A stretch of DNA of 64,000 nucleotides from assembly GCF_018881835.1 (NCBI RefSeq), contig NZ_JACVPO010000002.1, positions 186,001 to 250,000 on the forward strand, written 5' to 3'. Below the pieces are notes generated by a model, which saw only the letters and a list, made by a program, of their open reading frames with translations, ran no database searches and was not told the origin of the DNA. Every line of letters starts with the position of its first letter. Position 1 is the first letter of the stretch. This document shows positions 1-64,000 of the stretch, piece after piece. The position numbers and the translations under genes are program-made. Source of the stretch: Polynucleobacter hallstattensis. Lineage in GTDB: Bacteria > Pseudomonadota > Gammaproteobacteria > Burkholderiales > Burkholderiaceae.

Positions 1-360
1 GATCGATTTAGCTTACTTTTTCAACTAGCCTCCTTACTCAATGGCAGCGACAAGATTGATGAGGCTGGCAGTATTCGAAGCATTCCTGTAGTTGACTATG
101 ACACTCTCGAGATGTGGCAATTTAAAAGTTACGGCGAGAAAGAATCAGAAGATATTCCAAGCCTAGGTAAAGGGATTAATCGCCATTACGCTTTGATGCA
201 ACGCGAAAGCAGTCCTTATAAGCGTCAGGTCGATATATGGCTAGCGAGAGACTTGGATTGGCTCCCCGGCAGAATGCGCTCACTAGAATCCAATGGACGC
301 ATCTTAGAACTCGTATTCAAGCAAAGGGCACCCATTGATAAATCTAGGCTAGTTAACTAA
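1..360 (+). CDS. DUF3108 domain protein, C-terminal part (5' end outside window)
   Basis: The reading frame is open from the first base to the stop at 358-360, giving 119 residues that begin inside a protein. The tail has the shape of the end of DUF3108 proteins: a short helix with LLFQLASLL, then strands ending in a LPGRMR segment and an LELVFKQ strand. DUF3108 proteins are predicted periplasmic or outer-membrane-associated beta-rich proteins of unknown function. The signal peptide and most of the domain lie upstream of the window. The family call is from memory of the C-terminal pattern and is moderately sure. Confidence 0.6.
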   Translation, partial: DRFSLLFQLASLLNGSDKIDEAGSIRSIPVVDYDTLEMWQFKSYGEKESEDIPSLGKGINRHYALMQRESSPYKRQVDIWLARDLDWLPGRMRSLESNGRILELVFKQRAPIDKSRLVN

Positions 361-389
361 GGCTAGGGCTACAGCTACAGCAATCCAAT

Positions 390-929
390 TTAGAACCCAG
401 AGCCTGATCTAGGATTTTGGTTTGATCTACCCAATAAAGCGCCCATCATGGTGTATAGCGCAGCCCCAGACATCGATACGGCAAAGATTCCGGAGAAAGA
501 AATAATAATGGGGAGAATTCTCCAGCGTTCAGTAAGAACATATTCACCATAGCCAACGGTTGTGTACATCTCGCCGGCAAAATACAAGGTTTGGAGGTTG
601 GTCGGGAATACTTGCAATCCTAAACAAATATAGGCCCAGGCAATAATTTCAAGCAAGTGAATAACAATAATCAATAAAATGGCAACGAAATACGATACAA
701 AGTTAGCTCCATAGACACGTTTATTTTCAAGTTTTTGGTCAATCCAATGAAAGATACCGGCGATTGATAAAACGCTTAAACCATGGAATGTCAGCATTAA
801 ACACGTTAGAAATAATAAAAACCATATATCGCTATCGCCCATATCCGCATTAATTTCAGCAAAGAGTGTGCTGAAGCTGGGTAGGGAGTTTAGGCCAGGA
901 AGCTTGTCCAATAAGCTACTAAAAGTCAT
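390..929 (-). CDS. two-pore-type potassium channel family protein (Ion_trans_2)
   Basis: A 179-residue inner-membrane protein with hydrophobic segments near residues 36-60, 77-103 and 137-165. Between the last two lies a re-entrant pore segment with the selectivity filter TTVGYGE (123-129), the hallmark of potassium channels. The layout is one extra N-terminal membrane helix followed by a minimal two-helix pore module, which would assemble as a tetramer. No RCK/TrkA regulatory domain follows, so gating is unknown. It stands alone, downstream of and in the same direction as the ankyrin gene, with 76 bases between them. Potassium selectivity is inferred from the filter; physiological role unknown. 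Confidence 0.8.
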   Translation of the reverse strand: MTFSSLLDKLPGLNSLPSFSTLFAEINADMGDSDIWFLLFLTCLMLTFHGLSVLSIAGIFHWIDQKLENKRVYGANFVSYFVAILLIIVIHLLEIIAWAYICLGLQVFPTNLQTLYFAGEMYTTVGYGEYVLTERWRILPIIISFSGIFAVSMSGAALYTMMGALLGRSNQNPRSGSGF

Positions 930-1005
930 CGATGTTATCCGTTAAATCTAGGGACATTTCTTATTTGACATAATAATGATTATACGCAGTATGTAGATAA
1001 GTTAA

Positions 1006-1707
1006 TTATGAAGGAGACTTCTTGGGGCCGCCCGGATAAGGCTGCTTATAGAGCTTTAACCAACGTGACATTAAGCCATCACGAATATCATCCTTGCCAA
1101 ATAATTGAGCAACGTCGATAGCCGTATATCCCTCATGATTTCTCATGCGTAAGTCTGCGCCATTATCAAGCAGGTATTTGATTAGTTGGTCGTTACCGGA
1201 ACCGATTGACATCATTAATGGCGTTGTCTCACTTGGGCTTAATGCATTCACCTGAGCGCCATTAGTCATTAAAAACTGGGCTATCTCTAAATGACCATTG
1301 GTGGCTGCGTAGTGAATTGGTGACCAGCCAAGCTTATTTACAGCAGCTTTCTTTTGAAGAACCAGACTCTTAACTAAAGCAAGCTCGCCATCAAATGAAG
1401 CTAGCATAAGCGCATTTTCACCGCTTTTATTAGTCAAATTCACGTCTGTAGCAGGGTTGGAGAGCAATAAATCCGTAACCTTAAAGGATTTATCCCGGAT
1501 CGCAAGGATCAACATGGGGGTGCCTTTAGGATCTAGCGTATTTGGGGTAACGCCCGCTTTTATTAAAGATCGTACCTCTGAGACGTCATCAAACTTTGCT
1601 GCTTTAGTGAAATCTGTAATCTGATCGGCAGTCTGAGCAATTGCCAGGCTAGAAAAGCATAATAAGTAGACATGAAAAAGATGGTTAAATTTAAATGAAC
1701 TTCTCAT
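1006..1707 (-). CDS. secreted ankyrin-repeat protein
   Basis: A 233-residue protein with a Sec signal peptide (about residues 1-24, ending near AIAQ), so probably periplasmic. The rest, about residues 31-220, is a run of roughly five ankyrin repeats with recognisable pieces such as GENALMLAS, GWSPIHYAATNGH, TTPLMMSI and GYTAIDVA. Ankyrin repeats bind other proteins; the partner is not evident. Its start overlaps the end of the tatD-like gene by four bases, so it is probably translated as the last gene of the mltG-tmk-holB-tatD run. Similar ankyrin genes beside tatD are, as I recall, common in Burkholderiales. Confidence 0.85.
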   Translation of the reverse strand: MRSSFKFNHLFHVYLLCFSSLAIAQTADQITDFTKAAKFDDVSEVRSLIKAGVTPNTLDPKGTPMLILAIRDKSFKVTDLLLSNPATDVNLTNKSGENALMLASFDGELALVKSLVLQKKAAVNKLGWSPIHYAATNGHLEIAQFLMTNGAQVNALSPSETTPLMMSIGSGNDQLIKYLLDNGADLRMRNHEGYTAIDVAQLFGKDDIRDGLMSRWLKLYKQPYPGGPKKSPS

Positions 1708-2492
1708 GATATTGCTCTATTAATTTGAAAACATTGAAAAAAATTACTTGATGTCTGCTCAGCCAACAATTCAACTGAAACGCCCTTGAGATTAGCAACG
1801 AATTCACCAACCTTAGAAACCCAGGCTGGCTCATTCGTCTTGCCGCGAAACGGAATTGGGGCTAAATAAGGCGAATCCGTTTCAATCAGCATGCGTTCTA
1901 AGGGAACTTCCCTACAGGTTTCCTGTAGGTCCTTAGCGCTCTTAAAAGTCACAATGCCAGAAAACGAGATGTAAAAACCCATGTCAATAGCAGCCTTGGC
2001 AACTTCAGTTGTTTCTGTAAAGCAATGCATGACACCGCCAATCCGATCAGCGCCCTCTTCTTTCAGGATTCTGAGGGTGTCAGCTGAAGAGGCACGCGTA
2101 TGGATGATGAGGGGCTTCTTAGCTGCAATAGCGGCGCGTATATGCGTTCTGAAGCGTTCCCTCTGCCATTCCATGGATTCATAGCTGCGATCGCCCATAC
2201 GAAAGTAATCAAGCCCTGTTTCGCCAATCGCAATGATTTTGGGGTGCTTGGCTTCTTCGACTAAGAATTCAAAGCTGGGTTCTGGCGTATCTTCATAGTC
2301 TGGATGCACTCCAACCGAGGCATACAAATGAGGATAGTCCTCAGCTAGCTTTCGCACCTTGGGAAAGTCTGGAATATCTACAGACACGCATAGGGCATGA
2401 CTCACCTTGCAGGCGGCCATATTAGACAAAACCTCAGGTAAACGGCTTTGAAATTCGGGGAAATCGAGGTGGCAATGTGAGTCTATAAACAT
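1704..2492 (-). CDS. TatD family metal-dependent deoxyribonuclease
   Basis: A 262-residue amidohydrolase-fold hydrolase of the TatD/YcfH family, which act as Mg-dependent 3' exonucleases on DNA. Metal ligands visible: HCH at 6-8 (His6, His8), Glu91 in GETGLDY, His131, His156 in MHCFTE and Asp206 in ETDSPYL. Length is normal. It follows holB by 11 bases, and in many proteobacteria a YcfH-type tatD sits directly after holB, so it is the YcfH ortholog rather than the gene of the tat locus. Substrate in the cell is uncertain. Confidence 0.93.
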   Translation of the reverse strand: MFIDSHCHLDFPEFQSRLPEVLSNMAACKVSHALCVSVDIPDFPKVRKLAEDYPHLYASVGVHPDYEDTPEPSFEFLVEEAKHPKIIAIGETGLDYFRMGDRSYESMEWQRERFRTHIRAAIAAKKPLIIHTRASSADTLRILKEEGADRIGGVMHCFTETTEVAKAAIDMGFYISFSGIVTFKSAKDLQETCREVPLERMLIETDSPYLAPIPFRGKTNEPAWVSKVGEFVANLKGVSVELLAEQTSSNFFQCFQINRAIS

Positions 2493-2503
2493 GACTCGCT
2501 ATT

Positions 2504-3649
2504 TTAGTCTTCAAATACCTGCTGGTATTGAGAAAGCAATGCTTCCAGTTGAATACGTGTGGCCAGCGGGTGATTTTCGTGACGCCGCGCCTGTATCAGA
2601 GACTTCCAGAAGCGCAGCAGCTTTGGAAGACGCGCTTTTTGCGCAAGCGTCTTGATAGCAGCCTCATGCTTGGGGTAATAGCGCGGCGAACCCATTTGGG
2701 CGCAACTTTGCACATCAGAGACCCATCGCTGCATAGTAGTCAACAAAACTGAATACCGAGCTTTTTGCGTTTTATCAGCAGCATCTAGCCAATTGATTCG
2801 ACCGCCCTGCGACATCGCTTGCAATAAATAATTTGATGCCTGAATGGCAATCGCAAGCTCATCCTTCTCATCTTTATTGTGACGCGCAATTAAGGAGTCT
2901 AAAACTGCATAAGGTGCCCCACCCTGCTCGTCATAGATCGACTCGACATCGGCATCACTCATTTTTAAACCAAGAATCGTGCTCAGCTGGGTACGCAACC
3001 AACTGAGTCCGCTCAATCGATCTGGTCGGGGTGCGGACAGTAAGCGACAGCGAGAACGAATAGTTGGTAGCACGCGATCAAGGCGATCTGCTAGCAAAAT
3101 AAAGATCGTATTTTTAGGAGGCTCTTCAAGAGACTTTAGTAATGTATTTGCGGAGTCAGGTCTGAGCATTTCTAAGGGATAAACCAGAATGACTCGGTTT
3201 CCGCCACGGTGAGTCCCAATAGACAACCCTTCAATTGCACTGCGGGCATCTTCAATAGAAATGCTCTTTTTTTCTTTTTTCTCGGGCGCATCCCCATCAC
3301 CATCGGCTTGACTAGCCTTGGATTTTTTCGGAGACTCAGCATCAGAATCAAAATCACCCTGCGGCAAAAGCTTGCGATGCGTTTCTGGAACTAGTGCAAT
3401 AAAGTCAGGGTGGTTGCCGGAATCAAACCATCGACAGGCTTCACATTGATTGCAAGGCTTTATGGCAGCAGATGTCTCACATAAAAGCGCTTTAGCCAAC
3501 TCAATAGAAAACTCAAACTTACCGATACCGGATTGACCATGAATCAGAACTGCATTAGGCAATACAGCCAAGTTCATGCTATCCCAGACAGGCTCAAGCC
3601 ATGGGGCTATTTTCTTAACTGATTCATTTGGAAGCATCACATCACTCAT
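2504..3649 (-). CDS. holB: DNA polymerase III subunit delta'
   Basis: Clamp-loader subunit of the replicative polymerase, 381 residues. Visible are a P-loop-like GQSGIGK (38-44), a zinc module with Cys57, Cys66, Cys69 and Cys72, the SRC arginine-finger motif (199-201) and the LLKSLEEPP segment (170-178). Between the zinc module and the ISIEDAR strand lies a polar stretch (about 97-129) rich in Asp, Ser, Lys and Glu that looks like a disordered insertion. The gene directly abuts tmk (one base apart), the usual tmk-holB order. Confidence 0.95.
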   Translation of the reverse strand: MSDVMLPNESVKKIAPWLEPVWDSMNLAVLPNAVLIHGQSGIGKFEFSIELAKALLCETSAAIKPCNQCEACRWFDSGNHPDFIALVPETHRKLLPQGDFDSDAESPKKSKASQADGDGDAPEKKEKKSISIEDARSAIEGLSIGTHRGGNRVILVYPLEMLRPDSANTLLKSLEEPPKNTIFILLADRLDRVLPTIRSRCRLLSAPRPDRLSGLSWLRTQLSTILGLKMSDADVESIYDEQGGAPYAVLDSLIARHNKDEKDELAIAIQASNYLLQAMSQGGRINWLDAADKTQKARYSVLLTTMQRWVSDVQSCAQMGSPRYYPKHEAAIKTLAQKARLPKLLRFWKSLIQARRHENHPLATRIQLEALLSQYQQVFED

Positions 3650-4288
3650 TTAGAGCTTCATCTTCAATGACTCGAGCTCAAGCCAAATAGCTTCTGGTGT
3701 TTGGGTGGCATCGACTAGATAAAAGCGATTTGGATCTGCCTTGGCTCTACGTAAATACTCTTGACGAACTTTTTCAAAAAAATCCAAATCCATTTTTTCA
3801 AATTTATCGGGCGCCCTTACCTTTGACCTTCTAGCTTCTGCAATCGAGCCAGGTAAATCAAAAAGGAAGGTTAAATCCGGTTGAAGCAATGAACCATCGG
3901 GGCGACCCTGAACCCATTTCTCCAAGTCATTTAACTTTGCTAGGCTTAAGCCGCGACCACCACCTTGATAAGCAAAGCTCGCATCCGTAAAGCGATCAGA
4001 AATCACAATCTTTCCTGCTTTCAATGCTGGCTCTATTACTTGTGCAATATGTTCCCGACGAGCAGCAAACATCAGCAGCGCCTCAGTTTCCAAATTCATT
4101 GACGTCTCAAGTAATAAGGCGCGAAGTTGTTCGCCTAATTGGGTACCGCCAGGCTCTCTGGTCATCACAACATCGCGATCAGGATGCCGCTGTTTAATCA
4201 AGTTGCTAAAAGATTCAATATGCGTGCTTTTACCCGCGCCATCGATACCTTCGAAGCTAATGAAATAACCTGGAGATTGATCTGTCAT
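3650..4288 (-). CDS. tmk: thymidylate kinase
   Basis: Phosphorylates dTMP to dTDP in the cytoplasm for DNA synthesis. The 212-residue protein has the P-loop GIDGAGKS (14-21), the TREPGGT substrate loop (43-49) and the DRF motif (98-100), followed by the AYQGGGR lid region (106-112). It lies five bases after mltG and directly before holB, the conserved mltG-tmk-holB order, and is probably cotranscribed with both. Confidence 0.97.
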
Positions 4289-4293
4289 AACGA

Positions 4294-5367
4294 TTACTGT
4301 GGCTTTGCTTGAGTGGAAGAATTGCGTTTACGTTGAAACTGATCAACTGCGCTTTCATGCTCTTTATAAGTTTTGGAGAAATGGCTAGTGCCATCGCCAC
4401 GCGCCACAAAATACACCGCGTCACTTTTTGCCGGATGAATCACAGCAAGGAGGGACTCCTTGCTCGGCATGGCTATTGGCGTTGGTGGCAAACCCTTGTG
4501 CATGTAAGTATTGTAGGGACTGTCTCTGCGCAAATCCGTTTTTCGAAGATTGCCATCAAATTTGGGGCCAATTCCATAAATCACGGTTGGATCGGTCTGT
4601 AAGGGCATATTCAAATTGAGGCGATTCACGAAAACTGCGGAAACTAGCGACCTATCACTTGAGCGCCCCGTCTCCTTCTCCACAATCGAGGCCAAAATGA
4701 GCAGGTCATAAGAAGTTTTTAAGGGTGTGGCTGAGTCCCTTTGCTCCCAAGCAGCTGTTAGCTGCTTTTGCATGGCCTGCGAAGCCCTTCGATAAATTGA
4801 AGTATCTGAATCATCTGGATCAAAAAGATAGGTATCTGGGTAAAAGAGCCCCTCATCGCCTGGATAAGTCAGTCCGATAGTCTGTAGTAAGTCCTTGGAG
4901 CTCATCCCTCTAGTTTGATGAATGAGCGCTGGATGTTTATCAATCAGGCTTCTCAGTTGCCATATGGTCATGCCGGGAATGATGGCTACACTTTCTCGTA
5001 CCCGATCACCACGGGCTATTTGTAACAAGATATTTCCCAAGCTAGCGCGGGGAGTCAACAGATAGGTTCCCGGCTTTAACTTAGAGCCAACTAAAAGTGC
5101 TCTTGCTGCCACTTGTAAAGTAACTACATTTGTAGATACTCCCTGCTCTGATAACTGACTTGCAATTGCAGATAGGCTAGATTGGGGAGTGATCTTGACT
5201 TTGTAGGCAGCTCCCTTATCAACATTTGATGTGGCTGGCACAACCGGCCATAAAAAGATGGCTCCGTACAAGATCAGCAGTAAGGAAAAGAAAATGAGGG
5301 CAAAGGATTTCCATAACCCACCTTTTGAGGGATTGATAAAAAGACTTCTCTGAAATTTTCTGCTCAT
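4294..5367 (-). CDS. mltG: endolytic transglycosylase MltG (YceG-like)
   Basis: Inner-membrane lytic transglycosylase that cuts nascent peptidoglycan glycan strands and helps set their length. One N-terminal membrane helix is followed by a LysM-like periplasmic part and the YceG catalytic domain with the ASIVEKET motif carrying the catalytic Glu. Downstream motifs [20 protein letters not shown] and GLPPTPI are typical. The frame is open further upstream (ATG at 5388, and to 5415). I chose the ATG at 5367 because it places MSRKFQRS directly before the membrane helix and clears the divergent ygfZ, but no start has a strong ribosome-binding site. Confidence 0.93.
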
Positions 5368-5413
5368 CGAGATATGATAAAAGCTCATGACCCCAATCCC
5401 AAAAAACATCGCC

Positions 5414-6394
5414 ATGCCCGCCTCCAGCCTGAACCCTGGTTTTACCCCCCTAAGCCATTGGGGCCTGATCTTGGTCCAGGGACCTGATGCCGCAGCCTTG
5501 CTACAAAGTCAATTAAGTAACTCCGTACTCAGCCTCAAGCGCACCATGTTGGGTGATATTGCACAAGGCCACGATTCTGTTCGACTAGTTGGCTACTGCA
5601 GCCCCAAAGGGCGTCTACTAGCTAGTGCTTGGCTTGGCTTATTTCCTGAATCGGTTAATTCGGACGACCGTTTTGCCCTTTTTGTTTCCAAAGATATTGC
5701 AGCGAGCACTGCAAAACGATTATCAATGTACGTACTGCGCTCAAAAGTAAAAGTGGTAGATGCCTCAGATGACTGGGAAGTCTTTGGTGCTTATCAAAAC
5801 GAGAATGCTAGTCAATCAACCAATCCACTCAAAGACTCTCTTGCCTTGCGAATGCCTGATGTTCTGGCTCAAGGTCAATCTTTTCAGCGTACTCTGATTG
5901 CTCAGAAAAAGGTGGGTCCAACACCGTCATCAATAGATCAGACCTCACTAGATCAGTGGAATTCTTTAGAGGTATTGAGCGCCATCCCCAGAATTGTCTT
6001 GGCAACTCAGGAGCAATTTGTTCCGCAGATGATTAACTTTGAATCCGTTGCTGGCGTGGATTTCAAAAAAGGCTGCTATCCGGGTCAAGAAATTGTTGCT
6101 CGAAGCCAATACCGTGGCGCAGTAAAACGTAGACTTCAGCTTGTCCATATCGATACCAGCGTAACTGCCTTAGAGCTTTCAAAACCAGGCGTAGAATTAT
6201 TTCTAGAAGGTGATGCTAGCCAGCCATGTGGCATGGTGGTGCTGGCTGCTGCCAATGCAACAAATTCAGCACGCATTGATCTTCAGATTGAATGTAAGCT
6301 CGATGCCCTTGAGATTGGAGCAATATGTCTTGGTGCAAACGATGGGCCGGTCTTAATACCGGATTCTCTCCCCTATCCCTTATTAGAAATTTAA
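5414..6394 (+). CDS. ygfZ: YgfZ/GcvT folate-binding protein, iron-sulfur cluster repair
   Basis: A tetrahydrofolate-binding protein of the GcvT fold that helps maintain some iron-sulfur enzymes, such as the tRNA methylthiotransferase MiaB. The diagnostic motif KGCYPGQE is present, with its Cys at residue 221 from this start, followed by IVARSQYRG. Length (326 residues) is normal. The frame also has an ATG at 5387, which would overlap the 5' end of divergent mltG; the ATG at 5414 gives a typical N-terminus (MPASSLNPG). No strong ribosome-binding site distinguishes them. Confidence 0.92.
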   Translation: MPASSLNPGFTPLSHWGLILVQGPDAAALLQSQLSNSVLSLKRTMLGDIAQGHDSVRLVGYCSPKGRLLASAWLGLFPESVNSDDRFALFVSKDIAASTAKRLSMYVLRSKVKVVDASDDWEVFGAYQNENASQSTNPLKDSLALRMPDVLAQGQSFQRTLIAQKKVGPTPSSIDQTSLDQWNSLEVLSAIPRIVLATQEQFVPQMINFESVAGVDFKKGCYPGQEIVARSQYRGAVKRRLQLVHIDTSVTALELSKPGVELFLEGDASQPCGMVVLAAANATNSARIDLQIECKLDALEIGAICLGANDGPVLIPDSLPYPLLEI

Positions 6395-6421
6395 TCTCAT
6401 TCCAACTCCACTTATATTGCT

Positions 6422-7279
6422 ATGTGCTTAATTCTCTTTGCCTGGAAATCGCATCCAGACTACCCTTTGGTAGTTGCGGCAAACCGGGATGAATTTTATG
6501 AGCGCGATACTGATCCCATGGGATGGTGGTCTGAGCACCCTCATGTGTTGGCTGGTAAAGACCGAGCGGATGTATTAGGCAGCCCGGGAACTTGGCTGGG
6601 TTTCACAAAGTCAGGGCGTTTTGCTGCGTTGACCAATGTCAGGGCGCCCAGTGAAAAAAATCCTGATGCGAGAACTCGTGGTGAACTCAGCCTGCATTAT
6701 CTTACGGGTCAGCACAAGCCGCAGGCTTATATTCAAGAGAATGCAAAACGGTTTGAGCTGTACAACGGATTTAATCTACTGATGGCTGATCTGAGCGATC
6801 CAGAGAATGCGGAAATGCATTGGGTAAGTAATCGCCTCATGATGGGTCAAAGTATCCGCCCCAGAAAAGTTTTTCCCGAGCAAGCTCTAAACCCTGGAGT
6901 CTATGGTCTATCAAATGCAATGCTCGATACACCGTGGCCTAAAGTAAATCACCGGGTAGCGGCGTTCGCTCAAACCTTGGCAATGGACAGTGGGCAACTC
7001 AAAAATGCAGATCACTATCTGCGCTTATTGGCAGATACTCATGAAGCAAGCCCACAAGAGCTTCCGAATACCGGCGTTAGTCCAGATTGGGAAAAAGCTT
7101 TATCTGCTGCGTTTATTAAGACTCCAAGCTATGGTACGCGTTCGAGCACCATTTTGCGTGTTCGCAAAGATGGTCAGTTTGAGATGGTGGAAAGACGATT
7201 TGATGCCAATGGCACTGTAGGTCACGATGTTGTTACCGGCGAGCTTACTGCTGCACCGGGATCCAACCTTTCGGTATAG
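6422..7279 (+). CDS. NRDE family protein (TANGO2-like)
   Basis: A 285-residue protein starting MCLILFAW with the family-defining NRDEF at 21-25 and an early PMGWW segment. NRDE/TANGO2 proteins have an N-terminal-nucleophile-like fold; the exposed Cys2 after Met removal fits this, though no bacterial reaction is firmly established. Proposed roles for the eukaryotic relatives include haem or lipid handling. It follows ygfZ by 27 bases on the same strand and converges on the thioesterase gene with no obvious terminator in the 19-base gap. Confidence 0.88.
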   Translation: MCLILFAWKSHPDYPLVVAANRDEFYERDTDPMGWWSEHPHVLAGKDRADVLGSPGTWLGFTKSGRFAALTNVRAPSEKNPDARTRGELSLHYLTGQHKPQAYIQENAKRFELYNGFNLLMADLSDPENAEMHWVSNRLMMGQSIRPRKVFPEQALNPGVYGLSNAMLDTPWPKVNHRVAAFAQTLAMDSGQLKNADHYLRLLADTHEASPQELPNTGVSPDWEKALSAAFIKTPSYGTRSSTILRVRKDGQFEMVERRFDANGTVGHDVVTGELTAAPGSNLSV

Positions 7280-7298
7280 GCAACTGAACAGCGCTAAA

Positions 7299-7784
7299 TT
7301 ATTTTTGCTGACGGGAGTCCTCATTGATGACTCGCTCGCCATTCGCATTTTTACTTGCCAGTCGCTTGATAAACTGAAATGTCCCGGTTGACATGCAGCA
7401 GATCTCGCCCTGATCGTTATAGAGTTTGGCCTCGCAAAAAGCCATCGTAGCAGTGCGACGTACGGTATCCGCTTTTACACGCAAGATGCCATTAGCAGCC
7501 TGCATGAAGTTATTTTTCATCTCCACAGTCACAACACTTCGATCACCAGGATCACTTGAGCGTGCAGCAACAGCCATGGCAACATCCATCAGTGTAAGTA
7601 AAACGCCACCATGAGCCACATCCCAAGTATTGGTATGCTCTGGCTTGAGGGCCAGGAGTATTTCGCCTTTACCCATTTCAGCAGTGATTAGCCGGACCCC
7701 TAGAAGCTTTAAAAAAGGAACGTTAAGCTCTTCGCCTAGGTTGGCAAGTTGAGTTTCTACATTGAGTTGTACTTTATTTGTCAT
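7299..7784 (-). CDS. PaaI-type hotdog-fold thioesterase
   Basis: A 161-residue single hotdog domain with the PaaI/4HBT-II signature AHGGVLLTLMD (57-67), containing the HGG turn and the acidic residue at the start of the long helix. Such enzymes hydrolyse acyl- or aryl-CoA thioesters; the substrate cannot be told from sequence. It is transcribed alone, divergent from the selO homologue with a 55-base shared promoter region. Confidence 0.85.
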   Translation of the reverse strand: MTNKVQLNVETQLANLGEELNVPFLKLLGVRLITAEMGKGEILLALKPEHTNTWDVAHGGVLLTLMDVAMAVAARSSDPGDRSVVTVEMKNNFMQAANGILRVKADTVRRTATMAFCEAKLYNDQGEICCMSTGTFQFIKRLASKNANGERVINEDSRQQK

Positions 7785-7839
7785 AGGGTCATTTTAGAGG
7801 CTTCTGCGACGCTTGTGAATTACCCATAGAATACAGAAT

Positions 7840-9306
7840 ATGCCTTTTACGCTCCGTGGCGACGATGTATGCCAGTTAACCCCACCTACCCCTATATCTG
7901 ATCCCTACTGGGTTGCGTTTTCAGCATCCGCCGCCGAACTAATACACCTTGAACTCGGAGCCACTGGCTTACCCAAGGATCCTGATTGGCTTGAACTTTT
8001 AGCTGGAAATCAACTCAATGTCGGTGAGCTCACTTTTTCCAATCCAATTGCAACTGCCTATAGCGGCCATCAATTTGGGTCATGGGCAGGTCAATTAGGC
8101 GATGGTCGTGCCATCCTGCTAGGCGATATAAATCAGCTTGAGGTCCAATTGAAAGGGGCTGGTAAGACGCACTACTCCAGAATGGGTGATGGCAGAGCTG
8201 TCTTAAGATCTTCTATCCGTGAGTTCCTCTGTAGCGAAGCAATGCATGCCTTAGGCATACCCACCAGCAGAGCCCTTTCGGTAGTCGGATCAAAGCAGCG
8301 CGTTATTAGAGAAAAGGTGGAGACCGTAGCAGTGTGTTCACGCATTGCCCCAAGTTTTATTCGGGTCGGACACTTTGAACACTTTGCCTCACTTCAAAAT
8401 ACTGTCCGCCTTAAAGAGCTAGCGGATCTTCTGATGAGCGAATTCTATCCAGAGTGCCTTACTAAAAAAGATCCCTATTTAAATCTATTTAAAGAAATCA
8501 GCGCTCGCAATGCCAAATTGGTTGCTCAATGGCAATCAGTAGGATTTTGTCATGGCGTCTTAAATAGCGACAACATCAGCATCCTCGGTCTCACCATTGA
8601 CTATGGGCCATTTGGATTTTTAGATCAGTTTGAAATAGACCACATATGCAACCACAGTGATCATGGCGGCCGATATGCCTATCATCGTCAGCCACAAATC
8701 ATGCATTGGAATATGGCCTGCCTTGCTAGCGCTATGCTTCCCCTGCTAGAACTAGAGCATTCAACGGAAGAATCCCAAGCTCTTTTACGTATAGCGCTTG
8801 AAGAGTTCCCAGTGGTTTATGCAAAGGAATGGCAACAAATATTCCGCTCTAAATTGGGCCTGCAGTTAGAACAAGATGGTGATATTGAGCTCATTGAGCG
8901 CCTCTTACAAGCGATGCATGATTCAAAGGTAGACTTCACCACATTTTTCCGTCAGCTTAGTAATATCCAAAAAGATTCCAGACCATCGGATATTGCTCAA
9001 AGAGATGAATTTCTTAATCGTGAAAGCATTGATCAATGGTTTGCCGATTACCTCCATAGACTTCAAACAGAAGTCTTGAGTGACGGAGCCAGAAAAGGAA
9101 TGATGGATCAGATCAACCCTAAATATATTCTCAGAAATCACCTTGCTCAAGTTGCAATTGAAAAGGCACAACAAGATGATTTTTCTGAGATCGAACAATT
9201 GCAGCTCATACTCAGCAAACCCTTTGATGAACAAGAGGCTTTTGAAGATTATGCGAAACCGCCACCCGTCGACATGCAGCGTATAGAAGTCAGCTGCTCC
9301 TCATAA
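7840..9306 (+). CDS. selO: protein adenylyltransferase SelO (YdiU family)
   Basis: A 488-residue pseudokinase that transfers AMP to Ser, Thr or Tyr of target proteins. Seen are YSGHQFGSWAGQLGDGRA (74-91), Lys105 in the VQLKGAGKT strand, HGVLNSDN (238-245) and the metal-binding DYGPFGF (254-260). Cys270 in ICNHSDH and Cys486 in the terminal SCSS match the two cysteines that form a regulatory disulfide in the E. coli protein. msrB starts 17 bases later, so the pair may be an oxidative-stress unit. The symbol follows current family naming. Confidence 0.93.
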   Translation: MPFTLRGDDVCQLTPPTPISDPYWVAFSASAAELIHLELGATGLPKDPDWLELLAGNQLNVGELTFSNPIATAYSGHQFGSWAGQLGDGRAILLGDINQLEVQLKGAGKTHYSRMGDGRAVLRSSIREFLCSEAMHALGIPTSRALSVVGSKQRVIREKVETVAVCSRIAPSFIRVGHFEHFASLQNTVRLKELADLLMSEFYPECLTKKDPYLNLFKEISARNAKLVAQWQSVGFCHGVLNSDNISILGLTIDYGPFGFLDQFEIDHICNHSDHGGRYAYHRQPQIMHWNMACLASAMLPLLELEHSTEESQALLRIALEEFPVVYAKEWQQIFRSKLGLQLEQDGDIELIERLLQAMHDSKVDFTTFFRQLSNIQKDSRPSDIAQRDEFLNRESIDQWFADYLHRLQTEVLSDGARKGMMDQINPKYILRNHLAQVAIEKAQQDDFSEIEQLQLILSKPFDEQEAFEDYAKPPPVDMQRIEVSCSS

Positions 9307-9323
9307 ATTACTACCTTTGAGCT

Positions 9324-9737
9324 ATGAACAAGAAAACAGATCAAGAATATAAAAAATCACTGAGCGATATTCAATATCGAGTAACTCGAGAGGCTGCAAC
9401 AGAAAGGCCGTTTTCTGGTGAATTCTGGGATCACTGGACTGCCGGTCAATATCGCTGCATTTGCTGTGATACCCCTCTATTTCAATCTTCAACTAAGTTT
9501 GATGCTGGGTGTGGCTGGCCTAGCTACAACGCACCAGAAAATAATGAGGTCATTACAGAAATTCGGGATGTAAGCCATGGAATGATTCGCACTGAGGTGC
9601 GCTGCACTGCATGCGATGCCCATTTAGGTCACGTATTTGAAGATGGCCCGCAGCCTACTGGGCTGCGCTATTGCATCAATTCAGCATCCTTAGCATTTGA
9701 ACCTTCTAAGAATGCCGCCCCAATTAAAGCGGAATAG
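9324..9737 (+). CDS. msrB: peptide-methionine (R)-S-oxide reductase
   Basis: Reduces the R form of methionine sulfoxide in proteins. The 137-residue domain carries zinc ligands Cys45, Cys48, Cys94 and Cys97 (two CxxC pairs), catalytic Cys117 in RYCINSASL and Cys63 in GCGWPSY as likely resolving cysteine. No signal peptide, so cytoplasmic. It follows selO by 17 bases; both families are linked to redox stress, and cotranscription is likely. Confidence 0.96.
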
Positions 9738-9764
9738 CTTATAAATAGCTGGATAATCAAGCCC

Positions 9765-10313
9765 ATGAAATTTCTATTTGACCTATTCCCGATCATCCTC
9801 TTTTTTATCGCCTTTAAATTTGGTGATATCTACACTGCAACTATCGTAGCGATGGTTGCCACTATTGGCCAGATACTCTGGGTGTATTACCGACATCGTA
9901 AGATTGATGCCATGCAGTGGGTAAGTCTTGTCATGATTCTGGTATTTGGAAGCCTCACCATTTTCTTGCACGATAAGACTTTTATTCAACTGAAACCCAC
10001 TGCACTTTACTGGCTCTTCGCAGCCGCTCTATTTATTAGCGCTCAGTTTTTTCAAAAAAACTGGATTCAAGTGTTGATGAGTAAACAAATTACTCTGAAA
10101 GAACCCAGCTCAAAATCAGTTTGGCATCAGGTGAATATGGCCTGGGCAACCTTTTTCTTTTTTATGGGCGCTCTCAATCTCTATATTGCTTTTGAGTACT
10201 CAGAAGAAACGTGGGTCAACTTTAAGCTCTTTGGCAGCACTGGATTGCTAGTTGTATTTGTGATTCTTCAAGGGGTTTGGCTCACTCGTCACATGGAGCA
10301 CCCTACAGAATGA
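9765..10313 (+). CDS. yciB: YciB/IspZ inner-membrane septation protein
   Basis: A 182-residue protein with about five membrane helices and the family start MKFLFDLFPIILFFIAFK. The C-terminal motifs WATFFFFMGALN and VWLTRHM are typical. YciB takes part in cell envelope and septum maintenance, probably with the divisome. Its stop overlaps the bolA start (ATGA at 10310-10313), so the two are translationally coupled. The yciB-bolA-parvulin order is one I recall from other betaproteobacteria. Confidence 0.93.
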   Translation: MKFLFDLFPIILFFIAFKFGDIYTATIVAMVATIGQILWVYYRHRKIDAMQWVSLVMILVFGSLTIFLHDKTFIQLKPTALYWLFAAALFISAQFFQKNWIQVLMSKQITLKEPSSKSVWHQVNMAWATFFFFMGALNLYIAFEYSEETWVNFKLFGSTGLLVVFVILQGVWLTRHMEHPTE

Positions 10314-10594
10314 ATATCAACCAAGCACGCATTGCCCTATTTGAATCTGATCTCAGGTCAGCATTTCAGGTGGGCCATTTACAAATTGAAGATGAAAGCC
10401 ATCTTCATGCAGGTCATGCGGGCGCCGCTTCTGGCGGAGGTCACTTTAAACTGACCATCGTAGCTCCAGAATTCGAGGGAATGACTAAGGTAGCCCGTCA
10501 TAGAGCTATCTACGCTGCTTTAAATAGCCACTTTCCTGATGCAATTCATGCTTTGACCATTCTGGCATATACCCCTAGTGAAAGTACCCACTAA
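10310..10594 (+). CDS. BolA family protein
   Basis: A 94-residue small protein with the BolA fold: a variable loop (HLHAGHAGAASGGG, 31-44), the KLTIVAPEF strand and a conserved His80 in the final AIHALTI segment. BolA proteins pair with monothiol glutaredoxins in iron-sulfur cluster trafficking. The start at 10310 is chosen because it overlaps the yciB stop as ATGA; an upstream in-frame ATG at 10277 would add 11 residues inside yciB. A 6-bp stem with a 3-base loop overlaps the stop but lacks a T tract. Confidence 0.9.
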   Translation: MNINQARIALFESDLRSAFQVGHLQIEDESHLHAGHAGAASGGGHFKLTIVAPEFEGMTKVARHRAIYAALNSHFPDAIHALTILAYTPSESTH

Positions 10595-10644
10595 AAGCAG
10601 ATTGCTTTAAGATTCTTATTTACCAATATTTAACTCCCTTACCT

Positions 10645-11439
10645 ATGTTTAACACACGCCAAATTTTGACCATCAGCGCTTTCAGCGCTGCACTTTTATC
10701 AACAGCCGTTTATGCCCAAAACGCAGCCATTGTGAATGGCAAGCCAATTCCGAAGGCGCAGCTAGATAGATTAATTCAAAAATCGAATCAACCGGATAAT
10801 CCCCAAGTGCGAGATCAGGGTAGAGAAATGCTAGTGACTCGTGAGCTCATTTTGCAAGAAGCCAATAACCGTGGCATCACACAAAAGGAATCCGTTCGAG
10901 ACCAATTGGAGCAGTCCAAAATGGGCGTGCTCATTGCAGCTGTGTTTGAGGACTTCGTTGAAAGAGAAGGTGTAACTGAAGCCGAGTTAAAGGCTGCTTA
11001 CGAACAAGTTAAAGGGCAATACACTGGTAAGGAATATCACGTAGAACATATTCTGGTAGAAAAAGAAGCAGATGCAAAAGCGCTTACCGCCCAAATTAAA
11101 GTTGGGGGCAATTTTGCCCAAATTGCTAAAGAAAAATCAAAAGATCCTGGCTCAGCACCGAACGGTGGAGATCTGGGCTGGGTAAGCGATAAAGCGCTTG
11201 TCCCAGAATTTTCTAAAGCGATGGTACAGCTCAAAAAAGGTCAAATTACAGACAAACCAGTTAAGACCCAGTACGGCTGGCACATCATCAAGATGGATGA
11301 TATTCGCGATGTTAAAGCCCCAAGCATGGAAGAAATCAAAGACCAGCTCAAGCAGATGATCACAGCAGATCAAAATTGGCAAAAAGCAAAGTTCTCAGAG
11401 TTGATGCAAAAGCTTCGTGCAAAAGCCAAGATCCAATAA
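10645..11439 (+). CDS. periplasmic parvulin-type peptidyl-prolyl isomerase (PpiC/SurA-like)
   Basis: A 264-residue protein with a Sec signal peptide (about 1-24, ending VYAQ), an N-terminal chaperone region and one rotamase domain (about 130-230) with EYHVEHILV, FAQIAKEKSKDPGS, GGDLGWV and TQYGWHIIK. It likely assists folding of periplasmic and outer-membrane proteins. It has one parvulin domain where SurA has two, so it resembles PrsA or the Burkholderia PpiC-like proteins. An intrinsic terminator follows at 11471-11498. Confidence 0.92.
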   Translation: MFNTRQILTISAFSAALLSTAVYAQNAAIVNGKPIPKAQLDRLIQKSNQPDNPQVRDQGREMLVTRELILQEANNRGITQKESVRDQLEQSKMGVLIAAVFEDFVEREGVTEAELKAAYEQVKGQYTGKEYHVEHILVEKEADAKALTAQIKVGGNFAQIAKEKSKDPGSAPNGGDLGWVSDKALVPEFSKAMVQLKKGQITDKPVKTQYGWHIIKMDDIRDVKAPSMEEIKDQLKQMITADQNWQKAKFSELMQKLRAKAKIQ

Positions 11440-11470
11440 GTAAATTGATTTTCTAACTTACTAACTTACG

Positions 11471-11498
11471 AACCCAGGCCAACCCCCTGGGTTTTTTC
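11471..11498 (+). terminator. intrinsic terminator after parvulin gene
   Basis: An 8-bp perfect stem, AACCCAGG (11471-11478) paired with CCTGGGTT (11486-11493), with a 7-base loop, runs into a T tract ending about 11497. It lies 31 bases past the stop of the peptidyl-prolyl isomerase and before gloA, so it closes the yciB-bolA-ppi unit. Confidence 0.85.
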
Positions 11499-11538
11499 TT
11501 GGCTAACGAGAAACTGGATTTAGCTTTATATTGATAGG

Positions 11539-11925
11539 ATGATGATTCTCCACACTATGCTCAGGGTCAGCAATATGACTCGTTCGATCGATTTCTATAC
11601 CAAAGTTTTAGGAATGAACCTGCTCCGTAGCACTGAGAGGCCAGAGCAAAAATATTCTCTCGCGTTTGTAGGTTTCGGCAAAGGGAATGTAGATGGTCAA
11701 TCTGAGATTGAGCTCACTTACAACCATGGTGTTGAGAGTTACCAGCTTGGTGACGCCTACGGCCACATTGCGATTGGCGTTGCTGATGCCTATGCTGCTT
11801 GTGAAAAAATCAAGGCTGCTGGTGGGAATGTAACGCGTGAGGCTGGTCCAGTCATGGGTGGTGATACCGTCATCGCCTTCGTCACAGACCCTGACGGCTA
11901 CAAAATTGAATTAATTCAACGCTAG
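11539..11925 (+). CDS. gloA: lactoylglutathione lyase (glyoxalase I)
   Basis: Converts the hemithioacetal of methylglyoxal and glutathione to S-lactoylglutathione. The 128-residue vicinal-oxygen-chelate protein has the metal ligands His5, Glu58, His76 and Glu124, in HTMLRV, IELTYN, YGHIA and KIELIQ, which align with the four ligands of the E. coli enzyme. It is the short bacterial form expected to use Ni. Two adjacent ATGs (11539, 11542) could start it; the second would restore the usual four residues before HTML minus one. Confidence 0.96.
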
Positions 11926-11942
11926 TATTTCTTTTAAGCTAG

Positions 11943-13115
11943 TTGAAGCAAAGCGCCCTCCAACTCCGAGTTATTGATAGTCTTTCGCAAATTGCTGAGG
12001 ATGATTGGAACGCCCTGCTATCCCCGGAAGCAGGCCCATTTCTAAAGTATGCATTTCTCAATACATTAGAAATGAGTGGATGTGTGGGCGGTAATACTGG
12101 ATGGCAAGTTGCGCACTTACTCGTTGAGGACTCTGATTCAAGACTGCTGGGTGCCATGCCACTTTATCTGAAGCAACACTCCTATGGAGAGTTTGTTTTT
12201 GACTGGGCTTGGGCTCAAGCCTACGAGCAAAACGGCATGCCTTACTATCCCAAGGCATTGTCTGCTATCCCCTTTACTCCAGTACGCGGGCCTAGACTAC
12301 TCGTAGCGCAAACATCTGATAAGAGCGCAGTACAACAGACTTTAGTTGCTGGATTAAAGACACTGGTTGGTCAAAACGCACTCTCTTCTGCCCATGTCCT
12401 CTTTCCTGAGAGTGGTGAGTTATTAGAGCTAGAGAAGCAAGGATTTATGTTGCGTAACTCGGTACAGTTTCATTGGCAGAATACGGGTTACCAAGATTTT
12501 GAACAGTTTCTTGCAGATCTCACAATGAAACGTCGAAAAAATATTCGGCGAGAGCGTGCATCTGTAGCCATGCACAAAATAAGCTATCGACATATTCCAG
12601 GAGCGCAAGCCAGTAAAGACAATTGGGCATTCTTTTATCGCTGCTATGAAAATACGTATATCGAGCATCGCTCTTCCCCTTATTTAACGGAAGAATGTAT
12701 CCAAACTCTTGGAAGGGATATGCCTGAGAATTTTCATCTCATCATTGCTATTCAGGATGAGAGGCCAATCGCCTCATCCTTGTTGGTAGTCGATCGACTG
12801 AATTCAAAAGCATACGGACGTTATTGGGGTGCAGTTGAGCACATACCCTGCCTACATTTTGAATTGGCTTATTACCAAGCAATTGAGTTTTGCATTCAGG
12901 AAGATATCAAGATATTTGAAGGTGGCGCTCAAGGCGAACATAAGATGGCTAGAGGTTTTTTACCAACCACTCTGCAATCAGCGCATTGGATAGCAGATGC
13001 CGGCTTTTCCAATGCAGTGAAGCGATTTTTAGAGCGTGAATGCGAAGGTATGGCAGCTTATGTTGATGAGCTCGAGCAACGCATTCCTTTGAAATCGTCT
13101 AAAGTACAGCCATGA
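11943..13115 (+). CDS. GNAT/FemAB-like N-acyltransferase family protein (DUF482 type)
   Basis: A 390-residue protein of the family often named peptidogalycan biosynthesis protein. Visible pieces are an RKNIRRER basic stretch (about 197-204), PYLTEE, a YGRYWGA strand (about 296-302), HFELAYYQAIEF and EGGAQGEHKMARGF (about 327-340). The fold is two GNAT-like halves; no reaction is known to me. It begins with TTG at 11943, 17 bases after gloA, since no ATG lies closer, and its stop overlaps the next start as ATGA. Confidence 0.8.
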   Translation: MKQSALQLRVIDSLSQIAEDDWNALLSPEAGPFLKYAFLNTLEMSGCVGGNTGWQVAHLLVEDSDSRLLGAMPLYLKQHSYGEFVFDWAWAQAYEQNGMPYYPKALSAIPFTPVRGPRLLVAQTSDKSAVQQTLVAGLKTLVGQNALSSAHVLFPESGELLELEKQGFMLRNSVQFHWQNTGYQDFEQFLADLTMKRRKNIRRERASVAMHKISYRHIPGAQASKDNWAFFYRCYENTYIEHRSSPYLTEECIQTLGRDMPENFHLIIAIQDERPIASSLLVVDRLNSKAYGRYWGAVEHIPCLHFELAYYQAIEFCIQEDIKIFEGGAQGEHKMARGFLPTTLQSAHWIADAGFSNAVKRFLERECEGMAAYVDELEQRIPLKSSKVQP

Positions 13116-13360
13116 CCGAATTTAATAACAACCCACCAGAACAGGCTGGAGCCAATTCTTTAGCTGTTGGTGATGATAGCTCTGACTCTCCTTGCATTGG
13201 AGTCTGCACCACACTTTACGATGATGTCTGCCAAGGCTGTGGACGCACCCTAGGTGAAGTCAGTAATTGGGTCTTCTTTAGCCAAGAAGAAAAGGATTCT
13301 GTATGGAAACGCATTCGTGCAGAGGGCACTGCAATGCGCTTCCAACGTCAAACCAAGTAA
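13112..13360 (+). CDS. DUF1289 small cysteine-motif protein
   Basis: An 82-residue protein whose core has four cysteines spaced C28-x3-C32-x7-C40-x2-C43 (SPCIGVC and DVCQGCGRT), followed by the conserved segment WVFFSQEEKDSVWKRI. This is the DUF1289 pattern; the cysteines suggest bound zinc or an iron-sulfur cluster. The first 25 residues are low in complexity and probably disordered. It is translationally coupled to the preceding acyltransferase-like gene. Function unknown. Confidence 0.88.
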   Translation: MTEFNNNPPEQAGANSLAVGDDSSDSPCIGVCTTLYDDVCQGCGRTLGEVSNWVFFSQEEKDSVWKRIRAEGTAMRFQRQTK

Positions 13361-13364
13361 GTAT

Positions 13365-14972
13365 TTAACCAGCCAAAGCTTGGCTGCGTAAGTATTCTTC
13401 GTAGGTTCCTGAGTAGTCAGCAATCGTTCCATCCATCTTCACTTCTAGGATGCGATTAGCTAACGCCGAGACAAACTCACGATCATGAGATACGAAAATT
13501 AAAGTGCCTTCGTATTTCTCAAGAGCAATTTGCAAACTCTCGATCGATTCCATATCCATGTGGTTCGTTGGCTCATCCATTGCAAGCACGTTGTGCTTTT
13601 GTAGCATCAACTTACCCCAAATCATGCGACCCTTTTCGCCGCCAGACAGTACTTTGACAGACTTACCGATATCATCACCAGAAAATAGGAGGCGACCTAG
13701 GGTGCCACGAATGACCTGATCATCGTCACCAGTATTACGCCATTCATTCATCCAATCCATGAGCAATTCGTCTTTTGCGAACATCTCGGTATTGTCCTGG
13801 GGCATGACACCAACGTTAGCATTCTCCGCCCACTTCACATCACCGCTATCTGCTGAAATCCCACTAAAGCGTTTGCTGAGAATAGTCTTCAGCAGCGTTG
13901 TCTTGCCAGCGCCATTCTGACCAATGATGGCAATTTTTTCACCAGCGCGGATGCCGATCTTGAAGTTCTTAAAAATAGGACGGTCATATGCTTTGGAGAT
14001 CGCATTACACTCAACCGCCATATTGTGCAACTTCTTCTCAGAATCAAAACGAATAAATGGGTTCTGACGCGAAGAAGGTTTTATTTCAACAATCTCAATT
14101 TTCTCTAATTGCTTTTGACGTGAAGTGGCCTGACGCGCCTTCGATGCATTTGCAGAGAATCGGGCTACGAAAGCTGCTAATTCAGCAATCTTTTCCTTAG
14201 CCTTATCGTTGGAGCTCAGCTGTTGTGCATGAGCCTGAACAGAGGCCAACATGTAGGAGTCATAGTTACCTGGATAAACTTTCAGAGTGCCGAAGTCCAT
14301 ATCCGCCATATGCGTGCACACCTCATTGAGGAAGTGGCGATCATGGGAAATGATGACAATTGTGCTCTTAATTTGGTTCAGAATATCTTCAAGCCAATGA
14401 ATGGAGTGAATATCCAAGTTATTGGTTGGCTCATCCAGTAGCAATACATCTGGATCAGAGAACAAGGCTTGCGCCAACAATACACGCAATTTCCAACCTG
14501 GAGCCACGGCACTCATCGGTCCATTGTGTTGCTCAATCGGAATACCAATTCCCAATAACAACTCCCCTGCTTTAGCTTCTGCCGTGTAACCACCATACTC
14601 TGCATAACTGCCCTCGAGTTCAGCAGCCTTCATGTAATCTTCGTCAGTGGCATCGGGGTTTGCATAGATCGCATCACGCTCTGCAGCTGCTTTCCACATT
14701 TCCTCATGGCCCATCATCACCACGTCGAGTACGCGCTGATCTTCGTAAGCGAATTGGTCTTGGCGCAATTTACCCAAGCGAATGCCAGGATCGAGACTCA
14801 CATTTCCGCTGGTTGGCTCTAGCTCGCCACCCAAAATTTTCATGAAAGTGGATTTACCGCAACCGTTGGCGCCAATGAGGCCATAGCGATTACCGCCACC
14901 AAACTTAACGGAAATGTTTTCAAACAGGGGTTTTGCCCCAAACTGCATAGTGATATTAGATGCGGACAGCAC
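13365..14972 (-). CDS. ybiT: ABC-F family ATPase, YbiT type
   Basis: A soluble tandem ATPase with two nucleotide-binding domains, no membrane part; ABC-F proteins act on the ribosome. First domain: GANGCGKS Walker A, a degenerate signature in VAPGWKLR and [11 protein letters not shown]. Second: [17 protein letters not shown] and MDEPTNHMD. The degenerate first signature and the [10 protein letters not shown] linker match YbiT rather than EttA or Uup. The frame is open to 15032, but GTG at 14972 gives the family N-terminus (M)[11 protein letters not shown] and is preferred. It converges on the DUF1289 gene with a 4-base gap. Confidence 0.92.
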
Positions 14973-15073
14973 GGATGTATTCTTACTTTCTGATAGGTCA
15001 ATTCGAGGATGCGGATGTAGCCAATGCATCAAAGAGCATTATTTTAACGGCTTGCGGCTAAAAAAGCCGTAAA

Positions 15074-15784
15074 TTAGACTTTCAGCTTAAATGGCGTGAA
15101 ATCAGTATGAATATCGTAGTGATCCTGATTTTCCTTACGCTTGAGAAAACCAATCACCCAATAGGTTAAAGGGGTTGCTAGAACCTCCCAGGCAGTCTTT
15201 AGGACGTATTGAGATGCAGCGACAGCCAAGACCTCATTTATAGGCCACAGCCCGTAAAAAGCCAGCATATAGAACAGTGAAGAGTCGACCAACTCTCCGC
15301 AAGCGGTAGAGCCAATAGTGCGCATCCACAGATGGCGCCCTTGGGTCAGGATCTTCATTTTTGCCAGGGTGTAGCTATTGACGAAACTACCGCAGCAAAA
15401 AGCAATCATGGAGGCAAGTGCTACCCGCCAAGAATTGCCAAATACCGTCTCCATACCCTGCTGGTAGTTAGCCATGTACGAGCCTGGGGCGACAGGCAAA
15501 GCAATCACTAGTTGGGCCATGATCGCTGCAAAGGCAAGTGCTGCAAACCCTGCCCAAACTGCACGGCGATCGTAAGCGTAGCCATAAACCTCAGTCAATA
15601 TATCGCCAAAGAAATAGGCGATTGGGAAAAAGAGGATTCCAGCTCCGAAGGTGACGTTACCAAAATAAGGTAAATCTAACGTTGCGGCCTTGCCGGCACC
15701 AATAAAATTGGAGCATAACAAGACCACCACAAAGGCAGCCAATATCAGGTCGTAGTAGCGATGGTGACGTCTAGGTGCGTCCAT
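15074..15784 (-). CDS. queuosine precursor transporter (YhhQ/VUT family)
   Basis: An inner-membrane protein with about six helices that imports queuosine precursors (preQ0/preQ1 or queuine) for tRNA modification. Typical pieces are CSNFIGAGK, FPIAYFFGDILTEVYGY, the GSFVNSYTLAKMK segment and GELVDSSLFYMLAF. From the ATG at 15784 it is 236 residues (start MDAPRRHHR); an ATG at 15826 would add 14 residues. It stands alone, divergent from gcdH. Confidence 0.9.
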   Translation of the reverse strand: MDAPRRHHRYYDLILAAFVVVLLCSNFIGAGKAATLDLPYFGNVTFGAGILFFPIAYFFGDILTEVYGYAYDRRAVWAGFAALAFAAIMAQLVIALPVAPGSYMANYQQGMETVFGNSWRVALASMIAFCCGSFVNSYTLAKMKILTQGRHLWMRTIGSTACGELVDSSLFYMLAFYGLWPINEVLAVAASQYVLKTAWEVLATPLTYWVIGFLKRKENQDHYDIHTDFTPFKLKV

Positions 15785-15881
15785 ATGTCTAGAAAAATGG
15801 ATAATAGGACAAAAGAATATCCGCATTCTTAAAAATTGACAGAACGCTGATTAAACCACCCCTATAGGATCATTAAGAACC

Positions 15882-17060
15882 ATGAGTAAAGCTAGTTTTA
15901 ATTGGGCCGACCCCCTTCTCCTTGATACGCAACTGACAGAAGATGAGCGCATGGTACGTGATGCTGCTGCTGAGTATGCACAAGGTCGTTTAATGCCGCG
16001 TATTCATGATGCCTATCGCAATGAAACTACTGATCCCGCCATCTTTCGCGAAATGGGTGAATTAGGACTACTGGGCATCACCATTCCCGAACAGTACGGT
16101 GGTGCAAATCTGAATTACGTTTCCTATGGATTGATTGCCCGTGAAATTGAGCGCGTCGATTCAGGCTACCGTTCTATGATGAGCGTGCAGTCTTCTCTAG
16201 TCATGGTGCCGATTAATGAATTTGGTAGCGAAGCACAAAAACAAAAATATTTACCCAAGTTAGCCACTGGCGAATGGATTGGTTGCTTTGGCTTGACTGA
16301 GCCTAACTATGGCTCTGATGCGGGCGGCATGATCACCAGGGCCAAAAAAGTTCCCGGCGGTTTCTCTTTAACTGGCTCTAAGATGTGGATATCCAATTCC
16401 CCCATCGCGGATGTATTTGTTGTCTGGGCTAAAAATGATGAGGGCTTGATTAGAGGCTTCATTCTAGAAAAAGGCATGAAGGGTTTATCAGCACCTAAGA
16501 TCAGCGGCAAGATGGGTCTACGCGCCTCCATTACCGGTGAAATCGTGATGGATGAGGTCTTTGTTCCAGCCGAAAATGAATTCCCAGAAATTACCGGCCT
16601 TAAGGGTCCATTTACCTGCTTGAACTCAGCCAGGTATGGCATTGCCTGGGGCACGCTTGGGGCTGCTGAGTGGTGCTGGTACGCAGCGCGTCAATACACT
16701 ATGGATCGCAAGCAATTTGATCGCCCTCTTGCAGCAAATCAGCTGGTGCAAAAGAAGCTGGCCGATATGCAAACTGAAATTACCTTGGCACTACAAGGTT
16801 GCTTGCGCTTAGGCCGCATGAAAGATGAAGGCATTGCCGCACCAGAAATCACCTCCATCATGAAGCGTAATTCCTGCGGTAAATCTTTAGATGTTGCTCG
16901 TTTAGCCAGAGATATGCACGGTGGTAACGGCATCTCTGATGAGTATGGCGTAGTGCGCCATATGCTCAATCTAGAGGTGGTCAATACTTACGAAGGTACG
17001 CATGATATTCACGCCCTCATCTTGGGCCGTGCACAAACTGGAATTCAGGCTTTTAGTTAA
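15882..17060 (+). CDS. gcdH: glutaryl-CoA dehydrogenase (acyl-CoA dehydrogenase family)
   Basis: FAD enzyme that oxidises and decarboxylates glutaryl-CoA to crotonyl-CoA in lysine and tryptophan catabolism. The 392-residue protein has the FAD-binding [12 protein letters not shown] loop, a KMWISNSP segment and Glu371 as catalytic base in [17 protein letters not shown], which is the GcdH-specific form of this motif. [15 protein letters not shown] near residue 94 also fits GcdH. Electrons would pass to ETF. Its stop overlaps that of convergent mnmH by four bases. Confidence 0.95.
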
Positions 17061-18130
17061 AACCCAAGTTTGGTGATGAGGTCTTTTGCTGTTTTTGCAA
17101 AGGCTTCATCACTGTCATTCTCAAGTACTACAAAATGATCTTCGCGATAGCTCGGGAAATTTCGAATAATTGAGGATTGGTAGGATGGGTCGTAATGCAT
17201 CACTAATAATTCCTCGACCAAGCTCTCAAAATCTCTCGCATCGATTGCCTCATGCCATTTGGTGATTTGCTCCTTGCCATACCGAGATGTCAGCAAGCTC
17301 AACTTTTCTTTAAAGCTCTCGGGATTAGATAAAAAATGCTCATACTCTCGTAGTAACCAAGATACCCGCGTATGAGTGCTCGAGCGAAGCTCAATACATT
17401 GCCCGTCTCGAATGCGCTCCATCAAGGGATCGGGAATATGTAATCCGCCTACCTTTTTGCTTTCTGACTCAACAAATACTATCTGGGAGGGATCTAAAGA
17501 ATTCAATGCATTCCATAGATTCGTCTCAAAGCCTTTTTGTGAAGGCTGCTCAACATTGGGCTCATTACCCAGCACCGATCCACGGTGAATAGCCAAACCT
17601 TCTAGATCTAATATCTGTTGCCCAAGTAAACCAATTTCTTGAAGAATGCGCGTCTTACCGCTTCCGGTCATGCCAGCAATCACCTGAAAAGAAAAATCTT
17701 TAGCAGCTTGGTCGAGATCATTAATCACAACACGTCGGAAGCCTTGATAACCACTTTGCAATTGCAGGGCTTTCCAACCAATGCGATTGAGAATATGAGT
17801 AAAGGCCCCACTTCTCTCTCCACCACGCCAACAGTAAATTAAAGGGCGCCACTCTCGCGGAAAATCAATCAGGGAGCTTTCTAAATGATTGGCAATATTG
17901 CGAGATACATAAGCAGCGCCGAGTTTCTTAGCAACAAATGGCGAGGCTTGCTTGTACAGCGTTCCAATCTCAATACGCTCTTCATTACTCAGGACCGGAA
18001 GATTGATTGCGCCAGGAATATGGTCTAAGGCAAACTCCGCTGGCGTCCTTACGTCAATAATGGCATCAAACTCAGGTAAAGAGGATGCCAGCTTTTCAAT
18101 ACTGAGAATATGCGAGTTACTAGGTTGCAA
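17057..18130 (-). CDS. mnmH: tRNA 2-selenouridine/geranyl-2-thiouridine synthase
   Basis: A 357-residue enzyme (also SelU, YbbB) that modifies the wobble 2-thiouridine of tRNA via a geranylated intermediate to 2-selenouridine. An N-terminal rhodanese domain has the active Cys100 in [10 protein letters not shown]; a P-loop domain follows with GMTGSGKT (153-160). Selenation also needs selenophosphate synthetase, which is not in this window, so whether it selenates or only geranylates is open. It is the last gene of the long minus-strand sulfur run, ten bases after the thioesterase gene. Confidence 0.94.
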
Positions 18131-18139
18131 AAAGATATC

Positions 18140-18559
18140 CTATTGCAGCTTAGAGATCACATGATCTGGCCAAGGTGAGGATTTACCCGTCTTCAGATCG
18201 ACCCACACCATAGTGGCGCCACCAACAGCAGCCATCGTTTCTGGCTCTGTAGTTAAAGCCATCGTAGTGTAAACATCCAAACTGGAGCGCCCAATATTGC
18301 CAATATAGGTTTTTAAAATGAGTTCACCTGGATATGTGAGTTGTTGATGGAAGTTACAAAATCCATTAATCATCAACATAGATTCATCACCAGGAGCAAC
18401 GCTATATCCGAGAGAAGTTATCCACTCTACCCTAGCCTGCTCCATGTAGCGAAAGTACACCGTGTTATTAACATGTCCAAATGCATCCATGTCACCCCAA
18501 CGAATCGGCATACACATCTCATGCACAAACTTTTTCTCTTCTGGGATCTCAATACGCAT
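18140..18559 (-). CDS. YbgC/4-hydroxybenzoyl-CoA-type acyl-CoA thioesterase
   Basis: A 139-residue hotdog-fold protein with the 4HBT active-site region MPIRWGDMDAFGHVNNTVYFRYMEQARVEW-type (pieces: WGDMDAFGHVNN, MEQARVEW), in which the Asp of GDMDAFGH is the catalytic acid. It should hydrolyse short or aromatic acyl-CoA. Substrate unknown. It sits between the DUF442 protein and mnmH with gaps of 28 and 9 bases, so probably cotranscribed. Confidence 0.88.
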   Translation of the reverse strand: MRIEIPEEKKFVHEMCMPIRWGDMDAFGHVNNTVYFRYMEQARVEWITSLGYSVAPGDESMLMINGFCNFHQQLTYPGELILKTYIGNIGRSSLDVYTTMALTTEPETMAAVGGATMVWVDLKTGKSSPWPDHVISKLQ

Positions 18560-18587
18560 GAATAATGGCTAAATAATCGATAAAGCT

Positions 18588-18932
18588 TCAGCGAACCTGT
18601 AATGCCATGTGATACAAATTGGTAGAGCGAGCACCAGAACGACAAAAGGCCAAAATTGGGCCCGGCATGGTCTTTAGTAAGCGCGCCATCTCCACTACTT
18701 GATCTGGCGTAAATGCGCCGGGAATTACAGGCAAAAAGGCGTAGTTCAAACCTAAAGCTTCGGCTTGAGCCTGAATTTGCGCATTCGTAGGTTGGTCAGG
18801 ACCACCTTCAAAATCTGGACGATTATTGATTACGCTTTTGTAACCTTGTTTAACAATCTCAGCTAAATGGCCTGGGTCAATTTGACCTAGGGTACCGAAT
18901 TGGTCAGTATGGCAAGCAATGGGAAGGCTCAT
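18588..18932 (-). CDS. DUF442 / TIGR01244 family protein with rhodanese-type CX4R loop
   Basis: A 114-residue protein of the family annotated as beta-lactamase hydrolase-like or TIGR01244 sulfur-transferase/phosphatase. It has YKSVINNRPDFE near 31-42 and the active loop FCRSGARS, with Cys97 and Arg102. The C-x4-R spacing is that of rhodanese loops, not the C-x5-R of tyrosine phosphatases. In BigR-type operons this domain is fused to a persulfide dioxygenase-like domain (Blh); here it is separate. It follows two YeeE/YedE genes, as in those operons, so sulfane-sulfur transfer is the better guess. Confidence 0.85.
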   Translation of the reverse strand: MSLPIACHTDQFGTLGQIDPGHLAEIVKQGYKSVINNRPDFEGGPDQPTNAQIQAQAEALGLNYAFLPVIPGAFTPDQVVEMARLLKTMPGPILAFCRSGARSTNLYHMALQVR

Positions 18933-18990
18933 CTAAACCTCAAAAAATAATAAGAATTTAAAAACTAATAACTTAGATTCTAAATCAGAC

Positions 18991-19422
18991 TTACTTTTTG
19001 TGACCCGTAAAGAAGCGGTTGCAGATTACCATACCAACTAACATTGCCAATATAAAGACGAGAGCCTTAAGGTGACCGGCCCCCAGAGCAACAATTGCAG
19101 GGCCTGGGCAGAAACCAGCAATACCCCAACCCGCACCAAAAATCAGGCTGCCAATGATCAAGGGCTTCGAAATATCTCTGCGAGTAGGAATATGTAGTGC
19201 TCCACCAAAAAAAGCTTCGGAGCGCTTGGAAACCAAATAAAAACCAGCGAGGCCCACAAGAATTGCACCGCCCATCACAAAGATGAGGGACGGATCCCAG
19301 TTACCAGCCAGATCAAGAAAATTCAGAATCTTTTGCGGGTTGCTCATACCGGAAATGATCAGACCAATTCCGAACAACACACCGATTAAATATTGGCTAA
19401 TAAAACTGAAATGTCTTCTCAT
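18991..19422 (-). CDS. half-length YeeE/YedE membrane protein (PmpB-like)
   Basis: A 143-residue protein with about four membrane helices. Motifs are GLIISGMSNPQKILNFLDLAGNWDP-type (pieces GMSNPQKI, GNWDPSLIFVMGGA) and GFCPGPAIVALGAG with a single conserved Cys in the helix break. It belongs to the YeeE/YedE sulfur-transport family, in the short form that occurs in pairs in BigR operons. It starts three bases after the preceding half-length paralogue, so the two likely form a heterodimer equivalent to one full-length transporter. Confidence 0.88.
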   Translation of the reverse strand: MRRHFSFISQYLIGVLFGIGLIISGMSNPQKILNFLDLAGNWDPSLIFVMGGAILVGLAGFYLVSKRSEAFFGGALHIPTRRDISKPLIIGSLIFGAGWGIAGFCPGPAIVALGAGHLKALVFILAMLVGMVICNRFFTGHKK

Positions 19423-19425
19423 GAT

Positions 19426-19863
19426 TTATAGGCCCAACACATGACGAATGACAAAGACTATGAAAAATCCAGCGCTCATGAAAGACACCGTAGCAACTAA
19501 AGATCTTGGTGAAAGACGTGACAAACCACAAACACCATGACCGCTAGTGCAACCAGAACCATAGCTGGCACCAAAACCGACTAGTACACCGGCAATAATA
19601 ATGGCGATCCAATCAGCATCAATTACAGTAATTGTGTGAATACCAAAAAATAGGCTCGACAAGATTGGCGCACTCAATAAACCCAAAACAAGACTTAAGC
19701 GCCATTGAATATCACCTTCTTTAGGTGACAATAGCCCAGAAACAATTCCACTGATACCTAAGATACGACCATGGAGGATGACATATAAGGCAGCTGCGAG
19801 GCCCAACAAAATTCCACCAAGAAAAGCGGGGCCAGGAGTAAAAGCAAGCCAATCTATCTGCAT
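19426..19863 (-). CDS. half-length YeeE/YedE membrane protein (PmpA-like)
   Basis: A 145-residue inner-membrane protein with about four helices and the motif GASYGSGCTSGHGVCGLSRLSPRS, shown in parts: GSGCTSGHG and VCGLSRLS, the cysteine signature of the YeeE/YedE family. The Cys lies where thiosulfate or another sulfur species would contact in full-length relatives. It pairs with the adjacent 143-residue protein downstream. Its gene begins 22 bases after the full-length YeeE gene. The substrate is inferred from family and context only. Confidence 0.88.
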   Translation of the reverse strand: MQIDWLAFTPGPAFLGGILLGLAAALYVILHGRILGISGIVSGLLSPKEGDIQWRLSLVLGLLSAPILSSLFFGIHTITVIDADWIAIIIAGVLVGFGASYGSGCTSGHGVCGLSRLSPRSLVATVSFMSAGFFIVFVIRHVLGL

Positions 19864-19885
19864 AATATTTAGCCTAATTTATCAA

Positions 19886-21007
19886 TTAACTACAGGGATT
19901 AGGTGCGTTGCGTGTTTCTAAATAAAGCAGGGCTAGGTAGGCACCGAAGATAAATCCTGGCAAGGCAAGCAGTGATCCGATTGCCAATGTGGAGATACCA
20001 CTCAAGCCTTGGCCAACAGTACAGCCAAGTGCTGTAACTCCGCCGAACCCCATTAAAGAAGCACCAATTAAATGGTTAGCCGTATCTTCAGTATCGCGAA
20101 AACTTTCCCAACGAAATGACTTAGTCAAAATAGAAATGCAGGCTGATCCAGAAATCATTCCAATGACAGCTGCAATGCCAACAGTAATCACCTTTGAAGT
20201 GTCGCTATACATCATCAACCAATCTAAGGAAAAGGCATAAGGTGCCACAAACGAGAGACTCTCCATGCGACCAGAGTTAGTCACCAAGAAAACCTCTTCT
20301 AAGGTGTTAGGATCCTCAGCAACAAAGCCCAAGTTACCTGATATCCACCATACAGCGCAAATAGCCAGGCCAACAAAAATTCCGGCAAATAGATTTTCAG
20401 CCGTCCAGAAAGCTTTATTTGCAAGTGCATAAGCAATAAAGGCAAATCCCACTACTAAACCTAAAGCTAGATGTAAGTTATTGCGCGCAATGCCAGTCAT
20501 TGGAGCTAAGATACTTGGCAAATCTTGAGATGTATTTAGGGCAATGAAGACCGAATCCAAAGTATTGACGCGGATAACACCCAGAAAGCCCTTCATCGTC
20601 ATGTAGGCCGAAAGTCCAAGGACGATAAATACGATGATGGACTTCAGATTGCCGCCGCCAATACGAACAAGAGTCTTGCTACCGCAGCCAGATGAAAGCA
20701 CCATGCCAAAACCAAATAGCGTGCTACCTACTATTGAAGATAGCCATAAAAACCTATTGCCGGTATACATGCTCTTTAAGGGATCAATAAGCCCCAAGTA
20801 AGACATCAAAGCAAAACCAATAATCGCCACGCCGATGGCCAGAAACCATTGCTTTAGACGACCCCAGCTAGACATAATAAAAATATCTGAGACTGCACCC
20901 ATGCTACAGAAACCTGTTTTTTGCATCATTGCACCCAACAGGAAAGTCACTGCAAAGGTAGCAAATAAAACTGATTTGCTAAGAGAAGAAATATCTACCG
21001 CATCCAT
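19886..21007 (-). CDS. full-length YeeE/YedE transporter (thiosulfate uptake, TsuA-like)
   Basis: A 373-residue inner-membrane protein with nine or more hydrophobic segments. Conserved cysteines sit in short re-entrant-looking motifs: TGFCSMG (Cys34), SSGCGSKTL (Cys108), SGSACIS (Cys290) and ALGCTVGQG (Cys329), the pattern of YeeE/TsuA proteins that pass thiosulfate along a cysteine path. Placed inside a sox run it could import thiosulfate or return a sulfur species to the cytoplasm. It is followed by two half-size paralogues, so three YeeE-type genes stand in a row. Confidence 0.87.
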   Translation of the reverse strand: MDAVDISSLSKSVLFATFAVTFLLGAMMQKTGFCSMGAVSDIFIMSSWGRLKQWFLAIGVAIIGFALMSYLGLIDPLKSMYTGNRFLWLSSIVGSTLFGFGMVLSSGCGSKTLVRIGGGNLKSIIVFIVLGLSAYMTMKGFLGVIRVNTLDSVFIALNTSQDLPSILAPMTGIARNNLHLALGLVVGFAFIAYALANKAFWTAENLFAGIFVGLAICAVWWISGNLGFVAEDPNTLEEVFLVTNSGRMESLSFVAPYAFSLDWLMMYSDTSKVITVGIAAVIGMISGSACISILTKSFRWESFRDTEDTANHLIGASLMGFGGVTALGCTVGQGLSGISTLAIGSLLALPGFIFGAYLALLYLETRNAPNPCS

Positions 21008-21025
21008 AAAAAATCTTTACTGAAA

Positions 21026-21340
21026 TTATTTAAATTTATAAAACTGCTTATTGAGAAAAGCTGTTACATCAGCCTCATCCTCAGGGAAAAGATCAAGACG
21101 TAATTCTGTATTACACCTAGCAACCATCGTCTTTAGGTTTTGAAGATTTTTAACCTTGCTATCACTCCGGGTGTAGATCATGTCACCATTGCCAAAGCCA
21201 GATTTTTTGGCGTGGCAGGCATAGCATTTCTCTTGATCAATTTTTTTACCGTTTGCAAGGTCCGGCGCAGCATAGACAGATAAATGCAGGCCGAACATGG
21301 CAGCAAATACAAATATAAGCTTAATCAGTGGTAATTTCAT
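21026..21340 (-). CDS. small periplasmic c-type cytochrome
   Basis: A 104-residue protein with a Sec signal peptide (about 1-24, ending VYAA) and one haem-binding CYACH (39-43). An extra Cys76 and two Met (54, 72) lie downstream; either Met could be the distal ligand. The C-terminal FPEDEADVTAFLNKQFYKF helix is typical of a group of short cytochromes found with sulfur genes. It sits between the metallo-hydrolase and the YeeE gene, so it probably carries electrons from a sulfur enzyme. Exact family not recognised. Confidence 0.85.
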   Translation of the reverse strand: MKLPLIKLIFVFAAMFGLHLSVYAAPDLANGKKIDQEKCYACHAKKSGFGNGDMIYTRSDSKVKNLQNLKTMVARCNTELRLDLFPEDEADVTAFLNKQFYKFK

Positions 21341-21399
21341 TTGAAATCAGTCATTTACAAAGTAATCGGCTATTTTAAAGCCCAGATGACAAAAATGCC

Positions 21400-22368
21400 T
21401 TATTCCGCCTGAATTGATAGGTATACGTTGTACGCATTCATGCGGTTTGCAGCTCTAAACAAGGGCATTCCTTCATATTCTGACCAGTCAGCCTGCCGAT
21501 AAGCCTCCTCGAAGGGGTCCATATCGATAGCCGCCTTAGCCATTGATTGGCGCAAATATCGTAAATACTCCCGTGTAAAACGGATATCTTCAATGGGATT
21601 AATCGAGTGCGCACCGTGGCCAGGAATCACGATACTGGGATTGAGTGATTCAATCTCATTCAAGGCCTGCAACCAGCCCTTGCTATCAGCGTTACCAACA
21701 AAGGGAATGCGACCTCGAAAAACCAAATCACCTGCAAAGAGGACTTTTTCAGATGGGATATAAATAATTAAGTCCTCAGGCGCATGAGCTGGACCCACCC
21801 TACCAATCTTAAAGTTCACACCACCAACTGTGAGTGTGAAACTCTGATCTATCCAGACATCTGCTGATATTAAGTTGGTCGAGGAATTTATCCAAGGAGC
21901 AAAATCAGTTCGTGATGCGATGAGGCGCTGCCGAGCCGTCTCCGAAGAGATGTAACTTCTCCCCTCCCCTTGAGCATAAATTTTTGCACCAAGCTTCTTA
22001 AACTCTTGGAGCCCATAAACATGATCTGCATGGTAGTGAGTAACGATGACAGCTACAATTTTTTGAGGAGTAATTTTTTTAATTTCTGCAATGAGTTTCT
22101 TGGCAAGCGCTGGTGAACCTAGAGCATCAACCACCACTACACCTTTGGGAGTAATCACAAACCCCGCATTAGAAATAAAGTTTTGATTTTTACTGCTGCC
22201 CATCTCTGGCAAGCCTTGTACGAAATACGTATGTGGCGCTACTTGAATAGGCTTCAGGATCAAATCATCGGATGCGTGAGCAGTGCTTACAGATAAAAGT
22301 AGTAAGGCCGAGACAAGAAAAAGCACTCTTAGGGCATAAGCGCGCAAGTCAAGATGCGGCAACCGCAT
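21400..22368 (-). CDS. SoxH-like periplasmic metallo-beta-lactamase-fold hydrolase
   Basis: A 322-residue protein with a long Sec signal region (about 1-33, ending AHAS), then a metallo-beta-lactamase domain: THYHADH (110-116), a later GPAHAPED, FAGDLVFRG and IPGHG supply metal ligands. It resembles SoxH and the quinoprotein-relay zinc hydrolases found in sox clusters, whose reaction is not settled. It follows the DsrE-like gene by three bases, so coupled translation is likely. A sulfur-linked role is inferred from position. Confidence 0.88.
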   Translation of the reverse strand: MRLPHLDLRAYALRVLFLVSALLLLSVSTAHASDDLILKPIQVAPHTYFVQGLPEMGSSKNQNFISNAGFVITPKGVVVVDALGSPALAKKLIAEIKKITPQKIVAVIVTHYHADHVYGLQEFKKLGAKIYAQGEGRSYISSETARQRLIASRTDFAPWINSSTNLISADVWIDQSFTLTVGGVNFKIGRVGPAHAPEDLIIYIPSEKVLFAGDLVFRGRIPFVGNADSKGWLQALNEIESLNPSIVIPGHGAHSINPIEDIRFTREYLRYLRQSMAKAAIDMDPFEEAYRQADWSEYEGMPLFRAANRMNAYNVYLSIQAE

Positions 22369-22371
22369 AGC

Positions 22372-22797
22372 TTAGGGCTTTATATAAGCGAAACGGCTTT
22401 GGTTTTGAAGATCAGCAACTCGAACAACTCCGGATGGAGTGTAGTCTGTGTCTAAGATGAATTGATCCTTTTTCAGATTTCGATTCTTTAGCGTAATCTC
22501 GCAGACCTCAAAGCGAACTCCACGGGACTTCAATGCGCCAACTAAGGGTGCATATTCAATTCCATTCTTCTTATCTTTTGCGCCTTCCATCATGATGTCG
22601 ACGCCATTGGCATGAGTAACGACAATGATTTTGGTCTGCGGGGATACATCCAAATGATTGCGTATATTACGCAAACCTTTAATACCTTGAGACTCAGCGT
22701 CATCAATGTGATAAACCACCTCTGTGGGTCCCGCACCATTGGCTCCGCTAGCAAACAGGGTAAAAGTAATTGCCAGGCATTGAAGTAATTTTTTCAT
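22372..22797 (-). CDS. exported DsrE-like protein
   Basis: A 141-residue protein with a Sec signal peptide (1-22, ending ANGA) and a DsrE/DsrF-like fold: VVYHIDDAE start, KIIVVTHANGVDIMM, and RGVRFEVCEITLKNR. Cys99 in FEVCEIT matches the single conserved Cys that carries persulfide in several DsrE relatives. Most DsrE proteins are cytoplasmic; this one is exported, so it would handle sulfur in the periplasm beside Sox. It lies between soxB and the SoxH-like gene. Function inferred. Confidence 0.85.
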   Translation of the reverse strand: MKKLLQCLAITFTLFASGANGAGPTEVVYHIDDAESQGIKGLRNIRNHLDVSPQTKIIVVTHANGVDIMMEGAKDKKNGIEYAPLVGALKSRGVRFEVCEITLKNRNLKKDQFILDTDYTPSGVVRVADLQNQSRFAYIKP

Positions 22798-22819
22798 TAT
22801 TGATCTCGAATTAATAGTA

Positions 22820-24550
22820 TTAGAGTGAAACCATTCCGGGGTTATTTTTTACACCTTTAATGATCGGTTCGTTGAGCTTTACAGCCTTAACCACCTTCAC
22901 ATCACGCAAATGGCGTTCCATCACATCCCAAATTGCCTCACCACCAGCATTCTTAGCATCTTCGCTAACTGGTGCCCAACCAGCAACCTTATATGTCTTG
23001 CTAGGATCAATATCCTTGCCATTTAAACGCATATCACTAATCCGCTTGCCAGCAGATGCCGCTGGATCAATGGTGTATTGCATACCACCCACACGAACCA
23101 TGTCACCACCCTGCTGGTAGTAAGGATCAGGGTTAAATAAATTGTCTGCCACATCTTCCAAAATAGTCTTGATAGTTTCACCAGTCATATTGGTAACTGT
23201 GGTGTATGGATAGGTAATGGCGGTTTGATCTAGCAAATTCTCACGGGTAATAGCTTGACCTGGCAATAAGCTTGTGCCCCAACGGAAACCTGGAGAGAAA
23301 GCAATCTCCGCGTTCTTCTGAGTCATCAATCCGTCCAAAATTAACTGGTCGAAACTGCCATTGAAATTACCACGGCGATACAAAAGACCATCTGTAGTTG
23401 CTAGTTTTTCATTCAACTTCGCTTCATATGGGGCTCGTACTTTAGCGATCAACTTGTTCATCGCAGGATCAGCCGGAATCATATTCGAGAAAATTGGGAA
23501 AAGCTTGTAGCGAAAATCTACTGGCTTGCCACCTTTGACATCAAAATCGAGTACGCCCAAGAATTTACTATTGGAACCTGCATTGGTAACTAAAGTTACC
23601 CCATTCGAGTTCTTTACCTTGACTGGAGTTGGAACACCATCATGCGTATGGCCGCCCATAATTGCATCTAAGCCTGTAACACGGGATGCCATCTTTAAAT
23701 CAACGTCCATACCGTTATGGGATAACAACACAACTACTTTTGCACCCTTGGCCTTTACTTCATTAATGGTCTTCTGAAGATTTTCTTCCTGAATGCCAAA
23801 TGTCCAGTCTGGTGTGAAGTAACGTGGATTAGCAATTGGGGTGTAAGGGAAGGCCTGGCCAATCACGGCCACTTGAATACCGTTCTGCACCTTCATGACA
23901 TAAGGATTAAAGACGGAGTCACCAAAGTCTGCCGTCTTAATGTTTTGAGCGATGAAAGAAACCTTGCCTTTGAAATCGCCATTCACAATTTCCATGACGC
24001 GTTTCTCGCCTAGGGTCATTTCCCAGTGGGGAGTCATGACATCAACACCTAACAGCAAGGCCGCATCAACCATATCTTGACCATTGGTCCAGAGGGATGT
24101 ACCTGATCCCTGCCAAGTATCTCCACCGTCCAATAACAGCGCACCTGGACGACTAGATTTGATTTGCTTTATCAGAGTTGCCATATGAGCGAAGCCACCC
24201 ATCTTGCCGTAGTTTTGTGCAGCCGCAACGTAATCAAGATAAGTAAAGGCATGCGCATCTCGCGTCCCTGGCTTAATACCATTTGCCTTTAAAAAATATT
24301 CGCCGACTAAATGAGGTGTCTTGCCCTCTTGCGAGCCAATACCAAGATTGACATTAGGCTCACGGAAATAGATTGGTAATAGCTGGGCATGGCAATCGGT
24401 GAAATGCAGAAAATGCACATTCCCAAACTTCGGCAAATCATAGAATTTTTGAGCGGTTGTCTGTGCGTTAGCGAAATTCGATTGCAAACTCATTCCACCA
24501 GCAGAGGCGATAGCCAATGCTTGCAAAAACTCACGACGATTTAAAGACAT
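22820..24550 (-). CDS. soxB: thiosulfohydrolase SoxB
   Basis: Releases sulfate from the SoxY-bound cysteine S-thiosulfonate and S-sulfonate. The 576-residue protein has a twin-arginine signal (NRREFLQ, 4-10), then the 5'-nucleotidase-type metal site: TDCHAQ with Asp52 and His54, LLDGGDTWQGSG, LSHNGMDVD and MGGHTHDG, expected to hold two Mn. The C-terminal 5'-nucleotidase domain follows from about residue 380. It is separated from upstream soxX by 45 bases that contain a strong hairpin at 24567-24588. Confidence 0.97.
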   Translation of the reverse strand: MSLNRREFLQALAIASAGGMSLQSNFANAQTTAQKFYDLPKFGNVHFLHFTDCHAQLLPIYFREPNVNLGIGSQEGKTPHLVGEYFLKANGIKPGTRDAHAFTYLDYVAAAQNYGKMGGFAHMATLIKQIKSSRPGALLLDGGDTWQGSGTSLWTNGQDMVDAALLLGVDVMTPHWEMTLGEKRVMEIVNGDFKGKVSFIAQNIKTADFGDSVFNPYVMKVQNGIQVAVIGQAFPYTPIANPRYFTPDWTFGIQEENLQKTINEVKAKGAKVVVLLSHNGMDVDLKMASRVTGLDAIMGGHTHDGVPTPVKVKNSNGVTLVTNAGSNSKFLGVLDFDVKGGKPVDFRYKLFPIFSNMIPADPAMNKLIAKVRAPYEAKLNEKLATTDGLLYRRGNFNGSFDQLILDGLMTQKNAEIAFSPGFRWGTSLLPGQAITRENLLDQTAITYPYTTVTNMTGETIKTILEDVADNLFNPDPYYQQGGDMVRVGGMQYTIDPAASAGKRISDMRLNGKDIDPSKTYKVAGWAPVSEDAKNAGGEAIWDVMERHLRDVKVVKAVKLNEPIIKGVKNNPGMVSL

Positions 24551-24566
24551 AGTGATTCCCTTAAGA

Positions 24567-24588
24567 AAACAGGCCTTGCGGCCTGTTT
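24567..24588 (-). promoter_or_regulatory. GNRA-capped hairpin between soxX and soxB
   Basis: A perfect 9-bp stem (24567-24575 with 24580-24588). On the minus-strand transcript it reads AAACAGGCC, loop GCAA, GGCCTGTTT, so the loop is a GNRA tetraloop, followed by TTTTCTTAA. It lies 7 bases past the soxX stop and 16 before the soxB start. The short U-rich tract makes it a possible weak terminator or a processing and stability element that sets soxB-distal expression lower than soxCDYZAX. Effect not proven. Confidence 0.7.
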
Positions 24589-24595
24589 AAATGTG

Positions 24596-25240
24596 TTATT
24601 TGTTCACAGGTGATTCTGGGTCAAGCAGCAAAGCCATGACATCCTGTATTTGCTTCTCATTTAATAACTTGAAGTGGGCAAAACGCGGCATATTGCTGCA
24701 TGCGTTGTAAGCCTTGGAGTTATTAATTCGGTTCCAGGTATAAGTTACGACCTCTGGAGAATATCCACGCATTTTTCCATATCCAGTTAAGGATGGACCG
24801 ATGTTCCCATAAGAAATTTCTTTAGGGTCAATTTGATGGCAGTTATAACAACCACCGCCAACTTGGGTGTCAGCTTTATCAGACCACGTGGCTCCACGAC
24901 CACTTTGCGCGATTCTTTCACCACTCTTCCAGTCGCCTATATATTTTCCATCAGACGGCTGCTTGATAGTATCCATATTAATCTTCTGGATTTTCTCGCG
25001 CATAGCTTGACCTTGTTTACTATCAGCAAACTTAGGATCAGAACAGAACTTTTGCGTTGCATCTTGGTCGATGCGATCCAATCCAGCAATACCTTCTGCG
25101 CGGAAGCTATCTTGAATCATCTTGTTAAATTTTGGATCATTTTTTTGTTGAGCAAGAGCAGGAGTCTGCACTAAACCAGTAGCAAAAATAAATCCAGTAG
25201 CAGCTAAGAGTTGTTTTAAGTGTGTAATTTTCATATTCAT
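24596..25240 (-). CDS. soxX: SoxX c-type cytochrome
   Basis: Haem subunit of the SoxAX complex, which joins thiosulfate oxidatively to SoxY. The 214-residue protein has a Sec signal (about 1-30, ending ALAQ), a long N-terminal extension before the haem domain, the haem motif GGCYNCH (130-135 region) and the axial Met184 in NMPRFA. It follows soxA by ten bases. The extension of about 90 residues before the core is longer than in minimal SoxX proteins. Confidence 0.95.
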   Translation of the reverse strand: MNMKITHLKQLLAATGFIFATGLVQTPALAQQKNDPKFNKMIQDSFRAEGIAGLDRIDQDATQKFCSDPKFADSKQGQAMREKIQKINMDTIKQPSDGKYIGDWKSGERIAQSGRGATWSDKADTQVGGGCYNCHQIDPKEISYGNIGPSLTGYGKMRGYSPEVVTYTWNRINNSKAYNACSNMPRFAHFKLLNEKQIQDVMALLLDPESPVNK

Positions 25241-25250
25241 CTCTTATCCA

Positions 25251-26066
25251 TTAACGCTTTAAGCCAGGTGTTTCAACAGTTCCGCCATTGCCAGTTTTTG
25301 CCATATACATAGACAAAGCGATAGTTACATCTGAGCCATAAATAGGGTAAGGAAAACGTTGCTGACGGAAGCAATCGTTCAAGCGTTGTTGCATCGTCCA
25401 AAATTGACCGCTCGATACGCGGTAGGCTGGCCAATAACCCCAACCCAAAGCGGCACCCTTTTGCTCTGTGATGTTCGGTAAATCCTGTAAGCGAATACGC
25501 TTGCCGTTTTCAGCATGACAAGATGCGCAGGAGAAATCCATTGGACCACCCTGGAAGAAGAAGGCACGCTTACCCAGGTCATACATCTCTTTTTCCTTTG
25601 GATGCGCAGTGCTTACCTTAATCTTGTCACCTTTAGATAAGGTAACAACATAGGCAACGATAGCCTCCATATCCTTTTTAGGACCCTTTTGGAATGGAGC
25701 ATCAATCATTTCCTGTGGATCGCGACCTTGCAATACCTGCATACAAGTCATCAAGCGTGACTCTAAATCTTGAACCTTATTGGTGTCCTTAAAGTAGCGT
25801 GGCAGTTGTGCTGCTGCGCCCTTCACTACACCAGGGCCTAGACCCAGATTACATTGCTCAAGAGTTGCGTTCTTTGGGCCAGCCGGCTTTTTCCACAACT
25901 CTTCACCTGCTGCCTCGTAGAGCTCTGAAGGATTTCCATCGGCAATCATCTCGCGATATTTAGCAATATCGTCAGTAGCACTCTTTTGTGCTGACACCGA
26001 AGATGTCATTGTTAATAAAGCTGTTACTAAACCAGTAGCTAGCCCTAAGGTCAATTTACGCTGCAT
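25251..26066 (-). CDS. soxA: SoxA c-type cytochrome, single-haem form
   Basis: Partner of SoxX; its active-site Cys carries the sulfur in thiosulfate loading onto SoxY. The 271-residue protein has a Sec signal (about 1-26), one haem motif CASCH (180-184) and Cys232 in LNDCFRQQRFP as the modified active-site cysteine. The N-terminal domain has only Cys72 and Cys108 where diheme SoxA proteins carry a second CxxCH, so these likely form a disulfide. This marks the monohaem SoxA type. Confidence 0.95.
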   Translation of the reverse strand: MQRKLTLGLATGLVTALLTMTSSVSAQKSATDDIAKYREMIADGNPSELYEAAGEELWKKPAGPKNATLEQCNLGLGPGVVKGAAAQLPRYFKDTNKVQDLESRLMTCMQVLQGRDPQEMIDAPFQKGPKKDMEAIVAYVVTLSKGDKIKVSTAHPKEKEMYDLGKRAFFFQGGPMDFSCASCHAENGKRIRLQDLPNITEQKGAALGWGYWPAYRVSSGQFWTMQQRLNDCFRQQRFPYPIYGSDVTIALSMYMAKTGNGGTVETPGLKR

Positions 26067-26121
26067 TTCCTACCCTTTCAGAACCACGGAGGCGGTGAAG
26101 ATTTATTAAAGCAAAAAACAA

Positions 26122-26430
26122 TTAAGAAACAGTTGCTTCATCAGTGCGTTTATCGCCCTTATTATCATTCCAAGTCACAGCAATTTTGTCACCCTTAGCA
26201 CCCTTGTACTTAAAGTTCAAAAATGGGTCCTTTGAAACTGCAGGACCAAATTCGCCAGCAAATACTTTTTTGCCATTGGCCGTAACATTAATAGTGCTGA
26301 TAAACCACTGAGGGATAGTTTTGCCGGCAGCATCTTTACGCTGACCAGATTCCATATCATGTTTCATCAAGATTTTTACGTCAACAGTACCGCCGTTTTC
26401 AGCAGCTCTTACGCGCATTGGATCAGCCAT
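26122..26430 (-). CDS. soxZ: SoxZ sulfur-carrier complex subunit
   Basis: A 102-residue beta-sandwich protein that pairs with SoxY as the carrier scaffold. Recognisable pieces are the start MADPMRVRA, IKMLMKHDMESGQRKD-like KHDMESGQRKD, an IPQWFI strand and the closing WNDNKGD. It has no signal peptide of its own, consistent with export by piggy-backing on the twin-arginine signal of SoxY. An AAGGAAC ribosome-binding site precedes the ATG. Confidence 0.95.
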   Translation of the reverse strand: MADPMRVRAAENGGTVDVKILMKHDMESGQRKDAAGKTIPQWFISTINVTANGKKVFAGEFGPAVSKDPFLNFKYKGAKGDKIAVTWNDNKGDKRTDEATVS

Positions 26431-26486
26431 TTTGGTTCCTTTTTTACTCTATATATAAATGAATTGTTCTATTGAATTACTGCGAA

Positions 26487-26939
26487 TTAACCGCCGCAAC
26501 CACCAAGCGTTACTTTGACTTCTTTAACAGTCATCAACCACTTACCATCAGCCTTGACTAATCCATAGACATTGGATGTTTGACCCATCTTGATACGAGT
26601 AGTAACGAATGGCTCAGTACCAGCAGGAATAAAGAATTGGGCGGCGAGTGAGCTTGGGTTCTTTTCAACCAAAATTGCCATCTGCTCCGCTTTAAGCGAG
26701 GTAGTAATTCCGACAGGAACTACCGCACCATTTTCGGCAATATCAGGAGCATTCAATGTAACTGCGGCAGATTTATCTGGGCTACCAGCACCTAAAATTT
26801 TAAAAACATCATCCAAGCTCTTACCTTCAAAAGCGGCTTTATTCCACTCTTGGGCTTGAGCAGTACTAATAAGGCCTGTAGAAGCCATCAAGCCAAACAC
26901 TGCTGAGTACTTCAATACACTGCGACGCTGCTGATTCAT
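26487..26939 (-). CDS. soxY: SoxY thiosulfate-oxidation carrier protein
   Basis: Carries all pathway intermediates on the cysteine of its C-terminal swinging arm. The 150-residue product ends VTLGGCGG, with Cys148 as the carrier. A twin-arginine signal is visible (NQQRRSVLKYSA, then a hydrophobic stretch ending TAQAQ). The ATG at 26939 is chosen because AAAGGAG stands at the right distance; the frame is open 33 bases further upstream without such a site. Confidence 0.96.
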   Translation of the reverse strand: MNQQRRSVLKYSAVFGLMASTGLISTAQAQEWNKAAFEGKSLDDVFKILGAGSPDKSAAVTLNAPDIAENGAVVPVGITTSLKAEQMAILVEKNPSSLAAQFFIPAGTEPFVTTRIKMGQTSNVYGLVKADGKWLMTVKEVKVTLGGCGG

Positions 26940-27024
26940 AAAAACTCCTTTATTAATCTTCATTACTCTCAATTTATTGCTTATTTTGCATTAAAACACT
27001 GTGGATACCACCTAATTCCTTAAT

Positions 27025-28104
27025 TTATTTACCGCCTGAAAGCATCCAAACCACCAAAGCCTTGCGATCCTCATCAGAAAGCTGTGCTTGAGCTGGCATC
27101 GGGATTGAACCCCAAACACCCGCTCCCCCAAGCTTCACCTTGGTCATTAACCGATCCACCGCACCACTTTGCCCCTCATACTTTTTGGCAATATCTGCAA
27201 TTGAAGGCCCAACTAGCTTGGCATTAGGGGCATGACAAGCTGAGCAGTTCTCGTTCTTGAAGAGCGCTGCTGGTCCTTTTGCCGCAGAAGAATGGGTATC
27301 CGACGCATGAGCCAAGCCAGACCCTGATGCTCCAGGCAATTGCTTAATAGGGGGCTTCGTAGTGTCTGCACCGCGGTATGGCCCGTACATACGATTTTGC
27401 TCTGCAATATTTTCATGCGCATTGCGAGCAAAGTCTGGCAGGGTTGACCCAATTTGCACGAACGAAACACAGTTATGCATACATGCATTGCCATTGACGT
27501 CAGGCTTATCTTTTACGTTCCAAAAGCCGTGCTTAGTTGTCATGCCGTTACGGTTCGGCATTTTAATTTCAGCAATATTTTTATCGCTCAGAACAAAATC
27601 GTCAGGGACAATTTCGCCAAGACTCAAAATAAATGCAACCAATGCATAGGTGTCATCAGGAGTTAGCGATCTAGGCGCATTCCACGGCATCGCACGGTAA
27701 ATGTAATCCCACAATGTGGATACTGTAGACAGCTTCATTAAAGTAGTTCTTTGCGGCTGCTTTGTATCTTTTAATGAGGCAACTCGACCCGTCTTCAGAT
27801 CATCCTTAGTGGTGCCACCAGCAATAGGTGTAAAGATTTCATTAGACTCACCGAAGGTACCGTGACAACTGGCACATTGAGCCTCCCAAATAATCTGTCC
27901 TTTTTCAACTGAGCCGGATCCTTTTGGCAAGCCCTTAAAGTCTGGACGCACATCAATATCCCAGGCTGCAACTTCAGAAGGAGTCGCCACTCTACCAACA
28001 CCAGGAAATTTTGTTGAACCTGATTGAGCAAATACGAATTGCGCAACCACTGTAATGAGCGCCGCAACTCCTAGGCGGATCTTCAATTTATCCAACTTGA
28101 ACAT
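27025..28104 (-). CDS. soxD: SoxD dihaem cytochrome c, sulfur dehydrogenase subunit
   Basis: Electron-accepting subunit of SoxCD, which oxidises the sulfane sulfur held on SoxY. The 359-residue protein has a Sec signal (about 1-27) and two haem motifs, CASCH (77-81) and CSACH (287-291), plus a further cysteine pair in ACMHNC (208, 212) in the linker. The N-terminal domain follows SoxD/SorB patterns with DVRPDFKGLP. Its start lies 17 bases inside the soxC end, so translation is probably coupled. Confidence 0.94.
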   Translation of the reverse strand: MFKLDKLKIRLGVAALITVVAQFVFAQSGSTKFPGVGRVATPSEVAAWDIDVRPDFKGLPKGSGSVEKGQIIWEAQCASCHGTFGESNEIFTPIAGGTTKDDLKTGRVASLKDTKQPQRTTLMKLSTVSTLWDYIYRAMPWNAPRSLTPDDTYALVAFILSLGEIVPDDFVLSDKNIAEIKMPNRNGMTTKHGFWNVKDKPDVNGNACMHNCVSFVQIGSTLPDFARNAHENIAEQNRMYGPYRGADTTKPPIKQLPGASGSGLAHASDTHSSAAKGPAALFKNENCSACHAPNAKLVGPSIADIAKKYEGQSGAVDRLMTKVKLGGAGVWGSIPMPAQAQLSDEDRKALVVWMLSGGK

Positions 28105-29488
28105 TGCTCACCTCGCCATTTGAATCTAATTTCCATGATTGAATTGCATTGTTGTGATAGATCGAGCGTGTACCGCGAACATTACGAAGTGTCTTGATCG
28201 TTGGTTGTATGTATCCGGTGTCATCCATGGCTCTTGATTGCATGATTGCCGGAGAGCCATCCCACACCCAATCAATATTAAAGCGCGTAATGGATTTAGT
28301 AAGTATGGGCGTTTCTAAACGGGCTGTACGCCAATTATTACCGCCATCGAAAGACACATCGACTCGTGTAATTTTTCCTCGACCAGACCAGGCCATGCCG
28401 CTGACGTTGTAAAAACCTTTATCTAAAAGTTGTTGGCCGCCTGATGGTGTAGTGATAACAGATTTGCATTCCTGAATTGATGCATATTGACGGTGATCAC
28501 CATTTGGCATCAAATCGATGTAATGAATTGCCTCATCCTTAGAGTTCCATGGGGCATCGCCTACTTCTAAGCGGCGTAACCATTTCACCCAACTAACGCC
28601 CTGAACACCAGGAACTACCAGGCGTAACGGGAAGCCATTTTCTGGGCGCAGCATCTCACCATTCATAGCCCAAGCCACAATGGTGTCATTAAGGCAGCTC
28701 TCAAGATTAATGGTGCGAGTCATTCCCGAGCCATCACCGCCCTCGGCTAACATGAACTTTCCTTTTTTGAGATCGGCACCGCACTCCTCTAGCAATACCT
28801 TTAAAGGAACACCTGTGAATTCACAGCAAGAGAGCATGCCGTGCGTGTACTGGACAGTTGGAACAGCTACGTTACCCCACTCTAATCCAGTATTCGCGCC
28901 ACACTCAATAAAGTGAGTACGAGAAACTGATGGCAAGCGCATTAAGTCGTTCATCGTGAAAACACGCGGATTCTTAACCAAGCCATTCACCATCAAACGA
29001 TGTGTTTCTGGATTGACGTTGTACCAACCTTGATGGTGACGTTCAAAATGTAAACCGTTTGGCGTGATAGTTCCAAACAGACCTTGAAGAGGTGTAAAGG
29101 CGACAGATGCAGCAGAGACACGCGTAAGCCCAGGAGACTCACGTCGAATTAAATTAGATTCATAAATAGATGGCACGCCGTATGGCATGGTTGCTACGTT
29201 TTTGCCAAGCGTTGTTTGCCACTCCTGTTTCTCAAGGATGGCTGGATCGCCCTCACCTGCTGCCATAGCTAGTGGAGCCGCTAGTCCAGCAGTTGCGCCA
29301 CCAAGTGCAGACATAAAACCTTTACGTAAAAAGCCACGACGATTTTCATCCAATCCGTTTGCGTTGATATCGGCGATGAGCTCCTGAGAGATAAAATGTT
29401 CAGGTGCCTTTACAAGACGAGCTTGATTGGCTGGCTTTTCGATTGCGCTAATATCCTGCGCGCTAATCTCAATTTGTTTTTTGGTCAT
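28088..29488 (-). CDS. soxC: SoxC molybdoenzyme, sulfur dehydrogenase subunit
   Basis: Sulfite-oxidase-family molybdenum enzyme that, with SoxD, oxidises the SoxY-bound sulfane sulfur. From the ATG at 29488 it has 466 residues with a twin-arginine signal (ENRRGFLRKGF, 48-58) and the molybdenum ligand Cys196 in FIECGANTG; the dimerisation domain fills the C-terminal third. The frame stays open to 29542, but that start would overlap the regulator gene. The presence of soxCD predicts full oxidation of thiosulfate to sulfate rather than sulfur-globule storage. Confidence 0.95.
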   Translation of the reverse strand: MTKKQIEISAQDISAIEKPANQARLVKAPEHFISQELIADINANGLDENRRGFLRKGFMSALGGATAGLAAPLAMAAGEGDPAILEKQEWQTTLGKNVATMPYGVPSIYESNLIRRESPGLTRVSAASVAFTPLQGLFGTITPNGLHFERHHQGWYNVNPETHRLMVNGLVKNPRVFTMNDLMRLPSVSRTHFIECGANTGLEWGNVAVPTVQYTHGMLSCCEFTGVPLKVLLEECGADLKKGKFMLAEGGDGSGMTRTINLESCLNDTIVAWAMNGEMLRPENGFPLRLVVPGVQGVSWVKWLRRLEVGDAPWNSKDEAIHYIDLMPNGDHRQYASIQECKSVITTPSGGQQLLDKGFYNVSGMAWSGRGKITRVDVSFDGGNNWRTARLETPILTKSITRFNIDWVWDGSPAIMQSRAMDDTGYIQPTIKTLRNVRGTRSIYHNNAIQSWKLDSNGEVSNVQVG

Positions 29489-29522
29489 TTGATATCTGCT
29501 TTGGTCAATAGATACTTCGAAA

Positions 29523-29864
29523 TTAATGCAAGCTCTCAGCAATTTTTGCGCACACGGTTTGGCACATTTCTACAGTGGCGTTATCAGCAATTGAGTAAAA
29601 GACAGTGGTACCCTCTTTGCGCCTCAGCAAAATTCCCGCTTTATAAAGCGCAGAAAGGTGACGTGAAACATTAGCCTGACTTGAGCCGCATAATTCAATC
29701 ACCTCGGACACAGACTTTTCACCGCTACACACTGCATACATGATGCGCAGACGTGACGGCTCCGAAAGCACATTGAAGTAATCAGCGACTCGTGCAAAAA
29801 CCTCTTCCATTGCTTGCGGAGAAAGGTCCTTAGTGGCTTTTTTTGCCTTAGCTTTTATATTCAT
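29523..29864 (-). CDS. soxR: ArsR-family regulator, SoxR/BigR/SqrR type
   Basis: A 113-residue winged-helix repressor with the recognition region SSQANVSRHLSALYKAG (61-77) and wing RRKEGTTVFYSI. Cysteines stand at 46 (AVCSGE), 59, 101 and 105. In the BigR/SqrR/SoxR group a pair at roughly the positions of Cys46 and Cys101 or Cys105 forms a polysulfide bridge that releases DNA. It heads the sox run, 34 bases before soxC, and is divergent from modBC. It is not the MerR-type SoxR of oxidative stress. Confidence 0.9.
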   Translation of the reverse strand: MNIKAKAKKATKDLSPQAMEEVFARVADYFNVLSEPSRLRIMYAVCSGEKSVSEVIELCGSSQANVSRHLSALYKAGILLRRKEGTTVFYSIADNATVEMCQTVCAKIAESLH

Positions 29865-29877
29865 TATTTATAATCAT

Positions 29878-29897
29878 ATATGCGTATACATACATAT
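29878..29897. promoter_or_regulatory. candidate ArsR-type operator between soxR and modB
   Basis: An inverted repeat ATATG (29878-29882) and CATAT (29893-29897) with a 10-base AT-rich spacer that itself contains the palindrome GTATAC. It lies 14 bases before the regulator start and about 70 before modB. AT-rich dyads next to their own gene are common operators of BigR-type regulators, but the match is to a pattern, not to a known site. Confidence 0.4.
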
Positions 29898-29965
29898 TAA
29901 ACACTTAAGGACTCTGTATTCATATAGAGAAATACCCTAGCCTATTGACGCAATACAATGTGAGA

Positions 29966-30616
29966 ATGGATATTGATGCAATTCTGCTGTCCTTAAAGCT
30001 TGCTTTTTGTACCATGGCCCTGATGTTGCCATTTGGGATATGTGCTGCCCATAAGCTAATGAGTCTCAATAGAAGCAGACCATGGGTTGAGGCTGCTCTG
30101 GCGCTCCCCTTGGTACTTCCGCCTACAGTTTTAGGCTACTACTTTCTAGTTTCATTTGGTAACACCAGTATTTTCGGTGTTCCCCTGGTTTTCTCATTCA
30201 CAGGGATCTTGCTTGCTTCGCTCATTGCTAATATCCCATTCGCCATTCAGCCCATACAACGAGCCTTTGAGGCCATTAATCCTGAAATTCGGGAAGCTGC
30301 CCAAGTCAGCGGCCTTAGTAATTGGCAAATCTTTCGCTTAATTGAACTGCCTCTCTCTTGGCGTGGTATCACTGGTGCGGCTGCCCTCACCTTTGCCCAC
30401 ACCCTTGGTGAATTCGGAGTTGTCCTGATGGTGGGCGGCGCAATACCAGGCGAGACAAAAACAGCTTCTATTGCAATTTACGACAAAGTTCAAAGCTTTG
30501 ATACCTCCGGTGCCGGTGCCATTGCACTTGTGCTCTTAGGCATATCCCTGGTTTGCATTGCGCTTTCCTATGGAGTATTGGGGCGCAAGCCAAATCCGAG
30601 TAAAGGCCTAAGCTAA
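29966..30616 (+). CDS. modB: molybdate ABC transporter permease
   Basis: An inner-membrane permease of about 216 residues with five helices and the cytoplasmic EAA-type loop EAAQVSGLSNWQIFRLIELPLSWRG (in parts: EAAQVSGLS, FRLIELPLS), and LAHTLGEFGVV-like AHTLGEFGVVLMVGG, which are typical of ModB. The frame extends to a TTG at 29945; ATG 29966 matches the usual N-terminus MDIDAILLSLKLA. Its stop overlaps modC as TAATG. No modA is nearby. Tungstate or another oxyanion is possible, but position next to molybdoenzyme soxC favours molybdate. Confidence 0.9.
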   Translation: MDIDAILLSLKLAFCTMALMLPFGICAAHKLMSLNRSRPWVEAALALPLVLPPTVLGYYFLVSFGNTSIFGVPLVFSFTGILLASLIANIPFAIQPIQRAFEAINPEIREAAQVSGLSNWQIFRLIELPLSWRGITGAAALTFAHTLGEFGVVLMVGGAIPGETKTASIAIYDKVQSFDTSGAGAIALVLLGISLVCIALSYGVLGRKPNPSKGLS

Positions 30617-31725
30617 TGCTAAAGGTCAAAATTCAGCAGGCAAGCCCAAGCCCACTACAAATTAGTTTGGAATGCGCGCCAGGTGAGTTGCATGCTTTGG
30701 TTGGGCCCTCAGGAAGTGGCAAAACTACAGCTCTTAGAACTATTGCGGGCTTAAACAAACCTGCTAGCGGGAAAATTGAGTGCGATGGTCAGATCTGGTT
30801 TGAAACCGATGATCTTGGTAATAAAGTGCAACAACTCTCCCCCGCAGAGCGCTCTTGCGGCTTCTTGTTTCAGCAATATGCGCTTTTTCCGCATCTGAGC
30901 GCCTTAGGCAATGTGATGATTCCATTGCAGAACTCCGATCTCAACACATCGCAGCGCAAAGCGATTAGTCTTGATCTACTGGACCGCATGGGTATTGCTA
31001 ATCTCGCAGAGCGCGCGCCAAACCAACTCTCTGGAGGGCAACAGCAACGCGTTGCCCTTGCAAGAGCGCTGGCTAGACAGCCGAAAGTCTTATTGCTAGA
31101 TGAACCATTTTCAGCGATTGATACGCCAACACGCCAAAGTTTATATAAAACATTGGCAGATTTACGCTCGGACTTAAATATCCCAATCTTGTTAGTCACG
31201 CATGACCTACGTGAGGCTGATTTATTGGCTGATCAAATTACGGTGATTGACCAAGGCATCAGTCTGCAAACTGCGGCGCCGCAAGTATTATTTCAGAAAC
31301 CAAGAAATTCCAGAGTTGCTGAATTAGTCGGCATCAGCAATATGTTTCATGGTGTATTTGATGCTGGCAGCTTGAGTTGGGATGGTTGCGACATGGTATT
31401 TGATGTTGCCGACAAAGGCAAGATTCCACCAAAAGTTCGCGTAGCCTGGGTTATTCCTCAAAATGGCTTGAGCGTTCATGCCAGCCCGAGTAATGCCAGC
31501 TTACCCGCGGTAGTTGAAAAGATGAGCAGCCTTGGCCAAATAGCCGTTATTCAATTACGAATTCAGAATAGTCAAAACACGATTGAGTGGGAAGCCTCTT
31601 CAGCTGAAGTCAAAAGGCTGTGTATGGAGCTTGGCAGTCTGATGCATTTAGAACTTGATGGAAATCAAATTCACATCATGCCATTACGCCTAATTAATGA
31701 CCCTAGACGCTTCATAGGGCACTAA
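30616..31725 (+). CDS. modC: molybdate ABC transporter ATP-binding protein
   Basis: A 369-residue ATPase with Walker A GPSGSGKT (30-37), LSGGQQQRVALARAL (138-152), Walker B LLLDEPFSAID (159-169) and a His switch in THDL. The C-terminal 100 residues form a TOBE/Mop-like regulatory domain, as in ModC proteins. It overlaps modB by one base. The substrate-binding protein must be encoded elsewhere or be shared. Confidence 0.92.
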   Translation: MLKVKIQQASPSPLQISLECAPGELHALVGPSGSGKTTALRTIAGLNKPASGKIECDGQIWFETDDLGNKVQQLSPAERSCGFLFQQYALFPHLSALGNVMIPLQNSDLNTSQRKAISLDLLDRMGIANLAERAPNQLSGGQQQRVALARALARQPKVLLLDEPFSAIDTPTRQSLYKTLADLRSDLNIPILLVTHDLREADLLADQITVIDQGISLQTAAPQVLFQKPRNSRVAELVGISNMFHGVFDAGSLSWDGCDMVFDVADKGKIPPKVRVAWVIPQNGLSVHASPSNASLPAVVEKMSSLGQIAVIQLRIQNSQNTIEWEASSAEVKRLCMELGSLMHLELDGNQIHIMPLRLINDPRRFIGH

Positions 31726-31796
31726 AAAAGTGTTTTGAGCTGAGATAGCAGTCAGGTCTCGAGCTGGGGCGCCGTTCATTAAAGTCCTACTAAAAC

Positions 31797-31851
31797 GCTA
31801 GTGTTTATTACCCTATGCATAGAAATGGTATTTTGATTAATATGCTAGTGT
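31797..31851. promoter_or_regulatory. dyad and direct repeats upstream of the HiPIP gene
   Basis: The 170-base gap between modC and the HiPIP gene holds two copies of GCTAGTGT (31797-31804 and 31844-31851) flanking the perfect 10-bp palindrome CTATGCATAG (31813-31822). This may be a regulatory region of the HiPIP gene. No confident -35/-10 pair was recognised. A weak 5-bp stem with a T run just after the modC stop could be a poor terminator. Confidence 0.3.
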
Positions 31852-31895
31852 CGTCTCAACATCATTAACAACCTTCTCAAATAATGGAGTTTTAT

Positions 31896-32207
31896 ATGCA
31901 AAATAGTCGTCGTCAATTTATGATTTTATCTGCTGCTGGTGCCTGTACTTTGGCATTGAACGGTCAAGTTCAAGCTCAAGCCATGGTTGCTGAAACTGAT
32001 CCACAAGCTGCTGCATTGGGTTACAAAGCAAACGCTACTACTGTAGATAAAGCTAAGTATCCAAAGTACGCTGCTGGTCAGGTTTGCAGTAACTGCGCCC
32101 TGTATCAAGGTAAAGCAGGTTCTGCTGCTGGTGGTTGCTCATTGTTTGGCGCTAAGCAAGTTGCTGGTCCAGGCTGGTGCTCTGCTTATGCTAAGAAAGC
32201 CGGTTAA
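31896..32207 (+). CDS. high-potential iron-sulfur protein (HiPIP), Tat-exported
   Basis: A 103-residue periplasmic electron carrier. It has a twin-arginine signal (NSRRQFMILSAAG, 3-15, cleaved near VQAQA) and four cysteines in the HiPIP order: Cys64 and Cys67 (CSNC), Cys81 (GGCSLF) and Cys95 (GWCSAY), which bind one [4Fe-4S] cluster. ATG 31896 is preferred because TGGAG stands seven bases before it; an ATG at 31884 overlaps that site. Next to the sox and mod genes it may move electrons from Sox to the respiratory chain. Confidence 0.93.
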   Translation: MQNSRRQFMILSAAGACTLALNGQVQAQAMVAETDPQAAALGYKANATTVDKAKYPKYAAGQVCSNCALYQGKAGSAAGGCSLFGAKQVAGPGWCSAYAKKAG

Positions 32208-32223
32208 GCTGCAAAGCTAAATC

Positions 32224-32249
32224 AAAAAGCTGCTTCGGCAGCTTTTTTT
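32224..32249. terminator. bidirectional intrinsic terminator
   Basis: A perfect 10-bp stem, AAAAAGCTGC (32224-32233) with GCAGCTTTTT (32238-32247), closed by a TTCG tetraloop on the plus strand and followed by more T. The flanking A and T runs make it work on both strands: it ends the HiPIP transcript and overlaps the stop of the convergent methyltransferase gene. Confidence 0.88.
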
Positions 32250-32871
32250 ACGCCCTCTTTTTGGCTACCATTCCAAGTAATGCTGAAATACCAGTGTGCC
32301 TTGCACCCTCTGATAATTCTTTTTCGTAGCACTGGAGCTCAAGCACTTCAAAATCTTGACTTAACTCACAAATCATTTCTTCGGTATAGAGATGCTCTAC
32401 CAGTGATGGGCCACCGGTTTTGTATTCCAATTGCTTTGGGGTGTATCCCTGCAGAATAAACAGGCCGTCTGATTTCAAGGTCTGGTGTACTTGTTGGAAA
32501 ATTCTGGCGCGCATTTCGGGGTCAGCAAACTGGATGAAGATCCCAACTACCGCATCATATGTATTGGCCTGCCAATTAAAACCATCGGTGTCACAAAGAC
32601 TGTATTGAATATTGACTTCGTTATCAGCAGCGAGCTGATTGGCTTTGGCAAGTGCAATATCAGAAACATCGAAGCCCGTTACGCGCATCCCCTCCTTGGC
32701 AAGCCAAACACCATTGCGCCCTTCTCCATCAGCAATACAGAGAACAGAAGAGTTGGGCTTTAGATAATGGGACGCTTGCTCAACCAAATATTCATTTGGC
32801 TCTTTTCCAAAGATGAATTCTTGTTTATCAAAACGTTCATTCCAGAACTGGGTAGCATCTGCAAAGCCCAT
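32248..32871 (-). CDS. class I SAM-dependent methyltransferase
   Basis: A 207-residue cytoplasmic enzyme. The N-terminal FWNERFDKQEFIFGKEPNEYL resembles TehB and thiopurine-methyltransferase relatives (pieces WNERF, FGKEPNEYL); the SAM-binding motif I is CIADGEGRNGVWLA (45-58), with FDVSDIAL as motif II. Substrate unknown. It is eight bases after metZ, so likely in the purF-metZ transcript or its own metZ unit. A link to tellurite or thiol methylation is only suggested by family. Confidence 0.85.
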   Translation of the reverse strand: MGFADATQFWNERFDKQEFIFGKEPNEYLVEQASHYLKPNSSVLCIADGEGRNGVWLAKEGMRVTGFDVSDIALAKANQLAADNEVNIQYSLCDTDGFNWQANTYDAVVGIFIQFADPEMRARIFQQVHQTLKSDGLFILQGYTPKQLEYKTGGPSLVEHLYTEEMICELSQDFEVLELQCYEKELSEGARHTGISALLGMVAKKRA

Positions 32872-32879
32872 GATTTGGA

Positions 32880-34088
32880 TTACTTCTTTAAGCCGCCAAT
32901 GAGATCACTCTTTAAATCCACCACGCTCTCAAGTCCAACAGCGATACGGACCAAGCCATCAGTAATGCCTGCAGCTTTGCGTGCCTCTGGACTTACTCGG
33001 CAATGTGTCGTGGTAGCAGGATGGGTGATCGTTGTGCGAGTGTCCCCCAGGTTTGCAGTTATGGAGCAGAGCTTTGTTTGATTAATCAACTTGAAAGCCG
33101 CTTTTTTCCCGCCCTTCAACGTGAAAGACAAAATAGCGCCGCCTGCTTTTTGCTGGCGCTTAGCCAACGCATGCTGAGGATGAGACTTCAGACCGGGATG
33201 GTAAACACACTCCACACCCGGCTGCTTTTCTAACCATTGAGCGATCTCTAGAGCATTTTGACTCTGCTGCTTCATACGCAACTCGAGAGTTTCCAAACCT
33301 TTTAAGAACACCCAAGCATTAAACGCTGAAAGTGTTGGTCCGGCAGTACGCACGTAGGGAAATACTTTGCCCATAATGAAATCATTGCTACCTACAATCG
33401 CACCACCAACTACGCGACCCTGGCCATCCAAATATTTTGTTGCCGAGTGAATTACTACGTCAGCACCTAATAAGAGAGGTCTTTGCAAAGCCGGTGTACA
33501 AAAGCAGTTATCAACCGCAAATAGTGCTTGAGCTTTCTTTGCTATCTTTGAGATAGCTTTGATATCAGCAATCTCAGTTAAAGGATTGGATGGTGTTTCT
33601 AAATAAAACATTTTGGTATTTACTTGGACGGCACTTTGCCAAGCTTTGGTATCCGACAAATCCACATAAGTCGTTGTAATACCAAAGCGTCCCAGAATAT
33701 TGCTAAATAATTGGATGGTGGCACCAAACACAGAGCGCGAACAAACAACGTGATCTCCCGCCTGAAGATACGACATTGCCATTGTCAAAATAGCGGCCAT
33801 ACCAGAAGAAGTTGCTATGCAAGCTTCGCCACCCTCTAGCGCAGCCAATCGATCCTGGAACATGCTGACAGTAGGATTGGTAAAGCGAGAATAAATAAAG
33901 CCCTGGTCTGCATGGGCAAAGCCATCAGCTGCAAGTTCGGCACTATCAAAGCAAAAGCTGGAAGTGAGAAACATGGCCTCAGAGTGCTCTTGATATTCAG
34001 CAGTACGGCGTGTGCCTGCACGCACAGCTAAGGTTTCAAGCGCAAGCTTGGAGAAATCAGGTTTTTTACGGGTAGTTTTACTCTTCAT
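32880..34088 (-). CDS. metZ: O-succinylhomoserine sulfhydrylase
   Basis: PLP enzyme that makes homocysteine directly from O-succinylhomoserine and sulfide, in methionine biosynthesis. The 402-residue protein shows YSRFTNPTV, the IATSSGMAAI loop, and the PLP Lys218 in SATKYLDGQGR. The sequence DGQGRVVGGAI is typical of MetZ as opposed to MetB or MetY. It follows purF by 69 bases; this purF-metZ order is conserved in betaproteobacteria and pseudomonads. Confidence 0.94.
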   Translation of the reverse strand: MKSKTTRKKPDFSKLALETLAVRAGTRRTAEYQEHSEAMFLTSSFCFDSAELAADGFAHADQGFIYSRFTNPTVSMFQDRLAALEGGEACIATSSGMAAILTMAMSYLQAGDHVVCSRSVFGATIQLFSNILGRFGITTTYVDLSDTKAWQSAVQVNTKMFYLETPSNPLTEIADIKAISKIAKKAQALFAVDNCFCTPALQRPLLLGADVVIHSATKYLDGQGRVVGGAIVGSNDFIMGKVFPYVRTAGPTLSAFNAWVFLKGLETLELRMKQQSQNALEIAQWLEKQPGVECVYHPGLKSHPQHALAKRQQKAGGAILSFTLKGGKKAAFKLINQTKLCSITANLGDTRTTITHPATTTHCRVSPEARKAAGITDGLVRIAVGLESVVDLKSDLIGGLKK

Positions 34089-34157
34089 ACCGCTATTTTG
34101 ACACCGAATTACAGAATTGCCTCAGGCACGCATGCCCAAGGAACTCGATCGTTGTTT

Positions 34158-35696
34158 TTAGTCTTCTGTAGCTAAGTGCAAATGCAGTTGTGAGCGGGCA
34201 AAGTCACTAGAATCGCGTTGACGGTCGGCTTTAGCCTCGGAAGTATTACGTGCGGCCTCCAGGGCATCCAAATAAGATTCATTGATATCGCCAGTAATAT
34301 AGTGACCATCAAAACAAGAGGCCTCAAAATTCTGGATTTCAGGATTGATATCCTTCACGGCCTGCTTCATGTCTTCGACGCTTTGATAGATTAACTGGTC
34401 TGCACCAATCATCTTATTGATCTCTTCATCAGTACGCCCATAGGCAACCAACTCACTGCGAGTTGGCATATCGATACCATAGACATTAGGGAAGCGCACA
34501 GGGGGTGCAGCAGAAGCAAAAATCACTTTCTTAGCGCCAGACTCTCGTGCCATCTGCACAATCTCAAATGAGGTTGTACCGCGAACAATAGAGTCATCCA
34601 CAATGAGGACGGTCTTATCTTTGAACTCAATGCGCATGGCATTGAGTTTCTGGCGTACTGATTTTTTACGAACGGCCTGACCTGGCATGATGAAGGTTCT
34701 ACCGATATAGCGATTCTTGAAGAATCCTTCTCGGTAATCTACGCCTAGACGTTTAGCAACCTGCATTGCCGCTGGACGACTAGAGTCAGGAATCGGCATC
34801 ACAACATCAATCTCGCCTGGAATCGTTTCTTTACGAATCTTTTCAGCAAGGTAATCACCCATGCGCATCCGCACGTTATAAACAGTCACGCCATCAATTG
34901 TGGAGTCTGGACGAGCCATGTAAACGTATTCAAAAATACAAGGTGTTAGAACTGCATCAGCTACACACTGACGCGAAGAGAAATTGCCATCCAAATCAAT
35001 ATAAATTGCTTCACCAGGATTGACATCGCGCACAAAAGTAAAGCCAAGGCCATCAAGTGCAACTGACTCAGAGGCAATCATCCACTCTGGACCCTTCGGT
35101 GTATCCATGCGCCCAATGCAGAGAGGTCGAATTCCAAACGGATCGCGAAATGCCAATAAGCCGTAACCAGCTATCAAAGAAACTACAGCATAAGAGCCTT
35201 TAACGCGCTTAGTTACCTGTGTAACGGCGTTAAACATAGCGCTCTCATCTAGTGCAGCGCTATTGGTTTCTTTTTGAAGTTCATCAGCTAATACATTTAA
35301 TAACACCTCTGTATCTGAGCTGGTGTTAATGTGGCGACGATCCCGATAAGCCATCTCTACACGCAGGCTAGCCGCATTAGTCAGATTACCGTTATGGGCC
35401 AAAATAATGCCGTAAGGAGCGCTGACATAAAACGGTTGGGCCTCTTCCTCACTGCTTGCAGAGCCGGCCGTTGGATAGCGAACCTGACCAATGCCAACAC
35501 TACCTACGAGACTTCGCATATTGCGAGTTCTAAATACATCTCGAACAAGACCATTGGCTTTATGCATCGTGAATGAATTGCCATTCATCGTTGCCATGCC
35601 AGCAGCATCTTGACCGCGGTGTTGAAGTAACAACAACGCGTCATAAATGAGTTGATTAACTGGGGAGTGGGAAACTGTTCCGACGACGCCGCACAT
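34158..35696 (-). CDS. purF: amidophosphoribosyltransferase
   Basis: First step of purine synthesis, making phosphoribosylamine from PRPP and glutamine. The 512-residue protein begins MCGVVG, with Cys2 as nucleophile after Met removal (class II glutamine amidotransferase), and has the PRPP-binding VLIVDDSIVRGTTS near residue 364-377. Length is normal for the E. coli type. It lies four bases after cvpA, the usual cvpA-purF pair. Confidence 0.97.
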   Translation of the reverse strand: MCGVVGTVSHSPVNQLIYDALLLLQHRGQDAAGMATMNGNSFTMHKANGLVRDVFRTRNMRSLVGSVGIGQVRYPTAGSASSEEEAQPFYVSAPYGIILAHNGNLTNAASLRVEMAYRDRRHINTSSDTEVLLNVLADELQKETNSAALDESAMFNAVTQVTKRVKGSYAVVSLIAGYGLLAFRDPFGIRPLCIGRMDTPKGPEWMIASESVALDGLGFTFVRDVNPGEAIYIDLDGNFSSRQCVADAVLTPCIFEYVYMARPDSTIDGVTVYNVRMRMGDYLAEKIRKETIPGEIDVVMPIPDSSRPAAMQVAKRLGVDYREGFFKNRYIGRTFIMPGQAVRKKSVRQKLNAMRIEFKDKTVLIVDDSIVRGTTSFEIVQMARESGAKKVIFASAAPPVRFPNVYGIDMPTRSELVAYGRTDEEINKMIGADQLIYQSVEDMKQAVKDINPEIQNFEASCFDGHYITGDINESYLDALEAARNTSEAKADRQRDSSDFARSQLHLHLATED

Positions 35697-35700
35697 ATGC

Positions 35701-36267
35701 CTAGATCCCTATTTTTAATGAAGGTGTAATAGTGGGTGTAATTTTAGGCATTGCATCACCCAATCGCTTTGCCCAGTCAGCTGGCAACCAACCTTTAATC
35801 AAACCAGTCGCCATATCGATGGCCGGTCGAGTAATTGCCTTTTGCCAAGCGACGGTTTGAGGAATAGGAGTCAAGGCCGCTAATGTTGCCATCACAACTA
35901 CAACTACACCGCCACGCGCTAAGCCAAAAACAAGGCCGAAAAACCGATCTGTCATGCTCAATCCAGCAGACAAAATAATCTTTTGGATCACATTACCGAT
36001 CAAACCACAGACTATCAAGGTAAGAATAAATAGAATCAGAAAGCTCACACCTAGACTCAATAGCTCATCCATATGAAAAGTAGATAACCATTCAACAGAA
36101 AGGTAGTTTGTATAGTGATAAGCAACCCAAGCCGCTATAAACCAAGAGGCTAGTGCTAGCACCTCTTTAAAAAGACCTCTAGAAATCCCCACCAAAGCAG
36201 AAACCAATAACACTACCAGGGTGAAGTAATCCACTGTGGTTAACTTCAGGGCGGACAAATATTCCAT
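35701..36267 (-). CDS. cvpA: CvpA family membrane protein
   Basis: A 188-residue inner-membrane protein with four predicted helices, starting about residue 15. Family pieces are YFTLVVLLVSALVGISRGLFKEVLALASW (parts: GISRGLFKEV) and DRFFGLVFGLARGGVVV. CvpA is required for colicin V export in E. coli and supports envelope stability; its exact job is unclear. It overlaps the SPOR-protein gene by one base and precedes purF by four. Confidence 0.93.
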   Translation of the reverse strand: MEYLSALKLTTVDYFTLVVLLVSALVGISRGLFKEVLALASWFIAAWVAYHYTNYLSVEWLSTFHMDELLSLGVSFLILFILTLIVCGLIGNVIQKIILSAGLSMTDRFFGLVFGLARGGVVVVVMATLAALTPIPQTVAWQKAITRPAIDMATGLIKGWLPADWAKRLGDAMPKITPTITPSLKIGI

Positions 36268-37034
36268 TAAGGGGCTTCCACCTCAACTAGCCTTGGAGAC
36301 AATCCCATAGCTTTGAGTTTTTTCTCAGCAACTTCAGCTGCGTCCTGATCGGTAAAAGGGCCCGCTCTTAATAAAAAAAGTTTTACACCGTCAGCGCCGG
36401 TTTTATTTGAAACGTAATTAGGAATCTTTTGATCTTTCATCTTAACTATCCAGCCCTTAGCTCGCTCTTCAGATGCAAAAGCACCAACCTGAATAACATA
36501 TTTACCAGGCCCCGCTTTTTTTGGAAGTTCTTCAGTTTTTGATTTGGTGATTGCCTCTGGCGCGACGATGACTTCTTCACCAGCAGCTAAGCCACTAATA
36601 GAATTTGTTTTGCTTACCGTAGGGGATGATTTCGCTACAACTTCTTTGGATGGAGTGGGTGCTTTTTCTTTCGCCGCTGTTTCAACAACAGCAACCGATT
36701 TTACCTTCTCATCATTTACGGGTATCACAGCGCTAGGGACAGGCAGACTAGTCACAATATTCACAGCAATATCGTTATTTACAGACTTGGGCTTGTTATC
36801 CAAAATACGAGGAAGACCAACTACTGCAATTAACACTAGGACAGCCGCACCAATCAGACGATGACGTGCGCGTTGCTGATCAGGATCTTCTGTAAATGCT
36901 AGCTCTTCGTTTTCTTGAGCACGCTGAAAACTGCGGGGGGCTAATTTATTGACTGTACGACGACCCCTCACAGAAGCCCGATCAAGGTCTTCAGTCTCAG
37001 AGTTTCGCTTAAAAAGCTGCGGTAAACGAATCAT
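36267..37034 (-). CDS. SPOR domain protein (DedD-like)
   Basis: A 255-residue bitopic membrane protein: a cytoplasmic N-terminus rich in charged residues, one membrane helix (about 61-77, RLIGAAVLVLIAVVGL), a long Ala/Lys/Pro linker and a C-terminal SPOR domain (about 176-253) beginning GKYVIQVGAFASEERA. SPOR domains bind denuded glycans at the septum, so a role in division is likely. Position between folC and cvpA is that of dedD in many proteobacteria. Confidence 0.9.
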   Translation of the reverse strand: MIRLPQLFKRNSETEDLDRASVRGRRTVNKLAPRSFQRAQENEELAFTEDPDQQRARHRLIGAAVLVLIAVVGLPRILDNKPKSVNNDIAVNIVTSLPVPSAVIPVNDEKVKSVAVVETAAKEKAPTPSKEVVAKSSPTVSKTNSISGLAAGEEVIVAPEAITKSKTEELPKKAGPGKYVIQVGAFASEERAKGWIVKMKDQKIPNYVSNKTGADGVKLFLLRAGPFTDQDAAEVAEKKLKAMGLSPRLVEVEAP

Positions 37035-37037
37035 GGA

Positions 37038-38363
37038 TCAATGGGCCTGGTTATTTCGATATGCCATTACTCCGGCAACGGTATAGAAGGATCCGAAGAT
37101 AACAATTCTATCACCCTCACCGGCCTTAGAAAGCGCTTTTTGATACGCTGTAGCAGGATCTGGGAAGCACTCAATGCCACCATCTTCGCCGTTTTTGACG
37201 GACACGCCCAGATCCACCAGCTTCTCAGATAGTGCCGCCGCACTAGCGGCGCGTGGAGTTGGTAAATCAGTGCAAAACCAGAAGTCCACACTATTTAACA
37301 GTGGCTTAATAACCCCAGCAATGTCCTTATCCGCCATTGCGCCAAAAATGGCATAGGTGTAGGGGTGGTAGCCCATCTTATCCAAGCCTTGGCCTAAGGT
37401 CGCTGCTGCATGGGGATTGTGGGCAACATCTAAAACGATCGTTGGCTGGCCTGGCAACACCTGAAAACGACCTGGTAACTCCACCATAGCAAAGCCATTG
37501 CGAATATCCTGTGCACTAACTGGCAGTCGCTGATGCAAAGCCATCAATGCAGCAATTACAGCGGATGCATTCAGAATCTGATTGGCGCCTCGTAATGCGG
37601 GGTAGCCTAGACCGCTAAAGCGTTTTTGACGCCCTGCCCAACCCCACTGCTGCTTATCACCCTGAAAGTTATAGTCACGGCCCTGAAGCCATAAGTCACA
37701 ACCGAGTTTTTCAGCGTGATCAATCAAAGTTTGTGGGGGCACGGGATCACCACAGACTGCAATACCGCCAGCTCGGAAAATGCCCGCTTTTTCAAAACCA
37801 ATTGCCTCACGTGTACCACCCAAAAAATCGGCATGGTCTATATCAATACTCGTGACAATCGCACAATCTGCATCAACAATATTGACCGCATCCAAACGGC
37901 CACCCATACCAACTTCAAGCACTACTGCATCTAATAGAGCCTTTGAAAATAAATGCATGATCGCCAAGGTGGTGAACTCAAAATACGTTAAGGTTGGCGC
38001 ATCCACTAAGCTAACGCGAGCTTTTTCAACAGCTGCAAAATGCTCTAGCAAAAGATCATCTTTTACCTCATCACCGTTAATGCGAGCACGCTCGTTAAAG
38101 ACGAGTAAATGTGGAGACATATGGCAACCAACCTTGTAGCCAGACGCTAGCAAAATACTCTCAAGATAGGCGCAAGTAGAGCCCTTGCCATTGGTGCCGG
38201 CCACGGTAATAACAGGGCAATCAAAGTGCAGGCCTAGCGCGTCTTTAACACGATTAATTCGAGCAAGACCCATATCGATACCAACAGGATGGGCTGTTTC
38301 GAGGTGACTAAGCCAAGCCGTTAAGCTAGAAAACAGGATGGGAGTTTGGAGGGCTAGATTCAA
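37038..38363 (-). CDS. folC: bifunctional dihydrofolate/folylpolyglutamate synthase
   Basis: Adds glutamate to dihydropteroate and to folates. The 441-residue Mur-ligase-like enzyme has the P-loop VAGTNGKGST (54-63), SPHLLVFNERARING, and the C-terminal HNPHAAATL segment. It sits between accD and the SPOR gene with 3- to 5-base gaps, the classic accD-folC-dedD-cvpA-purF order. Confidence 0.95.
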   Translation of the reverse strand: MNLALQTPILFSSLTAWLSHLETAHPVGIDMGLARINRVKDALGLHFDCPVITVAGTNGKGSTCAYLESILLASGYKVGCHMSPHLLVFNERARINGDEVKDDLLLEHFAAVEKARVSLVDAPTLTYFEFTTLAIMHLFSKALLDAVVLEVGMGGRLDAVNIVDADCAIVTSIDIDHADFLGGTREAIGFEKAGIFRAGGIAVCGDPVPPQTLIDHAEKLGCDLWLQGRDYNFQGDKQQWGWAGRQKRFSGLGYPALRGANQILNASAVIAALMALHQRLPVSAQDIRNGFAMVELPGRFQVLPGQPTIVLDVAHNPHAAATLGQGLDKMGYHPYTYAIFGAMADKDIAGVIKPLLNSVDFWFCTDLPTPRAASAAALSEKLVDLGVSVKNGEDGGIECFPDPATAYQKALSKAGEGDRIVIFGSFYTVAGVMAYRNNQAH

Positions 38364-38368
38364 GCGCT

Positions 38369-39256
38369 TTATACAGCTGCGCTACCCGCAATCGCAGGCT
38401 CAGGGAGTTGCTGTAGCAAGGCCAACAAACGGGCAATCTCACCTCGCATCTGCCGACGATCAACGATCATATCGATACCGCCTTTTTGCATCAAAAACTC
38501 AGAGCGCTGAAAACCTTCTGGTAATTTTTCACGCACGGTTTGCTCGATCACGCGCGGACCAGCAAAGCCAATTAAAGCCTTTGGTTCGGCCATCACCACA
38601 TCGCCCATAAACGCAAAGCTGGCAGAAATCCCACCCATGGTTGGGTCTGTTAAGACGCTGATGTAGGGCAAACCTTTTTTAGAGAGCAGCGTTAGCATCG
38701 AGTTAGTCTTCGCCATCTGAAAAAGAGAAAGCAAGCTTTCTTGCATACGCGCACCACCAGTGGCGGTCACGCAAATAAAAGCACACTTCTTAGCAATGGC
38801 TTCCTGTACGCCGCGAGCAAAACGCTCACCCACCACCGAACCCATTGAGCCACCCATGTATTGGAATTCAAAACAGGCCGCAACCACTGGAATACTTTCA
38901 ATCTTTCCACCAAGAACAATTAAGGCTTCGGTTTCGCCGGAGGCATCACTAGCTTCTTTTAGGCGATCGGGATACTTTTTGGAATCTTTAAATTTGAGTG
39001 GGTCGATTGGGTAAATATCGGCGCCAATCTCATAGCGGCCTTTTGGATCTAAAAGACTGTCGAGGCGTTGGCGGGCGCCAATGCGCATGTGATGACTACA
39101 TTTTGGACAAACCGATAAGTTTGCTTCGATATCAGTGCTGTAGAGTACAGTTTCACAGCTAGGGCACTTAACCCAAAGTCCTTCAGGAACAGACTTGCGA
39201 TTAGCAGGGTCTGTATGTTGAATTTGCGGGGGTAGTAATTTATCGATCCAGCTCAT
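38369..39256 (-). CDS. accD: acetyl-CoA carboxylase carboxyltransferase subunit beta
   Basis: Transfers carboxyl from biotin carrier to acetyl-CoA with AccA, the first step of fatty-acid synthesis. The 295-residue protein has the N-terminal zinc ribbon Cys31, Cys34, Cys50 and Cys53 and the crotonase-like core with GGARMQE and [12 protein letters not shown]. Length fits the family. It follows trpA by 22 bases; trpFBA-accD-folC linkage is conserved. Confidence 0.97.
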
Positions 39257-39278
39257 CAGTATTTAACTATCCAGTGCA

Positions 39279-40076
39279 TTAACTATCTAAAGCGACGCGA
39301 ATTTCACGAATGAAGGTTTCGAGTGATTGTACCGCTTGGCCAGGGGCAGAATCCTCCAAAAGACGAATAATTCGACTACCAATCACCACCGCATCAGCGG
39401 TTTTTGATACCGCACGGGCACTTTCAGCGTCATTAATACCAAAACCGACTGCGATCGGAATTGACGTAGCCTCACGGATTTTAGGAATAATGCTGGCCAC
39501 ATCCTGAGTATTCAGATGAGATGCGCCAGTTACTCCGCGCATAGAGACATAGTAGATATAACCAGAAGCTATTTTAGCTGCGTCCTTTATACGCTCTGGT
39601 GATGAAGTGGGAGCCAATAGAAAAATAGGATCAACCCCCGCTGCCCGCATTTGCTTAGCAAAATCTTCACACTCCTCTGGAGGATAGTCCACGATCAAGA
39701 CACCATCAACGCCGGCAGCTTTGGCTTCCGTTGCAAAGCGCTCGGCTCCCATCTGTTCGACTGGATTGGCGTAGCCCATTAAAACAACTGGTGTAGCGGT
39801 ATCGGCTTTACGAAACTCTTTCACCATTTCTAGGCAAGCACGAAGAGTGACGCCTTTTGTAAGCGCTCTTTCAGACGAGCGTTGAATAACAGGACCATCA
39901 GCCATCGGATCAGAAAATGGCACCCCAAGCTCAATGACGTTAGCGCCACCACGAACTAGTGCATGCATTAATTCAACAGTGAGTTTTGGATCGGGATCGC
40001 CAGCAGTAATAAAGGGGATCAGACCTTTTTTTCCGCTAGCTTTCAATTCATTAAAGAGTGCAGTAATTTTTGACAT
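39279..40076 (-). CDS. trpA: tryptophan synthase alpha subunit
   Basis: Cleaves indole-3-glycerol phosphate to indole, which is channelled to TrpB. The 265-residue TIM barrel has the catalytic pair Glu49 ([11 protein letters not shown]) and Asp60 (MADGPVIQ), plus the phosphate-binding AVGFGI near the end. It follows trpB by 47 bases in the trpF-trpB-trpA order. Confidence 0.97.
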
Positions 40077-40123
40077 GGAAATTCGTATCTATTCTTGTAT
40101 GTGACCTAATGATGAACTATGGA

Positions 40124-41317
40124 TTAGCCCTCGGAACCAGTAGCTTGTGCAACGGTATGCATATCCTTATCACCTCGACCAGATAAGTTCACCAAGATCG
40201 TTTTATCTTTGGGGAGCGTGGGCGCTAATTTGCATGCATAGGCAATCGCATGAGCAGATTCTAGGGCAGGAATAATGCCTTCAATACGGCAGCAATCATG
40301 AAAAGCCTTCAATGCTTCTTCATCAGTTATTGCTACATAGTCAGCGCGGCCCGAGTCCTTTAACCACGCATGCTCAGGACCAACGCCAGGGTAATCCATG
40401 CCAGCAGAAACCGAATGTGTTTCTGATATCTGTCCATTTTCATCTTGCAAAAGATAGGTACGATTGCCGTGCAATACACCTGGCTTTCCAACGCAAAGGG
40501 CTGCTGAGTGAAGGCCACTATTGAGGCCATGGCCTGCAGCTTCAACGCCAATTAATTTTACTTCTGGGAAATCAATGTAGGGGTAAAAAATACCCATAGC
40601 GTTAGAACCGCCGCCAACGCAGGCCATGACATAGTCAGGCTGACGCCCAGTCATTACAGGCATTTGTATTTTGCACTCTTCCCCAATCACACTTTGAAAG
40701 TCTCGGACCATCATTGGGTAGGGATGGGGTCCAGCGACAGTGCCAATAATGTAGAAGGTATCTTCCACATTAGTAACCCAATCACGCATTGCTTCATTTA
40801 GGGCATCCTTCAGCGTCTTCGTTCCAGATTCAACAGGCACCACTTTTGCGCCAAGCAATTTCATACGAAACACATTTTGCGCTTGACGTGCTACGTCCAC
40901 AGAACCTTGGTACACAGTGCAATCTAAACCGAAACGAGCACAAATAGTTGCAGTAGCGACACCATGCTGCCCTGCTCCAGTCTCAGCAATGATACGAGGC
41001 TTGCCCATGCGCTTAGCCAGCATAGCTTGACCGATCACGTTGTTAATTTTGTGTGCGCCAGTGTGATTCAAATCTTCACGCTTAAGATAAATTTGAGCGC
41101 CGCCTAAAATCTCGCTCCAACGTTTAGCGTGATAGACCGGTGATGGGCGACCTACAAAATGCTTTAGCTCATAATGAAATTCTTCTAAGAATTCTGGATC
41201 GTATTGATATTTTGCATAAGCTGCCTTGAGCTCATCCAAAGCAAACATCAGCGTCTCAGAAACAAATACGCCACCGTAAGGACCGAAGTGTCCTCGTGCA
41301 TCTGGCTTATCGTACAT
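40124..41317 (-). CDS. trpB: tryptophan synthase beta subunit
   Basis: PLP enzyme joining indole and serine to tryptophan. The 397-residue protein carries Lys90 in HTGAHKINN, the E-T-G-A-G-Q-H substrate loop (ETGAGQHG) and the phosphate-binding [10 protein letters not shown]. It is TrpB1 type, expected to pair with TrpA just downstream. Start and length are standard ([16 protein letters not shown]-like: [15 protein letters not shown]). Confidence 0.97.
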
Positions 41318-41348
41318 AAATACCTCTTTTATTAGTTACAGCAAATGA

Positions 41349-42023
41349 TTAGGTTGGCGTGCTTGCATCTGCTGCACGCACTGCCTCGATAAACTCTTTC
41401 ATCAAGGCGTGGTCTTTTACACCTTTGCTGATTTCTACGCCACTAGAGACGTCAACCGCGCAAGGATGTAGACGAGCAATAGCTTCGCCCACGTTGTGAA
41501 CGCTCAATCCACCACTCAAAACGACCCGAGGCGCGTTTGCGCTTATCCATGCTTGTGGAATTCCTGACCAATCAAAAGGACTGCCTCCTCCTCCATAGCC
41601 CTCAACGAGCGCATCGAGCAAAAGAGCATTTGCTTGCCTATATTGTAGGGAAAAATCATCAAACGCGAAGCCTGCCCCAACACGTGCAGCCTTCATCCAG
41701 GGCTGACCTGCAGCTAAGCGTTGGCATTCCTCAGGTGACTCATCCCCATGAAACTGCCACAAAGTAATAGGGGCAGCGGCCCTAATAGCCTCAAATTCAG
41801 CATCGGTAGCGTTTACCACCAATCCCACAGCATCAACCCCTGCTGGAAGCCTAGAAATCAATGCGGCAGCTATATTGGGAGTAACGGCCCTAGGACTTGG
41901 GGGGTAAAACACGAATCCGAGGGCATCTACACCAGAGGCTGTAGCAGCGTCGACGTCACTCGGCGTCTTGAGGCCGCAAATTTTGACCCTAGTTCGGTCT
42001 GGAGAGTTTGTTATTAAGCCCAT
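41349..42023 (-). CDS. trpF: phosphoribosylanthranilate isomerase
   Basis: Isomerises phosphoribosylanthranilate in tryptophan synthesis. The 224-residue TIM barrel shows VKICGLKTP with the catalytic Cys16, GFVFYPPSPRAV, LLDALVEGYGGGG and the DVSSGVE ending loop. ATG 42023 is chosen; the frame is open to 42140, but that would overlap truA by 77 bases and add residues foreign to the family. Confidence 0.95.
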   Translation of the reverse strand: MGLITNSPDRTRVKICGLKTPSDVDAATASGVDALGFVFYPPSPRAVTPNIAAALISRLPAGVDAVGLVVNATDAEFEAIRAAAPITLWQFHGDESPEECQRLAAGQPWMKAARVGAGFAFDDFSLQYRQANALLLDALVEGYGGGGSPFDWSGIPQAWISANAPRVVLSGGLSVHNVGEAIARLHPCAVDVSSGVEISKGVKDHALMKEFIEAVRAADASTPT

Positions 42024-42063
42024 ATGGGGAAATGATAAGGGTCTAGAGCTCTTAAAGACACAT

Positions 42064-42894
42064 TTAAACGAAAATCGCCTTAGGTAACCAAGAATTTGAA
42101 AGCCATGGTTTAGGGATATTAAATTCTTCCGGATAGGCAATTTGCGCTAAATAGAGGCCTGCAGGTGAAAATGTGGGTGCTGCAACACTACGATTTTTTG
42201 CGGCCAAAATTTCGGCCATCCAATGAGCTGATTGTTTGCCTACGCCAATTTGGATGAAGCTCCCTACTAAGTTGCGAACCATGTGATGCAAGAAGGCATT
42301 GCCTGTGATCCTAAAATATAGCCAGGGCTCATTCGAGAAGATTTCAATGGAATAGATGGTCTTCACTGGAGTCTTGCTTTGACATTCTGAGGAACGAAAA
42401 GAGGTGAAATCATGCTCACCAATCAAGCATTTAGCAGCGGATCTCATTGCATTGATATCAAACCAGCGATCTGCTGGAAGCATCACATAACCAGCGCGAT
42501 CAGCAGCCATGGGAGAGCGGCAAGGCCCTGCATGCAATGCATAGATATAAGTACGCTCGTAAGCAGAATAGCGAGCACTAAATTCATCCGCAACTGGTTG
42601 CGCCCAATTAATCACAATCGACTCTGGTAGGAAGGCATTAACGCCCCTCACCCAAGACCAGTTATCTCGCTCAACCTCGACATCAAAGTGGACAACCTGA
42701 CCCAATGCATGAACGCCGGCATCTGTTCGACCGGCAGTAACTACGCGAATAGGGGGAGAGTTCTGGGCGTCATTACCAACAAATGAGATAATAGCCCTCT
42801 CTAATTCATCCTGAACAGTAGGCTGATTGACCTGTGTCTGCCAACCAGAAAAAGCACTGCCGTCATACTGAAGTCCTAGGGCAATGCGCATCAA
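42064..42894 (-). CDS. truA: tRNA pseudouridine(38-40) synthase
   Basis: Modifies uridines 38-40 of the tRNA anticodon stem. The 276-residue protein has the catalytic Asp58 in [11 protein letters not shown] and the [12 protein letters not shown] start motif, plus [13 protein letters not shown] near 210. It follows the fimV-like gene by three bases and precedes trpF, a conserved order in pseudomonads and betaproteobacteria. Confidence 0.97.
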
Positions 42895-42897
42895 AGT

Positions 42898-44271
42898 TTA
42901 GCTATTACTCTGCGGAAGCTCGGCTAATACACCTCGCGCTTCAACCACGATTTCAGGGTCGATTGATGCGCCAATACGCACGATCTCTTCAAGTGATTTC
43001 TTAGCGGCAGAAAAATCTTCAATGGTGATGTAGGCTCGGGCTAGATTTAATCTCACCCTCAGCTCATCTGGCGTCAGATCTGATGTGGAAGGCTTGGCAA
43101 CAGGCAAATCCAGATTAATGCTTCCGAACAATGCCTTAGCTTTATCGGAGATGCCCTCATGGTGAGTATGGTCACCAGCATAGTGATCAGTCGATGTAGA
43201 TTGCCCCTGCTCGTGCTCGACTGGGTAGTCACGAGCATGGATATGAGGTGAAGAATTTTTACGCGAATTGCTAATAAAGAACCAAATCAAAAGACCCGTA
43301 ACTAAAACAAAAGCCAATAAACCAAGAAAAACTGCCTTTACGTTAAACCCACTTTTTTCAGAATCCAGTACCTCTGAGGCACCTTGAGGTTCAGCTAATA
43401 ATTTTTTTAAATCTGAAATATTCTTCTCTAGCTCTTGCGCTCTAGCATTAGTTTGTTCGAGAATTTTTTCTTGTGCCACTATCTCTTCTGTAATGCGCTT
43501 AGTATCTGCATCCCGGTCTCCACTAGAGCCGATCTTTAAACGATTTGCAGAGTTAACAACATCATCAACCTTAACTTCTACGCTAGCCAAGTCACTCTTT
43601 TTCTCAGACCATTGCTGCGCCGCCGTGTCTACAAAATCCTTCGCAAGCTTAGAATCAATCGCTTGTACTGCGGCAGGGTCAGGAATCAAGAGCTCTGAGC
43701 CAGCACGCAAACGATTAATATTGCCGCCCGCAAAAGCATCCGGATTGGCTTGATATAAAGCCATCATTTTCTGATCGATCGAAAACTCTGGTGAAGCTGG
43801 ATCCATCTGTGAAGCAATCGAAGACAGGGTTTGTCCAGGCTCTACGATGAACTTCGGAATAGTCCCATTCAAAAATGTATATATTCTAGTAATCGAGCCT
43901 GTAGACCAATTTAAGGTGAGCAATAAATCTACAAAGATATCCTCAGAGATCGGTACAGCTTTTACCGTTTCTACCAAAACCATCAAGCGACCATCCTTTG
44001 ATCGGTACACCATCACTTGGGCATTGAAGTCCAAAATTTTAGGTGAAATACCGAGCCGCTCATATGCGCTTGCCGATGGTATTGATGCCGATAAAGTGCT
44101 TAAAAGAGCTTGCTCATCTGAAGATAATTCAATGGGCACCTCGATTCGAAGACTTTCGCCGGGATTAGATACTAAATTTGCCTTGCCCAATGACACGGCA
44201 AAAACACTAGTTGATAGTGCAATGCCAATAAAACTAGCAAAGATAAATTTCAGCATCTGAGTATTAGGCAT
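42898..44271 (-). CDS. fimV: FimV/HubP-like LysM membrane protein, short form
   Basis: A 457-residue polar-organiser-like protein. Order: signal-like hydrophobic start, periplasmic FimV N-domain (about 27-135), LysM peptidoglycan-binding segment (about 140-197, [12 protein letters not shown]), coiled coil (about 259-294), membrane helix (313-333), a His/Asp-rich linker (343-371) and a C-terminal TPR-like FimV motif (398-452) with [11 protein letters not shown]. It is about half the length of the Pseudomonas protein. It overlaps asd by eight bases; a second ATG at 44256 would avoid this. Confidence 0.88.
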
Positions 44272-45427
44272 TGCTATCCAATAAAATTCTTAACATTCGA
44301 CGCAAGGGCTCGGCAGCTCCCCACAAAAGTTGATCGCCCACAGTAAAAGCACCAAGATATTCAGGACCCATGGCCATCTTATGCAATCGTCCGATAGGTA
44401 CCGTCAATGTGCCGCTAACAGCTGCTGGAGATAATTCACGCTCAGTAGTCTCGCGATCATTTGGGACCACCTTGACCCATTGATTGTCATTGGCCAATAT
44501 CGCCTCGATCTCTTTGAGCGGAATATCTTTTTTGAGTTTAACGGTGAGGCCTTGTGAGTGGCAGCGCATCGCACCAACACGGACACATAAACCATCAACG
44601 GGAATGCTGCCCGGGGTTCTAAACGCAGGTCGACCTAAGATCTTATTAAATTCGGCGCCGCCCTTCCACTCTTCTTTAGTTTGACCGTTCTCGACGGGGA
44701 CATCAATCCAAGGAATCAAACTTCCTGCTAAAGGAGTATTGCGGAAGTTTTTCTTTGGAAAATCTGGTGAACGTAATGTCTCAGTGATTTTTCGATCAAT
44801 ATCCAGTATCCAAGAAGAAGGGTCAGCCAATTCAGTAGCTACGCTGTCGCGCAATGAGCCCATTTGCAACAAGAGTTCGCGCATATTTTGGGCGCCGGCA
44901 CCTGAAGCTGCCTGGTAGGTCATGGCGCTAATCCACTCGACCATATCAGCCTTAACCAAACCACCCATAGCCATCATCATTAAACTGACTGTACAGTTAC
45001 TGCCAATCCAGTTTTTTCCACCAGCAGCTAATGCTTTATCAATCACTGGACGATTCACTGGATCTAAAATTAAGACCGCATCATCCTTCATGCGTAAAGC
45101 GCTAGCGGCATCAATCCAGTGACCCTGCCAACCAGCGGAACGTAGCTGAGGAAAAATTTCATTAGTGTAGTCACCACCCTGACAAGTCAGAATAATGTCG
45201 CAACGCATTAGTGCTTTGACATCATTTGCATCGAGCAAAGTATTTTCACTCTGAGTCACTTTTTGACCATTTAAGAGTGGCACTTCACCGCCAGCCTGAC
45301 TAGTGCTAAAAAATACGGGCTCAATCAGGTCAAAATCCTTTTCAGCCAACATTCTCTCCATGAGAACGCTACCAACCATACCCCGCCATCCAACTAAGCC
45401 GACTAAAGGTGTTTTTGTATTTGACAT
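44264..45427 (-). CDS. asd: aspartate-semialdehyde dehydrogenase
   Basis: Makes aspartate semialdehyde for lysine, threonine, methionine and diaminopimelate. From ATG 45427 it has 387 residues with the NADP loop [10 protein letters not shown], the catalytic Cys145 in GSNCTVSLM and the active-site His in RCHSQ. The frame is open to a TTG at 45436. It belongs to the Gram-negative Asd type and sits between leuB and fimV as in related genomes. Confidence 0.95.
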
Positions 45428-45479
45428 GATGAGCAACTATCTATTCAGTGTGATGAAATATTTTTAATATCAGTAATTC

Positions 45480-46553
45480 TTATTTTGTAAGAGCTGCAAC
45501 TACAGCGTCACCCATTTCAACAGTGGATACTTTTTTTGTACCCTCGGTAAAGATATCGGAGGTACGCAGCCCCTGAGATAAAACCTGCTGAACTGCTGCC
45601 TCAATACGATCGGCTTGAGCAGGCATACCTAAAGAGTAGCGCAGCATCATGGCAGCAGAAAGAATGGTTGCCAATGGATTAGCAATGCCCTTACCAGCGA
45701 TATCGGGTGCGGACCCATGACTTGGCTCATACAAGCCTTTATTGTTTTTATCCAATGAAGCGGATGGCAACATGCCAATTGAGCCAGTCAACATCGAAGC
45801 TTCATCTGAAAGAATATCGCCAAACAAGTTACCAGTCACCACCACATCAAATGCTTTGGGCGCTTTCACTAATTGCATAGCAGCGTTATCAACATACATA
45901 TGTGTTAACTCAACATCGGGATAATCTTTGCCAACACGAATCATGACATCACGCCACAACTGTGAAGTCTCTAAAACATTGGCCTTATCCACACTGCATA
46001 CCTTTTTGCCACGCTTACGGGCAGCTTCAAACGCTACACGGCCAATACGCTCTACTTCAGGCTCGCTGTAATGCATCATGTCGAAGCCTTCACGTGCGCC
46101 CTTAAACAAAGGTAATTCAGAAGTGCGAATACCACGTGGCTGACCAAAATAGATGTCGCCGTTCAGTTCGCGAATAATCAATATATCCAGGCCGCTAACA
46201 ATTTCAGGCTTCAAACTGGATGCAGCAGTAAGCTCGTCATAGCAAATAGCAGGCCTAAAATTAGCAAACAGCTCAAGATGCTTGCGCAAACCTAAGATGG
46301 CTTGCTCTGGACGGAGTTCACGAGCCAAGGCATCATATTTCCAGTCACCCACAGCACCAAACAAAATAGCATCTGCTTTTTTAGCAAGCTCTAGAGTCGC
46401 AGGCGGCAATGGATGCCCAGCGACATCATAAGCAGCACCGCCAACAGGTGCTATCTCCAAGTCAAATTTAGGGCCGAGCGCGTTTAGCACCTTAACGGCT
46501 TCAGCAACGATTTCCGGGCCGATGCCATCGCCCGGTAGGACTGCAATTTTCAT
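45480..46553 (-). CDS. leuB: 3-isopropylmalate dehydrogenase
   Basis: Oxidative decarboxylation of 3-isopropylmalate in leucine synthesis. The 357-residue protein begins [15 protein letters not shown] and shows the substrate loop [15 protein letters not shown], the Mg-binding [12 protein letters not shown] region and the NAD site [14 protein letters not shown]. It lies 24 bases after leuD. Between leuB and asd there is a 52-base gap without an evident terminator. Confidence 0.97.
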
Positions 46554-46577
46554 GAAAAGGCCTTTAACTCTGTAAAA

Positions 46578-47225
46578 CTACGGCAGTTGTGTAGCGAGCC
46601 AAGGCATCTTGAGAATGCGCTCAGCTTCGTAAGCCTTGATTTTATCTGCATGTTGCAGGGTTAAGCCAATATCGTCTAAGCCGTTCAGCAGGCAATGCTT
46701 TCTGAATGGCGCCACATCAAAGCTATAAGCAGTTCCATCAGGCAAGATGACCTGCTGGGCCTCTAGATCAATTGTGAGCTGATAACCACTAAAAGCCAGA
46801 GTTTCGTTAAATAAATGGTCTACCTGTAGCTCTGAGAGAGCAATCGGTAAAAGGCCATTTTTAAAGCAATTATTGTGAAAGATATCCGCAAAACTAGGGG
46901 CAATGACCGCTCTAAAGCCATACTGATCTAAAGCCCAAGGTGCGTGCTCACGGGAGCTGCCACAGCCAAAGTTCTTACGGGCCAGCAAAATTCCGGCATC
47001 TTTATACCGTGGCTGGTTTAAAACGAAATCTGGATTGATTGGGCGTGCGCTGCAATCTTGACCAGGCTCACCATGATCCAGATAACGCCATTCATCAAAC
47101 AAATTCTGGCCAAAACCTGTTTTCTTAATTGATTTTAAGAACTGCTTGGGAATGATGGCATCGGTATCCACATTTTCGCGATTAAGCGGGGCTACCAAGC
47201 CTTTGTATACCGTAAATTTTTCCAT
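46578..47225 (-). CDS. leuD: 3-isopropylmalate dehydratase small subunit
   Basis: Swivelling-domain subunit of isopropylmalate isomerase, paired with LeuC. The 215-residue protein shows [14 protein letters not shown] near the start and the conserved [14 protein letters not shown] loop. An entericidin-like gene lies between it and leuC; leuC-lipoprotein-leuD-leuB is an order I recall in betaproteobacteria. Confidence 0.97.
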
Positions 47226-47255
47226 AGTGGTCTTTACTGAATATCGACTGTGCGC

Positions 47256-47465
47256 TTATTTGACTGGCGTCACAACAACATCTTTCCCTTGAGTTTGGGA
47301 TTGATTAGGTGTGTTGGAATTTTTACTTCCTCCCATAGAGTTACCCATGGTTTGAAGGTCTTTACCAACGCCTTCCATCGTATTTGCGCAAGCAGAAAGG
47401 ATGATGCCGATGACAGCAACTATCGTCAATTTTTTAATCATTGTGAAAGAAGACCATTTAAACAC
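47256..47465 (-). CDS. entericidin-like small lipoprotein
   Basis: A 69-residue protein with a lipobox ILSAC (Cys at 26), then a polar Asn/Gln/Ser-rich tail with GVGKDLQTMGNSMGG, which resembles EcnA/EcnB entericidins. It would be lipid-anchored in the envelope. GTG at 47465 is taken as start because TTAAGGAG stands six bases before it; the internal ATG at 47441 has no such site. It is embedded between leuC and leuD. Toxin-antidote function is not implied for a lone copy. Confidence 0.8.
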   Translation of the reverse strand: MFKWSSFTMIKKLTIVAVIGIILSACANTMEGVGKDLQTMGNSMGGSKNSNTPNQSQTQGKDVVVTPVK

Positions 47466-47474
47466 TGTTACTCC

Positions 47475-48884
47475 TTAAGAAATCTTACGAACATCAACAA
47501 AATGCCCTTCAATCGCAGCAGCAGCAGCCATCGCTGGGCTCACCAAGTGCGTTCTACCGCCATTACCTTGGCGACCTTCAAAGTTACGATTCGATGTAGA
47601 TGCACAACGCTCACCAGGCTCAAGGCGATCGGCATTCATTGCCAAACACATAGAGCAACCAGGCTCACGCCACTCAAAACCAGCAGCTTTAAAGACACGA
47701 TCTAAGCCTTCGCGCTCAGCCTGGGCTTTTACCAATCCAGAGCCAGGGACTACTAATGCCAGCTTCACATTAGCGGCCACCTTCTTACCAAGACGATCAA
47801 CTACCTTGGCGGCAGCACGAATATCTTCAATACGACTATTGGTACAAGATCCGATAAATACTTTATCTATAGAGATATTGCTTAATGGCGTATTGGGCAC
47901 TAGACCCATATATTCAAGCGCACGCTCCATTGCAGAACGCTTGTTTGCATCACGCTCTTTTTCAGGATCAGGAACGCGCTCACTAATGGCCAACACCATT
48001 TCTGGCGAAGTCCCCCAAGTCACTTGAGGAGCAATTTCTTCTGCACGTAATTCAACTACCGCATCAAACTGTGCCTCTGAATCTGAATGAAGGGAGCGCC
48101 AGTATTGCAAGGCATGACGCAAAGCCTCGCCTTTAGGGGCGTAAGGTCTACCTTGAATATATTCGATCGTGGTTTCATCAACAGCCACAAGTCCAGCACG
48201 AGCACCAGCTTCAATGGCCATATTACAAACAGTCATCCGACCTTCCATGGAGAGGTTGCGAATGGCCTCACCAGCAAACTCAATGGTGTAACCAGTTCCG
48301 CCAGCAGTACCGATCTTACCAATCACGGCAAGGACAATATCTTTCGCAGTAGAACCTGGCTGAAGGCGTCCATCCACTCTAACTAACATGTTCTTGCTTT
48401 TTTTCATTAGCAAAGTTTGGGTGGCTAATACATGCTCAACTTCAGATGTCCCAATACCAAAAGCCAGTGCACCAAAGGCGCCATGCGTACTGGTATGTGA
48501 ATCACCGCAGACCACCGTCATACCCGGCAAGGTTGCACCCTGCTCTGGTCCAATAACGTGAACAATCCCTTGACGGGTATCGTTCATTTTGTATTGCGTA
48601 ATACCAAAGGCGTCGCAATTTTGATCCAGCGTATCTACTTGTAGCTTAGATATAGGGTCAGCGATTCCTTCAGAGCGATCCGTTGTCGGAACATTGTGAT
48701 CTGAAACAGCCAGATTGGCAGAGATACGCCACACTGGACGATTGGCTAGATTAAGTCCTTCAAAAGCCTGAGGGCTGGTTACTTCATGCAATAACTGTCG
48801 ATCTATATAAATCGTGGCCGTGCCATCTTCTTCAGAATAGACGACATGGTCATCCCACAATTTGTCGTAAAGCGTACGTGACAT
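47475..48884 (-). CDS. leuC: 3-isopropylmalate dehydratase large subunit
   Basis: Catalytic aconitase-type subunit of isopropylmalate isomerase in leucine synthesis. The 469-residue protein starts [15 protein letters not shown] and has the [4Fe-4S] ligands in GSCTNSR (near residue 346) and GCSMC (near 407-410). The substrate loop [13 protein letters not shown] is present near 130. It precedes the entericidin-like gene by nine bases and follows gltA by 20. Confidence 0.97.
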
Positions 48885-48904
48885 GAATACCCTCGAAAAC
48901 TTTT

Positions 48905-50218
48905 TTATTTACGAACAGAAATGTTGGGAACCTTGCGTGAAGTTTCTCCAACATATAACTGACGTGGACGGCCAATCTTGTACTCAGGATCCGTAATCAT
49001 TTCTTCCCACTGAGCAATCCAACCTACTGTTCTCGCCAATGCAAATACACAAGTAAACATTTCAGTTGGAATACCTAAAGCACGCTGAACGATTCCAGAA
49101 TAAAAGTCGACGTTTGGATAGAGCTTGCGGCTGACAAAATATTCATCTTCCAAAGCAATCTTCTCAAGAGTCATGGCTAGTTTGAATAATGGATCATTCT
49201 CCAAGCCTAGCTCTTTCAATACTTCATAGCAAGTTTCACGCATGAGTTTTGCACGCGGGTCGAAATTTTTGTAAACACGATGACCAAAGCCCATCAAGCG
49301 AACGCTAGAGTTCTTATCTTTGACCTTAGCAATGAACTCGTGAATCTTATCTACGCCACCACTAGCTTGTATTTCATTTAGCATCTCTAAGCAAGCTTCG
49401 TTTGCACCACCGTGTGCTGGGCCCCAAAGGCAAGCAATACCAGCAGAGATAGCAGCAAATGGATTAGTGCCAGAGGAGCCACACAAACGTACCGTTGAGG
49501 TAGAAGCATTTTGCTCATGGTCAGCATGCAGGATAAAGATGCGGTCCAAAGCGCGTACCAATACTGGATTCACTTTGTACTCTTCGCAGGGTGTTGCGAA
49601 CATCATGCGCATAAAGTTGGCCGTGTAAGACAAAGAGTTATCTGGATAGATAAATGGCTGCCCTACAGAGTATTTATAGGACATTGCAACCAAGGTTGGC
49701 ATCTTGGCAATCAGACGAATCTGCGCAATTTCGCGCGCCTTAGGCTGACTGTAATCAATTGCGTCATGGTAGAAAGCTGCCATCGCACCAACTAAGCCAG
49801 TTAATACAGACATTGGGTGCGCATCGCGACGGAAACCGCGCAAGAAGAATTGCATTTGTTCATGAACCATTGTGTGGTGCATGACCAAATTCTCGAAATC
49901 TTTTTTCTCGGTAGCATTGGGTAACTCACCGTTGATCAAAAGATAACAAACTTCCAAGAAATCACAGTTATGCGCAAGATCTTCAATTGGGTAACCACGA
50001 TAGAGCAACTCACCTTTATCGCCATCAATGTAAGTGATTTTGCTATTACAAGAAGCGGTAGATAAAAAACCTGAGTCGTAAGTGAACTTGCCGGTTTGAC
50101 CGTAAAGTTTACGAATATCAATTACATCGGGACCAACGGTGCCTTTATAAATTGGCAAGTCGATATCTGGTGTGCCGTCCGAAAACGATAATTTTGCCTT
50201 GATGTCCGATTCAATCAT
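48905..50218 (-). CDS. gltA: citrate synthase
   Basis: Condenses oxaloacetate and acetyl-CoA. The 437-residue type II (hexameric, NADH-sensitive) form shows the N-terminal small domain ([19 protein letters not shown]-like pieces [11 protein letters not shown]), the catalytic His of [10 protein letters not shown], and [14 protein letters not shown] with its His and Asp region. An AAGGA site precedes the ATG. It is 82 bases after sdhE and likely part of the sdh-gltA unit. Confidence 0.97.
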
Positions 50219-50300
50219 TTCTAATCCTTAGTCATTCAAATTGATGATTACTGCATTGTGTGATCACGCATCTAAACTACAACTGCAACACCATGCTGAA

Positions 50301-50570
50301 TTATTTCTGTCTCAGCTTTTGTAATACCGCCTTAAAAGAGTCTTCTTGAGACTCTTTTTCCAATCCCACCACAGAATCCCTGCGACCAATTAAAATGTCC
50401 ATCAAGTCATTGTCTTCCAGAGCAAATAACTGGCTCAATACTTTTCCATCTTCTGCGCTTATTTGAGAGCCATAGCGCTCAAAAAAACGCTGCAGAATCA
50501 GATCGTTTTCAAGCAAACCCCTGCGGGCATCACTCTTTAAACGATATAACTCTGCATTACTGAGGGTCAT
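50301..50570 (-). CDS. sdhE: succinate dehydrogenase assembly factor SdhE
   Basis: An 89-residue all-helical protein (DUF339) that promotes covalent attachment of FAD to SdhA. The defining RGxxE motif is seen as ARRGLLENDL (15-24), followed by FFERYG. It overlaps sdhB by four bases (start inside the sdhB end), so it is translationally coupled to it. Confidence 0.95.
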   Translation of the reverse strand: MTLSNAELYRLKSDARRGLLENDLILQRFFERYGSQISAEDGKVLSQLFALEDNDLMDILIGRRDSVVGLEKESQEDSFKAVLQKLRQK

Positions 50571-51271
50571 ACAGCCCTACGTACCATCAATTCCTTGATC
50601 TTTCCAATTGCCTTGGTCGGATTGAGATGCTTAGGACAAACGTCCACGCAGTTCATGATGGTATGGCAGCGGAATAAACGGTATGGGTCTTCCAAGTTGT
50701 CTAAGCGCTGTGCTGTATCTTCATCTCGGCTGTCTGCAATAAATCGATATGCCTGAAGCAAACCAGCAGGACCGACAAACTTATCTGGATTCCACCAGAA
50801 AGATGGGCATGAAGTTGAGCAGGAGGCACACAAGATGCACTCATATAAACCATTCAACTCTTCACGCTCTTCAGGACTCTGGAGACGCTCTTTCTCTGGG
50901 AATGGATTGTCATTAACCAAGTAAGGTTTGATAGAAAGATATTGCTTAAAGAACAAAGTCATATCCACAATCAAATCACGCACCACTGGTAAACCAGGCA
51001 ATGGGCGCAAGGTAATGACTTTAGGCAGGGTCAACATATTGGTTAAGCAAGCCAATCCGTTCTTGCCATTAATGTTCATAGCATCTGAGCCACAAACACC
51101 TTCACGACATGAGCGGCGATAGGAGATACTTTCATCTTGTTTCTTTAAAGAAATCAAGGCATCCAGTAACATACGTTCACCAGTTAACTCGAGCTCATAG
51201 CGCTCCATGCGTGGAGCAGCATCGACATCTGGATCGTAGCGGTAAATTTCAAATACACGAATATCACTCAT
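50567..51271 (-). CDS. sdhB: succinate dehydrogenase iron-sulfur subunit
   Basis: Carries electrons from SdhA to quinone in complex II. The 234-residue protein has [2Fe-2S] ligands Cys55, Cys60, Asp63 and Cys75 (the Asp is as in E. coli), [4Fe-4S] ligands Cys145, Cys148, Cys151 and Cys212, and [3Fe-4S] ligands Cys155, Cys202 and Cys208. It follows sdhA by 17 bases. Confidence 0.98.
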   Translation of the reverse strand: MSDIRVFEIYRYDPDVDAAPRMERYELELTGERMLLDALISLKKQDESISYRRSCREGVCGSDAMNINGKNGLACLTNMLTLPKVITLRPLPGLPVVRDLIVDMTLFFKQYLSIKPYLVNDNPFPEKERLQSPEEREELNGLYECILCASCSTSCPSFWWNPDKFVGPAGLLQAYRFIADSRDEDTAQRLDNLEDPYRLFRCHTIMNCVDVCPKHLNPTKAIGKIKELMVRRAV

Positions 51272-51288
51272 TTTTAATTTCTCTTCGC

Positions 51289-53067
51289 TTAGAAAGTACG
51301 TTCTTTAGGAGGGAAAGACTCAACAGTCAATGGCTTGAGGACAACCGGCTTATAGTCAAGTTGGTTACCTTTGCTATACCAAAGTGTGTGCTTCATCCAG
51401 TTGTCATCATCACGATGTTGATGATCATCATGTGAATGCGCACCACGACTTTCTTTACGGGCAGCCGCTGAAATCATAGTCGCGTTTGCAGCTTCAATTA
51501 AGTTCGCAACTTCTAAGGCTTCAATACGCGCCGTATTGAAAATTTCAGACTTGTCTTTTAACCATAAGTGTTTAGCGCGCTCTGTCAACTTCGCCATTTG
51601 ACGAACACCCTCGTCCATCAACTCTTGATTGCGGAACACGCCAGCGTATTTCTGCATAGTCTTGCGAATATCGTTTGCAACATCTTGCGCATACTCACCA
51701 GAAGTAGATTCGTCAAGAGCGGCAATACGAGCCAGAGTTTGTTCACCAGCATTTGCAGGCAATGGTTTGAATTCGCGATTCTTTAGATCCATTGCAACAA
51801 TATGGTTACCTGCAGCACGACCGAATACCAATAGGTCAAGCAATGAGTTCGTGCCCAAACGGTTTGCACCGTGCACAGATACGCAAGAGCACTCACCAAT
51901 TGCATACAGGCCATTAACAATGTCGTTATGTTTGCCATTACCTGGTACCACTACTTGTCCGTTGATATTGGTAGGAATGCCGCCCATCTGATAGTGGATG
52001 GTTGGTACCACTGGAATAGGCTCTTTGGTCACATCAACGTTAGCAAAGTTAATACCGATTTCATAAACCGAAGGTAAACGCTTCATGATGGTCTCGGCAC
52101 CAATGTGCGTTAAGTCAAGAACTACATAATCGCCATTTGGGCCACAACCGCGCCCTTCTTTGATTTCCTGATCCATACAGCGTGACACGAAATCGCGTGG
52201 CGCTAAGTCTTTATAAGTTGGAGCATAACGCTCCATAAAACGCTCGCCATCCTTATTACGCAAGATACCGCCTTCACCACGACAACCTTCAGTCAACAAC
52301 ACACCAGCACCAGCTACGCCAGTTGGGTGGAATTGCCAGAACTCCATGTCTTCTAATGGAATGCCTGCGCGTGCTGCAAGACCCATACCGTCACCAGTAT
52401 TAATAAATGCGTTTGTCGATGCATCCCAAATACGACCAGCACCGCCAGTAGCCATCATGACCACTTTGGTTTCTAAAATATAAACTTGGCCTGTTTCCAT
52501 TTCGAGCGCAGTAACCCCAACGACATCACCAGCGTCATCACGAATGAGATCCAGAGCTAACCACTCAACGAAGAAGTTTGTTTTTGCGCGAACATTTCGT
52601 TGGTACAAGGTGTGCAACATGGCATGGCCAGTACGATCAGCTGCAGCGCAAGCACGTTGCACAGGCTTCTCACCATAATTGGCTGTATGTCCACCAAAAG
52701 GACGCTGATAAATTGTGCCGTCTGGATTGCGATCAAAAGGCATGCCGAAGTGCTCAAGCTCATAAACAACTTTTGGAGCTTCGCGGCACATAAACTCGAT
52801 CACGTCTTGGTCACCCAACCAATCCGAACCTTTGATCGTGTCGTAAAAATGATAGTGCCAGTTATCTTCACTCATGTTACCGAGCGATGCACCGATACCG
52901 CCTTGAGCAGCAACCGTGTGTGAACGTGTTGGGAAAACCTTAGTTAATACCGCAACATTTAGGCCGGCCTCTGCTAACTGCAAAGAAGCACGCATGCCCG
53001 AACCACCTGCACCGATAATTACCGCGTCGAAGCGACGGCGTGGTAACACTTTTTTAATCGCGGTCAT
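51289..53067 (-). CDS. sdhA: succinate dehydrogenase flavoprotein subunit
   Basis: FAD subunit of complex II that oxidises succinate to fumarate. The 592-residue protein has GAGGSGMRASL near 17-27, the covalent-FAD His in RSHTVAAQGG, and HGANRLGTNSLLDLLVFGR. The substrate base region is RGEGGILRN. ATG 53067 is four bases after sdhD and gives the standard N-terminus; the frame stays open to 53115 inside sdhD. A His/Asp-rich stretch stands near the C-terminus. Confidence 0.97.
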   Translation of the reverse strand: MTAIKKVLPRRRFDAVIIGAGGSGMRASLQLAEAGLNVAVLTKVFPTRSHTVAAQGGIGASLGNMSEDNWHYHFYDTIKGSDWLGDQDVIEFMCREAPKVVYELEHFGMPFDRNPDGTIYQRPFGGHTANYGEKPVQRACAAADRTGHAMLHTLYQRNVRAKTNFFVEWLALDLIRDDAGDVVGVTALEMETGQVYILETKVVMMATGGAGRIWDASTNAFINTGDGMGLAARAGIPLEDMEFWQFHPTGVAGAGVLLTEGCRGEGGILRNKDGERFMERYAPTYKDLAPRDFVSRCMDQEIKEGRGCGPNGDYVVLDLTHIGAETIMKRLPSVYEIGINFANVDVTKEPIPVVPTIHYQMGGIPTNINGQVVVPGNGKHNDIVNGLYAIGECSCVSVHGANRLGTNSLLDLLVFGRAAGNHIVAMDLKNREFKPLPANAGEQTLARIAALDESTSGEYAQDVANDIRKTMQKYAGVFRNQELMDEGVRQMAKLTERAKHLWLKDKSEIFNTARIEALEVANLIEAANATMISAAARKESRGAHSHDDHQHRDDDNWMKHTLWYSKGNQLDYKPVVLKPLTVESFPPKERTF

Positions 53068-53071
53068 TGAA

Positions 53072-53437
53072 TTACACTTTCCACAAAATTTGTACGGCAT
53101 AGGCCGCACAGGCAACTAGATATAAAACAGTTAACACTTGGAGTGTTAAACGAATGCTGACAGGCTTGATGTAGTCCATCCAAATATCACGAATACCAAT
53201 CCAAGCGTGATAGAACAGGCTGATGAAAAACAACAGCGTCAGGAGCTTCATGAACTGGTTACTAAATAAAGCAGCCCAACCCTCATAAGTTGCGCTACCA
53301 GTGATGCAGTAGTCCACCAAAAAAACAATCGTAAAAACCACCATCACGATCGCTGTAGCACGCTGAATGATCCACTCTTTGAGGCCGTAGTGGGCCCCAA
53401 CAACTAAGCGCTTAGGTCCAATTTGATAAATAGGCAT
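53072..53437 (-). CDS. sdhD: succinate dehydrogenase membrane anchor subunit
   Basis: A 121-residue inner-membrane protein with three helices that, with SdhC, holds haem b and the quinone site. Seen are GLKEWIIQRATAI at the N-terminus, and HAWIGIRDIWMDYIKP with the haem His and the quinone-site Tyr. It lies 24 bases after sdhC and four before sdhA. Confidence 0.95.
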   Translation of the reverse strand: MPIYQIGPKRLVVGAHYGLKEWIIQRATAIVMVVFTIVFLVDYCITGSATYEGWAALFSNQFMKLLTLLFFISLFYHAWIGIRDIWMDYIKPVSIRLTLQVLTVLYLVACAAYAVQILWKV

Positions 53438-53461
53438 TCGATTTCCTTAATGAATAAGTGC

Positions 53462-53881
53462 TTAATACAAGCCAAAAAGTTTGAGGCCAACAATCGCAGT
53501 TAGAGCAAGACCTAAGAAAAACACAAAGATCGCAGAGCGATTGGCATCAGCCTTTTCAACGCCAATTTCCAAATCCAACAAGAGATAGCGGATTCCAGCA
53601 CAGAAATGGTGCAAAAAGGACCAAATTAATCCAAGAAGTATGATTTTTACAAGCGGATGACCGGTAATTGCCTGAAAGGTTTGATAGCTCATCTCAGAAG
53701 CCAGGCTTTGATCTAAGAGATAAAGCAAGAACGGCAACATCAAGAACAGTGCCGCTCCGCTGATTCGGTGAAGAATAGAAACTTTTCCAGCCCAAGGAAG
53801 GCGGTACTTGATTAACTGAGCAAGACCAATATTTCGGTAAACCGGTCTATCTTTTTTTACATTTTGCTGTGTGTCAACCAT
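53462..53881 (-). CDS. sdhC: succinate dehydrogenase cytochrome b556 subunit
   Basis: A 139-residue three-helix membrane subunit of complex II. It has the RPVYRNIGLAQLIKYRLP start, SILHRISGAALFLM with Ser and Arg of the quinone site, and HHFCAGIRYLLLD with the haem His. It is the first gene of the sdhCDAB-sdhE run. ATG 53881 is chosen over the TTG at 53893. The 141 bases upstream, to the GntR gene end, contain a perfect TGTTGCAACA palindrome (53926-53935). Confidence 0.95.
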   Translation of the reverse strand: MVDTQQNVKKDRPVYRNIGLAQLIKYRLPWAGKVSILHRISGAALFLMLPFLLYLLDQSLASEMSYQTFQAITGHPLVKIILLGLIWSFLHHFCAGIRYLLLDLEIGVEKADANRSAIFVFFLGLALTAIVGLKLFGLY

Positions 53882-54022
53882 GGGTAATCTCAATCTTTCG
53901 GTGGAGGTTTAGTGTGGTTTTGTTGTGTTGCAACATATTCTATTAGAAACCTAAGGATGGTGGGGACTTTTTAGCGTTTAAAGGTGTTAAAAACTGGTTT
54001 TTACTGATTTTGAGTGTACTAC

Positions 54023-54760
54023 CTAGTTCAATTTATTGTCGTAATGCTGCCCATTAGTGTCATATCTTGCGTGTCGAATTTCTACTGGTTTATTCCCGTA
54101 GGTGAAAGCCACACGTTCAACAGAAAGTAAGGCCGTACCCTCTGAAACTTGTAGGTGTTTGGCAAGTTCTGAGCCAGCTAGGACGGCCTTGATTTTTTCC
54201 TCAGCACGAACCATATGGGTGGCATATTCACACTCATAAAAGGCATACATTGGGCCCGGCCAAGCATTGAGCATCTCTAGATTTAAGCCTTTAAAGCGGG
54301 CCTCTGGCAGCCATATTTCTTCAAAAACGATTGGTCGACCTCCAGAACTTTGCACTCGGTCGATCCGAATAATCGAATCACCTGGCTTTAACTTCAGCAA
54401 CTGAGCAATATGGGGATCTGATTGGATGTTCTCGCAGGCTAAAAACTGGTTTTTCAGGTGTAACTTCTCACCAGAATCAGGCTCTAAACGCAAAAAACGA
54501 TATTGAAAGTCTTCCTCTTGATGGGTTGCTACAAAGGTGCCCTTACCTTGACGGCGTATTAGCAAGTTTTGGGCAGCTAACTCATCAATAGCCTTGCGCA
54601 CAGTCCCCTGACTCACTGCATAGCGCGCTGCAAGCTCCATCTCGCTGGGGATTGCATCACCAGGTAACCATTCTGAGGCCTGCAAACTCGCCAGAATCAT
54701 GGCTTTAATTTGCTCATAGAGTGGGCTAAACGAGGCAATTGGTTCGGATATAAGGGACAA
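54023..54760 (-). CDS. GntR/HutC-family transcription regulator
   Basis: A 245-residue regulator with a winged helix (about 13-78, SEMELAARYAVSQGTVRKAIDEL core) and a UTRA ligand domain (about 95-238) that would sense a small carboxylate or sugar-like molecule. It stands before sdhC in the same direction and divergent from mdh, so it probably controls the TCA genes. TTG is used as start, supported by TGGAG five bases before it. A 20-bp palindrome in the mdh intergenic region is the likely operator. Confidence 0.9.
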   Translation of the reverse strand: MSLISEPIASFSPLYEQIKAMILASLQASEWLPGDAIPSEMELAARYAVSQGTVRKAIDELAAQNLLIRRQGKGTFVATHQEEDFQYRFLRLEPDSGEKLHLKNQFLACENIQSDPHIAQLLKLKPGDSIIRIDRVQSSGGRPIVFEEIWLPEARFKGLNLEMLNAWPGPMYAFYECEYATHMVRAEEKIKAVLAGSELAKHLQVSEGTALLSVERVAFTYGNKPVEIRHARYDTNGQHYDNKLN

Positions 54761-54805
54761 ATTAGCTCCAGTACAACTGATGTTGGATAAAATTGAGGCT
54801 TATCT

Positions 54806-54825
54806 CATATCTTATATAAGACATG
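54806..54825. promoter_or_regulatory. 20-bp palindrome, candidate GntR operator
   Basis: CATATCTTATATAAGACATG is palindromic except for one base pair: a perfect 12-bp core TCTTATATAAGA (54810-54821) flanked by CAT and ATG. It lies 45 bases before the GntR gene and directly before the -35 of the mdh promoter. GntR-family sites often centre on a TATA core in such dyads. Binding by the neighbouring regulator is inferred from position. Confidence 0.65.
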
Positions 54826-54826
54826 A

Positions 54827-54856
54827 TTGACAGTGTAAATGGAAAGTCCATACACT
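54827..54856 (+). promoter_or_regulatory. candidate sigma-70 promoter of mdh
   Basis: TTGACA (54827-54832), a perfect -35, is followed after 18 bases by TACACT (54851-54856) as -10. The predicted start lies near 54863, leaving a leader of about 45 bases with GGAG nine bases before the mdh ATG. The palindrome immediately upstream abuts the -35 box, a place from which a bound regulator could affect polymerase. Confidence 0.6.
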
Positions 54857-54908
54857 TGAATGGATAATAGAAAAAATAGTTAATTAACCTCAACTGGAGT
54901 TATTAGTA

Positions 54909-55898
54909 ATGGCAAAAGCCCCAATGCGTGTTGCAGTCACCGGTGCAGCCGGTCAAATCGGATATTCCCTCCTCTTTCGTATCGCTAATGGCGATTTATT
55001 GGGCAAAGATCAGCCAGTAATCCTTCAATTACTAGAAATTCCAGACGAAAAAGCTCAAAAAGCTCTAGCCGGCGTAATGATGGAGCTCGAAGACTGTGCT
55101 TTCCCCCTATTGGCAGGTATGACAGCCCACTCCGATCCAATGACAGCGTTCAAAGATATCGATGTTGCTTTATTGGTTGGCGCACGTCCACGTGGCCCAG
55201 GCATGGAGCGCAAAGATTTACTCTCAGCCAACGCGCAGATTTTCACAGCGCAAGGCAAGGCATTAAACGCCGTAGCCAAGAAAACAGTCAAAGTATTAGT
55301 AGTTGGCAATCCAGCAAATACGAACGCCTATATCGCCATGAAATCAGCCCCAGATATTCCTGCGAAGAATTTCACAGCAATGCTCCGCCTAGATCACAAC
55401 CGCGCGCTCTCACAATTGGCTAACAAGTTAAACAAGCCTGTTGCTGATATTGAGAAACTCGTTGTATGGGGTAACCATAGCCCTACCATGTACCCAGACT
55501 ATCGCTTTGCGACCATCAATGGTAAGTCTGTAAAAGACAGCATCAACGATGCAGCATGGAATAAAGATACTTTCATTCCAACAGTGGGTAAACGTGGCGC
55601 CGCCATTATTGAAGCGCGTGGCCTGTCTTCTGCAGCATCTGCAGCTAATGCCGCAATTGATCATGTGCGCGATTGGGTTCTCGGCACAAATGGTAAGTGG
55701 GTCACTATGGGTATTCCATCTAAAGGCGAATACGGTATTCCTGCTGAAGTAATCTACGGCTATCCAGTAGTTTGCGAGAATGGCGAATACAAGATGGTTG
55801 AAGGTTTAGAAATTGATGAGTTCTCTCGCGAACGCATGAATCACACGCTCAACGAATTGCTCGAAGAGCAAGCTGGCGTTAAGCATCTTCTCTCTTAA
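54909..55898 (+). CDS. mdh: malate dehydrogenase
   Basis: NAD-dependent oxidation of malate to oxaloacetate. The 329-residue protein has the dinucleotide motif GAAGQIG (12-18), the substrate loop [13 protein letters not shown], and the catalytic Asp (LRLDHNRA) and His190 ([11 protein letters not shown]). It is the MDH-2 type close to cytosolic enzymes and is separate from E. coli-type Mdh. It is divergent from the GntR-sdh-gltA run. Confidence 0.97.
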
Positions 55899-55910
55899 GG
55901 ATTTATGCAC

Positions 55911-56285
55911 ATGAAGCAAACCCTTCTAATCGCTAGCTTAGTTGTAGCCGCCCTTTTAGGATCCGCCCCAGCTGCCGCTAGCGAGGAAGTATCCACTTGG
56001 ACTTGTAGCGAAAGTAAGCAATTCAAAACTTCCGGAACAACTGAAACGGTTCGCCTCACTTGGGAATCGAAGACGTTTGACTTGAAACGCGAAAATTCTT
56101 TACCAGGAAGCTTGCGTTATAAAAATACCAATACCGGACACGATCTTGTGGTGCTGGGTAACAAGGCAATGCTATTCAATATTAAGTCTGGAACTCGCCT
56201 GGCTGATTTCTGCCAAACAGCAGAAATGAAAACTGGCAAGCTCCCGCACCTGTTTGCGAATTCAGAGCCCTTTGTTCAGAACTAG
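55911..56285 (+). CDS. exported small protein, MliC-like (putative lysozyme inhibitor fold)
   Basis: A 124-residue protein with a Sec signal peptide (about 1-22, ending AAAS). The mature part begins EEVSTWTC and ends its fold with LADFC; between these lie RLTWESKTFDLKR, a PGSLRYKN turn and VVLGNKAMLFN, which resemble the MliC (lysozyme inhibitor) pattern of two cysteines bracketing a small barrel with a SxSGxRY turn. The match is partial. ATG 55911 fits the AAGGA site better than ATG 55905. It follows mdh by 12 bases. Confidence 0.6.
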   Translation: MKQTLLIASLVVAALLGSAPAAASEEVSTWTCSESKQFKTSGTTETVRLTWESKTFDLKRENSLPGSLRYKNTNTGHDLVVLGNKAMLFNIKSGTRLADFCQTAEMKTGKLPHLFANSEPFVQN

Positions 56286-56302
56286 AAGTAGTGCTTCATA
56301 GT

Positions 56303-56331
56303 AAAAAAGCCGAGACATTCTCGGCTTTTTT
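56303..56331. terminator. bidirectional intrinsic terminator
   Basis: A 13-bp stem, AAAAAAGCCGAGA (56303-56315) with TCTCGGCTTTTTT (56319-56331), has a 3-base CAT loop. A run on one side and T run on the other suit both strands: it ends the mdh unit and also lies just beyond the stop of the convergent DUF2863 gene. Confidence 0.9.
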
Positions 56332-56368
56332 ATTAACATCTTTCAGTTTTAAAACTGACTGAATTGGT

Positions 56369-57580
56369 TTAATGAAACAAGGGTTGCTGTATCGGTGCAT
56401 CATCTGGCAACTCAGCATGCACAGCATCACCCGATCGGTCCGGGAATAGCGGCGCTCCACAGTCATCACAAAGCTCCGGGTCAAAGAGCATCGCATGGCG
56501 AAAGACGTCTTCAACACCAGCATTTCGAAGCGCATCTGCAATTCGCTTCATCGGGCTTTCATCATCAGATAAATCATTGAGTGCATCATTGGCAACACTC
56601 TCGCGATCGTACAAAGGCCAAATTACTCCGTACACCACTTCGGAAGAGCCTTTTAAGCTAAAAGAAATTCGATACTCATCAGCCTGATCTTCGCCAAAAG
56701 CCCCCACTACGCAGGACAATCCCGCAGGCATCACTCCAAGAGTACTCTCCAGAAAATTCGCAGCAGCTCGAATACTCAGTGGACGTACTTGCTTATCCGC
56801 CAATCGACAGTTAGTGAAATACGCCTCCGGCAATAGGAGTTCAAACTCACAACCCGGTAAGAGTGCGGCAATAGGTTCTTGCATCGCGTTTTGCCAACCA
56901 ATTAAGCTCACGCCCCGCTCTTGACGTGTTGGCACCTCAGCTTGCCATCGGAATAAGGGCATTCCAGATGGAGCAGCAACGGCGGCGATGATGAAACGTG
57001 GATCAGCTAAAACCGCGATCGTCTCTGACATATCGCGCAGCTCTAACTTCACTTCACTGGCGGTAATGGCGGCGGTAGCTAAAGCCTCGGTTAGCAAACG
57101 TGTTTGGCAATGGGAGTGCGGCATTTGATCAATGCTGTAGAGCCAAGGAACAATCGCCAAGCGTGTATCGCTAGAAGCTATTGAGCTATGCAATGCAGCG
57201 GCAGTAGATTCAATCACATTCACCGGTAATGCCCCAGAAGGAATCTGATAACGGGTGTGTGCAACGATTGGCAAAGCTAAGAGCAACACATCCCAATTCT
57301 GACCCTCATGCTCCATCACTAAGGATTCAGCCAGCGTCTCAGCACAATCAGCAAGTACCTCAAAGGCCAGCGTATTAATTCGAAAAGTTTGATCTAAGGA
57401 TGCGTCGATCACATTTTGATTTTGACTTTTGAGCAGGCGCATTAAGCGAACATTTAAGCGCTCTTCCCAAAATTGATCTTCAATATGACTCCCAGAAGCT
57501 GCTAAAGAGATAGCATCAGCTACTAGGCGCTCAACATCTGGCGAAGCACGTTGTGAGGATTTAGTGCGATGAACAGCCAT
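56369..57580 (-). CDS. DUF2863 family protein
   Basis: A 403-residue protein without signal peptide or membrane helices. It begins with a basic stretch (RTKSSQRASPDVERLV), then ASGSHIEDQFWEERLN, and ends with a cysteine motif LCDDCGAPLFPDRSGD (CxxC near 380), which could bind a metal. I recognise it as DUF2863, a family I know only from Burkholderiales and relatives. No function is known to me. It follows yaaA by 11 bases, so the two may be cotranscribed. Confidence 0.75.
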   Translation of the reverse strand: MAVHRTKSSQRASPDVERLVADAISLAASGSHIEDQFWEERLNVRLMRLLKSQNQNVIDASLDQTFRINTLAFEVLADCAETLAESLVMEHEGQNWDVLLLALPIVAHTRYQIPSGALPVNVIESTAAALHSSIASSDTRLAIVPWLYSIDQMPHSHCQTRLLTEALATAAITASEVKLELRDMSETIAVLADPRFIIAAVAAPSGMPLFRWQAEVPTRQERGVSLIGWQNAMQEPIAALLPGCEFELLLPEAYFTNCRLADKQVRPLSIRAAANFLESTLGVMPAGLSCVVGAFGEDQADEYRISFSLKGSSEVVYGVIWPLYDRESVANDALNDLSDDESPMKRIADALRNAGVEDVFRHAMLFDPELCDDCGAPLFPDRSGDAVHAELPDDAPIQQPLFH

Positions 57581-57591
57581 GGTGCACTCTC

Positions 57592-58368
57592 CTACTTTCT
57601 TTCGGGACGTCTAAATAACGGTTTTTCTGGCTTGGATTCGGAGGCAACGAATTTATAACCATCCAAATTGAAACCCTTTAAATCTGCGGGATCGGTAATC
57701 CGATTGTCAACTACATAGCGGGCCATCAACCCCCTGGCTCGCTTGGCATAGAAGGAGATAATTTTGTATTGACCATCCTTACCATCTTGAAATACTGGAG
57801 AAATCACCGGGCAATCCAAGTTTTTAGCTTGCAACACCTTGAAATATTCTTCAGAAGCTAAATTGAGAAGTACAGGCTTCTTTTGTTGCTCTAACAGCTT
57901 CTTTAGCGACTCAGTTACACGCTCACCCCAAAAAGCGTAAAGATCCTTCCCTCGGGCATTCTTAAAGGAAGTGCCCATCTCCAAGCGGTAAGGCTGCATT
58001 AAATCTAGGGGGCGAAGAGCGCCATACAAGCCTGACAAGATGCGAAGATGATCTTGGGCAAAATCCATGGCTTTGGAATTTAGTGTCTTGACGTCAAATC
58101 CGTCGTAGACGTCGCCATCAAAAGCATAAATAGCCGGCTTACTATTGGCATCCGTAAATTTCTTAGACCAATCGCGGTAACGGCCCACATTCAATGCAGC
58201 CAACTGGTCAGAGAGACCCATCAAATCGGCGACCTCTTGAGGTGAGAGCTTCTTGAGATCAGCTATCAACTTGGCTGATTCTGAGACAAACTCGGGCAAG
58301 GTTGGAGCCTTGACCTTAGCTGGGGTTTTGTAATCTAGGGATTTCGCGGGTGAAAGGACGATCAACAT
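57592..58368 (-). CDS. yaaA: peroxide stress protein YaaA
   Basis: A 258-residue DUF328 protein with the start [13 protein letters not shown] and later motifs [21 protein letters not shown] (parts: [17 protein letters not shown]) and [15 protein letters not shown]. coli YaaA limits free iron under peroxide stress and binds DNA. It is divergent from the aminotransferase gene, with 68 bases between them. Confidence 0.93.
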
Positions 58369-58436
58369 GGCACAATTTGAAGATGAATTTCTACCATTCT
58401 AGCGACTCCCTCCCTTATTTGCCCTAAACCGCCTGC

Positions 58437-59639
58437 ATGGATCAAAACCTCGCCCTCAGCCTAGACTTTCCAAGTCGCCTACCCAAGGTGGGCACAACCG
58501 TGTTTACGATCATGTCAGCCCTCGCTGCAAAGCATCAGGCTATTAACTTAGGGCAAGGTTTTCCGGACTTTCCCTGCGATCGAAATCTCATATCCGAGGT
58601 TCATGCGGCAATGCTGGCTGATCACAATCAATATCCGCCCATGATGGGGATTGCAGGATTACGCCGGGGGGTGTCACAAAAAATATCCGCTTTATATGAT
58701 CATGACTACGACCCCGATACAGAGATCACGATAACTGCCGGTGGTACCCAAGGCATCATGACGGCCATTTTGTGCTGCGTCAGTCCAGGCGATGAAGTTG
58801 TCATCATAGAACCCGCTTACGATAGCTATCGCCCATCGATTGATCTGGCGGGCGGCAAAACCGTTGCCGTCTCTTTGACTGCTAATCGCGATGATCAAGA
58901 CATGGTGAGTTCTTATTCAATACCCTGGGATGATCTAGCAAAAGCAATCAATACAAAAACGCGACTCATCATGATCAATACCCCGCACAATCCAACCGGC
59001 ATGGTGTGGCAGGCATCCGATCTTGAGCGCCTAGCAAAGTTAGTCAAAAATACGAATGCGTTGATCTTAAGTGACGAGGTCTACGAGCACATGGTGTTTG
59101 ATGGACAACAACACACCAGTATCGCAAGTCACCCTGAATTAGCAGCACGTAGTTTTCTGATTTCCAGTTTTGGTAAAACCTATCATGTCACCGGCTGGAA
59201 GATGGGCTATGTAGCAGCGCCTGCAGCGATGATGAAAGAGTTTCGCAAGGTGCATCAGTTCAATGTGTTCACAGTGAATACGCCAATGCAATATGGTCTT
59301 GCAGAGTATCTCAAGAACCCAGAACACTACTTGGGATTGCCGGCTTTTTATCAAACCAAGCGAGATTACTTTAGACAAGGTTTACAGCAAACCAAGTTCA
59401 AGCTATTGCCAGCGCCAGCAAGCTATTTTCAGTGTGTGAATTACACCAAACTAGGTTTCCCCCAAGCTCAGTTAAGCGAAGCAGATTTTTGCTCCTGGTT
59501 AACTACCGAGATTGGCGTAGCAGCTATTCCAGTCTCCGCTTTTTATGCCAAGCCAGTAGAGTCAGGTGTAATCCGTTTTTGTTTTGCTAAAGAAGAAAAA
59601 ACGCTTCTAAATGCATTAGAGCGTTTACAAACCCTGTAG
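58437..59639 (+). CDS. PLP aminotransferase, class I (methionine aminotransferase-like)
   Basis: A 400-residue aminotransferase with the substrate-entry start LPKVGTTVFTIMSALA, NLGQGFPDFPC, the AGGTQGIMTAI cofactor loop, NTPHNPTG, and PLP Lys247 in SSFGKTYHVTGWKMG. These fit YbdL and KAT-like enzymes that act on methionine, glutamine or aromatic amino acids with keto acids. The exact substrate is uncertain. Confidence 0.9.
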   Translation: MDQNLALSLDFPSRLPKVGTTVFTIMSALAAKHQAINLGQGFPDFPCDRNLISEVHAAMLADHNQYPPMMGIAGLRRGVSQKISALYDHDYDPDTEITITAGGTQGIMTAILCCVSPGDEVVIIEPAYDSYRPSIDLAGGKTVAVSLTANRDDQDMVSSYSIPWDDLAKAINTKTRLIMINTPHNPTGMVWQASDLERLAKLVKNTNALILSDEVYEHMVFDGQQHTSIASHPELAARSFLISSFGKTYHVTGWKMGYVAAPAAMMKEFRKVHQFNVFTVNTPMQYGLAEYLKNPEHYLGLPAFYQTKRDYFRQGLQQTKFKLLPAPASYFQCVNYTKLGFPQAQLSEADFCSWLTTEIGVAAIPVSAFYAKPVESGVIRFCFAKEEKTLLNALERLQTL

Positions 59640-59653
59640 AAAAGGAATGAATC

Positions 59654-60388
59654 GTGGCGATAAGCAAATCCAATAAAGACATCATTGATGTGTATAGCTG
59701 GCCAACACCAAATGGCCATAAGGTTCACATCATGCTCGAGGAGTGTGGCTATAAGTTAGGCAAAGACTGGATTGCCCATCCAATTGATATTGGTGCTGGC
59801 GATCAGTTTAAAAAAGAATTCTTGGCAATCAGCCCAAATAACAAGATTCCAGCCATGACCGATCCAAATGGCCCCGATGGTAAGCCCATCCATCTATTTG
59901 AATCTGGCGCAATCTTGCTATACCTAGCCGCTAAAACGGGAAAGTTTTTACCTAAATCTACCCGAGGCAAATATGAGGTGCTGCAATGGCTCATGTTCCA
60001 AATGGGGGGCTTGGGGCCGCTTTTAGGGCAAAACCACCACTTTCGAATCTATGCCCCGGAGAAAATTGAGTACGCGATTAATCGCTACACCAATGAAGCT
60101 AAGCGTTTATATGGAGTAATAGATCACCAACTGAAAGATAATTCTTATATTGCCGGGAAAAGTTACTCCATTGCGGACATTGCTATCTATCCTTGGACGC
60201 GTAACTGGAAGAACCAAGGCATTGATATCAATGAGTATCCTCATTTCAAGCGTTGGTTTGAAATGATTGGTAGGCGCCCTGCCGTTCAGCGTGGCGTTGA
60301 AGTGTTAACTGCATTACGTAAACCCTTGCACGATGACAAAGCAAGAGAACAATTATTTGGCTCATCACAGTATCAAAAAAGGAAATAG
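59654..60388 (+). CDS. glutathione S-transferase, YfcG/Ure2p-like
   Basis: A 244-residue GST with a thioredoxin-like N-domain (DVYSWPTPNGHKVHIMLEE, with NKIPAM and FESGAILLYLA) and an all-helical C-domain (SIADIAIYPW). The TPNGHK segment replaces a Tyr or Cys active site with the Thr/Asn type of Nu-class GSTs, which have disulfide-reductase activity. GTG 59654 follows AAAGGA. It sits between the aminotransferase and the hydroxyacyl-CoA dehydrogenase genes. Confidence 0.9.
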   Translation: MAISKSNKDIIDVYSWPTPNGHKVHIMLEECGYKLGKDWIAHPIDIGAGDQFKKEFLAISPNNKIPAMTDPNGPDGKPIHLFESGAILLYLAAKTGKFLPKSTRGKYEVLQWLMFQMGGLGPLLGQNHHFRIYAPEKIEYAINRYTNEAKRLYGVIDHQLKDNSYIAGKSYSIADIAIYPWTRNWKNQGIDINEYPHFKRWFEMIGRRPAVQRGVEVLTALRKPLHDDKAREQLFGSSQYQKRK

Positions 60389-60389
60389 C

Positions 60390-61244
60390 ATGAAGATTCA
60401 ATCGGTGGGAGTCATTGGGGCGGGTACGATGGGTAATGGCATTGCGCAGGTCTGTGCAGTTGCCGGCCTTGATGTCGTCATGGTTGATATCAGCGACGCC
60501 GCCGTTGAGCGGGGCTTAAATCAAATTAGCAAAAGCTTAGATCGCTTGGTGAAAAAAGAAACACTTACCAATGAGAACAAAGATGCTGCACTTAAACGCA
60601 TCAAAGGTGGAACTTCATATGCCGACTTCAAGGGACTTCAACTAGTCATTGAGGCTGCTACTGAGAATCAAGCTATCAAAGAAAAGATTCTGAAGCAGGT
60701 TGATGAGATCGTTAGTAAAGAAACCATTATTGCCACCAATACCTCCTCACTCTCTATCACTAAGCTGGCCGCCTTAGATTCCAATCCTAGCCGTTTTATT
60801 GGTATGCACTTTTTCAATCCGCCACCGATGATGGCATTGGTTGAAGTGATTCGAGGCTTACAAACTTCAGACACAACCCACGCTGCCATTATTGAAATGG
60901 CCAAGCGAATTGGTAAAGAGCCTATTACCGTCAAGAACTCTCCTGGCTTTGTGGTGAACCGTATTTTGTTGCCAATGATTAATGAAGCTTTCTTTGTTTT
61001 GCACGAAGGCCTTGCTAGTCCCGAAGATATCGATGCCGGTATGAAATTGGGTTGTAATCAGCCAATTGGTCCACTCGCTTTAGCCGACTTAATTGGCCTT
61101 GATACCTGCTTAGCCGTGATGGAAGTCTATTTTGAGAACTTCAGCGACTCTAAGTATCGTCCTTGCCCTCTGCTGCGAGAGATGGTTGCCGCTGGCTACC
61201 TCGGCCGCAAATCTGGGCGCGGTGTCTATACCTACGATCAATAA
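60390..61244 (+). CDS. 3-hydroxybutyryl-CoA dehydrogenase
   Basis: NAD(P)-dependent oxidation of 3-hydroxyacyl-CoA, 284 residues. It has the dinucleotide motif GAGTMGNGIA (10-19), NTSSLSITK, catalytic His140 in GMHFFNPPP, and the C-terminal GYLGRKSGRGVYTY. It is a Hbd/PaaH-type stand-alone enzyme, involved in short-chain fatty-acid, PHB or phenylacetate-type pathways. ATG 60390 follows AAAAAAGGA; the frame is open earlier inside the GST gene. Confidence 0.93.
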   Translation: MKIQSVGVIGAGTMGNGIAQVCAVAGLDVVMVDISDAAVERGLNQISKSLDRLVKKETLTNENKDAALKRIKGGTSYADFKGLQLVIEAATENQAIKEKILKQVDEIVSKETIIATNTSSLSITKLAALDSNPSRFIGMHFFNPPPMMALVEVIRGLQTSDTTHAAIIEMAKRIGKEPITVKNSPGFVVNRILLPMINEAFFVLHEGLASPEDIDAGMKLGCNQPIGPLALADLIGLDTCLAVMEVYFENFSDSKYRPCPLLREMVAAGYLGRKSGRGVYTYDQ

Positions 61245-61307
61245 TTTTTCAATTCGCAATTCACTACTCACCACGCACCCTCCACCAATCCAAATAAAGA
61301 AGTTTTT

Positions 61308-61787
61308 GTGAACCCATTACCCCCTCTAGTTACTAGATTAGCCTATGCCGGCCTCATTCCTTTTGTTGGTCTCGCACTGATGGTGCAGCTTGCACCAACC
61401 CCTCTGAATTATTTGAGCGCGGAGTCACTAGCTGGTTACGGGGCGGTGATCACTGCATTCATGGGCGCCTTGCATTGGGGTGCTAATTTACATAATTTAG
61501 GTAAAACACCGCAAGGCGATCGGTGGGGAGATCGCAATGCCTGGGTCTGGGGCGTAATACCAGCCTTAGTTGCCTGGCTTGCACTACACATTTATATACC
61601 AGTTGGTCTGGTCATCTTGGCGTCAGCATTAGTCATTCAGCGCAATATTGATAAAGAAACTTACCAGTATTATTTTTCTAGTGAAGAGGCGCTGAGTGCA
61701 TTCATCACCTTACGAAATCGACTCACATTAGTTTCTGCTGGATGCTTAATTTGGGCAGCCTTAGTTATTTTGTTCGTACAAAATTAA
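61308..61787 (+). CDS. DUF3429 membrane protein
   Basis: A 159-residue inner-membrane protein with about five helices and the family piece YGAVITAFMGALHWG (44-58). DUF3429 proteins have no known function. GTG at 61308 is taken as start (MNPLPPLVTRLAYAGLIPF). It lies 63 bases after the dehydrogenase gene and ten before rarA. Confidence 0.85.
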   Translation: MNPLPPLVTRLAYAGLIPFVGLALMVQLAPTPLNYLSAESLAGYGAVITAFMGALHWGANLHNLGKTPQGDRWGDRNAWVWGVIPALVAWLALHIYIPVGLVILASALVIQRNIDKETYQYYFSSEEALSAFITLRNRLTLVSAGCLIWAALVILFVQN

Positions 61788-61797
61788 ATCAGCACTG

Positions 61798-63111
61798 ATG
61801 GGCAATCTATTTGATCAAGCACCTCCGCCACCTTTAGCGGAAGTCTTGCGCCCACAATCCATTGAAGAAGTCATCGGGCAGACACATCTGCTTGCAGCTG
61901 GCAAACCACTGAGTCTTGCCTTTGGATCTGGCAAGCCACATTCGATGATTCTTTGGGGTCCGCCGGGAGTTGGCAAGACTACCTTAGCAAGACTGTCAGC
62001 AAAAGCTTTTGATCGAGAATTTATTGCAATTTCAGCTGTACTTGCCGGAGTCAAAGAAATTCGCGAGGCTATTGAACAAGCGGAGCAGAGCATGTCTCAA
62101 TATGGCAGACAAACCATTTTATTTGTAGATGAGATTCATAGATTTAATAAAAGTCAGCAAGATGCCTTGTTACCTCATGTTGAGTCTGGCCTATTCAACT
62201 TTATTGGCGCTACAACTGAAAATCCTTCATTTGAAGTGAACTCAGCCCTGCTCTCACGCGCACAAGTCTATGTACTGAAGTCATTAAATGCTGTCGAGCT
62301 GAAGCAGTTGTTTGATCGTGCATGTCATTACGCGATGCCAGATATTCCTTTTGATGCAGATGCAATCGATAGCTTAATTTCACATGCAGATGGTGATGCT
62401 AGGCGATTGCTCAATCTAGTTGAGCAGGTGCGTAATGCAGTCTCAACACCAAACTCTCAGATTCGCAGAATAGATCAACAGTTTATTGAAAATGCTTTAA
62501 CAGTCCAGGCAAGACGTTTCGATAAAGGTGGAGATCACTTTTACGATCAAATATCTGCCCTACATAAATCGGTGCGCGGCTCCAATCCTGATGCAGCGTT
62601 GTATTGGTTTTGCCGAATGATAGATGGCGGCGCTGACCCTCGATATCTTGCACGTAGAATTATTCGGATGGCCTGGGAAGATATTGGACTTGCTGACCCC
62701 AGAGCAATGCAACTAGCAAATGATGCGGCACAAACCTTCGAGCGCCTTGGCTCACCGGAAGGTGAATTAGCGTTAGGTCAAGCCGTTGTTTATTTAGCGA
62801 TCGCCGCTAAAAGTAATGCAAGTTATAACGCTTACAACGCGGCAAGAGCTTATGTTGCTAGCGACCAAAGCAAACCTGTACCCAACCATTTACGCAATGC
62901 CCCAACTAAGCTTATGAAAGAGTTAGGCCACGGCAAAGAATACCGTTATGCGCACGATGAGCCCCATGCCTACGCTGCTGGAGAAACTTACTTGCCCGAT
63001 GGAATGGCTGAGCCTCATTGGTATCAGCCAGTTGATCGGGGCTTGGAAAGTCAAATTTCCGAGAAGATGGCCTTCTTGCGCAAGTTAGATGCGGAGTCGA
63101 AACAAAAATGA
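61798..63111 (+). CDS. rarA: replication-associated recombination protein A
   Basis: An AAA+ ATPase (also MgsA) related to clamp loaders that acts at stalled replication forks. The 437-residue protein has Walker A GPPGVGKT (54-61), Walker B with DEIH (111-114), GATTENPSFE as sensor 1 and SVRGSNPDAALYW in the C-terminal tetramerisation domain. It overlaps the next gene as ATGA. Confidence 0.96.
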   Translation: MGNLFDQAPPPPLAEVLRPQSIEEVIGQTHLLAAGKPLSLAFGSGKPHSMILWGPPGVGKTTLARLSAKAFDREFIAISAVLAGVKEIREAIEQAEQSMSQYGRQTILFVDEIHRFNKSQQDALLPHVESGLFNFIGATTENPSFEVNSALLSRAQVYVLKSLNAVELKQLFDRACHYAMPDIPFDADAIDSLISHADGDARRLLNLVEQVRNAVSTPNSQIRRIDQQFIENALTVQARRFDKGGDHFYDQISALHKSVRGSNPDAALYWFCRMIDGGADPRYLARRIIRMAWEDIGLADPRAMQLANDAAQTFERLGSPEGELALGQAVVYLAIAAKSNASYNAYNAARAYVASDQSKPVPNHLRNAPTKLMKELGHGKEYRYAHDEPHAYAAGETYLPDGMAEPHWYQPVDRGLESQISEKMAFLRKLDAESKQK

Positions 63112-63749
63112 CCCAATATCAAGTAGAAGAAGAACGGATAAAAGGAACGCTCTACTACGACATCATCTCTCCATTCTCTTATTTTTATATCAAGCAACGC
63201 CATCGCCTTGAAAAACGGATCGATGTTCAGCCTGTACCCATCTTATTAGGTGGCTTATTTCGCGCAACTGATAACCGAGGGCCTGGGGAAGTAGAAGCTA
63301 AACGCCCTCATACCTATCAGTATTGCGTATGGCTCGCTGAAAAGTTAAGTCTCCCTTTTCGCTTTCCAGAGCATCACCCTTTTCTCACTGTTGCAGCACA
63401 GCGTTTGCTCTTGCAGAACCATGCTCAATGGGAAATGGTTGAGCGTGCGTTTGAATATGTCTGGGTAGAAGGTAAAGATCCCAATTTATCTTGGCCAGAG
63501 TTTTGCCAGTATCTTGGCTTAGAAGCAGACACTCCAAAACCAGATTCGCAAGAGATCAAAGCCCAGCTCATTATTAATACAGAGAAGGCAAAAGCGGATG
63601 GTGCATTTGGTATACCTACCCTGGTTATCAATGGGCATGCTTTTTGGGGTGTCGACACTATTGAATGGGCCTTAGATTATCTAAATAGGCCGAACATGTT
63701 TGAAGAGGCGTCTTATCTCTATGCAGGTCAAGTACCCTCTGGGCTTTGA
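63108..63749 (+). CDS. 2-hydroxychromene-2-carboxylate isomerase-like DsbA-fold protein
   Basis: A 213-residue thioredoxin-fold protein of the DsbA/HCCA isomerase group. It has YYDIISPFSYFYI, in which Ser replaces the redox Cys (Ser21 or Ser24), as in glutathione-dependent HCCA isomerase, and the late GAFGIPTLVINGHAFWGVDTIEW-type loop (parts: FGIPTLVING, FWGVDTIEW). Lacking the CxxC motif, it is not a disulfide oxidase. The substrate here is unknown. It is translationally coupled to rarA. Confidence 0.88.
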   Translation: MTQYQVEEERIKGTLYYDIISPFSYFYIKQRHRLEKRIDVQPVPILLGGLFRATDNRGPGEVEAKRPHTYQYCVWLAEKLSLPFRFPEHHPFLTVAAQRLLLQNHAQWEMVERAFEYVWVEGKDPNLSWPEFCQYLGLEADTPKPDSQEIKAQLIINTEKAKADGAFGIPTLVINGHAFWGVDTIEWALDYLNRPNMFEEASYLYAGQVPSGL

Positions 63750-63801
63750 GCAATACAATCTGATTTACTCTATTTTCACTCGATTCTTAAGGACACTTAG
63801 T

Positions 63802-64000
63802 ATGCGTAAGATCATTGCCTCCCTATTTTTGGTTTCCAGCCTCATTGCTAGTGCTGCAAGCTTTGCTGGCCCTAAAGTGAAATTTAAAACCACCATGGGT
63901 AATTTTGTTGTTGAGCTTGATTCAGCGAAGGCACCAAAAACTTCGGCTAACTTTTTGAACTATGTGAATAGCGGTTTTTATAACGGCACCATTTTTCACC
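63802..64000 (+). CDS. periplasmic cyclophilin-type peptidyl-prolyl isomerase, N-terminal part (3' end outside window)
   Basis: From ATG 63802, preceded by TAAGGA, the frame is open to the window end (66 codons). It encodes a Sec signal peptide (about 1-22, ending SFAG) followed by the cyclophilin start VKFKTTMGNFVVELDSAKAPKTSANFLNYV (parts: TTMGNFVVELD, APKTSANFLNYV) and YNGTIFH. This is the PpiA type, which aids protein folding in the periplasm. The catalytic core lies beyond the window. Confidence 0.9.
   Translation, partial: MRKIIASLFLVSSLIASAASFAGPKVKFKTTMGNFVVELDSAKAPKTSANFLNYVNSGFYNGTIFH

Follow-up and report, generated by a model that had tools for sequence, protein, structure and literature searches.

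A conserved hairpin between soxX and soxB of Polynucleobacter resembles a weak intrinsic terminator inside the sox gene cluster

The sox genes in the 64,000-nt stretch of Polynucleobacter hallstattensis DNA that we analyzed (the window) lie on the minus strand in the order soxC, presumed soxD, soxY, soxZ, soxA, soxX and soxB, followed by other sulfur-related genes. Their coordinates are given in Table 1. The models for SoxC, SoxY, SoxZ, SoxA, SoxX and SoxB all gave matches above their cut-offs. The reading frame at 27025-28104, which we take to be soxD from its position, gave only weak matches to cytochrome models, below cut-off. Downstream of soxB, the MBL-fold protein scored under the cut-off of its best models, and the small ORF at 21026-21340 is called cytochrome-like from its CxxCH sequence, as it has no Pfam match.

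Table 1. Genes and sequence elements around the soxX-soxB junction (window coordinates).
Feature	Position	Strand	Basis
soxX, upstream gene	24596..25240	-	TIGR04485 above cut-off; stop codon 24596-24598
soxB, downstream gene	22820..24550	-	TIGR04486 above cut-off; start codon 24548-24550
soxC-(soxD)-soxY-soxZ-soxA block, upstream, same direction	25251..29542	-	models; soxD by position
DsrE-like, MBL-fold hydrolase, small cytochrome-like ORF and sulfur transporter (Sulf_transp), 3' of soxB	19886..22797	-	
Perfect 9-bp hairpin, GCAA loop (AAACAGGCC-GCAA-GGCCTGTTT)	24567..24588	-	sequence, fold, kept in relatives
G+C-rich core stem CAGGCC-GCAA-GGCCTG	24570..24585	-	best-scoring terminator stem here, d = 17.5
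Short U tract 3' of core stem (TTTTCTTA)	24562..24569	-	almost no change at the first four T in relatives
Probable soxB Shine-Dalgarno AAGGGAA	24556..24562	-	sequence; purine-rich alignment columns; function inferred

The gap between soxX and soxB, read directly from the sequence, is 45 nt long (24551-24595). As an earlier note on this DNA had claimed, it holds a perfect 9-bp hairpin with a GCAA loop on the coding strand, followed by a short T-rich tract. The base of the stem is 7 nt from the soxX stop codon, TTCTTA follows the hairpin directly, and the hairpin region overlaps the Shine-Dalgarno-like sequence upstream of soxB. The tract 3' of the core stem has 6 T among its 8 letters, with a longest run of only 4. 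The 45-nt gap folds with -14.9 kcal/mol (z = -4.0), and none of 200 shuffled sequences was as stable. The same hairpin forms in a 141-nt context, a stretch that is as a whole unremarkable (z = -1.6, 13 shuffles equally stable). Between 18000 and 30000, the hairpin is the sole perfect dyad of at least 9 bp with a loop of 3-8 nt. In the whole window, such dyads occur at 8 places (13 records), and 20 first-order Markov copies of it gave a mean of 1.75 records (range 0-7); perfect 9-bp dyads are not unique within the window, yet they are above chance. The genome itself has one exact copy of the hairpin core and two places that match it with 2 mismatches, and no second GGCC-GNNA-GGCC was found in it. 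The lack of a second exact copy of the core rules out a repeat element. An Rfam search of 24000-25300 gave no match at gathering score; two matches fell below it, neither of them at the hairpin.

Terminators were scored with a heuristic of the d type, and a positive d was taken to indicate an intrinsic terminator. By this score, the hairpin has d = 17.5 on the coding strand vs -27.0 on the opposite strand. Other gene-end sites in the window have d = 27.5 (56309), 15.3 (11473) and 12.9 (32229), and the sox hairpin ranges from 4.8 to 21.7 among the loci of the junction comparison described below. The hairpins at 56309-56325 and 32229-32242 lie between converging genes, and their opposite-strand d is also positive (21.9 and 4.7). 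A consensus terminator scan of the window did not list the soxX-soxB hairpin, in our reading because the A-T pairs were counted as stem. The site has the G+C-rich hairpin with a short loop on the transcribed strand that is typical of intrinsic terminators, and a U-rich tract directly 3' of the stem with 4 T in a row.

The distribution of the hairpin was followed through the genus, where 176 of 186 genomes have a SoxX match. We examined 150 junctions (30 loci and 120 further stretches), and 26 matched genomes were left out. The gap is 44-70 nt long in 113 of these junctions, and all 113 have the hairpin; it is 1-24 nt long in the other 37, and none of these does. The earlier note would have counted a stem not conserved in relatives against its proposal; the stem is conserved in 113 of 150 junctions, and the remaining 37 show that a sox operon can exist without it. 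In short-gap junctions such as L177-L182 and L216, soxB lies close 3' of soxX, which may mean coupled expression.

The loop sequences in the 113 rows are GACA (46), GAAA (30), GCAA (15), GTAA (9), GATA (6) and GAGA (3), with GTGA, GGCA, GGGA and TTTG occurring once each. The hairpin had been described as GNRA-capped. That is accurate for GCAA in the window, but too narrow a name for the relatives, in which GNNA accounts for 112 of 113 loops and GNRA for only 59. The TTTG loop belongs to a single long-gap junction (L122, genome G004) and looks as if the palindrome had been flipped. The distance from the end of the core stem to the soxB start is 18-22 nt (sd 1.0) in all 113 junctions, and that from the soxX stop to the core stem is 8-35 nt (sd 6.5).

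Changes were counted by parsimony on a soxB tree of 112 rows, as the hairpin row L215 was too short to be included. There are 0 changes per column in the inner GGCC columns, 0-1 in the 3' arm, 2 at the T after the stem, and 1 at each of the G and A that end the loop, while the middle loop bases have 13 and 18. No column in the inner stem, the 3' arm, the first four U or the ends of the loop thus changes more than twice (0-2 changes per column); for comparison, 38 fourfold sites average 33.5 changes and second codon positions 1.1. The four A columns of the 5' arm have 11, 8, 4 and 13 changes, nearly all between A and G, so that 36 one-sided changes stand against 0 at their four T partners. Three of these invariant T partners are also in the U tract, and the cleanest case for the stem is the fourth pair, with 13 vs 0. 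No two-sided compensatory changes were found in the arm table of 113 rows, and covariation adds no support. The support for the hairpin comes instead from purifying selection and the one-sided G.U pattern, which points to RNA of the coding strand. What is observed is the hairpin itself, with its polarity on the coding strand, its place between the genes and its conservation. The rows with the hairpin form groups of 106 and 6 on both trees, and 2 changes are needed; one gain and one loss, or two gains, are possible, and some of the tree joins have long branches. Three soxB rows with an in-frame stop within the first 600 nt were kept in the analysis (L112, L118 and L176, from G035, G030 and G033), and their hairpins are intact despite it. 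G030 also has a TAG inside its SoxX match. The sox genes may be decaying in these genomes, or the stops may come from errors in the sequence or a slip of frame in the analysis.

For reference, two predicted terminators of the window were followed through the 30 nearest genomes, own included (the sox tree has 112 rows): 56309-56325, between converging genes, and 11473-11491, between genes in the same direction and perhaps not at an operon end. A third intended control, for the gene at 31884-32207, was left out because paralogues were mixed into its matches. The core of 56309-56325 was fitted by 30/30 rows, 29 of them identical, and that of 11473-11491 by 29/30; the search patterns fix most letters, so invariance is partly by construction and the fitted-row counts are what matter. 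The sox core in the 30 nearest rows is CAGGCC in 21 and CGGGCC in 9. The stem of the sox hairpin is thus conserved to the same degree as the two control stems, which belong to gene-end terminators that are themselves predicted, and its conservation pattern is like theirs. Such stem conservation is ordinary for terminators of the genus; it supports membership in this class rather than an exotic function. A special sequence-specific role, as an explanation of the letter-level conservation, was dropped since the two controls are equally conserved. The T run after the sox core is 4 in 93 of 113 rows, 3 in 2, 5 in 10, 6 in 4 and 7 in 4, and the control run is 6 in 23/30 and 26/29 sites.

The same junction was compared in a wider set of 80 relative loci, which probably share species with the 150 genus junctions. 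They gave 74 soxX>soxB rows, 75 with the window (L034, L065, L066, L068, L075 and L081 have no row); the nearest 30 are L004-L031, L056 and the window. A terminator with positive d is found before soxB in 37 of the 75 rows, 26 of the nearest 30 and 11 of the 45 others, the remaining 34 of the 45 having none. In four of the 26 positives (L027-L030), the terminator has another sequence. At the other sox junctions, 5 of 444 are positive, with soxA>soxB set apart (3 of 4). When only gaps of 40-150 nt are compared, d is positive for 37/43 soxX>soxB junctions vs 4/180 others, and outside the nearest 30 loci for 11/17 vs 0/93. The soxZ-soxA gap has hairpins with positive d in L027, L028 and L030, which are of the P. 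cosmopolitanus/P. meluiroseus type, and L017 has a weaker form of terminator-like hairpin (d > 0) in that gap.

We also drew a class sample of 276 genomes evenly, of which 111 have SoxB at E ≤ 1e-100, with 118 matches. Of these matches 89 were analyzed, and the own match and 28 weaker or second matches were left out. In 57 rows the upstream ORF received no assignment (9 had no usable ORF), and 3 rows with soxZ upstream, 1 of them positive, were left out of the test. A terminator precedes soxB in 22 of 29 rows in which the ORF before it is SoxA or SoxX, and in 4 of 48 in which that ORF is another one or unassigned. These rows, like those for the junctions above, are related by descent, and p-values computed on them overstate their independence. 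The distance from these terminators to soxB has a median of 150.5 nt (range 11-378); as it is mostly large, they may simply end a separate unit.

What might a hairpin do at this position in a sox operon? We suggest that the hairpin and its short U tract are probably a leaky intrinsic (Rho-independent) terminator of moderate strength, which ends the soxCDYZAX block. The earlier note had left the choice between a partial terminator and an RNA processing site. The terminator half of that proposal is supported by the positive d on the coding strand only, the conservation in the genus, the stem like that of the controls with a shorter U tract, and the terminators at the same junction in other lineages. 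In the proposed mechanism, RNA polymerase arriving from upstream would pause at the U tract, and the CAGGCC-GNNA-GGCCTG stem would form during this pause. Some of the polymerases would then leave, and the remainder would read through into soxB and the later genes, and the outcome would be more mRNA for soxYZ and soxAX than for soxB and the following transport genes. The 18-22 nt between the core and soxB, which hold the presumed ribosome-binding stretch, probably leave no room for a usual promoter, and transcripts of soxB should therefore depend on read-through. The shortness of the U tract is consistent with incomplete termination. Furthermore, U is kept in the 3' arm even opposite G, which suggests the requirement of a U tract rather than that of a mere stem. 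However, with a U run of only 3-7 and d of 4.8-21.7, the hairpin might hardly terminate. From the sequence we infer termination in vivo, its partial extent and the expression ratio. If part of the transcripts were stopped here, the proportions of the Sox enzymes would be written in one 22-nt element.

A broader proposal can be made only tentatively, with more doubt than confidence. The junction before soxB may be a recurrent control point of sox clusters, with terminators in several lineages. In Polynucleobacter, the terminator may have lost strength and become fixed as a valve, tuned or even regulated, for the levels of SoxB and sulfur transport relative to the SoxYZ carrier and the SoxAX cytochromes. 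The recurrence of terminators before soxB suggests that it may also be important for other sulfur oxidizers to keep SoxB at a level different from that of the carrier and the cytochromes.

The other half of the earlier proposal is an RNA processing site. The hairpin might process or stabilize mRNA in the manner of the puf-type decay terminators: full transcripts would cross the junction and be cut downstream, and the hairpin would shield soxYZAX mRNA from degradation by 3' exonucleases. This purpose would be served by a stable 3'-terminal stem with a GNNA cap, the G and A of the loop are conserved, and intergenic stem-loops with such a role are described (PMC5927463; PMC10311766). By itself, however, this explanation, which we consider unlikely, does not account for the T's that stay T opposite G, nor for the unrelated hairpins, mostly with T4-T8 tails, at the same junction elsewhere. 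It also overlaps with the preferred one, since a terminator hairpin could protect as well, and a protecting or processing role may exist alongside termination or instead of it. A conditional attenuator is a further alternative, in which read-through would be regulated, for example through soxX translation reaching the nearby stop, an RNA-binding protein or an antitermination factor. The core is nearly unchanged across relatives, and in the window the soxX stop is only 7 nt from the stem base, but the distance from stop to core varies from 8 to 35 nt, no conserved alternative pairing partner was seen by eye in the spacer, the Rfam search gave nothing at gathering score, and the two control terminators show the same degree of conservation. 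Regulated read-through is thus possible but unsupported, and we regard the attenuator as improbable.

It is highly improbable that the element acts as DNA, as a palindrome to which a regulator protein binds, and not as an RNA hairpin. GGCC-N4-GGCC is indeed a perfect dyad, but the one-sided changes (36 vs 0, or 13 vs 0 in the cleanest pair) disfavor a DNA operator, a loop with constant ends and variable middle bases is in keeping with an RNA tetraloop, and the genome has one exact copy. We give next to no credence to the idea that an ancestor had a full terminator here and that its functionless remnant has survived by chance. In the class sample, SoxA or SoxX genes are often followed by a strong terminator, and soxB then lies at a much greater distance (median 150.5 nt), so the site could be a leftover. 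A core with 0-2 changes per column, where fourfold sites average 33.5, already contradicts this idea.

A probable leaky terminator within an operon has precedents. Among the literature matches listed, judged by titles and abstract openings, none reports a soxX-soxB hairpin, which is no proof that it is unreported. In Thermus thermophilus, terminators are predicted elsewhere in the sox genes (PMC10318464). One paper on a Polynucleobacter strain states that energy gain via its sox genes had yet to be confirmed (PMC3308952). Public RNA-seq data are available for Polynucleobacter asymbioticus (SRA PRJNA523328), from a paper whose main text does not contain the word sox (PMC6629928); expression of the sox genes may be low there. 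With intrinsic terminators of the partial, intra-operon type, the sox hairpin shares the G+C-rich stem, the short loop, the U tract, the right strand and the position at the end of a gene block, but it lies only 18-22 nt before the next start codon. Its U run of mostly 4 is shorter than that of the two other Polynucleobacter gene-end terminators, mostly 6. The terminators before soxB in other Proteobacteria are at the same junction and have positive d, but their stems are unrelated, their T tails are often longer, and those in the class sample mostly leave more room before soxB, which may have its own promoter there. In Methanococcus maripaludis, termination sites internal to operons lower the expression of downstream genes (PMC10450193); these are archaeal and were measured by sequencing, whereas the sox hairpin is bacterial and known from sequence alone. 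Decay-terminator or processing stem-loops lie between genes in the operons of PMC5927463 and the puf work that it cites, and in the cip-cel operon (PMC10311766). Like them, the sox hairpin could make mRNA levels within an operon unequal, but they act on finished RNA, and its conserved U tract speaks for termination. Both internal terminators and decay-terminator hairpins have been described before, and the Polynucleobacter soxX-soxB hairpin is probably a further case of internal termination.
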